Shown one piece after another: positions 1-64,000 of a stretch of 64,000 bases of DNA. Position 1 is the stretch's first letter. Every line of letters starts with the position of its first letter. The stretch spans positions 1-64,000 of the forward strand of contig NZ_CP012410.1 of the NCBI RefSeq assembly GCF_001274535.1, written 5' to 3'. Both the position numbers and the translations under genes were made by a program. The notes under the pieces were generated by a model. That model had not been told where the DNA came from and did no database searches. It worked only from the letters and a program-made list of their open reading frames with translations. Origin of the DNA: Leptotrichia sp. oral taxon 212 (GTDB taxonomy: Bacteria; Fusobacteriota; Fusobacteriia; Fusobacteriales; Leptotrichiaceae).

Positions 1-292
1 GATTTTATGTTAAAAATCATGTTAAAATTTTTGTTACAATTTTTTATCAACAAATTACACTTTTCTTTTCAACACATTTTCCATTAAAATAAATCCCTAT
101 TTTCCTATATTTAAACAAATCCATCATGCTATAATAATACTAATATAAAATGAATATTTATTTATTAAATATTATAGCAAAGTGGAAAAGAAATTTTTTC
201 ATAATTCAGGGATGAAACTAATAAAAACTTCTTATATTATATCAGAAAAATCACTGTTTAATAATAAAAAAGAATTTTAATACAAATATTCC
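1..292. other. AT-rich non-coding region left of rpmH, possible part of oriC
   Basis: No gene is visible here. A DnaA-box-like nonamer TTATCAACA lies at 44-52 and a weaker TTTTCAACA at 66-74. The 9-mer ATGTTAAAA occurs twice, at 7-15 and 19-27. A perfect 10-bp inverted repeat (TGCTATAATA, 127-136, with its complement at 170-179) encloses a 33-base A+T stretch. In many bacteria the origin lies beside rpmH-rnpA, and gene strand bias to the right fits replication starting near here. Only one good DnaA box is seen and dnaA is not in the window, so this is a candidate only. Confidence 0.3.
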
Positions 293-321
293 TTGACTTT
301 TTCGTAAAATTTGTTTATCAT
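293..321 (+). promoter_or_regulatory. sigma-70-type promoter of rpmH
   Basis: TTGACT (293-298) and TATCAT (316-321) are separated by 17 bases, each one mismatch from consensus. The predicted transcript would start near 328 and carry a leader of about 50 bases before rpmH. Confidence 0.75.
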
Positions 322-379
322 AGTATGTAAACTACTTGAAAAAAAGACTTACAATTAAATAACTCAGAAAGGATAAAAA

Positions 380-517
380 ATGACAAAAAGAACATACCAA
401 CCAAATAAAAGAAAAAGAAAAAAAGATCATGGATTCAGAAAAAGAATGCAGACTAAAAGCGGTAGAAATGTCTTAAAAAGAAGAAGAAATAAAGGAAGAA
501 CAAGACTATCAGCATAA
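380..517 (+). CDS. rpmH: 50S ribosomal protein L34
   Basis: This 45-residue, very basic protein starts [15 protein letters not shown] and ends GRTRLSA, the typical L34 pattern (family length 44-46). It is a structural protein of the large ribosomal subunit. The start codon follows an AAAGGA ribosome-binding site at 368-373. It heads the conserved rpmH-rnpA-yidD-yidC-jag-mnmE gene order found near the replication origin of many bacteria. A hairpin terminator directly after its stop codon probably makes rpmH mRNA more abundant than the downstream message. Confidence 0.97.
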
Positions 518-548
518 CCCGGTGACTTTAAAACAACACCGGGTTTTT
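518..548 (+). terminator. intrinsic terminator/attenuator between rpmH and rnpA
   Basis: A perfect 7-bp stem (CCCGGTG 518-524, CACCGGG 537-543) with a 12-base loop is followed by five T. It begins one base after the rpmH stop codon, so it should end most rpmH transcripts, with partial read-through feeding rnpA. Confidence 0.8.
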
Positions 549-574
549 AACAAAATATCAGAAAGCTTATAAAG

Positions 575-901
575 ATGATTGAAAAGTTAAAGAGAAGCAG
601 GGACTTCACAACAATCTACAACAAATCCAGGAAGGTGTACACTAGGTATGCCATTGTTTTTGTGTCTGAAAATAAAAATAATATGCAGCGTTTTGGATTT
701 GTGGCAAGTAAAAAAACAGGAAATGCAGTTCAGAGAAACAGAATAAAAAGACTTTTTAGAGAATTTGTAAAAAATAACAAGGAAAAATTTAAGGAAGGTA
801 CAGACTATATTTTTGTAGGTAAGGCAGTTCTGAAGGAAAAAGTGGGAACTTTAAAATACGAGGATATTGAAAGGGATATGTCAAAGGTGATAAAAAAATG
901 A
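575..901 (+). CDS. rnpA: ribonuclease P protein component
   Basis: The protein has 108 residues and is basic. It is the protein cofactor that helps the RNase P RNA bind precursor tRNA and remove its 5' leader. The family signature is the RNR region at residues 54-64 ([11 protein letters not shown]), with N-terminal aromatic and basic residues ([11 protein letters not shown]) forming the leader-binding face. Its stop codon overlaps the yidD start (ATGA at 898-901), so the two genes are translationally coupled. Length and position after rpmH are standard. Confidence 0.96.
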
Positions 902-1107
902 AACATGTGCTTCTATTTTTGATAAAAATATATCAGAAGTTATTTTCAGGTGCATTCGGCAGAAGATGCAGGTTTTATCCAACATGTTCAGAATATTCAA
1001 GACAGGCTATTATAAAGTATGGTGCCGTTAAGGGAACGTACCTGAGTATAAGAAGGATTTTAAAATGTCACCCCTTCAACAGGGGAGGATATGATCCGTT
1101 AAAATAA
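898..1107 (+). CDS. yidD: membrane protein insertion efficiency factor YidD
   Basis: This 69-residue protein carries the YidD/DUF37 hallmark: an N-terminal amphipathic segment, then [11 protein letters not shown] (residues 24-34) with conserved cysteines and a C-terminal [11 protein letters not shown] motif (57-67). It sits at the inner face of the cytoplasmic membrane and assists YidC-dependent insertion. The start overlaps the rnpA stop by four bases and yidC follows 26 bases downstream, so it lies in the same operon as its partner. Confidence 0.96.
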
Positions 1108-1133
1108 AAATATGTAATGGAGGAAAAAGATAA

Positions 1134-1832
1134 ATGTTCAGAATAAAGATACTTGAAGATGCAGTCGTTTTTCTTTTGGAAAAAATAGCGGATGCAGTAG
1201 GTCATCTGGGAGTCCCAGGTAAATTTGGTATAGCAATAATTATAATAACAATTTTAATGAGAATAGTTGTTTTCCCGCTGACATTGAAACAGGAAAAATC
1301 AATGAAAAAAATGAGGGAATTACAGCCTGAAATGGACAAAATAAAGGAAAAATACAAGGACAATCCGCAGGAATATCAGAAAAGGGTATCTGAAATATAC
1401 AAGGAAAACAATGTAAATCCTTTGGGAGGATGTCTTCCTCTTTTAATACAGTTGCCGGTATTCGTGGCACTATATTATGCATTCAGTGGAAAGACAATTC
1501 CAAATGATGCAACATTTTTATGGTTCAACCTAAAACAGCCTGATAAACTGTTCATGATGGGAAACTTTGCGTTTAACCTGCTCCCAATTCTAAATACAGG
1601 AGTAACTTACCTGCAGCAGAAAATGATGTCAGGAGCTACCCAAGGGCAGGAAGGAAGCAACCAGCTACAGTCGATGATGTATACAATGCCTCTTATGATG
1701 CTGTTCCTTTTCTACAGAATGCCTTCGGGAGTAACATTATATTATTTAGTTTCAGGAGTTCTTTCACTAGCACAACAGTATATCATTATGAAAGGAAGAA
1801 GTGATGATGGAAAAGATAGTATTAAAAGCTAA
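1134..1832 (+). CDS. yidC: membrane protein insertase, YidC/Oxa1 family (short form)
   Basis: This insertase places membrane proteins into the cytoplasmic membrane alone or with SecYEG. Visible are a first core membrane segment (about residues 31-51) with the groove arginine in LMRIVVFPL (R43), a charged coiled cytoplasmic loop (52-95), the conserved NPLGGCLPLLIQLP entry (95-108), and further membrane segments near 146-165, 181-197 and 200-218. At 232 residues it lacks the large periplasmic domain of the roughly 540-residue proteobacterial YidC and resembles the Gram-positive SpoIIIJ type, although no lipobox signal peptide is seen. The start follows a GGAGG site at 1118. The 3' end overlaps jag. 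Confidence 0.93.
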   Translation: MFRIKILEDAVVFLLEKIADAVGHLGVPGKFGIAIIIITILMRIVVFPLTLKQEKSMKKMRELQPEMDKIKEKYKDNPQEYQKRVSEIYKENNVNPLGGCLPLLIQLPVFVALYYAFSGKTIPNDATFLWFNLKQPDKLFMMGNFAFNLLPILNTGVTYLQQKMMSGATQGQEGSNQLQSMMYTMPLMMLFLFYRMPSGVTLYYLVSGVLSLAQQYIIMKGRSDDGKDSIKS

Positions 1833-2727
1833 AAACAGAGAAGAATTAGACAGTATGGTAAAAAGAACCCTCACGCTCGGGGAAGATGAGGAGTTCAGGA
1901 TAAAAGTACTGAAAGAGCCTAAAAAAATACTTTTTTTCAATATAAATGGGGAATATGAAATAGATATTGTAAAAAAAGGTGAAAAAAGGGAAATTTCAAG
2001 AGTAAAACCTGCTGAAAGCAGAACAGGTTCCGGAAAAAATGACAGAAAATATGAAAATAAAAAGAATGAGGCAAGAAATTCAGGAAATGGTCACAGGGAA
2101 AATAGAAAAAATGACGGAAAAAACACTAAAGAAAATACAAAATCTGGAAGAAAAAATTGGAATGGACAGAATACAGAAAATAAGGAAAAAAATCTGGGGA
2201 ATGAACATCTGAATAGTGAAAATTTAAAAATCCAGAAGGAAGAAAATAGAAAAGCTGAAACAGAAGCTGAAAACTCTAATGATCCTAACTTTGACAGAAT
2301 AAGAAGTTTCATGAAGGAATTTATCGTGAATTCAAAACTTAGCCTTAAAATAGTAAATATATCCAAAGAAGACGAAAGATATGTTGTAAATGTTGACGGT
2401 AAGGACATAAGATATCTTATAGGAGAAAAAGGTAGCTCATTAAATGCAATTGAATATCTTCTTACTTCTGTAAAGACACTAAAAAATATAAAAGTAGTCA
2501 TAGATTCAAATAATTATAAAGAAAAAAGGGAAGAGGCTTTAAGGGATCTGGCGAGAAAGAAAGGTAAAAAGGTTCTTGATTCAGGTAGAAATGTAAAGCT
2601 TAATCCTATGTCCGCAAGGGAAAGAAAAATAATACATGAAGAAATTTCCTTTATAAAGGGGCTTAAGACAGAAAGTGTCGGTGAAGAGCCTAAGAGATAT
2701 CTTGTTATAAAAAGAATAAAAGACTAG
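1807..2727 (+). CDS. jag: Jag/KhpB RNA-binding protein (Jag-N, KH, R3H)
   Basis: The N-terminal Jag-N domain covers about residues 1-55. A long low-complexity linker rich in Asn, Lys, Glu and Gly follows (about 65-155), then a KH domain with the LIGEKGSSLNAI loop (around 205) and an R3H domain (PMSARERKIIHEE, near 272). Jag/KhpB is a cytoplasmic RNA-binding protein usually encoded beside yidC/spoIIIJ and linked to cell shape and division in Firmicutes. GTG at 1801, ATG at 1804 and ATG at 1807 are all in frame. I chose 1807 because the AAGGAAG site at 1792-1798 is then 8 bases away. It overlaps the end of yidC by 26 bases. Confidence 0.9.
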   Translation: MEKIVLKAKNREELDSMVKRTLTLGEDEEFRIKVLKEPKKILFFNINGEYEIDIVKKGEKREISRVKPAESRTGSGKNDRKYENKKNEARNSGNGHRENRKNDGKNTKENTKSGRKNWNGQNTENKEKNLGNEHLNSENLKIQKEENRKAETEAENSNDPNFDRIRSFMKEFIVNSKLSLKIVNISKEDERYVVNVDGKDIRYLIGEKGSSLNAIEYLLTSVKTLKNIKVVIDSNNYKEKREEALRDLARKKGKKVLDSGRNVKLNPMSARERKIIHEEISFIKGLKTESVGEEPKRYLVIKRIKD

Positions 2728-2747
2728 TAAAAAAATGAGGTATAAAA

Positions 2748-4115
2748 ATGTTATTTGATACAATAGCCGCAATTTCGACTCCAAGAGGTGAAGGCGGAAT
2801 AGGCATAATAAGAATATCGGGGGATAAATCATTTGAAATACTGGATAAAATATTTAATACTAAAAACCCAAACAGAGATTTGGGTTTTTATAAGTTTAAT
2901 TACGGGTTTATCCATGATAATGGAAAAATAATAGATGAAGTAATGGCGGTAAGAATGAAGGCGCCAAAAACATATACATGTGAAGATGTTGTTGAAATAA
3001 ACTTTCATGGAGGGCACCTCATAAGTGAAAAGGTTCTGGAGCTTGTCCTGAAGAATGGAGCAAGACATGCTGAACAGGGAGAATTTACCAAAAGGGCATT
3101 CATGAACGGAAGGATAGACCTTTCGCAGGCAGAAGCAGTAATGGACATCATTCAGGGAAAGACTGAAAAAAGTATCTCATTGTCGCTGGAACAGCTTCGT
3201 GGAGACCTGAGGGATAAAATAGGAAGTTTCAAGAAGGCCTTGCTTGATGTGACAGCACATGTAAATGTCGTACTTGACTATCCTGAAGAGGGAATAGATG
3301 ATCCCCTTCCTTCAAATCTCAGGGAAAATCTCGAAAATGTATATGCGGAGGCAGAAAGGCTTATATCTTCCTATGACAAAGGAAAAAAAATAAAGGAAGG
3401 GATAAAGACTGTAATTGCAGGAAAGCCTAATGTAGGAAAATCAACCCTTCTGAATTCGCTTCTAAAGGAAGAAAGGGCAATAGTTACACATATTCCGGGT
3501 ACAACAAGGGATGTAATAGAGGAAATAATTAATATAAAGGGAATTCCGCTGGTACTGACAGATACTGCAGGAATAAGAAAAACAGAAGATATAGTAGAAA
3601 ATATCGGGGTGGAGAAATCAAAGAAATTTATTGAAAATGCAGATCTTGTACTGCTTGTGCTTGATGCTTCAAGGGAGCTTGAAAGCGAGGACAGGGAAGT
3701 AATCCAGGAAATACAGAACAATAATAAGAAAACGATAGTACTTTTAAATAAGATAGACCTTGAAAGAAAAATAGAGCTTGATGAATTCGGACTTGAAAAT
3801 ATTCTGGAAATATCTGCAAAGGACAATATAGGAATAGAAGACATGGAGGAAAGAATATACTCGTATATAGTTGAGGAAAAGGTAGAGGATTCATCTGAAA
3901 AGCTTATAATAACAAATATACGGCATAAGACTGCACTGGAAAAGACAAAGGATGCAATAAGAAATATTTTTGAAACAATAGATGCTGGAATGCCTATGGA
4001 TCTCATTTCAGTAGATCTGAAGGAAGCACTTGACTCACTTTCGGAAATAACAGGAGAAATTTCATCTGAAGATATTCTGGATCATGTTTTTGGAAACTTC
4101 TGTGTTGGAAAATAA
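2748..4115 (+). CDS. mnmE: tRNA-modifying GTPase MnmE (TrmE)
   Basis: With MnmG, this GTPase modifies the wobble uridine (U34) of several tRNAs at C5. The 455-residue protein has the family layout: an N-terminal folate-binding domain (opening [19 protein letters not shown]), a helical domain, and an inserted G domain with P-loop GKPNVGKST (225-233), DTAG (272-275) and NKID. It ends in CVGK, a variant of the C-terminal CxGK whose cysteine is essential. An ATGAGG site precedes the start. The usual partner mnmG is not adjacent; gyrB follows after 118 bases. Confidence 0.96.
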
Positions 4116-4233
4116 AAAAACAAACATTTATAAAAATAAAAATACTAATAATACAAATGCTAAACTAAAATATATATTGTAAAATAAAAGGATAAATTGA
4201 GAAAAACGAAATAAGAAATAAACGGAGGAAAAA

Positions 4234-6216
4234 ATGTCTAATAATTATGGAGCCGAGGATATAAGGGTACTGGAAGGACTGGAAGCTGTAAGGGTAAGAC
4301 CGGGAATGTACATAGGATCAACTTCTTCAAAAGGACTTCATCACCTTGTATGGGAGGTAGTGGATAACAGTGTCGATGAGGCTCTGGCTGGAATATGCGA
4401 CAACATATCTGTAAAAATATTACCTGATAATGTTATAGAAGTTATGGATAATGGAAGAGGAATACCTATAGGAATGCATGAAACAGGAAAATCAACGCTT
4501 GAAGTTGTAATGACTGTACTTCACGCAGGAGGAAAATTTGACAATGACAACTATAAAGTATCAGGAGGACTTCACGGAGTAGGAATTTCAGTCGTAAATG
4601 CCCTCTCTGAATGGGTGGAGGCTACAGTTACAAGAGATGGAAAGACAGTAAGACAGACGTTTAAAAGAGGGATACCTGTAAGTGATCCTGTCCAGATAGC
4701 TGAAGCTCCGGAAGATAAGCATGGAACAGTTATAAGATTTAGGGCTGATGATGAAATATTTGAAACGACAGTTTATGATTATTCTGTCCTTGAATCCAGA
4801 CTGAAAGAGCTTGCCTATCTAAATAAAGGGCTTAAAATAACACTTTCTGACGAAAGAAACAGTGAAAATATAAAATCTGAGGAATTTCTGTTTGAGGGAG
4901 GTATAAAAGACTTCCTGAATGAAATAACAGATGAGGAAAAAATTTCAGATGAAATAATATATATGAGCGATACATATAAAATTCAGGAAGAAGAAGACAT
5001 TGAAACAACTGATTCTGAGGGAAATACTGTAAAAAAACATAAATCTGCTAAATTTGTAGAAGTGGAAATTGCGATGGCATATACAGTATCCCAGAAGGAA
5101 AATGTATATTCCTTTGTAAATAACATAAATACATATGAAGGCGGAACTCATGTAAGTGGATTCAGGACAGCACTTACAAGGACTATAAATGACATTGCGA
5201 AGCAGATGAATATTATAAAGGAAAAAGATGGATCTTTTCAGGGTTCTGATGTAAGGGAAGGGCTTTTCTGCGTAATAAGTGTAAAAATACCTGAACCTCA
5301 GTTTGAAGGACAGACAAAGACTAAGCTTGGGAACAGTGAAGTGACTGGAATAGTTTCAAATATTGTGGGAAATAACCTTAAAGTCTATCTTGAAGACCAT
5401 CCGAAGGAAGCAGAAAAAATAATTGAAAAAATGTCAATGTCAAAAAAGGCAAGGGAAGCGGCAAAAAAAGCCAGGGAACTTGTACTCAGAAAAAACAGCC
5501 TTGAAGTGGGATCGTTACCTGGAAAGCTTGCCGACTGTTCTTCAAAGGATCCTTCCGAGTCGGAAATATTCATAGTTGAAGGGAACTCTGCGGGAGGTTC
5601 TGCAAAGCAGGGAAGAGACAGAAGATTTCAGGCGATACTGCCTCTGAGGGGAAAAATACTGAATGTAGAAAAATCAGGAATAAACAGGGCACTGGAAAAT
5701 GCAGAAATAAGAGCGATGATAACAGCATTCGGGGCAGGATTCGGAGAAGAAATGGATATTTCCAAACTGAGATATCATAAAATAGTAATAATGACGGATG
5801 CCGATGTGGATGGAGCACACATAAGAACCCTTATGCTGACATTCTTTTACAGACATCTGAGAGAGCTTATAAATGAAGGATATATATACATAGCGCAGCC
5901 GCCTTTATATAAAATTCAGTCAGGAAAGGCAATAAAATATGCATATTCTGATGATCAGCTTAAGCAGGTTACAAAATCACTTGAAAATGAAAATAGAAAA
6001 TATACAATTCAGAGATATAAAGGGCTTGGAGAAATGAATCCTGAACAGCTGTGGGAAACAACACTTGATCCTGAGGTAAGAACGCTTCTGAAAGTTTCAA
6101 TGGAAGATGCTTCGTATGCCGACAAGATGTTTAACATACTTATGGGGGACAAGGTGGAACCTAGGAGACAGTTTATTGAGGAAAATGCAAATTATGTAAG
6201 AAATCTGGATATATAA
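4234..6216 (+). CDS. gyrB: DNA gyrase subunit B
   Basis: This is the ATPase subunit of gyrase, which introduces negative supercoils with GyrA. The GHKL ATPase domain shows [11 protein letters not shown] and the lid motif [14 protein letters not shown]. The Toprim domain shows [16 protein letters not shown] and the metal-binding DADVDGAH. The C-terminal tail carries [18 protein letters not shown]. At 660 residues it has the short form typical of bacteria without the large proteobacterial insert. A clear CGGAGG site lies just before the start. The gene for GyrA is separated from it only by a small acetyltransferase gene. Confidence 0.97.
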
Positions 6217-6347
6217 TAATTAATAAATTTATAAAAAATTATATATGTTTAAGTCTTATTATTCTTTAATTTTATAAAAAATATAGAATTTAAAGTTTAA
6301 ATAATGAATGCAGATTCAGGAAATTTTTTCAGAATAAGGAGATTGGA

Positions 6348-6824
6348 ATGGGAATTAGTATAAGAAGAGCAATAATAAGTGATATTCCAGGATTAAATGA
6401 ACTTCTGCACCAAGTACACAAAGTACATGCTGATAAGAGACCTGATTTATTTAAGGAAGGAAAAAAGAAGTATAATGAGGAAGAACTGAAAAAAATTATA
6501 AATAATTACAGAGAGCCAGTTTTTGTAGCAGTGGATGAAAAAAAGAATCTACTAGGACATGTATTTTGTATATTTAAGGAAAATAAGAAGGAAAGCCTGG
6601 CAGATATAGTTACGCTTTTTGTTGATGATCTGTGTGTAAGTGAAAAAGCAAGAGGAAAAGGAATTGGTGCAAAGCTTTACGAATATGTTGTGAACTTTGC
6701 CTTAAAAAATGGATGCTATAATGTGACACTTGATGTATGGTCATGTAATGAACAGGCTATAAAATTTTATGAAAAATGCGGAATGAAAGTTCAGAAAGTT
6801 ATAATGGAAAAAATACTGAATTAG
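6348..6824 (+). CDS. GNAT-family N-acetyltransferase
   Basis: The 158-residue protein has the GNAT fold order. Its acetyl-CoA pyrophosphate-binding motif is VSEKARGKGIGAKLYEYV (Q/R-x-x-G-x-G/A type), followed by the C-terminal strand region TLDVWSCNEQAIKFYEKCGM typical of enzymes acting on small amines or protein N-termini. The substrate cannot be told. It lies between gyrB and gyrA on the same strand, with an AAGGAG site at about 6336 and 104 bases before gyrA. The position between the gyrase genes may simply be lineage-specific. Confidence 0.85.
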   Translation: MGISIRRAIISDIPGLNELLHQVHKVHADKRPDLFKEGKKKYNEEELKKIINNYREPVFVAVDEKKNLLGHVFCIFKENKKESLADIVTLFVDDLCVSEKARGKGIGAKLYEYVVNFALKNGCYNVTLDVWSCNEQAIKFYEKCGMKVQKVIMEKILN

Positions 6825-6850
6825 AGATTGATAAATTGAAAAATAAAACG

Positions 6851-6931
6851 AAAGGAGAAGTATAACCTGAAAAGAAATAATTACGGAAGAAAATCCATAA
6901 TTATTTGAAGTTATACTGAAATGATATAATG
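6851..6931 (+). promoter_or_regulatory. gyrA translation leader: distant SD followed by a stem-loop
   Basis: The only good Shine-Dalgarno, AAAGGAG (6851-6857), is 71 bases before the gyrA ATG at 6929. Between them an 8-bp stem (AGTATAAC 6859-6866 with GTTATACT 6910-6917) encloses a second 9-bp stem (AAATAATTA 6875-6883 with TAATTATTT 6898-6906). The structure starts one base after the SD and ends 11 bases before the ATG. Folding would place the SD about 12 bases from the start. No in-frame upstream start exists: TGA occurs at 6917-6919. Confidence 0.6.
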
Positions 6932-9508
6932 TCGGATAATTTTTTTGATGATGACGAAAGAGAAGATGAAATAGAAGATGTCATTGAAGAAACAGATGAA
7001 AATGATGACAGGGAAATTGTTGTAGAAGGAATGACAAAGGCTACGGATCTTTCCAATGAAAGTAATGTATACATAGAAGATGAGATAAAATCAGCATATC
7101 TGGACTATTCAATGAGCGTTATTGTGAGCAGGGCACTGCCTGATGTACGTGATGGACTGAAACCTGTGCACAGAAGAATTCTGTTTGCAATGAATGATAT
7201 GGGGATGACTCACAAGGCTCCATTTAAAAAGTCTGCCAGAATCGTCGGAGACGTTCTTGGTAAGTATCACCCTCATGGAGACAGTGCCGTATATGGTGCA
7301 ATGGTAAGAATGGCACAGGATTTTAACATGAGATATGAGCTTGTTGACGGACATGGAAACTTCGGTTCAGTTGATGGTGATGAAGCCGCAGCAATGAGAT
7401 ATACTGAGGCGAGAATGGCAAAAATAACGGAAGAGCTGCTTGCCGATATAAATAAGGATACAATTGACTACAGAAAGAACTTTGATGAAAGTCTGGATGA
7501 GCCTACGGTTCTTCCTGCCAAACTTCCTAACCTGCTTTTAAACGGAGCAACAGGAATCGCAGTAGGAATGGCTACCAATATACCGCCGCACAACCTGAAT
7601 GAAGTATGTGACGGAATAATTGCCATGGTTGATAATCCTGAAATAACAATTGATGAACTGATGACTCATATAAAAGGTCCGGATTTTCCTACAGGAGCAA
7701 TAATAAATGGAAGACAGGGAATAATAGATGCCTACAAAACTGGAAGAGGAAAAATAAAAGTTGCGGCTAAAATTGATGTTGAAACATCAAAAACCGGAAA
7801 AGAGTCGATTATTGTTTCAGAACTTCCTTATCAGGTAAACAAGGCAAGACTTATAGAAAAGATTGCCGATCTTGTAAGACAGAAAAAACTTACAGGAATT
7901 TCTGACCTTAGGGATGAATCAGACAGGGAAGGAATAAGGGTAGTTATAGAGCTTAAAAGAGGCGAAGAAAGTGAACTTATACTGAACAGCCTTTATAAGT
8001 ATACTGATTTACAGAATACATTTGGTGTAATAATGCTTGCACTTGTGGATAATACACCGAGAATATTAAATTTAAAACAAATACTTGAAAATTATTTAAA
8101 ACATAGATATACTGTAATTACAAGAAGGGTCCAGTTTGAGCTGAACAAGGCTGAAGCAAGGGCGCATATATTGGAAGGATTTAGAATAGCTCTTGACAAT
8201 ATAGATGAAGTAATTAGAATAATAAGAGCTTCAAGGGATGCAAATATTGCAAGGGAACAGCTGATGGCAAACTTTGATTTTACGGAAATTCAGGCAAGGG
8301 CAATACTGGATATGAGACTGCAGAGACTGACAGGACTGGAAAGAGATAAGATAGATCAGGAATATAATGAGCTTATGCTTTTAATAACAGACCTGAAGGC
8401 AATATTGGCAGACGACACAAGAAAATATCAGATAATAAAGGAAGAGACAATGAAACTTAAGGAAGATTTCGGTGATAAGAGAAGAACTGAAATAAGAAAA
8501 CAGAGAGTTGAAATTGGGATTGAAGATCTGATAAAAGATGAAGATGTCGTAGTGACATTGACAGAAAAAGGATATGTAAAAAGAATGGCAATAGACACTT
8601 ATCACTCACAAAGAAGAGGCGGAGTAGGTGTAAATGCTACAAATACTGTAGAAGATGATATTATAAAAGATATGTATATTGCTAAAAATCTTGATACACT
8701 GCTCATATTTACAACAAAAGGAAAAGTATTCAGTATGAAAGTGTATGAGATACCTGAATCTGGTAAGCAGGCAAGAGGTAAGCTTATAAGCAATCTGATT
8801 AAACTTTCAAGTGATGAAAAGGTAAGTACGGTAATAAAAGTACGTGAATTTGAGGAAAATAAGAAACTGTTCTTCATTACAAGAGAAGGAAAAGTTAAGA
8901 AAACAGATCTTACACTGTTTGCAAATATAAATAAAGCAGGAATAAGAGCGCTTACATTAAATGACGAAGATGAACTGACTTATATCGGACTTACAAACGG
9001 AAATCATAAAAATGAAATATTTATAGCTACAAGAAACGGTGTTGCAATAAGATTCTCTGAAGAGGACGTAAGAAGTATGGGAAGAACTGCTGCCGGAGTA
9101 AAAGGAATAGATCTTAGAAAAGATGACATTGTTGTTGCAGCTGCAATTATTGATCCTACAGTAGGAGAAGAGGAATTTAATAAACTGAGTGTTCTTACAG
9201 TAACAGAAGAAGGATATGGAAAAAGAACTAAACTTGATGAATATAGAGTTCAGTCAAGAGGAGGAAAAGGAATAATCAACTTGAAAATGAATGAAAAAAC
9301 TGGAAAAATAGTAGGAGTAAAAATAGTAGATAATGAAACAGAAGTAATGCTTATTACATCAGAAGGAACTCTTATAAGAACACGGGTTGATTCCATATCA
9401 GTAATAGGAAGATCAACTTCAGGAGTAAGAATTATGAAGGTAAGAAATAATGAAAAAGTTGCTTCAACTGTAAAAATAACTTCTGAAAAGGAACTGGAAG
9501 AAAATTAA
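6929..9508 (+). CDS. gyrA: DNA gyrase subunit A
   Basis: This is the DNA breakage-reunion subunit of gyrase. The catalytic tyrosine is Y158 in [10 protein letters not shown]. The quinolone pocket reads [17 protein letters not shown], with serine (S119) at the E. coli Ser83 position but glycine (G123) at the Asp87 position. The C-terminal half has the repeated beta-pinwheel blades, with a GyrA-box-like QSRGGKG near residue 775. A strongly acidic N-terminal extension (residues 5-32, mostly D and E) precedes the conserved start region [18 protein letters not shown]. At 859 residues the length is normal. The start has no nearby ribosome-binding site; see the leader hairpin. Confidence 0.97.
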
Positions 9509-9633
9509 CATAAAGAAATTACTTTAAATAAACGTTAAATAAAAAAATTATATAAATCTTTTAAGTAGCAGAATCCAGATAAATAATATTAAGAAAAAAA
9601 GATATTACGAAAAGAACAGAAGGAGTGATTCAA

Positions 9634-10398
9634 ATGTTATTGAAAAGGGCGTTATTTTTAGTATCTGCAGAAAATGAAGTTGAACCTTTGGTGGAATTTG
9701 CCAAAGTATTTAAGAAAAGATACAATGTAAAAGTGGATGCGGTTTATGTGAAGGATATTCTTAAATACGATGTTTTTCCTGTGACTGTCGAAGGAATAGG
9801 AATAAATCTGGGAACAAATTTTGCATATAAGGAATTCAGAAACATTGAAAATAAGACTTTTGAAAAGATAAAAGGCCGTCTGGAAGAAGAATTTTCAAAA
9901 GTCTACACGAAAGAAGGGGAGTCGGCTGAAGTTGCCTTGGAAGAACTGAAAAAATATGATTTAATGGTTACAGTAAAAAATGAAAAAATAAGTCCATATA
10001 TGAAGGAACTTCTGAGAAGTATCTATAAGCCTCTTATTGTATTGCCAAACAGGAAAAATTTTAAAATTGAAAATCTTCTTCTTCTTGATGATGGAGCCTA
10101 CAATGCAAATAAAACATTGTTTACATTTTTCTACATGTTTGACGAACAAAAAGTAAATGTGTTAAGGGTAAATGTTGAGGCAGATGAATCAAATGAAAAA
10201 TTAAGTGAAAGATTTGGAGATAACTATAATCTGATTCTAAAAGAGGGAGATACCTTCAAAACAATAATGGAAGAGTCAAAAAATTATGATTTTGTGTTAA
10301 TGGGAGATTTGAGATATACAGTAATGGTAGAAAGAATTACAGGAAAACTTGGAATAAGACTGCTGGAAAATCTCGATGTACCAATATTCATAGTATAA
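9634..10398 (+). CDS. universal-stress-protein-like tandem-domain protein
   Basis: The 254-residue protein appears to have two Usp-like alpha/beta halves. Each starts with a strand such as LKRALFLVSAENE or IENLLLLDDGAYNA. The second half ends YDFVLMGDLRYTVMVERITGKLGIRLLENLDVPIFIV in outline, which follows the Usp C-terminal pattern (D-hhhMG ... G...e.lL...PVhVV). The ATP-binding G-2x-G-9x-G(S/T) motif is not clear, so nucleotide binding is doubtful. The ATG at 9634 is preceded by AAGGAG at 9620-9625 with ideal spacing. A GTG at 9625 overlaps that site and is unlikely. The role is unknown; similarity is by pattern only. Confidence 0.55.
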   Translation: MLLKRALFLVSAENEVEPLVEFAKVFKKRYNVKVDAVYVKDILKYDVFPVTVEGIGINLGTNFAYKEFRNIENKTFEKIKGRLEEEFSKVYTKEGESAEVALEELKKYDLMVTVKNEKISPYMKELLRSIYKPLIVLPNRKNFKIENLLLLDDGAYNANKTLFTFFYMFDEQKVNVLRVNVEADESNEKLSERFGDNYNLILKEGDTFKTIMEESKNYDFVLMGDLRYTVMVERITGKLGIRLLENLDVPIFIV

Positions 10399-10460
10399 AA
10401 ATTATGATAAGTTTAAAATAGGAAAACAAAATGTTTATCCAATACAGGGAGGAAAAATAA

Positions 10461-10910
10461 ATGAAAGTTCTGATATGTTCAGACAGTCATACAAGACTTG
10501 ATTATTTTCAGAAGGTAATGAATCTAGAAGAGCCTGAAATAGTAATCTTTGCCGGAGATCACAGTACAGATGCCATAGATATGGCGCTGGTTTACAGTGA
10601 GATTCCTTTTAAGATAGTAAAGGGGAATACCGATTATTATGATCATGATACAAAAGATACTGAAATTTTTGAACTGAATGGGAAAAAAATATTTCTGACA
10701 CATGGACATCTTTACGGAGTAAAAAGTACAATGAAGGAAATAGAAGCAAGGGCAGAAGAAGTAGAAGCGGATATCTGTATTTTTGGACATACTCATAGGG
10801 AATATATGAATGAAAAAAATGATATCATATATTTGAATCCGGGAGCGCTACAGGATAAGAAGTATGTGATTTATAACGGAAAAAAATTTGAGCAGAAAAT
10901 ATTGAAATAA
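10461..10910 (+). CDS. YfcE/MJ0936-type metallophosphoesterase
   Basis: A 149-residue calcineurin-like phosphoesterase with all metal-binding motifs in order: D8 and H10 in SDSH, D33 in AGDH, N56 in GNTD, H81/H83 in THGH, and H110/H112 in GHTH, then NPGAL near the end. Members hydrolyse small phosphodiesters with Mn-like metals in the cytoplasm; natural substrates are mostly undefined. The start follows a GGGAGG site. It is the last gene of the rightward block and meets a convergent minus-strand group at a bidirectional terminator. Confidence 0.88.
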   Translation: MKVLICSDSHTRLDYFQKVMNLEEPEIVIFAGDHSTDAIDMALVYSEIPFKIVKGNTDYYDHDTKDTEIFELNGKKIFLTHGHLYGVKSTMKEIEARAEEVEADICIFGHTHREYMNEKNDIIYLNPGALQDKKYVIYNGKKFEQKILK

Positions 10911-10951
10911 AACACGATATTATTTTGCTTAATAAAGAAATAATTTGAAAT

Positions 10952-11028
10952 AAAAAAAGAACTATATCAAACACATGAAATTAAAGTCAAAGGTAATTTA
11001 TTTTTTCTGTTTGAATAGTTCTTTTTTT
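10952..11028. terminator. bidirectional terminator between convergent genes
   Basis: A run of A plus GAACTATATCAAAC (10952-10971) is complementary, apart from one extra base, to GTTTGAATAGTTC plus a run of T (11009-11028). A- and T-runs flank the stem on both sides, so it can stop the phosphoesterase transcript from the left and the DUF3060 gene transcript from the right. Confidence 0.75.
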
Positions 11029-11062
11029 AATATAACTTATAAAAAATATGTTTTATAAAATT

Positions 11063-11521
11063 TTATCTTTTTGAAACGGAATTATCTGATCCTGAAGTTG
11101 AAACAGATGGCTTTCCAGATTTTGTAGGACTTGTTTTGTAGTAAATCTTATTATCAGAGCCTGTTATTGTAATTTTAGCGACGGAATCAACATATATCTT
11201 ATTGTTAGAACCTGAGACTATAATCATTGATGCATTCCCTTTGATAGTTATCTTGTTATCAGATCCTGCTACAAGAACATTTTCTCCATTTACTGTAATA
11301 GTTTTAGTCTGTGAAGAACCGCTTATTGTAACGCCTTTTTCATTTTTATCTTCTGAATTGACATTGCTTCCATCTACACTTATATTTCCATCATTTGAAA
11401 CATTCACGGAAGGTGCTCCAGGCACATTTATTTTTATCTGATTGCCTACATTTACAGTACCTGCATTTAAAGTGGCTGTAATTGCAAGTGACAGCACTGA
11501 TAATCTAATAAATTTTTCCAT
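11063..11521 (-). CDS. secreted DUF3060-like repeat protein
   Basis: A 152-residue exported protein: residues 1-21 form a signal peptide (MEKFIRLSVLSLAITATLNAG). The mature part is Gly/Ser/Asn/Val-rich with repeats of the form GS-D/N-NKI (GSDNKITIKG, GSNNKIYVDS, GSDNKIYYKT), spaced by about 20 residues. This is the DUF3060 pattern and suggests a small beta-helix or beta-solenoid. A TAGGAGG site lies 8 bases before the ATG. Function is unknown; the location would be periplasm or cell surface. It is last in a minus-strand group of envelope genes. Confidence 0.75.
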   Translation of the reverse strand: MEKFIRLSVLSLAITATLNAGTVNVGNQIKINVPGAPSVNVSNDGNISVDGSNVNSEDKNEKGVTISGSSQTKTITVNGENVLVAGSDNKITIKGNASMIIVSGSNNKIYVDSVAKITITGSDNKIYYKTSPTKSGKPSVSTSGSDNSVSKR

Positions 11522-11597
11522 ACAAAGACCTCCTAAATTTATTTTTATGTGTATTATACCATTATAATCTTAAATAAAGATAAGAATATTCATATTT

Positions 11598-12209
11598 TTA
11601 TGAAATATTCAACAGTAAAAAACTTAGTACAAGAAAATAAAAAGCAGATGAAAATAGAAATATTCTTTCTATCAGACCAAAAATTTTTTTAACAGGAGGA
11701 ATAATCATTCCTGCCACAACACCTGCTATTGAGATATTAATAATTATGCTGAGTGTAGAAAGCACTGTTATGAGAAAACTGTCCGGAAGTACTGCAGAAA
11801 AGGCAGAAGTAAGGTTTACTGCAAGTTTTACAATGGCTGTAAACTGTAAAATAGCAAATAAATAATGCAGTAGTCCTATTTTAGTCCTTTTTTCACCTTC
11901 AATGTCTGTTGGAAAGATTAAAACACCGATAACAGTTATGGCTCTTATCATTAAATAAATTATGGCTTCGTGTTTAAAGTGAAAGTCACTTTTCATAAGC
12001 AGGAATGCAGCTATTAATGATATGGAACCAGTTACAGAAAGTATTCCTGAAATAATTTGAAATTTTTTAGAATTTCCCACACCATAATCACTGACAGCAT
12101 GGAATATGGGATTATAATTTTTAAATTTTATATGTAAATAGGTCATTATTACAAAATATCCGATTATACATAAAATATTAACATATAGAAATAAGTTTTT
12201 TAAGTCCAT
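11598..12209 (-). CDS. DUF998-family integral membrane protein
   Basis: This 203-residue hydrophobic protein has about six membrane segments. After the first segment it carries the motif FHAVSDYGVG, matching the conserved (H)xVSDYG(V/I)G of DUF998 proteins; charged short loops separate the remaining helices. The family is distantly related to the CREST/FRAG1-type membrane hydrolases, but activity here is unproven. A clear AGGAG site precedes the ATG. The start lies 14 bases after the end of the LD-carboxypeptidase gene on the same strand, so the two are probably co-transcribed. Confidence 0.72.
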   Translation of the reverse strand: MDLKNLFLYVNILCIIGYFVIMTYLHIKFKNYNPIFHAVSDYGVGNSKKFQIISGILSVTGSISLIAAFLLMKSDFHFKHEAIIYLMIRAITVIGVLIFPTDIEGEKRTKIGLLHYLFAILQFTAIVKLAVNLTSAFSAVLPDSFLITVLSTLSIIINISIAGVVAGMIIPPVKKIFGLIERIFLFSSAFYFLVLSFLLLNIS

Positions 12210-12223
12210 TTTTTTCTCCTGTT

Positions 12224-13297
12224 CTATTCACTGAAAAGAGGTTCATTAAAAATAATTTTACATTCAGAATGTCTATAGTCAGCATTTACACCATAAGGAA
12301 GAATGCAACGTGGATAAGCATGTCCAAAGTTTACATTGTAAACTATTGGAATATCGGGATTATCTACAACTTTACATAAAATTTTTTTATATTCTTCGTA
12401 GTAGGCTTCATCCTGAGGTTTTCCAGCGATAATACCGCTTAATGAATCAAAAACGACTTTTTCTTTAATTACATTAAGCATCTTTTCATATTCTTCAGGG
12501 GAAGATTTTCCTTCAGAAGTTTCAATAAACAGTATTTTATCCCTCCATTCCTCAGATGATGGGAAAATATTATACTTTTCACATATTTCCTTCTGTTCCT
12601 TAAATCTGTGTCCTGATATTACGTTATAAAGTGATTCAACGCATCCTCCAAGCAGTTTCCCACTAAAATTTTCATTTCCCTGAAGCAGTTCAAAACCTTT
12701 AGTTTCCTTATGGGATATTCTGGGTATACCTATAGATTTTTCTGAAAAGTCAGTTCTTTCTTCGTACCATATGTCGCTTGAAGTTATTTCATTTAAAGTG
12801 CTTCCTGTATAAATATTCCAGTATTTTTCCGTATAGGGAAGTATTTCATTCTCAGTTTCTGCAATGTCAGTCAGAAACGAAGGACCGTAAAAAGTCTGAA
12901 GACCTAGCCGATGAAACATCATATGATGTACGGAAGTATCAGAAAATCCGGTAAATAGCTTAGGATTTTCCAGTACTATTTTTTTAAATTCCTCATCTTC
13001 CATGAGATAAGGAAAAATTTTAAATCCGTCAATTCCACCTAGGGCACATAATATTCCGTTAATGTCAGGATTTTTAAAAGCTTCTTTTAAATCCTGTGCC
13101 CTTTTTTCAGGATGCTCTTCCGTATATTTTATACCCTTTAGTGAATTAGGCATAAAAATTACATTTAATCCCATTTTTTTAAGTCTTTCAGTTCCAATTT
13201 TTAATTTGTGTTTACAAACATCTTCCCCCAATACCCCTCTTGAAAGACTGACTACAGCTATTGTGTCTCCTTTTTTCAGTTTTTTTGGTTTAACCAT
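12224..13297 (-). CDS. LD-carboxypeptidase / MccF-like peptidase (S66)
   Basis: A 357-residue cytoplasmic serine peptidase of family S66, which removes the terminal D-Ala from murein tetrapeptides during recycling (LdcA) or cleaves peptide-nucleotide antibiotics (MccF). It opens with PKKLKKGDTIAVVSLS. It shows the substrate loop ALGGIDGFKIFPYL (about 85-98) and the nucleophile elbow FTGFSDTS with S119; the Glu/His partners lie in the C-terminal half (the FIETSEGK and NFGHAYPR regions). The GTG at 13306 overlaps the AGAGGTG ribosome-binding site, so ATG 13297 is chosen. The neighbours suggest a cell-wall role. Confidence 0.82.
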   Translation of the reverse strand: MVKPKKLKKGDTIAVVSLSRGVLGEDVCKHKLKIGTERLKKMGLNVIFMPNSLKGIKYTEEHPEKRAQDLKEAFKNPDINGILCALGGIDGFKIFPYLMEDEEFKKIVLENPKLFTGFSDTSVHHMMFHRLGLQTFYGPSFLTDIAETENEILPYTEKYWNIYTGSTLNEITSSDIWYEERTDFSEKSIGIPRISHKETKGFELLQGNENFSGKLLGGCVESLYNVISGHRFKEQKEICEKYNIFPSSEEWRDKILFIETSEGKSSPEEYEKMLNVIKEKVVFDSLSGIIAGKPQDEAYYEEYKKILCKVVDNPDIPIVYNVNFGHAYPRCILPYGVNADYRHSECKIIFNEPLFSE

Positions 13298-13347
13298 AGT
13301 TTTCACCTCTCTATATTATAATTATAAATTTTTAATATATCTATTTT

Positions 13348-14211
13348 TTATTCAGCATAGGTATTACATCTGTTAAACCATCCCTGAAGCCATTTTCTTT
13401 CCTTTTTTGAAGGATCTGAGTTATTTACTCTTCGTTGTAGCACAAATTTTGCAGAATTTGAAAATTCAGTCAGTGCAGATTTTCCTGTTTCAGTACCTTT
13501 CATATTTTCCAGTACCTGTAGCAATCCCCATCCTTGTCCGTTATATCTTTCTTTTGGATTAGTTCCTTCACCTTTAAAGTTGACATAGTCAATCAGTGGA
13601 TAAAGACCGTTTGGCGAACTGGCCACCCTGTAAAACTGTTTTCTTACATTTTCCCTGTCATTGGAAACTGCCAGCATTTTTTCAAGGGAGGATTCAAGTC
13701 TTTTAAAAATAAACATAATCTGTAAGTCTTTGTTTTCATATAAGAAATTTGTAAGCTCTTCAATATCGGTATCAGGAATTTTTTTAGTTTTTAAATTAAT
13801 CAATTCCTGTCTGTCTTTCCATGGAGAATATTTATTTTCAGCCATTATTTTTGGTAATTTGACATTTTTAGATTTTAAAAATTCTACCAGCTGAGGAAAG
13901 CTTTCTTCAAATATTCCAGGTTCTCCCTGCTTATACCAGATAAAATGACCTATTCCGAGTGAAGGAAAATTTTCTCCCTCATTCCAGTAAACCAGATTTT
14001 CCTTTTTGCCTGCTGCTTCGTTTTTGAAGATTTTTTCGCCTATTGCATTTAATTCAGATCTGCTTATATTTGCAAAGATATCTTTTTTTTCTGTAGATAC
14101 AGATGTTTGTACAGGTTTTGACTTTTTCTTTGAAGCTGATAAATTTGCTGATAAACTGTTTAAGGAACATGAAACTAATAAAGCTGTTAACAATATTTTT
14201 GATTTTTTCAT
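13348..14211 (-). CDS. secreted lysozyme-like protein
   Basis: A 287-residue exported protein. The N-terminus (residues 1-22) is a signal sequence; LLVSC at 11-15 could be a lipobox, making it a lipoprotein. After a Ser/Lys-rich linker, residues 50-90 contain GEKIFKNEAAG (candidate acid E65) and, 20 residues later, FPSLGIGHFIWY. The spacing of Glu and G-I-G-H recalls phage T4-type lysozymes (GH24). The C-terminal part ends RKWLQGWFNRCNTYAE. I infer a murein hydrolase fold; this is not proven. An AGGAGG site precedes the start. It lies beside an LD-carboxypeptidase gene, which supports a peptidoglycan role. Confidence 0.6.
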   Translation of the reverse strand: MKKSKILLTALLVSCSLNSLSANLSASKKKSKPVQTSVSTEKKDIFANISRSELNAIGEKIFKNEAAGKKENLVYWNEGENFPSLGIGHFIWYKQGEPGIFEESFPQLVEFLKSKNVKLPKIMAENKYSPWKDRQELINLKTKKIPDTDIEELTNFLYENKDLQIMFIFKRLESSLEKMLAVSNDRENVRKQFYRVASSPNGLYPLIDYVNFKGEGTNPKERYNGQGWGLLQVLENMKGTETGKSALTEFSNSAKFVLQRRVNNSDPSKKERKWLQGWFNRCNTYAE

Positions 14212-14371
14212 TTTGAATACCTCCTGAGTTTTTATTTATTTAATTTTACCACAATAAAAATAGAAAATTCTATGTGTACAAAAATACAAAGTAGAAAATA
14301 TTATTTAGGAAACATACTTATTTATATAGCCTGTTCAATATAAATAAAGGAATTAGTAAAAAATAAAATAG

Positions 14372-14400
14372 TTGATTTTTAATTAAGTTTGTGTTATAAT
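14372..14400 (+). promoter_or_regulatory. promoter of the antitoxin-like small RNA
   Basis: TTGATT (14372-14377) and a perfect TATAAT (14395-14400) are 17 bases apart. No gene follows. Transcription would start near 14407 and reach a terminator after about 60 bases. Confidence 0.7.
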
Positions 14401-14413
14401 AACTCTAGAAAAA

Positions 14414-14429
14414 TGCGTAGGCAAAGGAC
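14414..14429 (+). repeat. direct repeat copy in the small RNA (DRa/DRb-like)
   Basis: TGCGTAGGCAAAGGAC matches TGTGTAAGCAAAGGAC at 14539-14554 in 14 of 16 positions. A further TAGAA is shared just upstream of both copies. The copies sit in opposite transcripts, which creates complementarity between them. Confidence 0.8.
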
Positions 14430-14433
14430 AAAA

Positions 14434-14460
14434 AAAGAGAGTGGTTGTAGCACTCTCTTT
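14434..14460. terminator. bidirectional terminator of the toxin/antitoxin pair
   Basis: A perfect 10-bp stem (AAAGAGAGTG 14434-14443 with CACTCTCTTT 14451-14460) has a 7-base loop. T-rich runs follow on the + strand (14458-14467) and a T7 run follows on the - strand (14437-14431), so it can end both convergent transcripts. Confidence 0.85.
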
Positions 14461-14465
14461 TCTTT

Positions 14466-14549
14466 TTACAGATATTTGTCTATTAGAATTTTTAGTAACT
14501 CCAATAGCAAAAGTAAAAAGATTTTCATTAGAATCTTTTGTGTAAGCAA
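14466..14549 (-). CDS. candidate type I toxin: 27-residue hydrophobic peptide
   Basis: A TTG start at 14549 lies 8 bases after a perfect AAGGAGGTGA site (14564-14555) and encodes 27 residues: a short polar head (MLTQK), a core of Ile/Leu/Phe (ILMKIFLLLLLELLKILI) and a polar tail DKYL. A GTG at 14558 is in frame but overlaps the ribosome-binding site. The peptide would form one membrane helix, like Fst, TxpA or Ldr type I toxins, though it lacks the Fst-family Pro/Trp signature. The stop is directly followed by the shared terminator. The other open frame on this strand (from ATG 14568) starts upstream of the ribosome-binding site and is probably not used. Confidence 0.6.
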   Translation of the reverse strand: MLTQKILMKIFLLLLLELLKILIDKYL

Positions 14550-14554
14550 AGGAC
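14539..14554 (+). repeat. direct repeat copy at the toxin translation start
   Basis: This is the second copy of the 16-base repeat. Read on the minus strand it covers the gap between the Shine-Dalgarno and the TTG start plus the first codons of the toxin, the site an antisense RNA would need to block. Confidence 0.8.
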
Positions 14555-14581
14555 TCACCTCCTTCCATTAGAGGATAAAAT

Positions 14582-14590
14582 ATTATAACA
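14582..14590 (-). promoter_or_regulatory. extended -10 promoter of the toxin gene
   Basis: On the minus strand TG-T-TATAAT (14590-14582) is a perfect extended -10. The -35 region (TTTATT at about 14610-14605) is weak. The message would start near 14575, giving a leader of about 26 bases before the toxin start. Confidence 0.6.
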
Positions 14591-14712
14591 TAAAATTCTT
14601 TTTAAATAAATATAAATTTAATATAAATATAATTTTTTGGCATAATGGAATTAAAAAAAATAGTAAAATATAACAGAACAATACTGAATACAAAGGAGAA
14701 AAGTGTCTTAAA

Positions 14713-15399
14713 ATGAAAATTAAAAGAAAAATAGAAGAAAAATTCAAAGAAGAGAAGATATTATATGATTTTTTAAGTAGGGATACGGTGTCTCTTGCTA
14801 AAGAACTGCTGGGAAAACTTATTAAAGTGAAATATGGAGAGAGTATACTTTCAGGATATATTGTGGAAACGGAAGCATATCTTGGAAAAGAGGATATGGC
14901 ATGCCATGGCTACAATGGAAATAGGACTCCAAAAGTGGAGGCACTTTATCAGGAAAAAGGAACAGTTTATATTTATACCATGCACACACATAAAATGCTG
15001 AATATTGTTTCAATGGAGGAAGGTAACCCGCATGCAGTGCTTATAAGAGGAATAGAGCCTGCCAAAGGCATGGAAATAATGGAAAAAAATCGTGGCAAGG
15101 AAGGAATTCTCGTTGGAAATGGTCCGGGAAAACTGACAAAGGCAATGGGAATAAATGACAAATTTAATATGACAAAAATAGAGAAAATAAATGACAAAAT
15201 GGGAGAAATCTGTAAAAATATTTTATATATTGATTTTGAAGGAAGCCGTGTTCCGAAAAAAATAGCTTCTTCTGCCAGAATAGGAATTCCGGACAAAGGA
15301 ATATGGACAGGTAAGAAATTACGATTTTATGTCAGCGGGAATAAATATGTTTCCGGAATGAAAAAAGGGGATTTTAATGAAAACTGCTGGACAAAATAG
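14713..15399 (+). CDS. 3-methyladenine DNA glycosylase (Mpg/AAG family)
   Basis: The 228-residue protein follows the AAG/Mpg family pattern. It shows SRDTVSLAKELLGK, the catalytic region SGYIVETEAYLGKEDMACHG, YIYTMHTHKMLNIV, and the C-terminal PGKLTKAMGI and SARIGI segments. It excises alkylated purines such as 3-methyladenine by flipping the base out; the active-site Glu is in VETEAY. The AAAGGAG site lies about 14 bases before the ATG, rather far. It begins downstream of the toxin promoter, facing away from it. A terminator follows. Confidence 0.92.
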   Translation: MKIKRKIEEKFKEEKILYDFLSRDTVSLAKELLGKLIKVKYGESILSGYIVETEAYLGKEDMACHGYNGNRTPKVEALYQEKGTVYIYTMHTHKMLNIVSMEEGNPHAVLIRGIEPAKGMEIMEKNRGKEGILVGNGPGKLTKAMGINDKFNMTKIEKINDKMGEICKNILYIDFEGSRVPKKIASSARIGIPDKGIWTGKKLRFYVSGNKYVSGMKKGDFNENCWTK

Positions 15400-15445
15400 G
15401 CAAATAAGATTTGATTGTAAAAGTTCCTATTTGCCCTTTTATTTT
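15399..15445 (+). terminator. terminator after the glycosylase gene
   Basis: An 8-bp stem GGCAAATA (15399-15406) with TATTTGCC (15428-15435) is followed by a T-rich tail. It separates the glycosylase gene from the convergent birA gene. Confidence 0.65.
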
Positions 15446-15501
15446 TGAGATAACTTAAAAATAAAGTTAATATTGCCTTTTAAAGTTTCTAATTTATAAA
15501 A

Positions 15502-16230
15502 TTACTTAATAACTCTTATTTTTTCTTCAAAAACTTCTCCAACAGAAAAAGTATGTATTTTGTCATCAATAAGTATTTCGAGTTCTCCATTGTAATTTAT
15601 ATTTTTAACGATTCCTGAAAAATAAGCCCTGTTTATTTTAAGATGAACTTTTTTATCCTTTAAATAGCTTATCTGATTAATTTCAAGAAGGATTTCGTCC
15701 CATTTTCCGTTCAGAAATTTTTCAAACAGAATTTTAAACTCTTTAATTACTGAAGTGATTATTTCTTTAATATCATAATGTTTACCTGTTACTTCAGAAA
15801 TGGAACAGGCTGTTTCAGAAAGCTCCTCAGGCAATGAATTATTTATATTTATTCCTATCCCGACAAAAAAGTTGTTTTCAACTTTTTCTACTAGAATACC
15901 CGTTATTTTTTTTCCGTAAAGAAAGACATCATTAGTCCATTTAAACATATAGTCAAGATTTTCTATTTTCTTAAGTCCTTTTATGACAGAAAAGCCTGCA
16001 AGTAAAGGTAATTTTAAATATTTAGAATCGTTAATGCTGCTATTTTCATCCTTTTTCACAAGAAACGTAAACAGAGCCATTCCTTTTTGTGAAACCCATG
16101 TATTTCCCCGTCTTGCCTTACCGAGAGTCTGATTTTCAGCTGTAACTACATCATATTCTTCAAATTTTGAAACATTATTTTTCATAAATTCATTAGTTGA
16201 ATCAAGAGTTTCATAACTGTATATTTTCAT
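15502..16230 (-). CDS. birA: biotin--[acetyl-CoA-carboxylase] ligase (monofunctional BirA)
   Basis: A 242-residue biotin-protein ligase that activates biotin to biotinyl-AMP and transfers it to a lysine of carrier proteins. The conserved biotin loop appears as KARRGNTWVSQKG (G-R-G-R-x-G type, slightly altered), followed by FKWTNDVFLYGKKITGILVE and the IGININN segment. It lacks the N-terminal helix-turn-helix of E. coli BirA, so it should not act as a repressor. The likely substrate is the separate biotin carrier of the decarboxylase operon 7 kb away (AMKM motif). An AGGAG site precedes the ATG. Confidence 0.92.
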   Translation of the reverse strand: MKIYSYETLDSTNEFMKNNVSKFEEYDVVTAENQTLGKARRGNTWVSQKGMALFTFLVKKDENSSINDSKYLKLPLLAGFSVIKGLKKIENLDYMFKWTNDVFLYGKKITGILVEKVENNFFVGIGININNSLPEELSETACSISEVTGKHYDIKEIITSVIKEFKILFEKFLNGKWDEILLEINQISYLKDKKVHLKINRAYFSGIVKNINYNGELEILIDDKIHTFSVGEVFEEKIRVIK

Positions 16231-16380
16231 TTTTCTCAGCTCCTGTTCTTTTTTATAATTATATCACAAAAAATATGGTAAAATATTAAAGATTGAATAA
16301 AACCTATAAATTCTGTACAGCCTTTATAAGGAAATAATATCTGGGAACTGTTATAATAAAATTGAAAGGAGAAAAAGCAA

Positions 16381-17223
16381 ATGAGAATGATTGAAGGATT
16401 TAATAAAACCATTGATTATATTGAAAGTGCCATGAAAGATGAAATCGATGAAAAGAAGATTTTAGAACTGTCTGGCTATTCATATGCTATGTTCCGCAGG
16501 ATATTTTCAATTCTTACTGAAACAACTTTATCCGAGTATATAAGAGCAAGGAAGCTGACTGAAGCGGCAAAGAAGATTCGTGAAACAGATGAGAAAATAA
16601 TAGAATTGGCATTTGAATACGGCTATGATTCACCTGATTCATTTGGACTGGCTTTTAAGAATTTTCATGGATATACTCCTTCAGAAGTGAGAAAAGGAAA
16701 GCCTTTCCGTGCAGTTTCACGAGTAAGGCTCATGTTAACAGTCAAAGGAGGAAATAATATGAATATTACCATTCAGAAAAAGGAAGCATTTAAAGTTGCA
16801 GGAATAAATGCAAAGAATATAGAGCCGTCATCCTGTCCGGAAGTGTGGAAGGAGCTGTTTTCAAAATATTCCCCTGAGAAACTTGAAAATCTTGGAAACG
16901 GTCAAAGCTACGGAATGTGTCATGATATGAAAAATACCAAAAAAATCAACTATATGGCATGTTATGATGTAAGGGATATAGAAAAGGCAGAGGAAATGGG
17001 TCTTGAAATTGTGGAAGTGGCTGCAGCTGAATATGCAGTCGTGGAACTTACAGGAAAAATACCTGATTCAATCCATGCAGGCTGGAAATACGTATTTGAA
17101 GTGTTTTTTCCTGAACAGGGATACAGGCATTCAGGAAAACCTGATTTTGAAGTCTACTTAGAAGAGGATATGTATAGTGAAACATATAAAATGGAGCTCT
17201 GGATTCCTATAGTGAAGGAATAG
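16381..17223 (+). CDS. AraC-type regulator with GyrI-like ligand domain
   Basis: The 280-residue protein has two parts. An N-terminal AraC/XylS double helix-turn-helix (about residues 8-105) contains LSGYSYAMFRRIF and AFEYGYDSPDSFGLAFKNFHGYTPSEVRK. A C-terminal GyrI-like effector-binding domain (about 125-280) ends MELWIPIVKE. This is the layout of Rob- or BltR-like regulators that sense hydrophobic compounds and control efflux or stress genes. Targets cannot be told from the context. An AAAGGAG site lies just before the ATG. No partner operon follows; the next stretch is decayed DNA. Confidence 0.88.
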   Translation: MRMIEGFNKTIDYIESAMKDEIDEKKILELSGYSYAMFRRIFSILTETTLSEYIRARKLTEAAKKIRETDEKIIELAFEYGYDSPDSFGLAFKNFHGYTPSEVRKGKPFRAVSRVRLMLTVKGGNNMNITIQKKEAFKVAGINAKNIEPSSCPEVWKELFSKYSPEKLENLGNGQSYGMCHDMKNTKKINYMACYDVRDIEKAEEMGLEIVEVAAAEYAVVELTGKIPDSIHAGWKYVFEVFFPEQGYRHSGKPDFEVYLEEDMYSETYKMELWIPIVKE

Positions 17224-17284
17224 GAATAAAAAATCTGTAAAATCTTAAGATATTTTTATAGTTTAGACAAAGAAGAGATGGAAT

Positions 17285-17538
17285 TATGTGCTGGCTCCAA
17301 CAGACACGTTGATAACCAATAGGAACCGCATTAATGTAAATAGTGGAGACTTTTTAAATTCAAACAGGGTTACACTTGCAACAGGAAGACTGAACATGGA
17401 AAACGACAATCTGAAATTAATAGACGTGACATAAGGGAAGGGTTCGATAGGTGAAAAGGGTGTTGATGCACTGACCTTTCAAAGCTTGAATTTATAGGGA
17501 AGACAGTGGTTAAAAGAATGAATATTCAGCTTGATTAA
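17285..17538 (+). pseudogene. remnant of a filamentous-haemagglutinin-type (TPS) adhesin
   Basis: From 17291 the frame reads LAPTDTLITNRNRINVNSGD, then FLNSNRVTLATGRLNMENDN, LKLIDVT and a TAA. After the stop it continues GKGSIGEKGVDALTFQSLNL, followed by a TAG and then, shifted, GKTVVKRMNIQLD. The pattern N-x-N-x-I-x-V-x-S-G-x-F-x-N-x-x-R-V-x-L-A-T-G matches the TPS secretion domain of two-partner-secretion haemagglutinins. There is no start, the reading frame is broken, and the rest of the several-kb gene is missing, so this is a dead fragment. The stretch 17224-17675 holds nothing else convincing. Confidence 0.65.
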
Positions 17539-17675
17539 ACGAAAAAATATGGGAAAAATGATATAATAGGTTGGATGAGAAATTGACAAATTGGAATTTA
17601 TAGAGGTGAGAAAAATGTAATGGCAACATATTCAACTTAAATCGAAATAATATAAAATTACGAGGAGATTATAAG

Positions 17676-18440
17676 ATGAACAATTATATAAAATTAAATG
17701 AAAATAGATGGAATAATGTAAAAAATGACTATACTGAGCCATTGACACATGAAGAATTAGAAGAAGTTAGAAATAATCCAATTTCTGTTGCATTAACTGT
17801 TGGGAAAAAAGTTCCGAAAGAATGGTTTGAAAAAGCAAACGGAAAAAAGATATTAGGTTTAGCTTGTGGTGGTGGACAGCAGGGTCCAGTTTTTGCTATA
17901 AAAGGTTATGATGTAACCATAATGGATTTTTCTAAATCACAATTACAAAGAGATGATATGGTTGCTAAAAGAGAAGGCTTAAAAATCAATACAGTTCAAG
18001 GCGATATGACAAAACCATTTCCATTTGAAAATGAAACTTTTGATATTATTTTTAATCCGGTTTCAAATGTATATGTAGAAGATTTAGAAAACATATATAA
18101 AGAAGCCTCTCGAGTATTGAAAAAGGGTGGACTGTTAATGGTCGGATTTATGAATCCTTGGATATACATGTATGATGCTGACATTGTATGGGACAAACCC
18201 GATGAGGAATTACTTTTAAAGTTTTCAATACCTTTTAATTCAAAAGAGCTTGAAGAGGAAGGCAAGATAACCATAAATCCAGAATATGGATATGAATTTA
18301 GCCATACCTTAGAAACTCAGATTAGAGGACAACTTAAAAATGGTCTCGCTATGATAGATTTTTATGAATCATGTGATAAAAGACATAGATTATCACGTTA
18401 TGGAAATGACTATATAGCTACACTCTGCATTAAACTATAA
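17676..18440 (+). CDS. class I SAM-dependent methyltransferase
   Basis: A 254-residue Rossmann-fold methyltransferase of the UbiE/Methyltransf_11 type. The SAM-binding motif I is ILGLACGGGQQGPVFA (around 66-80), motif II is VTIMDFSKSQLQRDD, motif III is the GDMTKPFPFENETFDIIFNP segment, and the post-motif RVLKKGGLLMVGF follows. The substrate is unknown (small molecule likely). Codon choice (many TTA, GGT, GCT) differs from the flanking core genes. The gene lies between two stretches of decayed DNA, suggesting acquisition by transfer. A GAGGAG site precedes the ATG. Confidence 0.85.
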   Translation: MNNYIKLNENRWNNVKNDYTEPLTHEELEEVRNNPISVALTVGKKVPKEWFEKANGKKILGLACGGGQQGPVFAIKGYDVTIMDFSKSQLQRDDMVAKREGLKINTVQGDMTKPFPFENETFDIIFNPVSNVYVEDLENIYKEASRVLKKGGLLMVGFMNPWIYMYDADIVWDKPDEELLLKFSIPFNSKELEEEGKITINPEYGYEFSHTLETQIRGQLKNGLAMIDFYESCDKRHRLSRYGNDYIATLCIKL

Positions 18441-18559
18441 TATTATAGAACATACTTCAGGAGAATAGCCCCATTTTATTTCCTTAAGGGTTAAAATCTA
18501 AAAATCCCAGTTTGTTTGTATTTTAGAATAAAAAGTGTAGAGGTTAAGGTACAGAATAA

Positions 18560-18703
18560 ATAATAATTAAATGGAAGAAAAAATATAGGGAATATGACTA
18601 TCAATTTTTTAAGTTTCTAGCAAATAAAGATATTGCTGGAATTAAATCTGATATTAAAGAAATGATGAATCCAAAAATTGCAAAAAAAAACTTTATGAAA
18701 TAA
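18560..18703 (+). pseudogene. possible short gene remnant in an otherwise empty stretch
   Basis: Within the 573-base gap between the methyltransferase and pckA, one frame stays open for 47 codons and reads like protein (REYDYQFFKFLANKDIAGIK then SDIKEMMNPKIAKKNFMK). It has no start codon or ribosome-binding site, and a run of nine A lies inside it. I do not recognise the family. It may be the tail of a lost gene or chance. The rest of 18441-19013 shows only a hairpin at 18718-18767 and A+T-rich sequence that presumably holds the pckA promoter. Confidence 0.25.
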
Positions 18704-18717
18704 GTATATATTAAATT

Positions 18718-18767
18718 AAAATGTACCTAAAAACTAGGCGGTGAATGTTAATTTAAAGGTACATTTT
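18718..18767. terminator. inverted repeat, probable bidirectional terminator
   Basis: AAAATGTACCT (18718-18728) is the perfect complement of AGGTACATTTT (18757-18767), an 11-bp stem with a 28-base loop. A/T runs at both ends suggest termination in either direction. Confidence 0.6.
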
Positions 18768-19013
18768 CATATTTATTTGTCTATTTTATAGCTGATTTTT
18801 ATTTCTGAGAAAAATTTCTTTAAATAAAATTTGATTTTTAGAAAAATAGAGGTAAACTATGTATATAGAAATAATATTACAGAAAATTCTACTTTTCATA
18901 AAACATTTACAAACAAGTAAAAAAATAGGACACAATAACTAAGACATAAAATAAGTATTTTAATTATATAACATATAAATAACAAAAATATAATACTTTA
19001 ATGGAGGTTAGTT

Positions 19014-20606
19014 ATGAAAAAGATGAAAACTTATGGTTTAAAAAAATTGGGACTTTTCAATCCAAAAGAAGTATACCGTAATCTCACTCCTACAAAACTT
19101 GTAGAAATGGCTATACAGAGAGGTGAAGGAGTATTGTCAAGTACAGGTGCATTATCTGTAACAACTGGAAAATATACAGGGCGTTCCCCTGAAGATAAAT
19201 TTGTCGTTGATACTCCTGATATTCATAATAAGATAGCGTGGGGAAGTGTAAACAGACCTATTGAAAAGGAAAAATTTGACCTTATATATGGGAAACTTAT
19301 TTCCTATCTGCAGAACAGGGAAATATTTATTTTTGATGGGCTTGCAGGAGCCGACCCTACATGCAGAAAAAAATTCAGGATAGTAAATGAAATGGCAAGT
19401 CAGAATCTCTTTATACACCAGCTTTTAATAAGACCGACAGAAGATGAACTGAATAATTATGGAAAGGAAGACTTTACAATTATTGCGGCACCTGGATTCC
19501 AATGTAATCCGGAACTTGACGGGACACATTCTGAGGCTGCAATTATTATTAATTTTGAAAAGAAAATAGGAATTATATGCGGTTCAAGATATTCAGGAGA
19601 AATCAAGAAAATGGTATTCTGTGTTATGAATCTCCTGATGCCTGATCTGGACGTGCTTCCTATGCACTGTTCTGCAAACATAGATCCTGTATCAGGAGAA
19701 ACTGCCGTATTCTTTGGGCTTTCAGGAACAGGAAAAACAACACTTTCAACAGATCCAAACCGAAAACTCATAGGTGATGATGAACATGGATGGTCTGATC
19801 ATGGAATATTCAATTTTGAAGGAGGGTGTTATGCAAAATGTATAAACCTCAAGGAAAAATACGAACCTGAAATCTATCATGCAATAAAATTTGGAAGCCT
19901 TGTGGAAAATGTGGTAATGGATCCGAAAACACAGGAATTCGACTTTAAGGACAAGAGCCTGACCGAAAATACAAGGGTCGGATATCCTATCAGCTATATT
20001 TCAAATGCACAGATTCCTGGAGTTGGAGGAATACCTTCAGTTGTAATATTCCTGACAGCTGATGCATTTGGTGTCCTGCCGCCGATATCAAGACTGGATA
20101 AAAATGCTGCAATGTACCATTTTATAACAGGATTTACATCAAAGCTTGCAGGAACTGAAAGAGGAGTTACAGAGCCTCAGCCGACATTTTCAACTTGTTT
20201 TGGGGAGCCTTTCATGCCGTTAAATCCTGCCGTTTATGCAGAAATGTTCGGTAAAAAGATTGAAAAATATAATACAAAGGTGTTCCTCATAAATACAGGA
20301 TGGTCTGGAGGACCTTACGGAATAGGAAGCAGAATAGATTTAAGAAATACAAGGGCAATGGTAACAGCGGTATTGAACGGGGAGCTTGATAATGTAGAGT
20401 ACAGACATGATGAAATCTTTAATGTGGAAGTTCCTCAATACTGTCCAAATGTTCCATGTGAAATACTGAATCCTGCTGACACATGGGATAACAAGGAAGC
20501 TTATTATTCCTATGCAAAGAAACTGGCAAAAATGTTCCAGGAAAATTTTGAAAAGAAATATCCTAATATGCCGGTATACATTGCAGAAGCAGGACCAAAG
20601 GCCTGA
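19014..20606 (+). CDS. pckA: phosphoenolpyruvate carboxykinase (ATP)
   Basis: A 530-residue ATP-type PEP carboxykinase that interconverts oxaloacetate plus ATP with PEP, CO2 and ADP. It shows TGKYTGRSPEDKF (oxaloacetate-binding Arg), the lysine/histidine region around LPMHCSAN, the P-loop GLSGTGKTTLS, the metal-binding GDDEHGW, and LINTGWSGGPYG plus GSRIDLRNTR. A TGGAGG site precedes the ATG. In fermenting fusobacteria it links PEP with oxaloacetate. Here it lies just upstream of an oxaloacetate decarboxylase operon that uses the same C4 acid. Confidence 0.97.
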   Translation: MKKMKTYGLKKLGLFNPKEVYRNLTPTKLVEMAIQRGEGVLSSTGALSVTTGKYTGRSPEDKFVVDTPDIHNKIAWGSVNRPIEKEKFDLIYGKLISYLQNREIFIFDGLAGADPTCRKKFRIVNEMASQNLFIHQLLIRPTEDELNNYGKEDFTIIAAPGFQCNPELDGTHSEAAIIINFEKKIGIICGSRYSGEIKKMVFCVMNLLMPDLDVLPMHCSANIDPVSGETAVFFGLSGTGKTTLSTDPNRKLIGDDEHGWSDHGIFNFEGGCYAKCINLKEKYEPEIYHAIKFGSLVENVVMDPKTQEFDFKDKSLTENTRVGYPISYISNAQIPGVGGIPSVVIFLTADAFGVLPPISRLDKNAAMYHFITGFTSKLAGTERGVTEPQPTFSTCFGEPFMPLNPAVYAEMFGKKIEKYNTKVFLINTGWSGGPYGIGSRIDLRNTRAMVTAVLNGELDNVEYRHDEIFNVEVPQYCPNVPCEILNPADTWDNKEAYYSYAKKLAKMFQENFEKKYPNMPVYIAEAGPKA

Positions 20607-20765
20607 TAACTCTGAAAAGAATATATAATTGTACTGCAGCTATTTTATTTACATGTACAGAACCTTTTTTCCTCCTAATTTTTATCTGTCATATAAATAT
20701 GAATTCTAAGTTTTTTAAAAGCCTTGTATGATAATATTATTTATTCTGAAAATGGAGGAAATAAC

Positions 20766-21302
20766 ATGAAAAAAATTCTTAGCTTTGTTATTCTGGGGAT
20801 TGTTGTGCTTATAGCTGCCCTTGGTACCTACATATTTATACCAAATGAAGTGGAGATTCCGCAGGAAGAAGTAATTTCTGCTGTGAAATCAAAATTTCCA
20901 ATTGAAAAATCAAAATTTATATTAGGGGATCTTAAACTTTCCAATCCTGAAGTCTATTTTGAAAATGATAAACTTGTAGTCGAAACTGATTATAAATTTA
21001 CAGGTATAGAACCTGCTGAGACAATTAACGGAAAAGCAAGATTTGAAAGTGAACTGGATTATAAAAAACAGGATCTTTATCTCTGGAAATTTGATTTGAA
21101 AAAATTAACATTGAATGATGGAAGGGAAGTTTGGCCTGATAAGCATGCTCTTACTATCTTAGGAGAAATATCTAATGAATTTTATAATAATAACCCTATA
21201 ATGAATTTAGGAAATAATAAGAAATTTGCTTCTGCAGATAATGTTAAAATCAGAAATAAAAAGGTTATAGTAGAACGTAAAAAAGCAGTAAAAGTATTTT
21301 AA
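20766..21302 (+). CDS. membrane-anchored DUF1439-like protein
   Basis: A 178-residue protein with a single N-terminal hydrophobic segment (residues 4-24) acting as signal anchor. The extracytoplasmic part is rich in beta strands and charged residues: IPQEEVISAVKSKFPIEKSK, then LGDLKLSNPEVYFENDKLVV. The repeated hydrophobic-polar strands after a helix resemble DUF1439/YceB lipid-binding-like proteins (BPI-type fold), but this is a pattern impression. The ATG at 20766 follows TGGAGG; an upstream in-frame start at 20724 lacks a site. A strong terminator follows, so it forms its own unit. Confidence 0.6.
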   Translation: MKKILSFVILGIVVLIAALGTYIFIPNEVEIPQEEVISAVKSKFPIEKSKFILGDLKLSNPEVYFENDKLVVETDYKFTGIEPAETINGKARFESELDYKKQDLYLWKFDLKKLTLNDGREVWPDKHALTILGEISNEFYNNNPIMNLGNNKKFASADNVKIRNKKVIVERKKAVKVF

Positions 21303-21320
21303 ATTTGATATTTATAGACA

Positions 21321-21356
21321 AAAAAGCCGATTTTTTAAACTTTCGGCTTTTTTTTC
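21321..21356 (+). terminator. intrinsic terminator after the DUF1439-like gene
   Basis: A 10-bp stem AAAAAGCCGA (21321-21330) with TCGGCTTTTT (21343-21352) is followed by more T. This is a classic factor-independent terminator. Confidence 0.85.
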
Positions 21357-21517
21357 TATTATATTTTTATTTCAAAATAAGAAAGATATAAAGTTGCTTT
21401 TTAGAAAAATGATAGTATAATTATATAAAAGAACATATCATATACAAATACTGTAAATTAGCATAATTATCAATAACTAAAATAAAATATCTATCAAAAA
21501 TGAAGGAGGAAGTGACT

Positions 21518-22900
21518 TTGAGCAGAGTGAAAATAACAGAAACTTCATTAAGGGACGGTCATCAGTCTCTGATGGCAACTAGGCTTACAACAGCAGAGAT
21601 ATTGCCGATAGTTGAAAAAATGGACCGTGCCGGATATTATTCCCTTGAAGTATGGGGAGGAGCAACCTTTGATTCGGCAATCAGATTTTTAAATGAGGAT
21701 CCATGGGAAAGACTGAGGGAAATAAGAAAAAGGGCAAAGAATACAAAACTTCAGATGCTTCTGAGAGGACAGAACCTCTTAGGATACAGACACTATGCTG
21801 ATGACATAGTTGATAAATTTGTTGAAAAATCCATAAAAAATGGGATAGATGTAATAAGAATTTTTGATGCCTTAAACGATGTAAGAAATATACGGTGTGC
21901 ATCTGAAAGTACTAAAAAGTATGGAGGGCACAGTCAGCTTGCAATATGCTATACAATAAGTCCTGTCCATACAATAGAATATTATAAAAATCTTGCACTG
22001 GAAATGCAGAATATGGGAGCAGATTCCATAGCAATAAAGGATATGGCCGGAATACTCCTTCCATATAGAGCCTATGAACTTGTAAGTGAACTGAAGAAAG
22101 TGATAAATGTTCCAATAGAAGTACATACTCACAACACTGCAGGGCTTGGAGCAATGACAAATCTGAAGTCGATAGAAGCAGGAATAGACATAGTTGACAC
22201 TGCAATTTCTCCGCTTTCAGGAGGAACTTCACAGCCAACTACAGAATCTCTTGTAAGAACACTTGAAGGAACAGAATACGATACAGGAATTAATCTTGGT
22301 CTGCTAAAGGAAATCGCTGAATATTTTAAACCAATAAGAAAAAAATATCTGGATAAGGGAACTTTAAATCCTCAGGCATTATGCACAGAACCTAATATAG
22401 TGGAATACCAGCTTCCTGGAGGAATGCTTTCAAATATGCTTTCACAGCTGAAGGCTCAGAAAGCTGAAAATAAATATGAAGACGTACTGAAGGAAATACC
22501 AAAAGTAAGGGCAGATTTAGGTTATCCTCCGTTAGTAACTCCAATGAGCCAGATGGTTGGAACTCAGGCGGTATTTAATGTACTGACCGGAGAAAGATAC
22601 AAGATGATACCGAAGGAAATAAAAGACTACGTAAGAGGAATGTACGGAAAATCACCTGTCCCTATTTCAGAGGAAATGAAGAAAAAAATAATAGGAGATG
22701 AGGAAGTGTTTACTGGAAGACCTGCCGATCTTTTAAACAATGAATATGATGAAATAAAAAAAGAAGCAGGAAATCTTGTTAAAAGTGAAGAAGATGTATT
22801 GACTTACGCAATGTTTCCTCAGGTAGCGCAGACATATTTTGAAAAACGTGATAATCCTGAAAAGGAAGTAAAAGTACAGACTATAAATGTAATATTTTAA
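21518..22900 (+). CDS. oxaloacetate decarboxylase alpha subunit (carboxyltransferase part)
   Basis: A 460-residue carboxyltransferase of the OadA/PycB type, which moves CO2 from oxaloacetate to biotin. It has the entry motif ITETSLRDGHQS with the metal-binding Asp, the RIFDALND segment, the catalytic lysine in AIKDMAGIL, the metal ligands HTHNTAG, and the C-terminal conserved carboxylase domain. Unlike full OadA (about 590 residues) it has no biotinyl domain at its end; that is a separate gene here. The TTG start at 21518 lies 7 bases after AAGGAGGA (21503-21510). An ATG at 21500 precedes that site and is unlikely. Confidence 0.9.
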   Translation: MSRVKITETSLRDGHQSLMATRLTTAEILPIVEKMDRAGYYSLEVWGGATFDSAIRFLNEDPWERLREIRKRAKNTKLQMLLRGQNLLGYRHYADDIVDKFVEKSIKNGIDVIRIFDALNDVRNIRCASESTKKYGGHSQLAICYTISPVHTIEYYKNLALEMQNMGADSIAIKDMAGILLPYRAYELVSELKKVINVPIEVHTHNTAGLGAMTNLKSIEAGIDIVDTAISPLSGGTSQPTTESLVRTLEGTEYDTGINLGLLKEIAEYFKPIRKKYLDKGTLNPQALCTEPNIVEYQLPGGMLSNMLSQLKAQKAENKYEDVLKEIPKVRADLGYPPLVTPMSQMVGTQAVFNVLTGERYKMIPKEIKDYVRGMYGKSPVPISEEMKKKIIGDEEVFTGRPADLLNNEYDEIKKEAGNLVKSEEDVLTYAMFPQVAQTYFEKRDNPEKEVKVQTINVIF

Positions 22901-22968
22901 GAAAGGAGCAGTGTAAATATAGTTTTTATTTCTTTAATTAGATAACTTTGTTACACTGAAAATATATG
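22901..22968 (+). promoter_or_regulatory. oadG leader: SD separated from start by a stem-loop
   Basis: AAAGGAG (22901-22907) is the only Shine-Dalgarno and lies 58 bases before the ATG at 22966. A stem-loop starts directly after it: CAGTGTAA (22908-22915) pairs with TTACACTG (22950-22957), with an inner AGTT/AACT pair (22920-22923 and 22943-22946). It ends 8 bases before the ATG, so folding restores an 8-base spacing. The layout matches the gyrA and mraY leaders. Confidence 0.6.
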
Positions 22969-23319
22969 AAAATAATATATGGAGATTCTCCAATAACATT
23001 TGGAGACTCGCTGATTATAACAGTAGTGAGCATGCTGACAGTATTTTTAGTTTTAATTCTGATTTCTTTTATATTATCTCTTTTAAAATATATTCCTTCT
23101 GAAAAAAAATTAAGCGAAAATAAAAAAGTTGCAGTTAAACCGTTAGAAAATCAATTTCATGTTTCTTCGGAAACCCCTGTATCAGGAGGAAAAAAGGTTA
23201 GGCCGGAGGACATAAAGGATGAAAAAATGCTTGCAGCTGTTGCGGCGGCAGTCATAGATGCGGCAGGAGAAACAGATAATGCCTATATAAAAGTAAGATC
23301 GATAAGGGAAAACAATTAA
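22966..23319 (+). CDS. OadG-family decarboxylase gamma subunit
   Basis: A 117-residue protein with one membrane helix (about residues 15-43) after a short N-terminus beginning KIIYGDSPITFGDSLIIT. A charged linker follows, then a C-terminal segment (KMLAAVAAAVIDAAGE) like that of OadG/MmdD small subunits. The gamma subunit holds the carboxyltransferase and biotin carrier to the membrane beta subunit. It lies between the alpha and biotin-carrier genes, 65 bases after alpha. There is no ribosome-binding site next to the ATG; the leader hairpin probably supplies it. Confidence 0.82.
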   Translation: MKIIYGDSPITFGDSLIITVVSMLTVFLVLILISFILSLLKYIPSEKKLSENKKVAVKPLENQFHVSSETPVSGGKKVRPEDIKDEKMLAAVAAAVIDAAGETDNAYIKVRSIRENN

Positions 23320-23394
23320 AAACATCCTGAATACATTATAAGGATTATACGTTATCCTGAACAAACGTAAATATAAACTTGCAGGGAGATTATT

Positions 23395-23769
23395 ATGATA
23401 AAATTATATAAAATAAAAATTGGAGAAAAGGTTTATGAAGTTGAACTGGAAGAAGTAAATGAAAAGGAAGGAAAAATAGAAGCTGCAAAGCCCGAAAATA
23501 TAAAAGAGGAAAAAGCTGAAAAACCTGAGAACAAAGTAACAGGACAGGCAACAGGAAGTGTAAAAGTTGAAGCACCTATGCAAGGACTTGTAATAAGTGT
23601 GGATGTTTCTTTGGGACAGAAAGTGAAGGCGGGGGAAACGCTTATATTACTTGAGGCAATGAAAATGGAAAACCCTATAGTTGCCCCTGTTGACGGTACT
23701 GTGGAAGGAATACATATATCTAAGGGAGATACTGTGGAAACTGGAGCATTACTTATCAGTTTGTCATAG
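23395..23769 (+). CDS. biotin carrier protein of the Na+-pumping decarboxylase
   Basis: A 124-residue biotin carboxyl carrier. The C-terminal domain (about 55-124) has the biotinylation motif EAMKMENP with target lysine K90, preceded by APMQG and the matching half-barrel repeat. A short N-terminal beta region ([17 protein letters not shown]) and an Ala/Glu/Lys linker (25-50) are like those of glutaconyl-CoA and methylmalonyl-CoA decarboxylase gamma subunits. It swings CO2 from the alpha subunit to the membrane beta subunit and would be charged by the BirA encoded at 15.5 kb. Confidence 0.92.
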
Positions 23770-23787
23770 TCGTGAAAGGAGAAAGAA

Positions 23788-24906
23788 ATGGAGTTGCTGA
23801 AAACGCTTTATAGTACAACAGGACTGTCCATGCTTACATGGCAGCAGTTTATAATGATAATAGTTGCACTTACTTTACTGTATCTTGCAATAAGAAAAGG
23901 ATATGAGCCATATTTACTGTTACCCATATCTTTCGGAATGCTCCTTGTAAACCTGCCAGGAGTACCAAAGGAAGGTATGATGGAACCGGGAGGACTGTTA
24001 TATTATCTCTACCAGGGAGTAAAACTTGGAATATATCCGCCATTAATATTTCTGGCAATAGGTGCGAGTACTGATTTTGGACCACTGATTGCCAATCCTA
24101 AGAGTCTGCTCCTTGGAGCGGCTGCACAGCTTGGGATATTTATCGCATTTATAGGAGCAATAATGTTAGGGCTTACAGGAAGGGAAGCAGCATCCATCGG
24201 AATAATCGGAGGCGCTGACGGACCTACAGCAATCTATACGACAACAAAACTGGCACCAGCTCTGCTCGGTCCGATAGCAGTTGCGGCATATTCCTACATG
24301 GCATTAGTACCTATAATACAGCCACCGATAATAAGACTGCTGACAACGAAGGAAGAAAGACAGATAAAAATGGTGCAGCTGAGGGAAGTAAGCAAAAAAG
24401 AGAAAATTTTATTTCCTATAGCAGTAACAATAACAGTAACGCTTCTTATACCATCTGCGGCTCCTTTAATTGGAATGCTGATGCTGGGAAATCTTATAAA
24501 GGAATCAGGAGTAGTGGGAAATCTTGTTGAACATGTAAAAGGTGCAATGCTTTACTGTATAACAATTGTGCTTGGGACAACTGTAGGGGCTACAGCAAAT
24601 GCTCATACCTTCCTAAATGTTACAACGTTGAAAATACTGGCATTAGGATTATTCGCCTTTGCCTTTGGAACGGTAGGAGGAGTGCTCTTTGGAAAGATAA
24701 TGTGCAGACTGAGCGGTGGAAAAGTAAATCCTATGATAGGGGCGGCAGGAGTTTCTGCTGTACCTATGGCAGCAAGGGTTGTACAGAAAATAGGTCAGGA
24801 AGAAAATCCAAGTAATTTTCTTCTTATGCATGCAATGGGGCCTAATGTTGCCGGAGTAATAGGATCTGCAGTTGCTGCAGGAGTTCTGCTTATTATATTT
24901 AAATAA
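23788..24906 (+). CDS. Na+-transporting decarboxylase beta subunit
   Basis: A 372-residue integral membrane protein of the OadB/GcdB/MmdB family with about nine to eleven membrane segments. It decarboxylates carboxybiotin and pumps Na+ outward. Conserved family stretches are visible: FLAIGASTDFGPLIANP with its Asp, GIIGGADGPTAIY, the GTTVGATANAHTFL segment and the final MHAMGPNVAGVIGSAVAAG. An AAAGGAG site precedes the ATG, 18 bases after the carrier gene. With alpha, gamma and carrier it completes a four-gene operon giving a sodium gradient from a C4 acid. Confidence 0.94.
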   Translation: MELLKTLYSTTGLSMLTWQQFIMIIVALTLLYLAIRKGYEPYLLLPISFGMLLVNLPGVPKEGMMEPGGLLYYLYQGVKLGIYPPLIFLAIGASTDFGPLIANPKSLLLGAAAQLGIFIAFIGAIMLGLTGREAASIGIIGGADGPTAIYTTTKLAPALLGPIAVAAYSYMALVPIIQPPIIRLLTTKEERQIKMVQLREVSKKEKILFPIAVTITVTLLIPSAAPLIGMLMLGNLIKESGVVGNLVEHVKGAMLYCITIVLGTTVGATANAHTFLNVTTLKILALGLFAFAFGTVGGVLFGKIMCRLSGGKVNPMIGAAGVSAVPMAARVVQKIGQEENPSNFLLMHAMGPNVAGVIGSAVAAGVLLIIFK

Positions 24907-24959
24907 AGTACCTAAATTTGATATAAGCAGTAAATGAAACAAATAATTCTACCATACCA

Positions 24960-24988
24960 TTGACTTTTGAGTATAAGTTTAGTATAAT
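24960..24988 (+). promoter_or_regulatory. promoter of tRNA-Ser
   Basis: TTGACT (24960-24965) and TATAAT (24983-24988) are exactly 17 bases apart. Transcription would start about 14 bases before the tRNA. Confidence 0.85.
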
Positions 24989-25008
24989 GACTTCTGTAGA
25001 TATTTTGC

Positions 25009-25095
25009 GGAAGTATCGCCTAATGGTAGGGCAGCAGCTTGGAAAGCTGTGGGCGGTTAAACGTCTTGTGGGTTCGAGTCCCTCTACTTCCGCCA
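25009..25095 (+). tRNA. tRNA-Ser (anticodon GGA)
   Basis: The acceptor GGAAGTA (25009-25015) pairs with TACTTCC (25085-25091), followed by G and an encoded CCA. The anticodon arm has loop TTGGAAA (25039-25045) with GGA at 25041-25043. The long variable arm (about 25051-25069) is characteristic of serine tRNAs. The T arm has GGTTCGAGTCC. One T-T mismatch is seen in the T stem. Confidence 0.93.
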
Positions 25096-25128
25096 TTTTA
25101 TTAAAATAAAAATATATTTATATAGAAG

Positions 25129-25225
25129 AAACTACCTTATAGAAGACATAGGATAAAATATATTTATCAGTAAATTTTATTTTGATTATTTTATTATACG
25201 ATATCATTTTCGAGGTAGTTTTTTT
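25129..25225 (+). terminator. long-loop hairpin after tRNA-Ser, probable terminator
   Basis: AAACTACCT (25129-25137) is complementary to AGGTAGTTT (25213-25221), which ends in T7. The 75-base loop has its own small hairpin (GATAAA with TTTATC around 25152-25168). It is probably the tRNA terminator, though the size would also fit a small structured RNA. The rest of 25096-25460 shows no gene. At 25360-25372 there is a 3' half of a terminator-like TTCGGC plus T-run without a partner arm. Confidence 0.45.
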
Positions 25226-25460
25226 GTACTTGATTTTATTTATATTTTCTTTTCATAATATTTGAATTTCAAAAAATGTTTTTTTATTTCAGAAATTAGC
25301 AAAAAATGCATTTAATTAAGTAAAGAGAATTTATAACAGGTGTTTTAATATTTTAAATTTTCGGCTTTTTTTAATTATGATTAGAAATTAAAATGAATTT
25401 CATGTAGAATATAAGTATTAATTAAAAATATCAATATTAATATTAAAGGTAAGGGTTTAT

Positions 25461-26477
25461 ATGGAAAAAGAAAAAAAGAGGACTGTGGATTTTAAGAAGA
25501 GGTTGAACGAAATTATAAATCAGAATGATAAAAATGGAATGTTTGAATTTAGGGAAAGGGAAACGGCATTCAGTAAAAAATATTATATAAAGTTAAAAAC
25601 GGAGAATGATTTAAAGGCAACGCTGGAAAGGTTCAATCTTAATGATGATTATAGGATACTTGTTTTAGAAGTATTTGAAAAAGTGGATGAAGAAATATTT
25701 CTGGCAGTGAATTCAGAAAATACTATTCAGATAATGTATTGTATTGAAGGAAGTGCAGATATTTATTCGGAAAATGGAACAAGCTATACATTGAAAAAAG
25801 GAAATATTCTAATGTATAGGGCAAATAACAATGAGAGGTATAAATATAAATTCAGAGACAGGAAATTTAAGAAAATACTTTTCATTCTTAATGTAGATAA
25901 ACTGGAGTACAGTTTTTTGAGCTCCATTAGTAACAAAGTACTGTATAACTGGAAAGAAAGGATCTTAAAATTATTTGAAAAAAATATTCTGATTCATGCA
26001 AAAACAAATTCAAAAATTGAAATTATGCTAAATCAGATTAAGAACATAGACATTAACAATATAAACGAATATATATTATTCAAGACAAAAGTTGTGGAAT
26101 TTATCTCTTATATTCTGGAATTTCAGATAGGCTCATCAAATAAAGCTGATATTAGTAATGAAATAACCGCTGAAAACATTAAGGAACTTATAAATGAATA
26201 TTCTGTATCCGATATTCCTTCAATAAAGGAAATATGTGAGATTACAGGAATGAGTAACTATCACCTTCAGGCAATTTTCAAGGAAGTGGAAGGAATAACA
26301 ATTTTTCAGTATATTCAGAAAATAAAAATGAATTATGCAAAATTTTTATTGGATACATCATCGAAGAAAAATGTACTGGACATAGCGACTGAAGTGGGAT
26401 ATGACAGTCCGAGCAAATTTTCAATGGCTTTTAAAAAGTTTTTTGGAGTTTTGCCGAGTAAGTATAAGAAGAGTTGA
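25461..26477 (+). CDS. AraC-family transcriptional regulator
   Basis: A 338-residue regulator. The C-terminal double helix-turn-helix (about 235-338) shows IKEICEITGMSNYHLQAIFK and DIATEVGYDSPSKFSMAFKK, ending FFGVLPSKYKK, a standard AraC/XylS DNA-binding domain. The N-terminal part includes a cupin-like stretch (QIMYCIEGSADIYSENG, then YTLKKGNILMYRAN) that may bind a ligand. The ribosome-binding site is weak (AAGGTAAGG). No obvious target operon is next to it: an IS element has landed 23 bases after its stop codon and may have separated it from its former partner. Confidence 0.85.
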   Translation: MEKEKKRTVDFKKRLNEIINQNDKNGMFEFRERETAFSKKYYIKLKTENDLKATLERFNLNDDYRILVLEVFEKVDEEIFLAVNSENTIQIMYCIEGSADIYSENGTSYTLKKGNILMYRANNNERYKYKFRDRKFKKILFILNVDKLEYSFLSSISNKVLYNWKERILKLFEKNILIHAKTNSKIEIMLNQIKNIDINNINEYILFKTKVVEFISYILEFQIGSSNKADISNEITAENIKELINEYSVSDIPSIKEICEITGMSNYHLQAIFKEVEGITIFQYIQKIKMNYAKFLLDTSSKKNVLDIATEVGYDSPSKFSMAFKKFFGVLPSKYKKS

Positions 26478-26532
26478 GTGAAATATGGGCTCCATATATA
26501 TGTACTGACCCCAAAAAGTTGGACAAATTAAT

Positions 26533-27384
26533 TTAACCAACCAATAAGGATTGACTTCTGTAAGAAGCAGGAGTTAATCCTTTTAATTTTTCCTTTATTC
26601 TTTTGTTGTTGTAATAATATATGTATTCCTCTATTGCTTCTTTCAGTTCTTCCAGTGTTCTGTACTTTTCTTCCTGTTCATAAAACATCTCTGATTTTAA
26701 TAACCCAAAGAAACATTCCATTAATCCGTTATCTAAACTGTTTCCTTTCCTTGACATACTTTGAGTTATATTCTTTTCTTTTAACCTTTTCTGATATAAA
26801 TAATGCTGATACTGCCATCCTTGATCGCTATGAAATATCAAATTCTCATAATTCCCATTTTCTTTAAATGCTAAATTTAACATATGGTTTATCTGCCCCA
26901 AGTTAGGACTGCGCGAAATATCATATGAAACTATGTATCTTCCATAAGCATCCAATATTGGAGATAAGTATAACTTTTCTCCCCTCAGATTAAATTCTGT
27001 CACATCTGTAAACCATTTCTGATTTGGAGCTGCTGCTTCAAAATCTCTTCTGATATGATTATCAGCTATCCTTCCTGTCTGACCTCTGTATGAAGAATAT
27101 TTCCTCTTTTTACGGATAATGCTCTGTAAATTAAATTTCTTCATAAGCCTCTGTACTTTTTTATGATTAATATTTAACCCTTGATTCTTTAATTCCAATG
27201 TTACTCTTCGATAACCATATCTTCCTTTATTTGCATAGTAAATTTCTTTGATTTTTTCAATGATATCTTTATTCTTCTCATCAATATCTTTTTTATCAAT
27301 ATAGTAGTAATATACTGATTTTGATATCCCGGCAATTTTTAACAGCATCTTGAAAGGGTATTTAGCTCTAAGTTCGGCTATCAC
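26533..27384 (-). CDS. IS3-family transposase OrfB (DDE integrase core)
   Basis: A 283-residue catalytic transposase subunit. An N-terminal HTH_21-type region (ISKSVYYYYIDKKDIDEKNK, then the NKGRYGYRRVTLELK stretch) precedes the rve integrase core with DDE residues: Asp in KWFTDVTEF, Asp in FHSDQGWQYQ and Glu in NGLMECFFGLLKSE. The C-terminal end YYNNKRIKEKLKGLTPASYR is typical. The first possible start is a GTG just after the orfA stop, but like other IS3 elements it is probably made as an OrfAB fusion by -1 frameshifting near GAAAAAG at the end of orfA. Confidence 0.93.
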   Translation of the reverse strand: MIAELRAKYPFKMLLKIAGISKSVYYYYIDKKDIDEKNKDIIEKIKEIYYANKGRYGYRRVTLELKNQGLNINHKKVQRLMKKFNLQSIIRKKRKYSSYRGQTGRIADNHIRRDFEAAAPNQKWFTDVTEFNLRGEKLYLSPILDAYGRYIVSYDISRSPNLGQINHMLNLAFKENGNYENLIFHSDQGWQYQHYLYQKRLKEKNITQSMSRKGNSLDNGLMECFFGLLKSEMFYEQEEKYRTLEELKEAIEEYIYYYNNKRIKEKLKGLTPASYRSQSLLVG

Positions 27385-27386
27385 TC

Positions 27387-27896
27387 TTACTTTTTCTTCT
27401 CTTTTAGCTCCCTTTCCTGAACTAGAGCTCTCAATTTTTTTAAGTATTCGTTCTCAGCTTTAAGATACATATTTTCTTCTTCTAACTGTTTAATCTTATC
27501 TTTTTCAGATAGAACTTTCTCATTTTTCTTAGGTTTAGTCATAGATTTAGGTTTCCTTCCTTTTTTCTTCTCTACAACATTATACTCATTTTCTTTAAAT
27601 TTTGAAAGCCAATTATGTAAAATACTAGGAGCTGGCAAACCAATATCAATAGCAACAGAATTAATAGACTCATGATTAACTAAAATTCTATTAATTATTT
27701 GTAATTTAAAATCTTTAGAATAAACTCTATTTTTATCTTTTCTTAAAATATCATATCCATGTTTTTCAATTAAAGCAATTAAATATTTAATATTAGATTC
27801 CTGAACATCAAAATCATTAGCTAAAGAAGAAATAGTTTCACCATTTTTTCTTCTTTCATATATTTCAATTTTATCTTCTCTTGTTAATTTGCTCAT
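27387..27896 (-). CDS. IS3-family transposase OrfA (HTH and coiled coil)
   Basis: A 169-residue DNA-binding subunit with two helix-turn-helix-like regions (about residues 1-55 and 60-110, the second including INSVAIDIGLPAPSILHNWL), then a basic stretch and a heptad-repeat coiled coil (IKQLEEENMYLKAENEYLKK) for oligomerisation. It binds the terminal inverted repeats. The ATG at 27896 has GGAGGTG upstream inside the element; the longer open frame runs into the terminal repeat. The stop lies two bases before the first orfB start. Confidence 0.88.
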   Translation of the reverse strand: MSKLTREDKIEIYERRKNGETISSLANDFDVQESNIKYLIALIEKHGYDILRKDKNRVYSKDFKLQIINRILVNHESINSVAIDIGLPAPSILHNWLSKFKENEYNVVEKKKGRKPKSMTKPKKNEKVLSEKDKIKQLEEENMYLKAENEYLKKLRALVQERELKEKKK

Positions 27897-28005
27897 AAAA
27901 ACTGCACCTCCAATCTTGTGTCCAAGATTTTGGGTGCAGTACAATATTATAGAGCCTATTTCTCATAAAATTCGATTTTGATTCATATCTTAATAATTAA
28001 ATTTT

Positions 28006-28710
28006 TTAATTCAAATTTTTTATAAACTTTTTCTCACCAAGTAAATATATAAATACTGCAATTAATAAAAGAAGAATTCTGCTCAGCCAAAGCTTAATTC
28101 CAAAATTATAATGATATTCTCTCATTATTTCTTCTAACAATTTTATAGTTAAAGGAGTTGTTATCCATATATTATTTATAGATAAGGATAATAATATATA
28201 GACATAATATATACTATACACAAATATGCTTTTTCTAAATAAAAGTCTTATACCTGTTATTAGAAATATCATTGTTATAATTTCAATAGAAATAGCCAAA
28301 AAGTTAGCTATTAGAAAATGTATCGGGATGTTCGAAAAATATATAAAATTTACAGTTCCTAAAAATATTTGTCCAAATAAAAACATAAGAATATTTATGA
28401 ATATTGAAAAAATGATGATAGTCCTCAGTTCTTTTCTAATTTCTTCTATATAAATTATCATAAAATTTTTTATTATTTTCATAAATTTTTCGTTTATAAA
28501 AATATTTATGAAAAAGATAAGGGTAAATACAATATATAACTGTTGACTTATAAAGCGATATGCGTATAGAAAATTATTTTCAAGAAAAATATGTCCTTTT
28601 TTATCAATTAAGGCTAAAAAAATATAATTAAATAGTAAATAAAACCACATGTATTTATTTCTCTTAAAAATATTCCATTTAATTTGAAAATTTCTATTTA
28701 ACAGTTTCAT
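28006..28710 (-). CDS. membrane protein, probable ABC-2-type permease subunit
   Basis: A 234-residue very hydrophobic protein with about six membrane segments and few loops. It is distal in a three-gene minus-strand operon after the ATPase and the larger permease-like protein, with its start 14 bases after the end of that gene. The order ATPase, large membrane protein, small membrane protein is common for ABC-2 exporters and self-immunity pumps. No family motif is recognised. Base composition is even more A+T-rich than the neighbouring core genes, which suggests transfer with the island. Confidence 0.6.
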   Translation of the reverse strand: MKLLNRNFQIKWNIFKRNKYMWFYLLFNYIFLALIDKKGHIFLENNFLYAYRFISQQLYIVFTLIFFINIFINEKFMKIIKNFMIIYIEEIRKELRTIIIFSIFINILMFLFGQIFLGTVNFIYFSNIPIHFLIANFLAISIEIITMIFLITGIRLLFRKSIFVYSIYYVYILLSLSINNIWITTPLTIKLLEEIMREYHYNFGIKLWLSRILLLLIAVFIYLLGEKKFIKNLN

Positions 28711-28724
28711 TTTATTCTCTCTTT

Positions 28725-30158
28725 CTATAATTTTATTTCAACCTTAGCTTCCTTAATGACATTTTTTACATCTTTATCATTATAGAGCATAATAAAATTA
28801 TTTTTTAACAATATTAGAAATTCTTTATCATTTTTAGGTTTATTTTTACATATTATCTGAAAAAATAAAATTGATTTTTCAGGATATTTGTCATAAATAA
28901 GCATAGCAATTCTTTTTATAAAATTATTTTTATTTGATGGAGAAAGAAAAATCTTTTTTAAGTCATTATTATAATATTCCTCAATTTTATTTCCTGAATA
29001 TGATTTTAATTCTTTTCCAATATTTTTCTTTACTATGATTGAAAATCCTTCAAGTAAGTGATTTATATATTTATTACTTCTATCATAATTTTTATTAATA
29101 AAAGGTTTTTCTGTTTCTTCTATAAAGTTCTTTAGTAAATAAAAATTATTAAAATTCATCATTGAATCAGATAATACATTTATTTGAATGACATTATCTT
29201 TAAAGGTTATAGGAAAAATCCTGTTTTTTTTAAAAGTCCATAAAATATCTGTCAGAAATAATTTTTTTATAAAAATTTTCCTATTTTCTATAGTTCCAGT
29301 AATTTTATTATACTCTTCTTCAAAATAAATCTCTATTTCACCTAAATTTTTAGCCTGTGCTTCAGAAATCCCTTTATAATATATTTTCTGATTAGATACA
29401 TTCACAACTTTATATTTTTCTTTTTCAATTTTATTTGATTCAAGGAGTTCAATGTAAAGCCTGAATAAATAAACTGAAAGAAGAGATATTATCAAGGTTA
29501 TAATTTTCATTTTTTTATATTTATTGTTTTGATCCATTAATATAACAGAAAAAAAGATTCCAAAAATAATCATTAACATAAATCCAAGTATATTAGTTAT
29601 ATTTGTGGAATTTACGGAATAAAGCATTTCGCTTATTGAAAAAAGATGATTATACGCATCATAACTGTAGATATTGTATTTAAAAAAATTAAGAAAACCT
29701 AGTAAAATAACCATTCCTATTCCAATATTTTTTTTATAGAAAAATGCTGTTATTATACCAAAAATGATTCCAAATATATACTGTAACATTGAGATGTATA
29801 TTATTTGTAAAATACCAGCTTTAAGAAAAAAGAGCTGTATTATAATATAAAAAAGATAAGGAATATTTATAATAAATGAAACTGAAAATAATAGAAAAAA
29901 TTTTTTTGAGTTAGATAATCTGCTCAAAAGTAAAAAGGCACTTTTATTTCCTTTTAAAAATATAGTGCATATATAATAAGAATTAATTGAAATCCAAATA
30001 ACTGAAAAATAATTTCCAATTATTTGTGTTCCAATGTCTTGAAATTGGAGTACTGTCAATAGAGTGATTATAAAGAAATTAAGTATTATCCTATTTCTTA
30101 AACCATTAAATCCTTCAAGATTTACTATTAAAACTGATTTTTTTATAATATCTTTCAT
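28725..30158 (-). CDS. large membrane protein, probable ABC exporter permease
   Basis: A 477-residue protein with about seven membrane segments in the first half (roughly 15-240). Then comes a soluble, probably extracytoplasmic region (about 250-400; VNVSNQKIYYKGISEAQAKN and following), and a C-terminal helical part. I do not recognise a named family. Translation probably begins at the ATG at 30158, 9 bases after GGAG; the ATG at 30173 overlaps the ATPase stop and lacks a site. It is encoded directly after the ATPase, so both likely form one exporter. Confidence 0.58.
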   Translation of the reverse strand: MKDIIKKSVLIVNLEGFNGLRNRIILNFFIITLLTVLQFQDIGTQIIGNYFSVIWISINSYYICTIFLKGNKSAFLLLSRLSNSKKFFLLFSVSFIINIPYLFYIIIQLFFLKAGILQIIYISMLQYIFGIIFGIITAFFYKKNIGIGMVILLGFLNFFKYNIYSYDAYNHLFSISEMLYSVNSTNITNILGFMLMIIFGIFFSVILMDQNNKYKKMKIITLIISLLSVYLFRLYIELLESNKIEKEKYKVVNVSNQKIYYKGISEAQAKNLGEIEIYFEEEYNKITGTIENRKIFIKKLFLTDILWTFKKNRIFPITFKDNVIQINVLSDSMMNFNNFYLLKNFIEETEKPFINKNYDRSNKYINHLLEGFSIIVKKNIGKELKSYSGNKIEEYYNNDLKKIFLSPSNKNNFIKRIAMLIYDKYPEKSILFFQIICKNKPKNDKEFLILLKNNFIMLYNDKDVKNVIKEAKVEIKL

Positions 30159-30159
30159 A

Positions 30160-31053
30160 TTAATTATCTCCATTATAATTCATCAAATAAAAATAAGCGT
30201 CTTCTAAAGTAGGTGATACTTCAATTAAACATTTGTCTTCATTTTTATTAAAATGTTCCAAAAAGAATCTTAGTTCCAATTTGTTTTTCTTTCTGGTAAC
30301 AGAAATCAAATTTTTATAAATTTTCTTATTCATATCGTTAATATCAGATATTTCATCAATAAATATTTTTCCTTCGATTTTCTCAAGGAGATTAGTAATT
30401 AGTCCACTATATATCAATTTTCCTTTTTTCATTACTCCTATATTCTCACATAAAATAGAAATATCTGAAATTATATGTGTAGAAATAATAATAATCCTAT
30501 TTTTTTCATATTCATTAATAAGATTTCTAAATCTTAGTCTTTCGCCAGGATCAAGGCCGACAGTAGGTTCATCTAATATAATAAGTTTAGAATCTCCTAT
30601 TAAAGCTTGAGCTATTGCAAGTCTTTGCTTCATTCCGCCTGATAAATTATTAATTTTACTGTTTATTTTTTCCTGCAGATTAATTTTTTCAATAATTTCA
30701 TATATTTCTTTTCTTCTATTTTGAGGGTTATCTTTCATTTTCTTTAATGACAGTATATAATCTAAAGTTTCATAGACAGTTAAATTATTGAAAAATTCAA
30801 ATTTCTGGGGAAGATATCCAATAATATTTCTAATTTCCTGAATACTATCATTATAATTTTTTCCATCAACTTGAATGTTTCCTGTCTGAATTGGAAGAAT
30901 AGTGGCAATAGTTTTTAGCAGACTTGTTTTTCCGGCGCCATTTTCTCCCAGCAAACCATATACTCCTTCATTAATTGAAACATTAATGTCATTCAAACAT
31001 TTTGTTTTACTTTTTAAATATTTTTTTGATAAATTAGTAATTTTTATATTCAT
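30160..31053 (-). CDS. ABC transporter ATP-binding protein
   Basis: A 297-residue ABC ATPase. Visible are Walker A GENGAGKTS (about 36-44), the Q-loop IGYLPQKFEF, signature LSGGMKQR, Walker B LIILDEPTVGLDP and the H-loop ISTHI. The C-terminal extension (220-297) is like that of drug- or bacteriocin-exporter ATPases (DrrA/CcmA type). It is first of three minus-strand genes and is driven by a near-perfect promoter at 31115-31142. No peptide precursor gene is seen beside it, so the cargo is unknown. Confidence 0.9.
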   Translation of the reverse strand: MNIKITNLSKKYLKSKTKCLNDINVSINEGVYGLLGENGAGKTSLLKTIATILPIQTGNIQVDGKNYNDSIQEIRNIIGYLPQKFEFFNNLTVYETLDYILSLKKMKDNPQNRRKEIYEIIEKINLQEKINSKINNLSGGMKQRLAIAQALIGDSKLIILDEPTVGLDPGERLRFRNLINEYEKNRIIIISTHIISDISILCENIGVMKKGKLIYSGLITNLLEKIEGKIFIDEISDINDMNKKIYKNLISVTRKKNKLELRFFLEHFNKNEDKCLIEVSPTLEDAYFYLMNYNGDN

Positions 31054-31073
31054 AATAATTCCTCTATTCTGTA

Positions 31074-31099
31074 GTGAAATAGATTTTGAGTGCAGTACA
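31074..31099 (-). repeat. orphan IS3-type terminal repeat
   Basis: Read inward from 31099 the sequence begins TGTACTGCACTCAAAATCT, matching the right inverted repeat of the IS at 26501-27943 in 18 of 19 positions and in the same orientation. No transposase is attached. It lies in the 5' leader of the ABC operon, so the island sits between a full IS and a lone IS end. Confidence 0.7.
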
Positions 31100-31114
31100 A
31101 TTCCTTATACGTTA

Positions 31115-31142
31115 ATTATATCTTGCTTTTATTAAATGTCAA
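31115..31142 (-). promoter_or_regulatory. consensus promoter of the ABC operon
   Basis: On the minus strand TTGACA (31142-31137) and TATAAT (31120-31115) are separated by 16 bases. Both hexamers are perfect. The leader would run through the orphan IS end before the ATPase start at 31053. Confidence 0.85.
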
Positions 31143-31200
31143 TAAATAAGTATTGATATGGCATGTTATTTATTTTAAAAGATTAGCCTATAAAACAGTA

Positions 31201-31569
31201 TTACTTATCCGGTTTTAAAGTTTTTATACGGAATATAAAGTAATAATATTTAAATATTACAACCAGAATAAGTGCCAATCTTAAATAATTATTTTTCAGA
31301 AGAAAAATAGGAAATGCAATCATTGTACTTGATAGACACAGTAATCCTATTTTGGCTTTCAGTGTCATGCTTCTGTTCTTTTCAAAATCTTCAAGATAAT
31401 TTTTATATATCCTTGTCTGGGTAAACCATCTATGAAATCTTTCGGATCCCCTTGCAAAAAAGAAACTTGCCAGAAGAAGAAAAGGAACTGTAGGAAGTCC
31501 TGGTAGAAAAGAACCGGCAATTCCCAGACCCATTGAAATAAATCCAAGTATAACGTATATTATTTTCAT
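31201..31569 (-). CDS. YbaN/DUF454-family small membrane protein
   Basis: A 122-residue inner-membrane protein with the DUF454 hallmark FLPGLPTVPFLLLASFFFARGS in outline (two helices near residues 4-45), followed by the conserved RFHRWF segment and LKAKIGLL. Two more helices lie near the C-terminus. Function is unknown. The ATG at 31569 has AGAAAGGA at the right distance; the upstream ATG at 31602 has none. It is a single minus-strand gene between the ABC island and pheS. Confidence 0.82.
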   Translation of the reverse strand: MKIIYVILGFISMGLGIAGSFLPGLPTVPFLLLASFFFARGSERFHRWFTQTRIYKNYLEDFEKNRSMTLKAKIGLLCLSSTMIAFPIFLLKNNYLRLALILVVIFKYYYFIFRIKTLKPDK

Positions 31570-31757
31570 ATAATCCTTTCTGAGTTTGAATTTTCTCTCC
31601 ATCTGATAATAACATTAATATAAAACTTTTTCAATTAATAATTGTCTTAAAGGTACAAATTAGTTATAAATTGTGATATAATCTAAGTTAAATATAAAAT
31701 GAAAATAATATATATGAAAAGAAACTATAAATGTTTAGTATAAGTTAAGGAGGAAAT

Positions 31758-32774
31758 ATGTTGGAAAAACTGTCCCGTTTAAGAGAGGACGTACTGGAAA
31801 AACTTAATAATGTAGGAAATCTTGATGAACTGAATGATCTGAAGGTAAAAATTTTAGGTAAAAAGGGAGAATTTACAGCTATAATGAAAGGAATGGCAGA
31901 AATTGCCGCTGAAAAGAGAGCTGAATTCGGTAAAGTTACAAATGAATTAAAAGTCATTCTGCAGGACAGATTTGATGAAAAGCTTAATACATTAAAGGAA
32001 ATGGCGAAACAGGAAAGACTGAAAAATGAAACTATAGATATTACACTTCCAGGAAGAAAGGCAAATGAAGGCTCGCTTCATCCATTGACAAAAACAGTTG
32101 CTGAAATAAAGGAAATAGTTTCTGATATGGGATTTGACATTGTTGACGGGCCTGAAATAGAATATACAAAATATAATTTTGATGCATTGAACATACCAAA
32201 AACTCATCCTTCAAGGGAAGTGTCTGACACTTTCTATATTCAGGATGATGTGGTGCTTAGAACACAGACATCCGGAATGCAGATAAGATATATGCTTGAC
32301 AGAAAGCCGCCTTTCAGAATGGTATCTATCGGAAAAGTTTACAGACCTGATTACGATGTATCTCACACTCCTATGTTTCATCAGATGGAAGGGCTTATGA
32401 TAGGTGAAGATGTTTCTTTTGCAAACTTCAAGGCAATACTTGAAAATATTGTAAAGAAAATATTTGGAAAAGAAAGAAACGTAAGGTTCAGACCTCATTT
32501 TTTCCCATTCACCGAACCTTCGGCAGAAATGGATGTTGAATGCGGTGTATGTAAAGGAAAAGGCTGCAGAGTGTGTAAGGGAACAGGATGGCTTGAAATT
32601 CTTGGAAGCGGAATGGTAAATCCGAAAGTTCTTGAAGGTGTAGGAATAGACCCTAAGAAATATCAGGGATTTGCATTTGGACTTGGACTTGAAAGAATTA
32701 CAATGCTAAAATATGGAATTGATGATTTAAGGGCATTTTATGATAATGATGTAAGATTTTTAGATCAGTTCTAA
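31758..32774 (+). CDS. pheS: phenylalanine--tRNA ligase alpha subunit
   Basis: The 338-residue catalytic subunit of class II PheRS. It has an N-terminal coiled coil (1-90), motif 2 in GKVYRPDYDVSHTPMFHQME, and motif 3 in FAFGLGLERITMLKYGI. A Cys cluster (CGVCKGKGCRVCKGTGW) typical of many bacterial PheS lies before motif 3. It charges tRNA-Phe together with PheT. A TAAGGAGGA site precedes the ATG. An extended -10 (TGATATAAT at 31674-31682) is a likely promoter; no T-box or phe leader peptide is apparent. Confidence 0.96.
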   Translation: MLEKLSRLREDVLEKLNNVGNLDELNDLKVKILGKKGEFTAIMKGMAEIAAEKRAEFGKVTNELKVILQDRFDEKLNTLKEMAKQERLKNETIDITLPGRKANEGSLHPLTKTVAEIKEIVSDMGFDIVDGPEIEYTKYNFDALNIPKTHPSREVSDTFYIQDDVVLRTQTSGMQIRYMLDRKPPFRMVSIGKVYRPDYDVSHTPMFHQMEGLMIGEDVSFANFKAILENIVKKIFGKERNVRFRPHFFPFTEPSAEMDVECGVCKGKGCRVCKGTGWLEILGSGMVNPKVLEGVGIDPKKYQGFAFGLGLERITMLKYGIDDLRAFYDNDVRFLDQF

Positions 32775-32890
32775 TATTAAACAGGAATTTATAAATCTGT
32801 ATTTCGATATTGGTAAGATTATTTTAAATTCCCAAAAGATGGAAAGAACGTACTGTAATGGTACCAGAAAATGAAAATTAAGGAGGAAAA

Positions 32891-35290
32891 ATGCTGATTT
32901 CTTTAAATTGGTTAAAGCAATATATAGATTTAGACGGAATAGAAATAAATGAAATGGAAAATGCCCTGACTATGATAGGACAGGAAGTTGAAAAAATTGA
33001 TATAGTGGGTGGAAATCTTGATAAGGTTGTTGTTGCACATCTTGAGGAAGTAAAAAAACATCCAAATGCTGATAGTCTGACTTTATGTAAGGTAAATAAC
33101 GGAAAAGAAATTCTTCAGATTGTCTGTGGTGCCACAAATCATAAAACAGGAGATAAAGTTGCACTGGCACAGGTGGGAGCAAGACTTAAAGAAGACTTTA
33201 CAATTAAAAAAGGTAAAATAAGGGGGGAAGAATCAAATGGAATGTTATGTTCTGAAGATGAACTGGGAATAGGAAGTGACAAGGATGGAATTATAATCCT
33301 TCCTGAAGATGCACCTGTAGGTGTGCCATTTAAGGATTATCTTGGAATAAACGATACTGTATTTGAACTGGAAATAACTCCAAACAGGCCTGACTGTCTT
33401 TCGCACATTGGGATTGCAAGGGAGCTTTCAGCATATTATGGTAAGGAGCTTAAATATCCTGAAACAGAAATAAAAAATGAAATCGAAGAGAAAACGTCAG
33501 ATAATGTAAAAGTTACTATAGAAGACAGTAATCTTTCCAGAAGATATGTAACAAGAATTCTGAAAAATGTGACTGTAAAGGAAAGTCCAAAATGGCTTAA
33601 GGAAAGAATAGAATCTGTTGGACTTAGAAGTATTAATAACATAGTCGATGTATCCAACTTTATTCTCATGGAAATGAATCATCCTAACCATGTTTTTGAC
33701 CTTAATAAAATTGATGGAAACGAAATAAAAGTAAAATCAGCAGGAAATGAAGATAAGCTTGTAACTCTTGATGAACAGGAAAGAGAGCTTGAAGATGGTG
33801 ATATCGTAATATGTGACAGCAAGAGAATAATTGCTCTTGGTGGTGTCATGGGAGGACTTGATTCGGAAGTTACAGATAACACTAAAAATATTCTTCTGGA
33901 AGTTGCACATTTTAATTCCCAGAATGTTAGAAAAACTTCAAGAAGACTTACGTTGTCAAGTGATTCTTCATATAGATTTGAAAGAGGAATTGATGTTGAA
34001 GATTCAATAAAAGTAATAAACAGACTTGCCAATCTTATACAGGAAGTGGCAGGTGGAGAAATTTTAAACGGTTATGTGGATGTTTATCCTGTTCCACATG
34101 AAAATAAAGTAGCGGAACTTAATTTTGAAAGACTGAACAGATTTGTCGGAAAAGTTATTCCAAGGGAGAAAGTAATAGAAATTTTGAAAAATCTTGAAAT
34201 AGATGTTAAAGATAATGGGGAAACTCTTACTCTTACAGCTCCTTCATACAGAGGGGATCTGGAGCTTGAGCAGGACTATTTTGAAGAGATAATCAGAATG
34301 TATGGTTTTGATAATATAGAAAATATTCTTCCAAGAGTGGATATAAATCAGAACGCCACACTTGATACTACAAAACTTACTGACAGAGTAAAGACAATAT
34401 GTGCAAGTGCAGGACTGAAAGAAGTTATAAACTACAGCTTTATTCCTAAAAATGCACTGCAGAAATTGAAATATACAGGAGTTTCGGAAGATAAGCTGAT
34501 TGATATATCAAATCCGATAACTGAGGATTTTGTTACAATGAGACCTACATTGTTATATAGTCTTATAAAAAATGCAAAGGATAACATGAACAGAAACATT
34601 TCAAATATAAGATTCTTTGAAGTGAGCAGAACTTTTGAGAAGGCTGAAGAACTGGCAAAGGAAGACATAAAACTGGGAATTATACTGGCTGGGGAAAATG
34701 ATAAAACTTTATGGAATCCAAAACCTGTTCACTATGATTTTTATGATCTGAAAGGAATTGTAGAAGAAATTTTTTCAAAGCTGAAATTTCAGAATTTTTC
34801 ATTGAAAAGATCGGTTCAGACAGAATTTCATCCGGGAAGGTCAGCTGATGTATTTGTTGGAAAGGAATATATTGGAAGTTTTGGAGAAATACATCCTGAT
34901 GTTTTGGAAAATTTTGACTTGAATAAAAAGACGGTTCTTGTTGCAGAATTTAATATAGACCTGATTAAAAAATATATAAACAAACCTTTTGTTTATGAAG
35001 GAATTGTTAAATATCCTGCAGTTCCAAGAGATCTTGCGCTTGTAATGAATGAAAATATACTGGTGGGGGATGTACTGAAGACAATTGAAAAAATTGATAG
35101 AAAAGTCGAAAAAGTGGAACTGTTTGACATCTATCAGGGAATTGGAGTGGAACCTGGTAAAAAGAGTGTGGCTATAAGTATTCTTTTAAGGGATAACACT
35201 AAAACTCTTGAAGAAAAGGAAATCAATGATATTGTTGATAAGATTCTGGCTAAGATGAAAAAGGATTATATGGCGGAATTAAGACAGTAG
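32891..35290 (+). CDS. pheT: phenylalanine--tRNA ligase beta subunit
   Basis: The 799-residue structural/editing subunit of PheRS. It opens MLISLNWLKQYIDLDG, then has the EMAP/OB tRNA-binding domain (about 40-150, with HPNADSLTLCKV), the B3/B4 editing domain (residues about 210-380, ending with RRLTLSSDSSYRFERG), the B5 domain and a C-terminal FDX-ACB anticodon-binding domain (700-799). It edits mischarged Tyr-tRNA-Phe. It follows pheS by 116 bases with its own AAGGAGG site. The 178-base gap after it contains a 7-bp hairpin (35297-35314) but no T-run. Confidence 0.96.
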   Translation: MLISLNWLKQYIDLDGIEINEMENALTMIGQEVEKIDIVGGNLDKVVVAHLEEVKKHPNADSLTLCKVNNGKEILQIVCGATNHKTGDKVALAQVGARLKEDFTIKKGKIRGEESNGMLCSEDELGIGSDKDGIIILPEDAPVGVPFKDYLGINDTVFELEITPNRPDCLSHIGIARELSAYYGKELKYPETEIKNEIEEKTSDNVKVTIEDSNLSRRYVTRILKNVTVKESPKWLKERIESVGLRSINNIVDVSNFILMEMNHPNHVFDLNKIDGNEIKVKSAGNEDKLVTLDEQERELEDGDIVICDSKRIIALGGVMGGLDSEVTDNTKNILLEVAHFNSQNVRKTSRRLTLSSDSSYRFERGIDVEDSIKVINRLANLIQEVAGGEILNGYVDVYPVPHENKVAELNFERLNRFVGKVIPREKVIEILKNLEIDVKDNGETLTLTAPSYRGDLELEQDYFEEIIRMYGFDNIENILPRVDINQNATLDTTKLTDRVKTICASAGLKEVINYSFIPKNALQKLKYTGVSEDKLIDISNPITEDFVTMRPTLLYSLIKNAKDNMNRNISNIRFFEVSRTFEKAEELAKEDIKLGIILAGENDKTLWNPKPVHYDFYDLKGIVEEIFSKLKFQNFSLKRSVQTEFHPGRSADVFVGKEYIGSFGEIHPDVLENFDLNKKTVLVAEFNIDLIKKYINKPFVYEGIVKYPAVPRDLALVMNENILVGDVLKTIEKIDRKVEKVELFDIYQGIGVEPGKKSVAISILLRDNTKTLEEKEINDIVDKILAKMKKDYMAELRQ

Positions 35291-35467
35291 TAATGCTTTG
35301 TAAAAGATTACAAAACACAGAATTTTAATGTTAAATTAAGAGGTGAATTTTAGGCATGGCCTTTGAAAATTATAAATATAAATTGAAATAATTTTCCGGG
35401 TCATGTTTTTTTATAAAATTAGTTAAAGGTATAATATATAGAAATTTTACAAAAAAAGGATGATGAC

Positions 35468-36112
35468 ATGAAGGCGATTGTGTTTTTAAATGGAGAATAC
35501 AGGTATTCTCAGGAATTTATAGATAGCCTATTTGATGAAAACACTGTTCTGTTCTGTGCAGACGGTGGAGCAAACTATGCTTATAAATACAGAAAGAAGC
35601 CATCTTGTATAATAGGTGATTTAGATTCCATAGATAATTCTGTTCTGGAATACTTTAAATCTCAGAATATAAATATTGAGAAATATAATCCTGAAAAAGA
35701 TTACACAGATTTTGAATTAATTCTGCAAAAAATTGATGAGATGGAAAAAAAGAGTGATTCTAAATTTGCAGCAATAAATATTTTAGGAGCTTTAGGGAAA
35801 AGAACGGATTTGACTTTGAATAATTTATTTCTTATGGAAAATTATCCGAATATATCAGTTTTATCAGAAGATGAGGAAATCTTTTATAAAGAAGAATCTT
35901 TTTCAATAATTAATAAGAGAAATTATGGTTTTTCTATAATTCCGTTAGATGAAACAATAAAAAATCTGACATTAGAAGGTTTTAAATATGAAACTTTTAA
36001 TCTTGATGTGGAAAGAAAAATTTCCCGTCTTGTCAGTAACTTAATAATCTCTGATGAATGTAAAGTAACATTTGAAAAAGGTAAAATGTTAGTTATTTTG
36101 AGAAAAAAATAA
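35468..36112 (+). CDS. thiN: thiamine diphosphokinase
   Basis: A 214-residue thiamine pyrophosphokinase that makes the cofactor thiamine diphosphate from thiamine and ATP. Conserved motifs: CADGGANYAYK (about 30-40), the metal-binding IIGDLDSI (48-55), PEKDYTDFE and the GALGKRTDLTLNN loop, where the usual His after Asp (G-R-x-D-H) is replaced by Leu. The C-terminal domain has the beta-sandwich end CKVTFEKGKMLVIL. The ATG follows AAAGGA. Length is normal for the family (210-220). Confidence 0.88.
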   Translation: MKAIVFLNGEYRYSQEFIDSLFDENTVLFCADGGANYAYKYRKKPSCIIGDLDSIDNSVLEYFKSQNINIEKYNPEKDYTDFELILQKIDEMEKKSDSKFAAINILGALGKRTDLTLNNLFLMENYPNISVLSEDEEIFYKEESFSIINKRNYGFSIIPLDETIKNLTLEGFKYETFNLDVERKISRLVSNLIISDECKVTFEKGKMLVILRKK

Positions 36113-36154
36113 ATATAGAGGAGCTGATTAAGTTAGAAAAATTATGAATTAAGT

Positions 36155-36324
36155 ACATAAAAACTATATTTTTTCATTTACTAAAATTTTACTCATATAA
36201 AACAGTCATTCATTAAGGAAAAGTCAAAAACTTGCTTAAAGGCTTAAATAGATGACTTTTCCTAAATTCATTTCCTGTTTTACATTGTAAAATTTTAAGT
36301 AATTCAAAAATATGATTTTTATGT
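36155..36324. repeat. 170-bp imperfect palindrome
   Basis: Two 72-base arms (36155-36226 and 36253-36324) are complementary over their whole length. Perfect blocks include AGGAAAAGTCA with TGACTTTTCCT at the centre, TAAAACAG with CTGTTTTA, and TAAAATTTTA at the outer part. A 26-base loop separates the arms. It could be a non-autonomous miniature transposon (MITE) or a long RNA hairpin between thiN and the ParA gene. No gene lies in 36113-36498. Confidence 0.75.
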
Positions 36325-36449
36325 GAAAATTCAATTTTTTTCTTTAAACAGCTCTTTTTATTGATTTTTCTCAAAATGGTCAGGGTTATGTCTTTTTCAT
36401 ATTTACTTTTAAAAAAAGATTATTAAGGTATAATATAAATAAATGAAAA

Positions 36450-36475
36450 ATATTGTCGCACGCATGCGATAATAT
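36450..36475. promoter_or_regulatory. 26-bp palindrome upstream of parA-like gene (operator or centromere)
   Basis: ATATTGTCGCACG (36450-36462) pairs with CATGCGATAATAT (36463-36475), with 11 of 13 positions symmetric. The G+C-rich core is striking in very A+T-rich surroundings. It lies 15 bases after a TATAAT (36429-36434) and 23 bases before the parA start, the usual place of a partition-operon operator or parS-like site. It is unlike the canonical chromosomal parS. Confidence 0.6.
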
Positions 36476-36498
36476 AAAATATAAAAATGGAGGAAAAA

Positions 36499-37284
36499 AT
36501 GAAAATAATTTCGGTTGTTAATCCGAAAGGCGGAGCAGGAAAGACCGTAACAGCGGTAAATATCTCATATGCTATGCATAACAGGGGTAAAAAAGTCCTG
36601 TTAATTGATGCTGATGCAAGAGGAGCAGTTTCAGTATATTTAGGATTGAAAAATGAAAATACACTGTTTCATTTAATAAAAGAACAGTATGAAAAATTAA
36701 ATGTGTCTGATCTAAAAAAATATATAATTGAGAAAAATGGAATTGATATAATAATTTCAGATGCTGAATTAAATAAAATGGACAGCTATTTTATAATTGA
36801 AAATCAGGATTCCCAGGCTCAGATTGACAGTATTGCAAATATACTTTATCTGTTCAATGATTATGATTATGTTGTATTTGATACAGAAGGAACTGTAAAT
36901 AATCTTACGAAAGCGGTTTTAAAGGCAACAGACTATATATTTGCTCCGTCCAAAAGTTCGGCAATAGATATAAACGGACTTGCAGACCTACTTAATATGT
37001 ATGATATTTCAAAGGTGAGCAATCCAAAACTTGAAATAAGAAAAATATTTCTTGTACAGACAAAACAGAACACAATAGTTTATAAGGAAACAAAAGATGA
37101 ACTTATGAAGTACTTTTCCAATAATGAATTTTCTGAAATTTCAGTGAGGGAAGATCAGAATATACTTAATTCAATGAAACAGCAGAAAGATATATTTTCC
37201 TACAGAAGTTACTCCAATGCAGCGATAGATTATAAAAATCTTGTTGATGAATTTTTACAGGAGGAGGAAGAAGATGAGTATTAA
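36499..37284 (+). CDS. ParA-family ATPase
   Basis: A 261-residue ParA/Soj-type ATPase. It opens MKIISVVNPKGGAGKTVTAV with the deviant Walker A (KGGAGKT at 10-16, signature lysine K10). It also has LLIDADARGAVSVYLGL (Walker A' / switch I) and YVVFDTEGTVNNLTKAVL (Walker B with Asp). Such ATPases form dynamic gradients on DNA that move plasmids or chromosome origins. The ATG at 36499 has GGAGG five bases before it; the in-frame ATG at 36487 overlaps that site. It overlaps the next gene by 11 bases, so the two are coupled. Confidence 0.88.
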   Translation: MKIISVVNPKGGAGKTVTAVNISYAMHNRGKKVLLIDADARGAVSVYLGLKNENTLFHLIKEQYEKLNVSDLKKYIIEKNGIDIIISDAELNKMDSYFIIENQDSQAQIDSIANILYLFNDYDYVVFDTEGTVNNLTKAVLKATDYIFAPSKSSAIDINGLADLLNMYDISKVSNPKLEIRKIFLVQTKQNTIVYKETKDELMKYFSNNEFSEISVREDQNILNSMKQQKDIFSYRSYSNAAIDYKNLVDEFLQEEEEDEY

Positions 37285-37840
37285 CAGTATTTTAGAAAAA
37301 AGAAATAAATTTCAGCAGGTAGCAGAAACTACAAGTAACTTTGATTTTAAATTTTATGGAATTGAAGATGAAACAACAAGAAACGAACTTCTCCAGAAAG
37401 AAGAAATAGCTAAGAGAAATATAATGCAGATACAGAGAAATACAATAGAGTTAGGAAAAATACTTTATGAAACTCAGGAACTGCTTGCAAATAATAAGAA
37501 TGGTGCATTTAACGGATGGTTTCTCAACCTTGGACTGAAGAAGGATTTTGTTTACAGGGAAATACAGAGATATAAAATATTTTTAAAATATCATAATGAA
37601 AAAATTAAAGAACTCTCCATAAGAACAATAAAGTATATAAGCAGCAATGAAATGACTGAGGAGCAGGTAATAGAAATTATTGAAGCGGAAGAGCCTTCAA
37701 AGAAAATAGATGAAATTGAAAAAAGTCTGAAAAATGACCTGACATCAGAAGAAAAGATAAAGGTTCTTGAAGTCAAAATAATACAGGCAAGGAAAAATAT
37801 TTTAAAATGGGAACAGGAAATAGAAAAGTTAAGAAGCTGA
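37274..37840 (+). CDS. DUF3102-like DNA-binding protein, candidate ParA partner
   Basis: A 188-residue protein. The middle part (about 45-105) reads TIELGKILYETQELLANNKN followed by AFNGWFLNLGLKKDFVYREI. This follows the DUF3102 pattern (I-G-x-x-L...K...G.F..W......S...A.R), a helix-turn-helix-like fold found on plasmids and phages. The C-terminal half is a long Glu/Lys coiled coil (about 140-185). It takes the place of ParB after a ParA ATPase, but no ParB CTPase motif is seen. Start ATG 37274 follows GGAGGAGG and overlaps parA. Partner function is inference. Confidence 0.6.
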   Translation: MSINSILEKRNKFQQVAETTSNFDFKFYGIEDETTRNELLQKEEIAKRNIMQIQRNTIELGKILYETQELLANNKNGAFNGWFLNLGLKKDFVYREIQRYKIFLKYHNEKIKELSIRTIKYISSNEMTEEQVIEIIEAEEPSKKIDEIEKSLKNDLTSEEKIKVLEVKIIQARKNILKWEQEIEKLRS

Positions 37841-37898
37841 TTTAACAAGCTACCGGCTTAACTTAAAAAAATTACAATTTAAGAGGTAATATAAAAAC

Positions 37899-38768
37899 AT
37901 GAAAAAATTTAGACTGGAAAAGGAATACCAGAGGATGAAAATATCCCAGTATCTGAGGGAAGTGCAGAATTATTCAGGAAGAAGTCTCAGAAATGTGGAG
38001 GTATTCCTAAATGGAAAGAAGGTAAGGACTACAAAAAAACTGCCTTCAAGCGGTATATTGAGGGTAATTGAAAAGGAAAAGGGGACAGATATAAAGCCGA
38101 TAAAACTGAATCTTGATATAGTGTTTGAAGATGAAGATATCCTGATTGTAAACAAGGAGCCTTTTCTTCTGACGCACCCTACACAAAAAAAAGCTGATTT
38201 TACCCTTGCAAATGGAATAGTGTATTATTTCAAGGAAAAATACGGTAAGGAAATGGTACCGAGATTTTACAACAGGCTTGATATGAACACATCAGGGCTC
38301 ATAATTATAACAAAAAACAGCTTTGCCCAGGCTTTTTTACAGAATTTTTCAATATTTGAAAAGAAATACATGGCAATAGTTGAAGGAATTATTGATTCTG
38401 ATGAGAAAATTGTTATAGAAAAGCCTATCTATAGGGATGGAGATAATTTGCAGAGAATTATAGATGAAAGAGGACAGTATGCAAAAACAGTAATAAAACC
38501 CATAAAAAAATTTAAAGATAAGAATGTGACACTTGCAGAATGTGAGCTTTTTACAGGAAGGACACATCAGATAAGGGTTCATCTGAAATCCATAGGGCAT
38601 ACAATTGTTGGAGATGAACTTTATGGAAAGGGAATAGATATTGAAAAAGGAGTAAAAAGGCAGTTTTTACATGCCTACAGGGTAAAGTTCAATCATCCTG
38701 CAACTAAGAAGGAAATGGAAATAGAAATACCTTTAGCTGAGGATATGAAAGAATTTCTGGAAAAATAA
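37899..38768 (+). CDS. RluA-family 23S/tRNA pseudouridine synthase
   Basis: A 289-residue pseudouridine synthase. An N-terminal S4-like region (about 15-60, SGRSLRNVEVFLNGKKV) is followed by the catalytic domain with VFEDEDILIVNKE, the catalytic Asp in FYNRLDMNTSGLIIITK, and the family motif FTGRTHQIRVHLKSIGHTIVGD. It isomerises uridines in rRNA or tRNA; which RluA-subfamily target is unclear. The ribosome-binding site AAGAGGT is about 11 bases from the ATG. It may be the first gene of the transcript that continues into the lipid-like cluster, 33 bases downstream. Confidence 0.9.
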   Translation: MKKFRLEKEYQRMKISQYLREVQNYSGRSLRNVEVFLNGKKVRTTKKLPSSGILRVIEKEKGTDIKPIKLNLDIVFEDEDILIVNKEPFLLTHPTQKKADFTLANGIVYYFKEKYGKEMVPRFYNRLDMNTSGLIIITKNSFAQAFLQNFSIFEKKYMAIVEGIIDSDEKIVIEKPIYRDGDNLQRIIDERGQYAKTVIKPIKKFKDKNVTLAECELFTGRTHQIRVHLKSIGHTIVGDELYGKGIDIEKGVKRQFLHAYRVKFNHPATKKEMEIEIPLAEDMKEFLEK

Positions 38769-38801
38769 GTTTTGATTTCATCTTTGAAAGGGGACAGAAG
38801 C

Positions 38802-41519
38802 GTGAAATATATCTATAATATTGAAAAAATAAAAAAACATATTGAAAAAACTGACTTTGAAGAAAAGATAGGAAAAAAGGCTCAGAATTTACTTGAGCTG
38901 GCAGTTCAGGGATTTAATGTGCCTAAATTTTCAGTAATTACAAATAAATATTTCAGGGAAGTAATATTAAATGAGATAAAAGAATATAGCAGAAAAGAAG
39001 GAAATGAAGATGAAATAAGTGACTGGAACAGTATATTTGATGGAAATACAGAAAGAAAAACAGAAAATATAGTAAAAGTCATAAAAGAACATAAAATTAA
39101 GGAAGAGTTTTTGAAGGAAATAGAAAATATAGCAGAAAACGACAGCTATTATGCGGTAAGGTCTTCATCGATAGAGGAAGACAGCAGCAATTTTTCATTT
39201 GCAGGTCAGTTTGAAACATATCTATATATAAAAAAAGAAAATATAATGGAAAAAGTGAAGGAAGTATGGATTTCTTCCTTTTCCTCGCATGTCATGAAAT
39301 ATAGAAAAGAAGGAAAAATAAACAATGAAATAAATGTTCCGGCAGTAATAATTCAGGAAATGGTAAATTCTGAAAAGGCCGGAGTCGGATTCAGCGTAAA
39401 TCCCGTAAATGGAAATTATGATGAAATAGTAATTTCAGGAACTTATGGGCTGGGAACAAGTATAGTTGATGGAGATGAAAATGGAGATCTGTTTATATAT
39501 AATAAAAAAACGAAGGAAATTAAAAAGGAAATAAGAACAAAAAAAATAAGACAGGTTTTAGATTTTGAAAATAAGAAAGTAAAGATAGAAGAAATAAATA
39601 TTGAAGATGAAGTGTTAAACGACAGTGAAGTACAGGAGCTTGGAGAAAATATTATAAATATTGAAAAATATTATGGAAAACCTCAGGATATGGAATGGGC
39701 ATTTGAAAAGGGAAAACTTTATATATTGCAGTCAAGACCTGTAACTACGTTAAAAAAATCAAATGAAAAAACATTAAATACAATAATATGGGACAACAGT
39801 AATATTGTAGAAAGTTATCCTGAAATTACACTTCCTCTTACTTTCAGCTTTATAAGAAAAGCCTATTCTGACGTATATAAAAGATTTTCAGAAATTACGG
39901 GAGTGCCTCCGAAGGTTGTTGAAAGCTACCAGGTTGTATATGACAACATGCTTGGATTATTGAAGGGAAGAGTTTATTATAATCTGATAAACTGGTATAA
40001 ACTTCTTATGCTGTTTCCTAATTCACGTAATAACAGTAAATTTATGGAACAGATGATGGGAGTGAAAAAGGAACTGTCTGAAGAAGATATAAAGGAAAAC
40101 CTTCTGGAAGCGGAAGAAAAAATGTCTCCGTGGGAAAAATTCAGAAACAGGATTGAAAAACTGAAGGCAGGAGGGACATTGTTTCTGAATATGTTCCTGA
40201 TTGAGAATAAGGCAAAAAAATTTTATAAGCTCATAGATGAAAATCTTAATGGAAAAAATAGCAATCTGGAGGAAAAAAGCGTAAAGGAACTGAAAAAATA
40301 TTATAAGTTTCTTGAAAATAAATTTTTAAAAAACTGGGAAATACCTATTATAAATGATTTTCTTGTAATGGTTTGGTTCGGTCTTTCAAAAAAAGTAGCA
40401 GAAAAATATATAAAGGAAAATTTTGAAGAAGTACATAATATTCTTATTGCTCAGGAAGGAAATGACATGATAAGTGTCGAGCCTTCAAAATATATTATAA
40501 AAATGAGCAGTATAATAAAAAAGGATAAGAATTTACAGAATGAAATAAAAGGGATAACTGCAGAAGCTACAACAGATATTAATATTGAAAATTTAACTAG
40601 GAATAAAGAATTTAACTCATTACTGGAAGAATATATGCAAAAATTTGGAGACAGGACGGTACATGAGCTGAAGCTTGAAGCATTGACATTGAGGGAGGAT
40701 CCGTTATTTCTGATCAGGATGATCTATTCAATTTCAATGACAAAGGAATCGACACAACACAGTAAGAGAAATATTTCAGAGGAACAGAAAAAGATATATG
40801 AAAATCTAAAAATCAGTTCATTGAAAAAATTTATACTGAAAAAAACAGTATCCTATGCAAAAAAGTTTATTCGATTAAGGGAAAACCTGCGATATGAAAG
40901 GACAAAGGTTTTCGGCATGGTCAGAAAAATTATGAAAAAAATGGGAGTCTATTTGAAGGAAGAAAATATAATAGTTCATGAAAGGGATGTATTTTATCTG
41001 ACAATAGATGAAATTTTTGGACTGATAGACGGTGCACTAATCGATACAGACTTAAAAAAGCTGATAGATTTAAGAAAGGAAAAATATAAGAAATACGAAG
41101 AAGAAGCTGTCCTTCCTGACAGATTTTTAACGAGAGGATTTTTAGGGGAAAACTTCCATTATGAAGATTTGACAGGAAATGAACAGGGAGATAAAAATAT
41201 TCTTAGAGGAACAGGATGCAGTAAAGGAGTAGTCAAGGGGAAAGTGAAGATTGTATTAAATCCTATGAATACAGAAGTTGAAGATGGAGATATTGTCGTT
41301 ACAAAGTCTACAGATCCAAGCTGGGTTATGGTTTTTCCTTTATTAAAGGGGCTTATAGTGGAAAAGGGAAGCCTTTTATCTCACAGTGCAATTATTTCAC
41401 GTGAAATGAATATACCTGCCGTAGTCGGAGTGCAGGGAGCAACAACTGCTTTAAAAACGGGAGATTTTGTACAGTTTGACGGAAGTACGGGAATAATAAA
41501 AAAATTGGAGAAAATATAA
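38802..41519 (+). CDS. PEP-synthase-like / rifampicin-phosphotransferase-like enzyme
   Basis: A 905-residue protein with an N-terminal ATP-grasp domain (about 20-330). It contains KAQNLLELAVQGFNVPKFSV, YAVRSSSIEEDSSNFSFAGQ and the FVHD-like QDMEWAFEKGKLYILQSRPV. A large middle domain without familiar motifs follows (330-800), then a C-terminal swivelling His domain with the phospho-carrier histidine in GSLLSHSAIISREMNIPAVVG (about H861). The C-terminal PEP/pyruvate TIM barrel of true PEP synthase is absent. The layout is that of rifampicin phosphotransferase, which phosphorylates a bound substrate. GTG 38802 follows AAAGGGG. The substrate is unknown. Confidence 0.78.
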   Translation: MKYIYNIEKIKKHIEKTDFEEKIGKKAQNLLELAVQGFNVPKFSVITNKYFREVILNEIKEYSRKEGNEDEISDWNSIFDGNTERKTENIVKVIKEHKIKEEFLKEIENIAENDSYYAVRSSSIEEDSSNFSFAGQFETYLYIKKENIMEKVKEVWISSFSSHVMKYRKEGKINNEINVPAVIIQEMVNSEKAGVGFSVNPVNGNYDEIVISGTYGLGTSIVDGDENGDLFIYNKKTKEIKKEIRTKKIRQVLDFENKKVKIEEINIEDEVLNDSEVQELGENIINIEKYYGKPQDMEWAFEKGKLYILQSRPVTTLKKSNEKTLNTIIWDNSNIVESYPEITLPLTFSFIRKAYSDVYKRFSEITGVPPKVVESYQVVYDNMLGLLKGRVYYNLINWYKLLMLFPNSRNNSKFMEQMMGVKKELSEEDIKENLLEAEEKMSPWEKFRNRIEKLKAGGTLFLNMFLIENKAKKFYKLIDENLNGKNSNLEEKSVKELKKYYKFLENKFLKNWEIPIINDFLVMVWFGLSKKVAEKYIKENFEEVHNILIAQEGNDMISVEPSKYIIKMSSIIKKDKNLQNEIKGITAEATTDINIENLTRNKEFNSLLEEYMQKFGDRTVHELKLEALTLREDPLFLIRMIYSISMTKESTQHSKRNISEEQKKIYENLKISSLKKFILKKTVSYAKKFIRLRENLRYERTKVFGMVRKIMKKMGVYLKEENIIVHERDVFYLTIDEIFGLIDGALIDTDLKKLIDLRKEKYKKYEEEAVLPDRFLTRGFLGENFHYEDLTGNEQGDKNILRGTGCSKGVVKGKVKIVLNPMNTEVEDGDIVVTKSTDPSWVMVFPLLKGLIVEKGSLLSHSAIISREMNIPAVVGVQGATTALKTGDFVQFDGSTGIIKKLEKI

Positions 41520-41573
41520 AATCAGAAAAAACTGATTAAAAATTTTATACAGACAAATTTGGAGGAAGTATAA

Positions 41574-42743
41574 GTGAAAAGTGAAGTAAAAGAAAACAGG
41601 GTTGATTTTTCTTTGATAAGGTATTCCCAATGCTGGGAAGATACAGAAGTTTTACTTGAAAGTCTTAATATACAGGAAAATGATATATGCTTTGGAATAC
41701 TGTCTGCGGGAGATAATGTATTTTCCATGCTTGCAGAAAATCCAAAGAAAGTGGTGGCACTTGATATAAGTTTTCCTCAGATAGCACTTGCAAAGCTGAA
41801 AAAGGAAGTTTTTAACAGCCTGTCCTATGAAGAAATGCTTGAGTTCATGGGAGTAATGAAATCTGATAAAAGAGTTAAAATATATGACAGAATAAGAGAA
41901 AATCTTGATAAAGAAGTGAAGGAATACTGGGATTTTAATAAGGAGGGAATTGAAAAAGGAATAATACATACCGGAAAATTTGAAAAGTTTTTTAAGATTT
42001 TCAGGGAAAAAATACTTCCTTTTGTGCATAGTAAAAAACATGTAGAAAAGCTTCTTGAAAAGAAATCCAGACAGGAAAGAACGGAATATTATGATAAGCA
42101 CTGGAACAATTTCAGATGGAAACTGATGTTTAAGCTGTTCTTTTCAAAATACATAGTTGGGAAACTGGGAAGGGATAAGGAATTTTTCAGATATGCAGAA
42201 AAAAATATTTCTGAAGAAATGAAGGAAAGAAGCAGATACGCCCTCTGTGAGCTGAATCCGTATGAAAATCCTTATATTAACTATGTTCTGACAGGAAATT
42301 ACCGTAAGGACTGTCTTCCTTATTTTCTTAGAAAAGAAAATTTTGATAAAATCAGAAAAAATCTTCATAAGGTGGAAATTTTCCAAAGTTCTGTTGAAGA
42401 ATATCTGGATCAGATTGATTTTAAAATAAATAAATTTAATTTAAGTGACATATTTGAGTATATGTCAGCCGAAAATTACAGTAAATTAATGGGAAAAATT
42501 TATGACAATGCTGAAAACAATGCCTTACTGGCATACTGGAACCTAATAGTTGAAAGAAATTCAGAAAAACTAGATTATAAAAAGACGGATAGCGAAATAG
42601 CAGTTACTGGAAAAGAAACAAATGTAAATGGGGAAAAATATGAAAGGATGAAGGAGCTGGATAAGAAGCTTCATGAAAAGGATATGACATTTTTTTATAC
42701 GGATTTTGTAGTGGAAAAGGTGATAAAAAATGGAAATAGTTAA
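41574..42743 (+). CDS. DUF3419 (BtaA-like) SAM-dependent 3-amino-3-carboxypropyl transferase
   Basis: A 389-residue protein matching DUF3419/BtaA. It has YSQCWEDTEVLLESL near the start, a SAM-binding-like FGILSAGDNVFSMLAENPKK and VVALDISFPQIALAKLK, the middle segment GKFEKFFKIFREKILPFVH, and the late NPYENPYINYVLTGNYR and FNLSDIFEYMS. BtaA moves the aminocarboxypropyl group of SAM to diacylglycerol in betaine-lipid synthesis. BtaB, the later N-methylase, is not here. The GTG start follows TTGGAGGAAG. Its neighbours (lipid kinase-like, UbiA-like, acyl-AMP ligase) suggest a related but different lipid. Confidence 0.78.
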   Translation: MKSEVKENRVDFSLIRYSQCWEDTEVLLESLNIQENDICFGILSAGDNVFSMLAENPKKVVALDISFPQIALAKLKKEVFNSLSYEEMLEFMGVMKSDKRVKIYDRIRENLDKEVKEYWDFNKEGIEKGIIHTGKFEKFFKIFREKILPFVHSKKHVEKLLEKKSRQERTEYYDKHWNNFRWKLMFKLFFSKYIVGKLGRDKEFFRYAEKNISEEMKERSRYALCELNPYENPYINYVLTGNYRKDCLPYFLRKENFDKIRKNLHKVEIFQSSVEEYLDQIDFKINKFNLSDIFEYMSAENYSKLMGKIYDNAENNALLAYWNLIVERNSEKLDYKKTDSEIAVTGKETNVNGEKYERMKELDKKLHEKDMTFFYTDFVVEKVIKNGNS

Positions 42744-44061
42744 AATGATATTTGTTCTGGCGGCTTTTATACTGTTTTTCCTTCTGCTTAACAAGCTTGA
42801 AAAAAGTGAGAAACTTAATTCGGAATTTATAAGGAAGATTCTGCATATAGGCTCAGGAATTGGAGGACTGTCACTTCCTTTTATCTTTGAAAGAAAGAGT
42901 TCGGTTGTAATACTTGGAATAGTATTTCTTGTGTTGCTTGTCTCCATAAGGGCTATGAAACATAAGGTGACAGGATTTAAAAAAGTACTGGAAACAAAAA
43001 ACAGGAAGACTTTAGGGGATATATACTTTATTATGAGTATTTTGGGATTATGGCTTGTTTCAAGTGATAATAAGGTAATGTACGCCCTTCCGCTTATAAT
43101 TCTTATGCTTTCTGATGCCTTTGCGGCTCTTATAGGGGAATTTTACAGCAAGTATAAATTTAATACGGGATTTGGAACGAAGTCGATAGAAGGCTCGGTA
43201 ACATTCTTTCTGACAACATACTTCATATGTATAAACTTCTTTTTGTTTTTCAGTGATATCGGAAGTATAAACATCGTACTTGTTTCTCTTCTATTAAGTA
43301 TCCTTACAATGATTCTTGAAGTTATTTCATGGAACGGACTGGATAATCTTTTTGTACCATTCTTTGTATATATGTTCTTGAGGCTAAACCTTTATCTTAC
43401 AGAAAAGGAGCTTATGTATAAATTCTGGGTGATAGTGATACTTTTTGTCATTATAATATTAAACAGGAAAAAGACAACCCTCACAAGAACTGCACAGACT
43501 GCAAGCCTATTTTTCCTATACATAATTATGATAATGGGAGGAATAAGATGGCTGATACCGCCTCTTACCATGTATCTGGGATACTATCATTTTACACCTA
43601 AGGTTGAAGGTCAGATTAAGGATTCGCTTAAAGGTCTTCTGACAATTGCCTTTACTACATCTATATGGCTTGTATTGAGTATAGTTATGGATAAGGATAA
43701 ATTATTTTTAATTTATATATTTTCTTTTTCGTTACACTTTGGAATTATAAATTTAATAAGAGATAATGCAGGAAATGTAAACAGGGAAGCCTTCAGGATG
43801 AATTTTTTGCTGGGGAGTATTGGAAAAGCTCTACTTTTCTTCGTAATAAATTATATTATTTTATCTGAAAGCCTGGATTTGAAAATGCTGGTAGGAATAA
43901 TAGTCCTAATAATTGGAGGAATATTTATATATGAAACTGTTATGAAAATATATTATATAATTGAAAAGGAGAAGGAACTTAGCGGAGAAACAAAAGTATT
44001 TATAACTTCCGGAATAGTTTTCTGCTGTTCATTGCTATTGCTTGGAATAGGAATGCTTTAA
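42730..44061 (+). CDS. CTP-dependent lipid kinase-like membrane protein (Dgk1/dolichol/phytol kinase type)
   Basis: A 443-residue membrane protein with about 12 helices. The N-terminal half carries RKILHIGSGIG (about 36-46), LILMLSDAFAALIGEFY (near 132) and FGTKSIEGSVTFFLTTY, the signature of CTP-dependent polyprenol, phytol and diacylglycerol kinases. The C-terminal half is a second membrane domain unlike known kinases. It overlaps the DUF3419 gene by 14 bases, so the products probably act together. I infer phosphorylation of a lipid alcohol; it could also be annotated as a phosphatidate cytidylyltransferase-like protein. Confidence 0.7.
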   Translation: MEIVKMIFVLAAFILFFLLLNKLEKSEKLNSEFIRKILHIGSGIGGLSLPFIFERKSSVVILGIVFLVLLVSIRAMKHKVTGFKKVLETKNRKTLGDIYFIMSILGLWLVSSDNKVMYALPLIILMLSDAFAALIGEFYSKYKFNTGFGTKSIEGSVTFFLTTYFICINFFLFFSDIGSINIVLVSLLLSILTMILEVISWNGLDNLFVPFFVYMFLRLNLYLTEKELMYKFWVIVILFVIIILNRKKTTLTRTAQTASLFFLYIIMIMGGIRWLIPPLTMYLGYYHFTPKVEGQIKDSLKGLLTIAFTTSIWLVLSIVMDKDKLFLIYIFSFSLHFGIINLIRDNAGNVNREAFRMNFLLGSIGKALLFFVINYIILSESLDLKMLVGIIVLIIGGIFIYETVMKIYYIIEKEKELSGETKVFITSGIVFCCSLLLLGIGML

Positions 44062-44185
44062 ATATAGGAAATCTAAAAAAATACAAAGTAAAATTTGCTG
44101 TAAAAACTTTGAAAAGAAAGAAAAAATGATAAATAAAATTTAAAAAGGATTTACAATAATTTTAACAGAAAGCGGCTGATGAATT

Positions 44186-45184
44186 ATGAAAACAAAAAGG
44201 TATAAAGAAATTCAGAAATACGTTATGGAAAATAATATTTCTCAGGAAGAATCACAGAAAATAATGATAGAACGACCATCGGAAATAGTTATTTTCAACG
44301 ATGAAAATAACAATATAGGAGGCAGTTTACATTTATGGCATAATCGTCCAGATTATAAGGGAAGAAGGACATCATATATAGGAAATGTAAATATACATGA
44401 AAAATACAGAAAAGATGAAGAGCAGCTTTTTAATAAAATATTTGAAGAACTTAAAAAAGAAGGAATAGAAACAATAATAGGACCTTTAAATGGAACTACA
44501 TGGAATACATATAGATATGTAACTGAAAAAGGAAGTAGAAGGCAGTTTCTACTGGAGCCGTGGAATGAGGACTATTCTGTGTCACTGTTTGAAAAACTGG
44601 GGTTTAAACCTTTGGCAGGATATATTTCTACAGTAATGGAAGGTATGGATTCTGATGGACGAAGAAATCTGAATAAAAAAATAGAAAAGCTGAAGAAATT
44701 TGACTATTATAAGGATATAAAGGTTGAGTCAGCTGAAAATAAAGATATAATGACAGTTCTAAATAAGGTTTATGATCTGACCGTGGAAGCCTTTAAAAAT
44801 AATTTTTTGTATTCTAAACTGGAAAAGGAAATATTTTTAAAGATGTACTTGAGCTATGAAGATAAAATTATAAAAAAATTTTTTAAAATGCTATATTTTA
44901 AAGATGAACTGATTGGTTATGTATTTGGAATACCTAATTATACTGAACTTGGATATAAAGGGAAAATAGATACCATTATTCTTAAAACAATAGCCGTTTC
45001 TCCAGAATATAATGGAAAAGGAATGGGGTATATTCTTATAAATTCTCTTATTGAAGAGGCGGAAAAAGAAGGATATGAAAATGTCATATACGCATTAATG
45101 CACGAAAGCAATGTATCTAAAAATATAGGTCTATTGTTAGGAAATATGTTAAGAAGATATACCTTATTTATAAAGGAATTATAA
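44186..45184 (+). CDS. GNAT-family acyltransferase, two-domain
   Basis: A 332-residue protein with two GNAT-like halves. The first includes IIGPLNGTTWNTYRYV and LFEKLGFKPLAGYIST. The second has the CoA loop VSPEYNGKGMGYILINSLI, followed by YALMHESNVSKNIGLLLG. It could acylate an amine made by its neighbours, such as an aminocarboxypropyl group added by the DUF3419 enzyme. That link is inference. There is no good ribosome-binding site just before the ATG, and the 124-base gap before it is the widest in the cluster. Confidence 0.7.
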   Translation: MKTKRYKEIQKYVMENNISQEESQKIMIERPSEIVIFNDENNNIGGSLHLWHNRPDYKGRRTSYIGNVNIHEKYRKDEEQLFNKIFEELKKEGIETIIGPLNGTTWNTYRYVTEKGSRRQFLLEPWNEDYSVSLFEKLGFKPLAGYISTVMEGMDSDGRRNLNKKIEKLKKFDYYKDIKVESAENKDIMTVLNKVYDLTVEAFKNNFLYSKLEKEIFLKMYLSYEDKIIKKFFKMLYFKDELIGYVFGIPNYTELGYKGKIDTIILKTIAVSPEYNGKGMGYILINSLIEEAEKEGYENVIYALMHESNVSKNIGLLLGNMLRRYTLFIKEL

Positions 45185-45212
45185 AAATATCAGAATTTTT
45201 GAAAGGTGAGAT

Positions 45213-46751
45213 ATGACAATAATCAGTAAAATAAAAGAACTGAGAGAGAAATATCCTGAAAAGGCAGCACTTATAGATGTAAAGACAGGTAGCAGGGTTA
45301 CATTTAGTCAGATTGATGATAAATCTGACAGGATATGTATTTATTTAAAAGAGAAAAAATTTGGGAAAGGTGATAAAATAGTAGTTTTTGTTCCTATCGG
45401 AATAGAATTTTATCTTATCCTGATGGCCATATTTAAAATGGGATTACAGGCTGTATTTATTGACCCATATGCAGGTCTAGACCATATAAACAGATGCTGT
45501 GAGATGATTTCTCCTGAAGGAATAATTGGAAGTGGAAAAACACTTCTGAAAGGATTTTTCCTAAAAGGAATAAGAAAAATTGATAAAAAAATTAATTATA
45601 TGAAAATGATAAAAGAAACTGAAAAAATAACTTCAATAAATAATTTAGAATTTAAGGAAATAAATGAAAATACTCCTGCACTTATAAGTTTTACGAGCGG
45701 AAGTACAGGATTTCCTAAAATTATAATGAGAACACATGGGTTTTTATTAGGTCAGCATAATGTACTTGAAAGAAATTTAAAATTTAGGGAAGAAACAGCG
45801 GTGTATTCCTCATTTCCAATATTTCTCCTTTCCCATATGGCAACAGGAGCAACTGTATTTATTCCTGACATAAACTGGCAGAAACCTTCGAAATCAAAAT
45901 TTCAGGATATTGTACAGTGTATAAGGAAAAATAATATAGAAAATATTATTCTTCCTCCTGTAATTTTTGAAAATATTACCGAGTGCTGTAAAAAAGATGG
46001 GATACAGTTGAATAATGTTCAGACAGTCTACACAGGGGGAGCACCTGTCTTTCCAAGGCTTATGGAGAAAATTAGAAAAATATTTATAAATGCAGAGATC
46101 AACGCATTATACGGAGCCTCAGAAGCAGAACCAATATCAAGGCTGAATTTTGAAGATATAACAGAAGATGATATAAAAAATATGAAAAATGGAGATGGAC
46201 TTCTTGCAGGAAACATTGTTGGCGGATTGGAACTTAAAATAGAAAAAATACAGGAAAAGGAAGCAGATAGAAATTTTGCAGAAGAAAATAACAATGTAGA
46301 AATTAATTCAGAAGTTAGAGGAGAAATACTTGTAAAAGGTGAAAATGTAGTAAACGGATATTTAAACGTTCAAAAAAATCCTGATGAAAAATGGCATAGA
46401 ACAGGAGATATGGGGTATATTAACAGTAATGGACAGTTAGTATTGCTAGGAAGAGTTAAAGGGAGAATACAGCTTGGGGAAAAAATTTATTATCCTTTTG
46501 CGGTGGAAACTGCATTTTCCTTTTGTAAAATTCTAAAAAAGTCAGTGCTGACTTCAAAAAATGGAAAACTGTATCTTCTTGTTGAAAGAAATCCCGAATA
46601 TAAAGGAAATTTATCTGAAAACAGTGAAATTATAGGACTGAAGAAAAAATTTGAAATATTTAAAATAATTGAAACTGAAATTCCTATGGACAAAAGACAT
46701 AACAGCAAGACAGACTATAAAAAACTTGAAGAGATAGTTGAAAAACTTTAA
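45213..46751 (+). CDS. AMP-dependent acyl ligase, OleC-like
   Basis: A 512-residue ANL-superfamily ligase. Motifs: P-loop ISFTSGSTGFPKIIMRTH (about 152-169), YGASEAEPIS (A5), WHRTGDMGYIN (A7) and GRVKGRIQLG (A8). The C-terminal end PMDKRHNSKTDYKKLEE recalls the D-x-R-H-N-x-K motif of OleC beta-lactone synthetases and related acyl-AMP ligases, rather than ordinary FadD. It probably activates a fatty or hydroxy acid by adenylation. An AAAGGTGA site precedes the ATG, 28 bases after the GNAT gene. Confidence 0.8.
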   Translation: MTIISKIKELREKYPEKAALIDVKTGSRVTFSQIDDKSDRICIYLKEKKFGKGDKIVVFVPIGIEFYLILMAIFKMGLQAVFIDPYAGLDHINRCCEMISPEGIIGSGKTLLKGFFLKGIRKIDKKINYMKMIKETEKITSINNLEFKEINENTPALISFTSGSTGFPKIIMRTHGFLLGQHNVLERNLKFREETAVYSSFPIFLLSHMATGATVFIPDINWQKPSKSKFQDIVQCIRKNNIENIILPPVIFENITECCKKDGIQLNNVQTVYTGGAPVFPRLMEKIRKIFINAEINALYGASEAEPISRLNFEDITEDDIKNMKNGDGLLAGNIVGGLELKIEKIQEKEADRNFAEENNNVEINSEVRGEILVKGENVVNGYLNVQKNPDEKWHRTGDMGYINSNGQLVLLGRVKGRIQLGEKIYYPFAVETAFSFCKILKKSVLTSKNGKLYLLVERNPEYKGNLSENSEIIGLKKKFEIFKIIETEIPMDKRHNSKTDYKKLEEIVEKL

Positions 46752-46777
46752 AAATTTAAACTTAGAAAGGAAATTTT

Positions 46778-47161
46778 ATGAAAACAGAAGCAAAAGAATT
46801 AATTCAGGAGGGGTTAAAATTATTTTCATTATATGACAGAAGAGCTTTGAAAAGATTTTATCTTTCAGCGGAAAAGAGTGAGGCAGACTTGTCATATCTT
46901 GATGAAAAGTATCAGACTCATATGCGTTCTAAAGCAAGAGGACTGTTTTTTGATTTTTTAGGGGGAATCATAGAAGGCATTGCAAGTTCAGGAAGTCCGT
47001 TTAGTCATTCTTTGGATAGAGCGATAACCATTGAAAAGCGTGAACAATATAATGAAAAGAAATTAATACTAAGGTATAAAATTAAAGATTTTATTGAAAG
47101 TACACCAATAGACAGTAATACAGGATATTTACTTTCCATGATTGACTTTTATTGTCAGTAA
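46778..47161 (+). CDS. unrecognised 127-residue cluster protein
   Basis: I do not recognise a family. The protein is mostly helical and charged at both ends, with a central glycine-rich amphipathic stretch (GLFFDFLGGIIEGIASSGSP, about 51-70) that could touch a membrane. There is no signal peptide. Cysteine occurs once, near the C-terminus. It is translated from an AAAGGAAA site, 26 bases after the AMP-ligase gene and 37 before the UbiA-like gene, so it belongs to the same operon. An accessory role in the pathway is possible but unproven. Confidence 0.7.
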   Translation: MKTEAKELIQEGLKLFSLYDRRALKRFYLSAEKSEADLSYLDEKYQTHMRSKARGLFFDFLGGIIEGIASSGSPFSHSLDRAITIEKREQYNEKKLILRYKIKDFIESTPIDSNTGYLLSMIDFYCQ

Positions 47162-47198
47162 AATCTATTTATATATAATATTGTAAGAGGAGAAATAA

Positions 47199-48281
47199 AT
47201 GAACCGAAGTAATATAAATTCAAAAAAATCAATAATCCAAAATATAAAAAACTTTAAAATATATCTGAATGAACGGTTTCCATTAGGAAAAAACTCTTTT
47301 TTCGTATTGATTTTTACTTTGTCAGGATATATTTACGCAGGGTTATTATATAATTCAAAAATTATAAAGTCAATTTTGTCAAAAGAAGTCAATAGAGTGC
47401 CACTGCTCTGGGGTAAAGAAATTGATAAAATACCGATAATCTGGTATAAATTATTTCCTTTATTTATCATAATATTCATGATTTTCTTTCAGCTGAGAAT
47501 TACAGATGAATTTAAGGATTATGAAGAAGATTTAAAATATAGGCCTTACAGACCTGTTCAAAGAGGAATAATTTCCTTAAAAGCATTGGGAAAAATTGGA
47601 ATTGCAACTATTATAATACAAATAATTCTTGCACACGTTATAAATTCTAAACTAATTTATTTCATGCTATTGGTGTGGATTTATATGTTTTTAATGACAA
47701 AGGAATTCTTTATAAAGAACTGGCTAACAGAAAGAATTTTAATCTATGCCCTTTCCCATGTTGTAATAATGATATTTATTACCCTTGTTATTTTAAAAGG
47801 AACAGGATATATTTTGGAGTCTCATTTTTTAGAAAGTTTGTACTTATCGCTAGAAAGATACGAAAAAAATATTTTTATAGGACTAATTCCTCTTTTTGCA
47901 TTAAATTATTTAAACGGAATTGTTCTGGAAATTGGAAGAAAAACTAGAAGAGCTAATGAAGAAGAGTATGGAGTACAGACATACAGTAAACTGTGGGGAA
48001 GAAAAAAAGCAGTATTTATATTATGTATTCTTTATGCAATTGAATATATTCTTGTTCTACTAGGGCTCTCTAATATGTATAAGGAGTTTTTCATGACAGG
48101 TACACTGATATTAACTATAACATTAGTAATATCAATATACTTCATGATAAAATTTTTAAAGAAAGATTTAACAGGAAAAATACCTGAAAATATATCTGGA
48201 ATATGGATATTGATATCCAGTATGAATATGGGACTGATTCAATATGCAGTTTTTTATATATTAAGTCTATTGAAAAGTTAG
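47199..48281 (+). CDS. UbiA-superfamily prenyltransferase-like membrane protein
   Basis: A 360-residue protein with about eight or nine membrane helices. After the second helix it has DEFKDYEEDLKYRPYRPVQRG, giving the D-x3-D-x3-D prenyl-diphosphate Mg motif (D103, D107, D111) and the RP-x-x-RG that follows it in UbiA enzymes. The second Asp motif of UbiA is weaker (around residues 240-260). UbiA proteins attach isoprenoid chains to aromatic or other acceptors in the membrane. It is last in the seven-gene run; gap follows with its own leader. An AGAGGAG site precedes the ATG. Confidence 0.72.
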   Translation: MNRSNINSKKSIIQNIKNFKIYLNERFPLGKNSFFVLIFTLSGYIYAGLLYNSKIIKSILSKEVNRVPLLWGKEIDKIPIIWYKLFPLFIIIFMIFFQLRITDEFKDYEEDLKYRPYRPVQRGIISLKALGKIGIATIIIQIILAHVINSKLIYFMLLVWIYMFLMTKEFFIKNWLTERILIYALSHVVIMIFITLVILKGTGYILESHFLESLYLSLERYEKNIFIGLIPLFALNYLNGIVLEIGRKTRRANEEEYGVQTYSKLWGRKKAVFILCILYAIEYILVLLGLSNMYKEFFMTGTLILTITLVISIYFMIKFLKKDLTGKIPENISGIWILISSMNMGLIQYAVFYILSLLKS

Positions 48282-48362
48282 CTAATTTATGATATACTCA
48301 ACTTGTGAATAAAATATATTAATTAACTTAATATATCAAAAATTTTAGGAGGTAATAGTAAT

Positions 48363-49370
48363 ATGGCAGTTAAAGTAGCAATTAATGGATTTGGAAGAAT
48401 AGGAAGATTGGCATTAAGATTAATGGCAAATGATCCGGAATTTGATGTAGTTGCAATTAATGATTTAACAGATGCAGCAATGTTAGCACACCTGTTTAAA
48501 TATGACACAGCACAAGGAAGATTTAATGGGGAAATCGAAGTTAAAGAAAACGCTTTCGTAGTAAATGGAAAAGAAATCAAAACTTTTGCAGATGCAGACC
48601 CAGAAAACTTACCATGGGGGCAATTAGGAGTAGATGTAGTTCTTGAATGTACAGGATTCTTTACTTCTAAAGAAAAAGCTGAAAAACATATTAAAGCAGG
48701 AGCTAAAAAAGTAGTTATATCAGCACCTGGATCAGGAGATATGAAAACAGTAGTATTCAATGTAAACAATGAAATTCTTGATGGAACAGAAACTGTACTT
48801 TCAGCAGCTTCTTGTACAACTAACTGTTTAGCACCTATGGCTAAAGTTTTACAAGATAAATTTGGAATTGAAGCAGGATCTATGACAACTATCCATGCTT
48901 ATACAGGAGATCAAAATACATTAGATGCACCTCATAGAAAAGGTGATTTCAGAAGAGCAAGAGCAGCGGCTGTAAATATAGTTCCTAACACAACTGGAGC
49001 AGCAAAAGCTATCGGATTAGTAATTCCTGAATTAGCAGGAAAACTCGACGGAGCAGCTCAAAGAGTACCAGTTCCTACAGGATCATTAACTGAATTAATA
49101 TCAGTTTTAAGCAAAAAAGTTACTAAAGAAGAAATCAATGCAGCTATGAAAGAAGCTTCAAATGAATCATTCGGATATACTGAAGAGCCACTAGTATCTT
49201 CTGACATAGTTGGAATTCACTATGGATCATTGTTTGATGCAACTCAGACAAAAGTAATCGAAAGTGGAGACAAACAATTAGTTAAAACAGTTTCATGGTA
49301 TGACAATGAAATGTCTTACACAGCTCAATTAGTAAGAACATTGAAGTACTTTGTTGAACTTGCAAAATAG
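48363..49370 (+). CDS. gap: glyceraldehyde-3-phosphate dehydrogenase
   Basis: A 335-residue glycolytic enzyme that oxidises G3P to 1,3-bisphosphoglycerate with NAD+. It has the NAD-binding start [15 protein letters not shown], the catalytic cysteine in [13 protein letters not shown], the HAYTGDQ segment and the phosphate-binding GAAKAIG, ending [20 protein letters not shown] strong TAGGAGG site precedes it. Codon use is visibly more biased (CAA, TTA, GCA) than in neighbours, as expected of a highly expressed gene. A weak hairpin (49399-49420) follows. Confidence 0.97.
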
Positions 49371-49561
49371 TAAATAAAAATTATTAAAATATAAAGTGGC
49401 TGTTCTGAGGAATATCGGGACAGCTATTTATTCTTATATATTCATATTAAAATAATAAAAAAAGAATTTAGTGTGAATTCAGAACAAACACTCACCCCAA
49501 AAGGAAAGTTTAAAATTATTTAACAATGCTCCTTATCAGTATAATAAGGGTATTCAAAGGA

Positions 49562-49630
49562 TTGACATTGTTATTTCAAAAAAATAAAGTAAAAAAGGTA
49601 TTGACAAAGGAGTATAATATTTGATAGAAT
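49562..49630 (+). promoter_or_regulatory. tandem promoters of the rRNA operon
   Basis: P1: TTGACA (49562-49567), 17 bases, TAAAGT (49585-49590). P2: TTGACA (49601-49606), 18 bases, TAGAAT (49625-49630) with an extended -10 TG (49622-49623). P2 is the stronger match, and transcripts would start near 49637. The 388-base stretch between gap and 16S otherwise holds the leader and a 6-bp hairpin (49533-49550). Confidence 0.8.
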
Positions 49631-49758
49631 AATTTTTGTCAACTGCGGGAGTGGTTGGCGGGGACAATGGGAGACAAATAAGAGGAAGAAAAAAAATAAG
49701 ACGGGAAGAAGCATCGGATAGGATATAAAGATAATAAACTAAGGTGAAGAGAAATAGT

Positions 49759-51269
<1,511 letters not shown>

Positions 51270-51323
51270 TAGGGAGAAGAATGATGCTTGTCTTATACTT
51301 CCTCTGTAATGTCTTATGTTTAA

Positions 51324-51400
<77 letters not shown>

Positions 51401-51429
51401 TGAACTGAATGAAGACGAAGAATCTGTAT

Positions 51430-51505
51430 GGGGATATAGCTCAGTTGGGAGAGCGCTGCCCTTGCAAGGCAGAGGTCAGCGGTTCGAACCCGCTTATCTC
51501 CACCA
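51430..51505 (+). tRNA. tRNA-Ala (anticodon TGC)
   Basis: A 76-base tRNA in the 16S-23S spacer. Acceptor GGGGATA pairs with TATCTCC, followed by A and CCA. The anticodon loop CTTGCAA gives TGC. D arm and T arm (GGTTCGAACCC) are regular. Confidence 0.96.
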
Positions 51506-51577
51506 AGAAAAGAAGGACAATGGGAAATGAATAGTAGGTAAAAGAGTAACAACTGAAGGAAACTTAAGTTTAGAGAA

Positions 51578-54488
<2,911 letters not shown>

Positions 54489-54553
54489 CAATGCTCTTTT
54501 ACTTATACTATTTATTTCTCATTGCCCTCTTATATTGAATGGCAATATATATG

Positions 54554-54667
54554 TTTGGTGATTATGGCGGCAGGGATACACCCGGTTACATTCCGAACCC
54601 GGAAGTTAAGTCTGCCAGCGCCCAAGATACTTGGACTTGGTTCAGGGAAAATAGGTCGTCGCCAAAC
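54554..54667 (+). rRNA. 5S ribosomal RNA
   Basis: About 114 bases starting TTTGGTGATTATGGCGGCAG and closing with GTCGTCGCCAAAC, whose ends form helix 1 (TTTGG with CCAAA). It carries the conserved ACACCCGGTTACATTCCGAA and GTTAAG stretches and is the last gene of the 16S-Ile-Ala-23S-5S operon. Confidence 0.94.
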
Positions 54668-54720
54668 TTTTTTATTGTAATATAATTATAATTGATATTT
54701 ATTTTTTTCATTAATTTTTT

Positions 54721-54741
54721 GAGTGGTTTCACTCTTTTTTT
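54721..54741 (+). terminator. rRNA operon terminator
   Basis: GAGTG (54721-54725) and CACTC (54730-54734) form a tight 5-bp stem with a GTTT loop, followed by T7. Confidence 0.8.
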
Positions 54742-54857
54742 ATTATTTTCTTTATTTTAGTATTTTTTTTTGATATACTGAATATATGTCTTATAATTTA
54801 GCTATAAATTAGCAGAATATAATTTTAAATAATTATTGAATTAGAAATGGGATAATT

Positions 54858-55331
54858 ATGACTTACGATAATTTATATTTAATTAAAATATTTGAAAAAA
54901 TAAAAGAGTTTTCTTTTAGTTCCAGAAGTCTGGAAAATTCAGAGATGAACTGGAATTATACCGGAACAGGCAAGACAAAGATAGTTTCAAAGATAACTTC
55001 GGATAAAAATGAGTTTTATTTTTTTGATAGAATTTTTATTGAAAATAGTTATGTCAAAGATAATAATCTTATTCTTAAAGACAGAAAATTATGGTGTATT
55101 AATGGAAACAGCATCGAATTTTATCATTTTAGGAATGGTGTTTATGAGAAAATTTTTAAATTTTTATTTTTTAAAAATAAATTTTTATTAAAAGAAGAAT
55201 ATTTCTGTAATCCAGATATTTATTCCGGAGATATACAGATTTTTGATTATGGTATTTCTTTTTCAATAACAATAAAAGGGAAGAGGAAAAATGAATTAAT
55301 TGAGTATATCTATTATGTGGATAATTATTAA
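54858..55331 (+). CDS. unrecognised 157-residue protein
   Basis: I do not recognise a family. The protein is rich in Phe, Tyr, Lys and Asn. It has many alternating strands after an N-terminal helix (for example NSEMNWNYTGTGKTKIVSKI and KLWCINGNSIEFYHF), suggesting a compact beta-sheet or barrel. There is no signal peptide or membrane helix. It is more A+T-rich than the core genes and stands alone between the rRNA terminator and the gmhB-like gene. The ribosome-binding site is weak (ATGGGA). A real gene is likely because the frame is open and protein-like throughout. Confidence 0.6.
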   Translation: MTYDNLYLIKIFEKIKEFSFSSRSLENSEMNWNYTGTGKTKIVSKITSDKNEFYFFDRIFIENSYVKDNNLILKDRKLWCINGNSIEFYHFRNGVYEKIFKFLFFKNKFLLKEEYFCNPDIYSGDIQIFDYGISFSITIKGKRKNELIEYIYYVDNY

Positions 55332-55412
55332 CAGTATTTAAATCAGATATAGTGTTAAGTTTTTTAAATCACATCTGCAAAAAAAGACAGATGTTTTGAA
55401 TTTTATATTATT

Positions 55413-55997
55413 ATGGGTGTTTTTATGGAAAAAAATAGGTTTATCTTATTTGATAGAGATGGTGTAATTAACATAGAGAAGTCCTATCTTTACAAAATTG
55501 AAGATTTTGAATATGAATCGGGTGTCATTGAAGGATTGGAAAAATTGAAGAAATTAGGCTACAGATTCCTTATTATAACAAATCAGGCAGGTATTGCAAG
55601 AGGATATTATACAGAAGAGGATTATCTGAAACTGGAAAAATTCATTACTGAAGATTTAAAAAATAAAGGTATAAAAATAGAGAAAACATATTACTGCCCA
55701 CATCATCCTGAGGGTAAAGAAAATTATGGGATAGAATGTGACTGCAGAAAGCCGAATACAGGAAATTTTTTAAAGGCAATAGAAGAATTTCAAATTGATG
55801 TGAAAAAATCTTTTATGGTTGGAGACAGAATAACAGATTTAATTCCTGCTGAAAAATTGGGATTTAAAACAGTGCTGGTTAAAACGGGATATGGTATGAA
55901 AAATATTTCTAAACTTGCAGATAATGGACTGAAATCATTAGTTGTGGGCAGTATTTCAGAATTTGGAGATTTTCTTAAAGAAAATGGTGCTATGTAG
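55413..55997 (+). CDS. GmhB-like HAD phosphatase (heptose/histidinol-phosphate type)
   Basis: A 194-residue HAD-superfamily phosphatase. Motif I is FDRDGVIN (nucleophile D14, acid D16). The family loop GYRFLIITNQAGIARGYYT (motif II) and the zinc-binding YYCPHHPEG plus ECDCRKPN follow, then motif IV MVGDRITDLIPAEKLG. These are features of D-glycero-D-manno-heptose-1,7-bisphosphate 7-phosphatase, used in LPS core or other heptose synthesis. No other heptose genes are adjacent. Start is uncertain: ATG 55413 or ATG 55425, neither with a strong site. Confidence 0.85.
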   Translation: MGVFMEKNRFILFDRDGVINIEKSYLYKIEDFEYESGVIEGLEKLKKLGYRFLIITNQAGIARGYYTEEDYLKLEKFITEDLKNKGIKIEKTYYCPHHPEGKENYGIECDCRKPNTGNFLKAIEEFQIDVKKSFMVGDRITDLIPAEKLGFKTVLVKTGYGMKNISKLADNGLKSLVVGSISEFGDFLKENGAM

Positions 55998-56207
55998 CCT
56001 GTCAGTATATGTATATTATTATGCGATGTAATGAATAAGATTTTTGAGCAGTTAAAAAAATATATAGATTTAAGTATTATTTTTCTATTTGGAAAAGTTG
56101 CTGTAAACAGTTGAAAATTTTTATAAAAATCTTCTAAATATATTGAAAAAATAAATTTCAAATGATATAATCTTATAATATAACAATGTATTTATTGGAG
56201 ATAACTT

Positions 56208-57626
56208 ATGGATAAAAATAACATATTTTGCAATTTGATAAATTATAAATGTGAAAGTGGTTTTATAAATATAAAAAAAGTTTTAATGAATTCCAAGGAA
56301 GTAGAAAAGGATGATTTATTTGTAGCAATAAGAGGGGGAAATAAGTTTGCAGGAGAAGCTCTTGAAAAAGGGGCATATGTGATTTATGATGATGAAAATC
56401 TTCAAATAGAAGAGAAGTTTAAGAAAAAAGCCTTTCATGTAAAAGACAGTATAGAGTTCTTACAGGAATTTGCAGAAAAGTGGCGTAAAAATCTTAACCT
56501 TAAAGTAATAGGAATAACAGGCAGTAATGGGAAGACAACGGTGAAAGATATGATATATCATCTTTTATCTGTAAAATATAAGGGAAAAAAAACTGAAGGG
56601 AATTATAACAATCATATTGGACTACCCTTCACTTTGTTGCGTGCTGAAAAAGATGATGATTTTATAATACTCGAAATGGGAATGAGTGATTTCGGAGAAA
56701 TAGATCTTCTTGGGAAAATTTCTTCACCTGATATAAGTGTAATAACAAATATTGGAGAATCTCATCTGGAATTTCTAAAAACAAAGAAAAATGTATTTAA
56801 GGCAAAAACAGAGATAGTACCTCATACAAGAGAAACATTGGTTATAAATGGAGATGATGAATATCTTAAGGATATTGATGAAAGTAATCTGAAGAAAAAA
56901 GGATTAAAAACAGTAAAGATATTAAATATGGAAAATAATGAAGATGATAAGGAAAATATTGGTGCTACAGCAGAGCAAAATGACAATTTTTATTATGGAG
57001 ATATTGATTTTAATGAAATTGAAGCAGGCTTTTTGTTAAAATATTTTGATGAAAACTGTAAAAAATGGATTCAAAAATCTTATAATACCAATGTATTAGG
57101 TGAACACAATATTTTAAATTTAACTATAGCTATTTCAGTTGCAAAACAAATGGCTTTAGAGGATAATGATATAGAAAAAGCTATAAAAGATATAGTTCTG
57201 ACAAATATGAGATTTCAAATTATCGCAAAAGGAAAAACAACATATATAAATGATGCATATAATGCAAGTCCTATGTCTATGAAGAAATCTTTGGAAACGT
57301 TTTCAAAAATATACAATGATCGGGAAAAAATAGCAGTAATTGGCGATATGCTTGAACTTGGTGAAGAGGAAGCAGAATTACATGCTTCAATTTTTGATGT
57401 AATAGTAAATACTAATTTAAATAAACTTTATCTATACGGTCCTAGAATGAGGTTCCTGTATGATAGAATAAAAGAAAATTCTGATAATGAAAATATTAAA
57501 AATATTGAAACAGAATATTTTGAAAGCAAAGAACTGATAAAAGAAAAACTGGAGCAGATAAAAAGTGAAAAGGTAATACTAATCAAGGCTTCAAGAGGCA
57601 TGAAACTGGAAGATGTTATAGGATAG
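56208..57626 (+). CDS. murF: UDP-N-acetylmuramoyl-tripeptide--D-Ala-D-Ala ligase
   Basis: A 472-residue Mur ligase adding the D-Ala-D-Ala dipeptide, the last cytoplasmic step of UDP-muramyl-pentapeptide synthesis. It has an N-terminal UDP-binding domain (DDLFVAIRGGNKFAGEAL), the ATP loop GITGSNGKTTVKDM (about 103-116), EMGMSDFGEI, NIGESHLEF, and the C-terminal NDAYNASPMSMKKSL and DMLELGEE. A low-complexity acidic insert (NNEDDKENIGATAEQNDN, around 245) lies in the middle domain. TTGGAG precedes the ATG. It is first of the mur cluster. Confidence 0.95.
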   Translation: MDKNNIFCNLINYKCESGFINIKKVLMNSKEVEKDDLFVAIRGGNKFAGEALEKGAYVIYDDENLQIEEKFKKKAFHVKDSIEFLQEFAEKWRKNLNLKVIGITGSNGKTTVKDMIYHLLSVKYKGKKTEGNYNNHIGLPFTLLRAEKDDDFIILEMGMSDFGEIDLLGKISSPDISVITNIGESHLEFLKTKKNVFKAKTEIVPHTRETLVINGDDEYLKDIDESNLKKKGLKTVKILNMENNEDDKENIGATAEQNDNFYYGDIDFNEIEAGFLLKYFDENCKKWIQKSYNTNVLGEHNILNLTIAISVAKQMALEDNDIEKAIKDIVLTNMRFQIIAKGKTTYINDAYNASPMSMKKSLETFSKIYNDREKIAVIGDMLELGEEEAELHASIFDVIVNTNLNKLYLYGPRMRFLYDRIKENSDNENIKNIETEYFESKELIKEKLEQIKSEKVILIKASRGMKLEDVIG

Positions 57627-57748
57627 GAAAGACATGGTAACTGAAAAATATAAGAAAATAAAGGGAATAGGCTATTTTTAATTTTGTAGGAGTATGTGTA
57701 ACGGCTTTATAGCTTTAGGCGTTAAAATAGTTGTTAAATAAATTATGG

Positions 57749-57804
57749 AAAGGAGCTGTGTGAAATCACAGAAAATATTTCAGATTGTCACACAAAGTGA
57801 GATG
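57749..57804 (+). promoter_or_regulatory. mraY leader: SD separated from start by a stem-loop
   Basis: AAAGGAG (57749-57755) is followed one base later by TGTGTGAAATC (57757-57767). This pairs with GATTGTCACACA (57783-57794) as an 11-bp stem with a single bulged G and a 15-base loop. The ATG that fits the MraY family (57802) comes 7 bases after the stem, giving an 8-base effective spacing. A competing small hairpin, CTGTG with CACAG (57756-57760 and 57767-57771), would open the stem. Confidence 0.55.
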
Positions 57805-58890
57805 TTATATTTATTACAGGCATTATTTATAGATAATTGGAGAGTTTTAAGAATATTTAAATCGATAACAATAAGAGCTTCGATAGCTTTTATAATAGCA
57901 TTCATGTTTATGCTTATCTTCGGGAAACCTTTTATTAAATGGCTGAAGAAGAAAAAATATGGAGATACGGCAAGGGAAGAAGGACCGCAGTCGCATTTCA
58001 ATAAATCTGGAACGCCTACTATGGGAGGGCTTCTAATAATAGGTGCCATAATTTTTTCTACACTGATAGCAGGAAATTTTACAAATAAATTTATTATTTT
58101 TCTGTTTATAATAACAATCCTGTTTACGACAATAGGTTTCTATGATGATTATCTGAAACTTACAAGACATAAAAATGGGCTTTCAGGAAAGAAAAAAATA
58201 TTGGGACAGCTTGTAATTACAGCTCTTACTTTTGCATTCATTTATAAATATGGAATAATAAATAAAACATTGGATTTTTCTATAGTGAATCCTCTTATAA
58301 AAGGGTCTTTCATATATATAACACCTGCATTATTCTTTGTATTTATGCTTTTTGTCATAATAGGATCTTCAAATGCGGTAAATCTTACAGACGGGCTTGA
58401 CGGACTGGTAAGCGGACCGATTATAGTAGTAAGTGTGACACTGCTTATAATAACTTATCTGACAGGACATTATGAATATGCAAAGTATCTGAATTTGTAC
58501 CATGTAAGGGAAAGTGCCGAAATTACGGTGTATCTTGCAGCAGTTATAGGAGCGTTAATTGGATTTTTATGGTATAACTTCTATCCTGCACAGGTGTTTA
58601 TGGGAGATACAGGATCTCTTACATTAGGTGGAATATTGGGAATAATAGTAATATTTTTGAAACAGGAACTGCTGTTGCCGATAGCAGGATTCATATTTAT
58701 TATGGAAGCGCTTTCGGTAATGATACAGGTATGGCATTATAAAACATTTAAGAAAAGGGTGTTCAGAATGGCTCCTATACATCATCATTTTGAAATGCTC
58801 GGAATACCTGAAACAAAAGTTACTATCAGATTCTGGATAATAACTATTATGATGTGTCTTTTGACATTTGTAATATTGAAATTAAGATAG
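57802..58890 (+). CDS. mraY: phospho-N-acetylmuramoyl-pentapeptide-transferase
   Basis: A 362-residue polytopic membrane enzyme (about ten helices) that transfers phospho-MurNAc-pentapeptide to undecaprenyl phosphate, forming lipid I. It shows SGTPTMGGLLII, FYDDYLKL with the metal-binding Asp pair, NLTDGLDGL, GDTGSLTLGG, and the basic HHHFEMLG motif. I chose ATG 57802 because MLYLLQALF aligns with the usual MraY N-terminus and length. GTG 57760 directly after AAAGGAG, or ATG 57745, would add 14-19 residues of polar, non-family sequence. The leader hairpin may explain the distance. Confidence 0.93.
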   Translation: MLYLLQALFIDNWRVLRIFKSITIRASIAFIIAFMFMLIFGKPFIKWLKKKKYGDTAREEGPQSHFNKSGTPTMGGLLIIGAIIFSTLIAGNFTNKFIIFLFIITILFTTIGFYDDYLKLTRHKNGLSGKKKILGQLVITALTFAFIYKYGIINKTLDFSIVNPLIKGSFIYITPALFFVFMLFVIIGSSNAVNLTDGLDGLVSGPIIVVSVTLLIITYLTGHYEYAKYLNLYHVRESAEITVYLAAVIGALIGFLWYNFYPAQVFMGDTGSLTLGGILGIIVIFLKQELLLPIAGFIFIMEALSVMIQVWHYKTFKKRVFRMAPIHHHFEMLGIPETKVTIRFWIITIMMCLLTFVILKLR

Positions 58891-59017
58891 AAATATGAAT
58901 TTTATAATATAAAAATTTTATAATAATGATAAAAGAAATAAAAAATGAAGTCATGTAATATTCAGATTAGCTTAAATCATAAGAAAAAGACTGTAAAATG
59001 AAAAGAGGAAAATAAAA

Positions 59018-60388
59018 ATGAAAAAGGCTGTAGTATTCGGTGCTGGATTGAGTGGACATGGAGCCAAGGAATTATTAGAAAAAAATGGTTATGAAGTATA
59101 TCTGGTAGATGATAAAAATGGAATACCTTCAAAAGAAGCGATTGATCTTCTGGATAAGGAAAAGATAGAATTTATTGTAAAAAGCCCTGGTATTCCATGG
59201 AAGGTGGAATTGCTTGTAAAAGCTGAAAACAAAAATATAAAAATAATTTCTGAAATAGATTTGGCGTATAAATACATGAATAAAAATATAAAGATTATAT
59301 CTTTTACAGGGACAAATGGAAAAACAACAACAGCCACTAAAATGTATGAACTGATGGAATATTCAGGAAAAAAAGTTAAACTTGCAGGGAATGCGGGATA
59401 TTCCTTTGCAAAACTTGTAGCTGACGAGGAAGATCTTGAATATATAGTTTTGGAATTAAGCAGCTACCAGCTTGAAAATAATCCTCAGGTACATTCGTAT
59501 ATTGCCGGAATAATAAATCTTACTCCTGATCACCTTGCAAGATACGATTCTGTTGAAGATTACTACATTACAAAATTTAATATTTTTGCGAGACAGACAG
59601 AACAGGATTTTGCACTGATTAATCAAGATGATGAGGTTTTTCAGAAATTATATGATGAAAAGAAATTGTGGAAAAATATAAAAGCGGAAAAAGTTTATAT
59701 GAGCAAAGAAAAAAAAGGTAACATCTTTGTCATGGACGGAATAATCTATACAATGAAAGATCTTGAAAAAAAAGCTGAAGAAATTAAAGATGAAGAGCTG
59801 CATAAATATGCCGAACCTCTTGTATCTGTTCGGGAACTTTCTTTGAAAGGTAAACATAATCTTGAAAATATGCTGTTTTTAATAGGAGCTGCAAAATTAT
59901 TGGAAATTCCCAATGAACAGACAGCTGAATTTTTAAAAACAACAAAGGCTTTGGAACATCGTCTTGAAAACTTTTTTATCAGGAAAAATACAATTTTTAT
60001 AAATGACTCAAAAGGAACTAATGTTGAGTCAACATTAAAAGCCATAGATTCTTTTGATAATTCGATTATACTGATTTGTGGAGGAGACGATAAGAAAATA
60101 TCCAATAAAGAATTAGTTGAAAGAATAAAGCAAAGAGTAGATTCTGTTTATTTAATAGGGGATAATGCTCCTTTACTTATAAAGGACATGGAAGAAATAG
60201 GATATAAAAATTATAGAAATATGGGGACTTTAGAAAATATACTTGATTATTTTAAAGAAAATATGGATTTTTCTAAGGAACAGACGGTACTGTTTTCCCC
60301 TGCAACGTCAAGTTTCTGTCAATTTAAAAATTTTGAACATAGGGGGAGAGTCTTTAAAGAATTGACAGAAAAACTTTTAGGATATTAA
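59018..60388 (+). CDS. murD: UDP-N-acetylmuramoylalanine--D-glutamate ligase
   Basis: A 456-residue Mur ligase that adds D-Glu to UDP-MurNAc-L-Ala in the cytoplasm. The N-terminal Rossmann part (KKAVVFGAGLSGHGAKELLE) binds the UDP-sugar. ATP loop: SFTGTNGKTTTATKM (about 94-108). Then LELSSYQLE, NLTPDHLARYD and the C-terminal INDSKGTNVESTLKAI and LICGGDDKK. It ends SSFCQFKNFEHRGRVFKEL in outline. A GAGGAAAA site precedes the ATG. It is third in the murF-mraY-murD-ftsW-murG-murC run. Confidence 0.96.
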   Translation: MKKAVVFGAGLSGHGAKELLEKNGYEVYLVDDKNGIPSKEAIDLLDKEKIEFIVKSPGIPWKVELLVKAENKNIKIISEIDLAYKYMNKNIKIISFTGTNGKTTTATKMYELMEYSGKKVKLAGNAGYSFAKLVADEEDLEYIVLELSSYQLENNPQVHSYIAGIINLTPDHLARYDSVEDYYITKFNIFARQTEQDFALINQDDEVFQKLYDEKKLWKNIKAEKVYMSKEKKGNIFVMDGIIYTMKDLEKKAEEIKDEELHKYAEPLVSVRELSLKGKHNLENMLFLIGAAKLLEIPNEQTAEFLKTTKALEHRLENFFIRKNTIFINDSKGTNVESTLKAIDSFDNSIILICGGDDKKISNKELVERIKQRVDSVYLIGDNAPLLIKDMEEIGYKNYRNMGTLENILDYFKENMDFSKEQTVLFSPATSSFCQFKNFEHRGRVFKELTEKLLGY

Positions 60389-60407
60389 TGAATAATAGGA
60401 GACTAAA

Positions 60408-61535
60408 TTGAAAAATAGAAGAATGTTAGGAACGACTCTTATAATTGTAATGATAATTTTAATGGGTCTGAGTATTGCTATGATAGCAAGCGTAAGCTTT
60501 CCAAGAGGGTATAAGGAATTTAAAAATAACTATTATTTTGTAATACGGCAGTTTGTCTGGTTTGGAGTTGGAACTGGAATTTTCTTTTTTACTTCAAGAT
60601 TTAAATATACATGGTATAAAAAGATAAAGTTGCATTTGTATATACTTGGGCTGGGATTTCTTGTAGCTGTTCTTTTTTCGAGGGAAGTAAATGGAGCCAC
60701 AAGATGGTTTTCATTTTCAGGATTTAATATGCAGCCATCGGAAATGGCAAAATTGATAATAATAATATATTTGGCAGGGATAATAGATTTCTGTGAAAAA
60801 AGAAAAATAAGACCTGAAAAGCTTGGCTTTTTTCTTAGATTGTTAATTCCGTTACTGGTATATATAATTCTTATTATAGCTGAGAAAGCATTCAGTAGTA
60901 CTGTTCAAATTACTCTTATAGGTATGTCAATGATATTTGTTTCAGGAGTAAATATCATTCAATTTCTCACTACATGCTTAATTATAGGAGGCGCAGGAAT
61001 AATAAGTGTAATGAGTACACCGTACAGAATGAAAAGATTTATGGGATTTAAGTCTTCTGAACTGAGTTATCAGGTAGAACAGTCGCTCATAGCAATAGGA
61101 AGTGGAAAACTTATCGGTAAGTTTTATGGAAATGGATTGCAGAAGTTTTTCTATCTTCCGGAAATTCATACAGACTATATATTTTCAGGTTATGCTGAAG
61201 AAATGGGATTCATAGGTTCGATAATCCTTATTCTGATTTATATTATCCTGCTATTAGTAATTTTAATAACATTAGCTGAAAAAAAGGATAGGTATGCAAA
61301 ATATATTTTAACTGGAATATTTGTGATGTTTTCCTCACAAATATTGGGAAATATAGCAGTTGTATTAAATATAGTTCCTTCAACAGGTATACCGTTACCT
61401 CTGTTAAGCTATGGAGGGAGTACGACAATTGTAACAATGGCAGCATTAGGAATAGTGTATAATATTATAAAGTCACTGTACATAGAGAAGGAACAGGAAA
61501 GGCTTAAGGAAGAAGAAATAGTAGAGAAAAATTAG
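60408..61535 (+). CDS. ftsW: FtsW-family lipid II polymerase
   Basis: A 375-residue SEDS protein with about ten membrane helices; in division it polymerises lipid II at the septum with a class B PBP. Conserved parts: GATRWFSFSGFNMQPSEMAKL, the loop HTDYIFSGYAEEMGF and the final GIPLPLLSYGGSTTIVTMAALG. The start is TTG 60408 with TAGGAG eight bases before. It lies between murD and murG, the place of ftsW in dcw clusters, so FtsW is preferred over RodA. Confidence 0.92.
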   Translation: MKNRRMLGTTLIIVMIILMGLSIAMIASVSFPRGYKEFKNNYYFVIRQFVWFGVGTGIFFFTSRFKYTWYKKIKLHLYILGLGFLVAVLFSREVNGATRWFSFSGFNMQPSEMAKLIIIIYLAGIIDFCEKRKIRPEKLGFFLRLLIPLLVYIILIIAEKAFSSTVQITLIGMSMIFVSGVNIIQFLTTCLIIGGAGIISVMSTPYRMKRFMGFKSSELSYQVEQSLIAIGSGKLIGKFYGNGLQKFFYLPEIHTDYIFSGYAEEMGFIGSIILILIYIILLLVILITLAEKKDRYAKYILTGIFVMFSSQILGNIAVVLNIVPSTGIPLPLLSYGGSTTIVTMAALGIVYNIIKSLYIEKEQERLKEEEIVEKN

Positions 61536-61590
61536 GAATTTTAAGTTTTAAATATTAAAATTAAAAAAAGAGAGAAATGGAGAAAGAGTC

Positions 61591-62640
61591 ATGAAAAAAG
61601 TAGTATTTACAACAGGAGGAACAGGAGGACATATATATCCTGCATTATCTATTGCGAGAAAATTAAGGGAAAAAAATACAGAAATATTGTTTATAGGAAC
61701 AAAGCATAGAATGGAAAAGGAACTGATACCGAATGAAAATTTTAAATTTATAGGACTTGATGTACTTCCTCTGAAATCCATAATTTCTTTTTTTAAAATG
61801 GCAGGAGCTGTATTTAAGACAATAGGAATACTGAAGAAAGAAAAGCCGACAGAAATAATAGGTTTTGGAAATTATATAACAATACCTGTTCTTGTAGCGG
61901 CCATAGTATTAAGAATACCTTATTACCTACAGGAACAGAACTGTACAATGGGTCAGGCAAATAAATATTTTTACAGATGGGCTAAGAAAGTATTTATAGC
62001 TTTTGAGAATACTCTGGACAGCGTACCTGAAAAGTATAAATCAAAATTTGTTGTAACTGGAAATCCGTTAAGGGAAGAATTCTACACTAAAAATAAGAAT
62101 GAAGAAAGAAAAAATCTTGAAATAGGAGAAGATGAAAAGGTTATACTTGTAATCGGAGGAAGTTTGGGAGCTAAAAGCATAAATGAAGCAGTCATAAAAA
62201 ATTGGGAAAAAATAATTTCAGATGAAAAAATAAAGTTATTCTGGGGAACAGGAAAAGATAATTTTGAAGAAGATACATACAGAATGAAAAATTTTGGAAA
62301 TTCAGTAGTTAAGCCATATTTTAATAATGTTGCCGATATAATGTCAGCATCAGATTTAGTAATATGCAGGGCAGGAGCTTCGACAATTTCTGAACTTATT
62401 CAGCTGGAAAAGCCGTCAATACTTATTCCTTATGACTTTGTTGGACAGAAGGAAAATGCTGATGTTCTGGAATATGTGAACGGAGCAAAGATATTTACAA
62501 ACGAAACTGCAGATAAGGCGGTCGAGGAAGCGCTGAATCTTGTAAAACAGGATGAAATGCTGGAATTTATGAAGGAAAATATAGAAAAGCTTAAAAAAGG
62601 AAATGCATCTGATACAATAATAGAGGAAATGGGACTATAA
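61591..62640 (+). CDS. murG: UDP-GlcNAc:lipid I GlcNAc-transferase
   Basis: A 349-residue GT-B glycosyltransferase bound to the inner face of the membrane; it adds GlcNAc to lipid I to form lipid II. Motifs: TTGGTGGHIYPALSIAR (G-loop 1), GFGNYITIPVLVAA, EQNCTMGQANKY, the second G-loop VIGGSLGAKSINEAV and the UDP-GlcNAc-binding SDLVICRAGASTISELIQL. ATGGAGAAAG precedes the ATG. murC follows after 29 bases. Confidence 0.96.
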   Translation: MKKVVFTTGGTGGHIYPALSIARKLREKNTEILFIGTKHRMEKELIPNENFKFIGLDVLPLKSIISFFKMAGAVFKTIGILKKEKPTEIIGFGNYITIPVLVAAIVLRIPYYLQEQNCTMGQANKYFYRWAKKVFIAFENTLDSVPEKYKSKFVVTGNPLREEFYTKNKNEERKNLEIGEDEKVILVIGGSLGAKSINEAVIKNWEKIISDEKIKLFWGTGKDNFEEDTYRMKNFGNSVVKPYFNNVADIMSASDLVICRAGASTISELIQLEKPSILIPYDFVGQKENADVLEYVNGAKIFTNETADKAVEEALNLVKQDEMLEFMKENIEKLKKGNASDTIIEEMGL

Positions 62641-62669
62641 CAATATAAAATAGAGGAAGAGAGGAAAAA

Positions 62670-64000
62670 ATGTTAACAAATGTCAGAAATGTTTATTTCA
62701 GCGGAATAAACGGTATAGGAATGAGCGGACTTGCGAAAATTCTTGTGAAAGAAGGGTATAATGTGGCAGGTTCAGATCTTGAAAGAAAAGCCATAACTCA
62801 GGAAATGGAAGAAATGGGAATTAAAATATATATAGGTCAAGTAGAGGAAAACGTCAAAGATAAAGGAATAGATTTGTTTGTTTATTCAACTGCAATAAGG
62901 GAGACAAATCCTGAATACAGATATGTTGTGGAAAATAATATAAAAAAGATAAAAAGAGGTCAGCTGCTTGCTGAAATAATGAATAAATTTGAAGGGATTG
63001 CCGTTGCAGGGACTCATGGAAAAACCACTACAAGTTCAATGATGAGTGTAGCTTTTCTGGAAAAAGATCCTTTTATAGTTGTAGGGGGTATAATACCTGA
63101 AATTAACAGTAACAGTAAAATTGGAAATTCAGAATATTTTATCGCTGAAGCAGATGAAAGTGATAATTCATTCCTGTACATAAAACCCAAGTACTCTGTT
63201 GTTACAAATGTGGAACCGGATCATCTTGAGCATCACGGAACTTATGAGAATATAAAGAGATCTTTTGAAAAATTTATTGACAGTACTGAAAAGCTTGCTA
63301 TTCTTTGTAAAGACTGTACTGAAATACCTGAACTAAATATAAAAAATAAAAACATAGTATGGTATAGCATAAAAAAAGAAGACACTCATATATTTGCAAC
63401 TAATATAAGAATGAGTGAAGGACATACAAAGTATGAAGTAATTAAAAATGGTAAAAATTTAGGAGAATTTGAACTTTCCATTCCAGGAGAGCATAATGTT
63501 TCAAATTCACTTCCTGTTATATATCTTGCCCATGAGATGAACTGCAATATGGATACTGTTAAGGAAAGACTGCTTAATTTTAAAGGAGCAAACAGAAGAT
63601 ATCAAGTGATTTATGATAATAAAATGAGAATAATAGATGATTATGCACATCATCCTACAGAAATAAAAGTAACTATTGATGCGGCACAGAAGACAGAAAA
63701 AGGAAAAATAACATTAATTTTTCAGCCACACAGATATAGCAGAACAAAATTTTTCTTTGATGATTTTGCAAATGTTCTTGGAAAAATTGATAATTTAATT
63801 TTGCTCCCAATTTATGCTGCAAGTGAAGACAACACTTATGGAGTTACTTCAGAATCTCTTGCTGAAAAAATAGGTAAGGGAGCAAGAGTCTGTAATGAGG
63901 CTGAAATAGAAGAAATGATAAGAAATAGTAAGGGAATTGATAACACTTACATATTTATGGGAGCAGGAAGTGTTTCAAAATTGGCTCATGAAATAATAGA
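62670..64000 (+). CDS. murC: UDP-N-acetylmuramate--L-alanine ligase (3' end outside window)
   Basis: The first 443 codons of MurC, open to the window edge. It adds L-Ala to UDP-MurNAc. The start follows GAGAGGAA. Visible: NVYFSGINGIGMSGLAKIL (Rossmann start), ATP loop AVAGTHGKTTTSSMM, EADESDNSFL, NVEPDHLEHHG, DDYAHHPTEIKVTI and FQPHRYSRTKFF, ending AGSVSKLAHEII at the edge. About 15-20 residues are missing. murB and later cluster genes probably lie beyond. Confidence 0.96.
   Translation, partial: MLTNVRNVYFSGINGIGMSGLAKILVKEGYNVAGSDLERKAITQEMEEMGIKIYIGQVEENVKDKGIDLFVYSTAIRETNPEYRYVVENNIKKIKRGQLLAEIMNKFEGIAVAGTHGKTTTSSMMSVAFLEKDPFIVVGGIIPEINSNSKIGNSEYFIAEADESDNSFLYIKPKYSVVTNVEPDHLEHHGTYENIKRSFEKFIDSTEKLAILCKDCTEIPELNIKNKNIVWYSIKKEDTHIFATNIRMSEGHTKYEVIKNGKNLGEFELSIPGEHNVSNSLPVIYLAHEMNCNMDTVKERLLNFKGANRRYQVIYDNKMRIIDDYAHHPTEIKVTIDAAQKTEKGKITLIFQPHRYSRTKFFFDDFANVLGKIDNLILLPIYAASEDNTYGVTSESLAEKIGKGARVCNEAEIEEMIRNSKGIDNTYIFMGAGSVSKLAHEII

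Follow-up and report, generated by a model that had tools for sequence, protein, structure and literature searches.

Organization of the locus

A compact locus was found at 14372–14590 of the window (the whole 64,000-nucleotide stretch of DNA analysed), between a minus-strand 287-aa ORF (13348–14211) and a plus-strand 228-aa ORF (14713–15399). It comprised a minus-strand ORF for a 27-aa hydrophobic peptide and a plus-strand small RNA gene, converging on one bidirectional terminator (Table 1). An earlier note, made from the sequence, had described a type I toxin-antitoxin locus here, and its hydrophobic 27-codon frame with a TTG start and GGAGG 8 bases before it, the extended −10 promoter of this frame, the convergent promoter and the 16-base direct repeat (14/16 identical between the arm of the small RNA and the toxin start) were all recovered. 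The perfect hairpin with T-runs on both strands was also present, but its stem was counted as 11 bp instead of the 10 bp given. The two RNAs, put at ~60 and 145 nt, had predicted sizes of ~61 and 146 nt. A longer toxin frame from a GTG at 14558 was also possible; the TTG at 14549 was taken as the start because homologues align with their start there. The toxin mRNA was predicted to begin at 14575 with the leader UCCUCUAAUGGAAGGAGG, which could fold into a hairpin.

Table 1. Features of the locus in the window (positions in bp)
Feature	Position	Strand	Remarks
Antitoxin promoter TTGATT-17-TATAAT	14372–14400	+	10/12 matches; TG ahead of −10
Predicted antitoxin small RNA (RNA II), ~61 nt	14407–14467	+	ends predicted from promoter and terminator
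Direct repeat, antitoxin copy	14414–14429	+	5′ part (arm) of antitoxin RNA
Predicted toxin mRNA (RNA I), ~146 nt	14430–14575	−	ends predicted from promoter and terminator
Bidirectional intrinsic terminator common to both RNAs	14433–14461	both	11-bp perfect stem, 7-nt loop, T-runs on both strands
Toxin ORF MLTQKILMKIFLLLLLELLKILIDKYL, 27 aa	14466–14549	−	TTG start at 14549, stop ends at 14466; matched by the peptide profile
Direct repeat, toxin copy	14539–14554	−	across toxin start codon; predicted antitoxin target
Toxin Shine-Dalgarno GGAGG	14558–14562	−	8 bases 5′ of TTG
5′ hairpin of toxin mRNA	14558–14574	−	CCUCU:GGAGG pairing, predicted Shine-Dalgarno sequestration
Toxin extended −10 promoter TGTTATAAT	14582–14590	−	best −35 hexamer TTTATT, 3/6

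Comparison of the window copy with shuffled sequences

Of 10 promoter-like sites in 1.4 kb the antitoxin promoter was the best one; alone it is weak evidence, since shuffles averaged 6.9 such sites. Two terminator-like sites were found in the 1.4 kb versus 0.5 expected. A pair of 16-mers equal to or better than the direct repeat occurred in 8/200 dinucleotide shuffles of the 239-base locus, so that the repeat taken alone was only moderately unusual and not decisive. The predicted duplex of antitoxin and toxin mRNA outside the terminator (−24.1 kcal/mol) covered mRNA nt 21–47, including the start codon at nt 27–29, and its energy was matched by 0/1000 shuffles of the antisense arm. For comparison, the duplex of one paralogue (own1055k, see below) was matched in 11/1000 shuffles and that of a decayed relative (G032a) in 68/1000. 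Including the terminator hairpin, the toxin mRNA folded better than 200/200 shuffles (z −5.8).

A peptide family in Leptotrichiaceae

When 60 genomes were searched at the nucleotide level, each yielded some match at E ≤ 10, almost always by chance; eight matches reached E ≤ 1.2e-12. Two of the eight were paralogues within the window genome, at 337,467–337,679 and 1,055,184–1,055,364 (own1055k), each with the full layout; the other six lay in one related genus. A second subfamily was found via a covariance model of the mRNA and an iteratively growing peptide profile. With the final profile, 13 of 98 Fusobacteriota genomes yielded matches at E ≤ 4.3e-6, at 27 loci in all; the next match had E 0.02. 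All 27 lay within Leptotrichiaceae, in four genera. Three of the loci were in the window genome, and 10 of the 13 genomes of Leptotrichia (genus g3) carried at least one. Subfamily a consisted of the window locus, its two paralogues and the six Leptotrichia loci (peptides such as MRVKETIKILLLILLEVLRYLIEKFL), and subfamily b of 18 loci (MRTLLIKILVIILLQIVIILIQEFWK and relatives). The core of the terminator stem was identical throughout subfamily a; the stems of subfamily b differed.

Intact frames of 26–27 residues were present in 23/27 loci, and these 23 peptides were hydrophobic (GRAVY 1.00 to 2.02). With the first codons (the repeat region) left out, pooled pN/pS was 0.35 for subfamily a (5 sequences) and 0.32 for subfamily b (9 sequences), and 50% of the nucleotide differences in the toxin frame fell at third codon positions. 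These values indicated that the toxin frame is very likely translated and under purifying selection. Conservation of the peptide frame in relatives, on which the earlier note had staked its reading, was thus borne out (27 loci, pN/pS ~0.33).

Other searches returned little. An Rfam search of the locus gave 12 matches up to E 10, all below the gathering scores, and a search for related loci in genome and viral contigs confirmed none. A terminator-pattern search in genome contigs gave 13 stretches; the contig of L114 (read as L041) held an ordinary terminator. Candidates L039–L041, L128–L138, L174–L176, L220 and L224–L227 were rejected as ordinary terminators, coding DNA or stretches without the layout. 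Stems near AAAGAGAGTG/CACTCTCTTT recurred behind ordinary genes in other Fusobacteriota (L041, L128, L129 and L137), so that the terminator stem alone is a poor search handle.

Antisense pairing and its concerted change

The two RNAs could be delimited in 25/27 loci; L170 and L173 were omitted because the 5′ part of the toxin was missing. From the 25, 14 representatives were kept after near-duplicates were dropped, and all 196 antisense/mRNA combinations were scored with the terminator excluded. The cognate mRNA was the best target for 14/14 antisense arms, in agreement with the earlier note's expectation that the repeat pairing would be conserved in relatives, and the cognate arm was the best for 13/14 mRNAs. 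Mean predicted pairing was −23.0 kcal/mol for cognate versus −9.8 kcal/mol for non-cognate combinations. The observed cognate sum was reached by 0/100,000 permutations, a test that ignores relatedness among the loci. For the three loci of the window genome, cognate energies were −24.1, −21.6 and −19.6 and crosses ranged from −5.9 to −13.2 kcal/mol. The single exception was the own1055k mRNA, which paired at −20.8 with the G024 arm, from another organism, versus −19.6 with its own. The strongest non-cognate pairing (−24.5) joined the G024 arm to the mRNA of G025b, a close relative.

The predicted duplex covered the start codon in 19/25 loci. The six Leptotrichia loci of subfamily a were predicted to pair at the Shine-Dalgarno hairpin (mRNA nt 1–20), not at the start codon; the predicted target is thus shifted between loci while the principle is kept. 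By prediction, the antisense RNA is complementary and specific to its toxin mRNA. Conservation and concerted change in the relatives lift the locus clearly above chance, and this comparative evidence is the decisive one.

One genome (G010) contained two family copies in tandem, 0.26 kb apart (L172:608–1215, minus strand). Their repeats differed (CATACATCATG versus CATATCTTATG), as did other sequence, and each arm followed its own toxin.

Predicted sequestration of the Shine-Dalgarno sequence

GGAGG or a one-base variant was present in most relatives and gone in G030a and G032a. In the window copy the probability that the Shine-Dalgarno sequence is paired was 0.85 in the full mRNA and 0.91 in its first 45 nt, a level that 18/200 shuffled leaders reached. 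In all 23 loci with a near-consensus Shine-Dalgarno sequence the first mRNA bases (UCCUC, UCCUU, CUCC etc.) were predicted to pair with it; the register of the hairpin shifted between loci, and the pairing probability in the full mRNA ranged from 0.54 to 0.99. Shuffled leaders hid the site as well in ≤6/200 cases for 13 of these loci and in 14 to 54/200 for the other 10, the window copy included. In the remaining two loci, G030a and G032a, the Shine-Dalgarno sequence was mutated.

A proposed mechanism and its likeness to pAD1 par

We assign a probability of about 0.9 to the reading that the locus is a type I toxin-antitoxin module, belongs to a new Leptotrichiaceae family and works like the par locus of the Enterococcus faecalis plasmid pAD1, building on the architecture, the family, the concerted change of pairing sites and the selection on the peptide computed here. 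The plus-strand promoter would direct a short antitoxin RNA, and the minus-strand promoter a toxin mRNA whose first bases would hide its own Shine-Dalgarno sequence in a hairpin. Since the two RNAs have one terminator in common, the loops of their 3′ hairpins are complementary and may kiss; the 5′ arm of the antitoxin would then pair across the start codon, blocking translation of the 27-residue membrane peptide. If antitoxin synthesis stopped, on plasmid loss or under stress, the mRNA would be freed and the peptide would damage the membrane.

Excerpts of the Fst/Ldr review PMC7472228 describe par as having convergent promoters, a bidirectional terminator, direct repeats that sequester the initiation site and a 5′ stem-loop that hides the Shine-Dalgarno sequence. 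Judged by its sequence, the window locus resembles pAD1 par, as so described, in its convergent promoters for toxin and antitoxin RNA, in one bidirectional intrinsic terminator common to both, in direct repeats (DRa/DRb) that put the predicted pairing at translation initiation, and in a predicted 5′ stem-loop sequestering the Shine-Dalgarno sequence (equalled by the 18/200 shuffled leaders). The family further resembles pAD1 par and the par-like loci of Firmicutes, as far as the excerpts go, in having plasmid and chromosomal copies with separate specificities.

There were also differences. The predicted window mRNA is ~145 nt, pAD1 RNA I is longer than this, and the host phylum is Fusobacteriota. 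The window terminator loop had no U-turn YUNR, a motif that some relatives have and that is not universal in the par family. No separate upstream helix was predicted in the toxin mRNA; its 5′ end itself would form the Shine-Dalgarno hairpin. Unlike in pAD1 par, the repeat of the Leptotrichia subfamily-a loci lies on this hairpin instead of on the start codon.

In TxpA/RatA and BsrG/SR4 of Bacillus subtilis the toxin and antitoxin RNAs overlap at their 3′ ends, over a longer stretch than in the window locus. The RNAs of the window locus, by contrast, overlap in the terminator and would make their second contact through the repeat at the start codon. The two Bacillus systems are named in excerpts of PMC4147584 and PMC12390103, and the former (its Table 1) gives mRNA decay a large part in them. 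MsoT1/MsoA1 of Microcystis aeruginosa, according to excerpts of PMC12390103, is likewise type I-like outside the classical phyla; its phylum and toxin differ from those described here. Ldr/Rdl of enterobacteria shares with the window locus a short hydrophobic toxin and small-RNA control, and its regulation is described as distinct from that of Fst (excerpts of PMC7472228); the Ldr peptide signature (Trp, charged tail) is absent from the window copy.

Relation of the peptide to Fst

The earlier note had called the locus Fst/par-type while suspecting a new toxin family, the peptide being without the Fst signature. The layout and the presumed mechanism agreed with the first label as far as prediction goes, and the toxin did not. 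Pfam PF13955 (Fst_toxin) matched neither the window peptide nor 14 family peptides at E ≤ 10, and the 14 gave one chance match to Pfam (E 7.2). No PF13955 match above the cut-off was found in 98 genomes, nor in the window genome at E ≤ 1, but this search is weak evidence because 14 control genomes gave none above the cut-off either. Fst/Ldr toxins have a conserved Trp between the membrane helix and a charged C-terminal tail, and both Trp and charged tail were absent from the window peptide. Reading of 23 peptides revealed no P/D/S/TXXXG(C) motif, which Fst/Ldr toxins have in the membrane segment, Pro being present in 1/23 and Gly in 2/23.

Homology of the peptide or locus to the Fst par family would account for the identical layout, Shine-Dalgarno hairpin included (excerpts of PMC7472228). 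It would also fit the 12/14 intact subfamily-b peptides that end in a penultimate Trp followed by one Lys, since the Fst signature also has a Trp near the C terminus, although these peptides have no charged tail; and peptides of 26 residues are too short for homology to be excluded. Against it stand the profile tests just given and a window copy with neither a PXXXG-type motif nor a charged tail nor a tryptophan. No match to the family profile itself reached E ≤ 0.002 among 398 genomes sampled from a Thermoanaerobacter's phylum or among 299 from that of a Halalkalibacter. These two samples overlap, as the listed genomes coincide, and their empty answer, with no positive genome among them, shows little. 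The same profile does match in L. hongkongensis. We consider descent from Fst unlikely: because the PF13955, Trp, PXXXG and charged-tail tests failed, the toxin is set apart from Fst even though the layout would work like par, and by the tests run it appears to be unrelated and to represent a new toxin family.

Promoters and decayed copies

TATAAT was kept in 24/25 toxin promoters and in 23/25 antitoxin promoters. A TTG-starting −35 at 17 bases occurred in 23/25 antitoxin and 5/25 toxin promoters; in total −35 matches of six the two differed little (2–5 for antitoxin versus 2–4 for toxin), and predicted promoter strength says little on whether the product is a toxin or a harmless peptide.

Six of the 27 loci had decayed (L036, L038, L166, L169, L170 and L173), and in all six the toxin side was damaged: by frameshifts in G027 and in the small contig of that genome, loss of the 5′ part of the toxin (G028:C4), loss of the start together with a stop (G010:1722086), deletion of the toxin promoter with a mutated Shine-Dalgarno sequence (G032a) or a mutated Shine-Dalgarno sequence (G030a). 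The antitoxin side had also drifted in G030a and G032a (−10 TATGAT in both, and the −35 spacing off in G030a). No locus was seen that had an intact toxin side with a lost antitoxin −10. The asymmetry fits a toxin, the number of loci being small and the promoters predicted ones.

Plasmid copies

Nucleotide searching revealed copies on six Leptotrichia plasmids, from L. hofstadii, L. trevisanii, L. shahii, L. wadei (two) and Leptotrichia sp. oral taxon 221; the PLSDB gene table, which is incomplete, listed no feature at the match. Among the 40 matches listed for the L. hofstadii replication protein (1794 further), six of seven Leptotrichia plasmids carried the locus. Genes for replication initiation, RelE, RelB, PemK/MazF and ParA surrounded the copy on the L. 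hofstadii plasmid, and that of oral taxon 221 had a RelB/DinJ gene on one side and a replication initiation gene on the other. When the window locus itself served as the nucleotide query against plasmids, a single weak match came back. Tblastn of one peptide against plasmids and phages found none, perhaps through the low-complexity filter, a nucleotide search of phages gave no credible copy, and none of the 23 stretches of viral contigs that fitted the Shine-Dalgarno-hairpin pattern contained the peptide.

On L. hofstadii pJCM16775-1 (L180:4590–7160) the type I locus lies between the type II genes RelBE and PemK/MazF, near rep; this region is possibly a cluster of addiction modules.

Because relatives are plasmid-borne, a role in plasmid stability is plausible for the family, and post-segregational killing would be a reasonable ancestral role; for the window copy, which is chromosomal, it is inferred.

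A toxin or a harmless peptide

A small regulatory or structural membrane peptide under a cis-encoded antisense RNA, harmless at ordinary levels, would look alike in layout and pairing, and in the window genome all three copies have ordinary protein-coding genes on both sides. The small membrane protein Prli42 of NCBIfam matched 3/14 peptides (best E 0.02) and was rejected as a relative, the matches being taken as chance; PHROGs (best E 0.24) and PDB (0) gave nothing counted as a relative either. The predicted sequestration of the Shine-Dalgarno sequence, the other addiction genes adjoining the locus in the two plasmids read, the toxin-side lesions in six of six decayed copies and the antisense arms specific to each paralogue together form the pattern of an addiction module, so that the toxin reading is favoured and a harmless peptide appears very improbable. 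That the locus is an ordinary bidirectional terminator amid noise promoters with a spurious short ORF, as the many promoter-like sites in AT-rich intergenic DNA, the repeats in 8/200 shuffles and the decoy stems elsewhere might suggest, we regard as refuted by 27 homologous loci, a frame under selection and repeats changing in concert.

A second family with both genes on one strand

A laxer model search also matched loci in two other Leptotrichiaceae genera: two in G007, two near-identical ones in G014 and one in G022 (L218:646–998, plus strand; L219:583–933, minus strand; L221:543–980, plus strand; L222; L223). In these one strand encodes the antitoxin and, downstream of it, the toxin; each gene has a promoter and a terminator to itself, and the 23-aa peptides share a C-terminal FPxIxY. 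The small RNA was complementary to the toxin start codon with predicted energies of −20.8, −23.0 and −27.8 kcal/mol, which were reached by 0 to 3/1000 mononucleotide shuffles. The sequence around G007_C36 differed, with weak cross-pairing (−6.0 to −12.2); G007_C2 and G014 had much of the site in common and cross-paired at −16 to −18 kcal/mol.

By eye, the terminator loops of the two RNAs held complementary hexamers, UUGCCG/CGGCAA in G014 and G022, UUGCAG/CUGCAA in G007_C2 and CUGCAA/UUGCAG in G007_C36, whose toxin terminator is a weak hairpin. In a computed comparison that omitted bases paired inside the loop by folding, the central four bases were complementary. Three distinct same-strand loci thus appear to keep the loop complementarity that the window family has through its common terminator, and this lends support, in both families, to a mechanism with two contacts, loop kissing plus pairing at the start codon.

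When the profiles of the window family and the same-strand family were compared, no usable alignment resulted, so that relatedness of the peptides is not demonstrable, and one same-strand (tandem) locus had no match among plasmids. We tentatively suggest, at somewhat less than even odds, that two-site antisense control of membrane toxins arose in Leptotrichiaceae separately from the par loci of Firmicutes. The peptide would be unrelated and the layouts two in number, a convergent one with a common terminator, as in the window locus, and a split one on a single strand, where covariation keeps the loops of two separate terminators complementary. If so, terminator-loop kissing with start-codon pairing would be a general, convergent design and not the relic of one ancestor.

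Significance

According to excerpts of PMC12390103 (2025), Proteobacteria, Firmicutes and Tenericutes were the only phyla with known type I systems until Cyanobacteria joined them, a narrow range put down there to search methods. A literature search on type I toxin-antitoxin systems in Fusobacteriota, Fusobacterium or Leptotrichia found no fusobacterial system described, leaving room for a database entry, and excerpts of PMC4147584 and PMC11005410 name none. In excerpts of PMC10326533 a RelB protein is assigned to a type I complex; the protein antitoxin described there is of the type II kind.

A partly plasmid-borne, covarying family in Fusobacteriota, found by its layout and not by toxin similarity, would widen the range of type I systems, and concerted change of the two repeat copies suggests a search signature that needs no known toxin. 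In addition, the family provides a naturally occurring collection of distinct antisense pairs, with 14 representatives that are not all orthogonal and three in one cell that look insulated from each other. For Leptotrichia, it is a candidate for plasmid maintenance.
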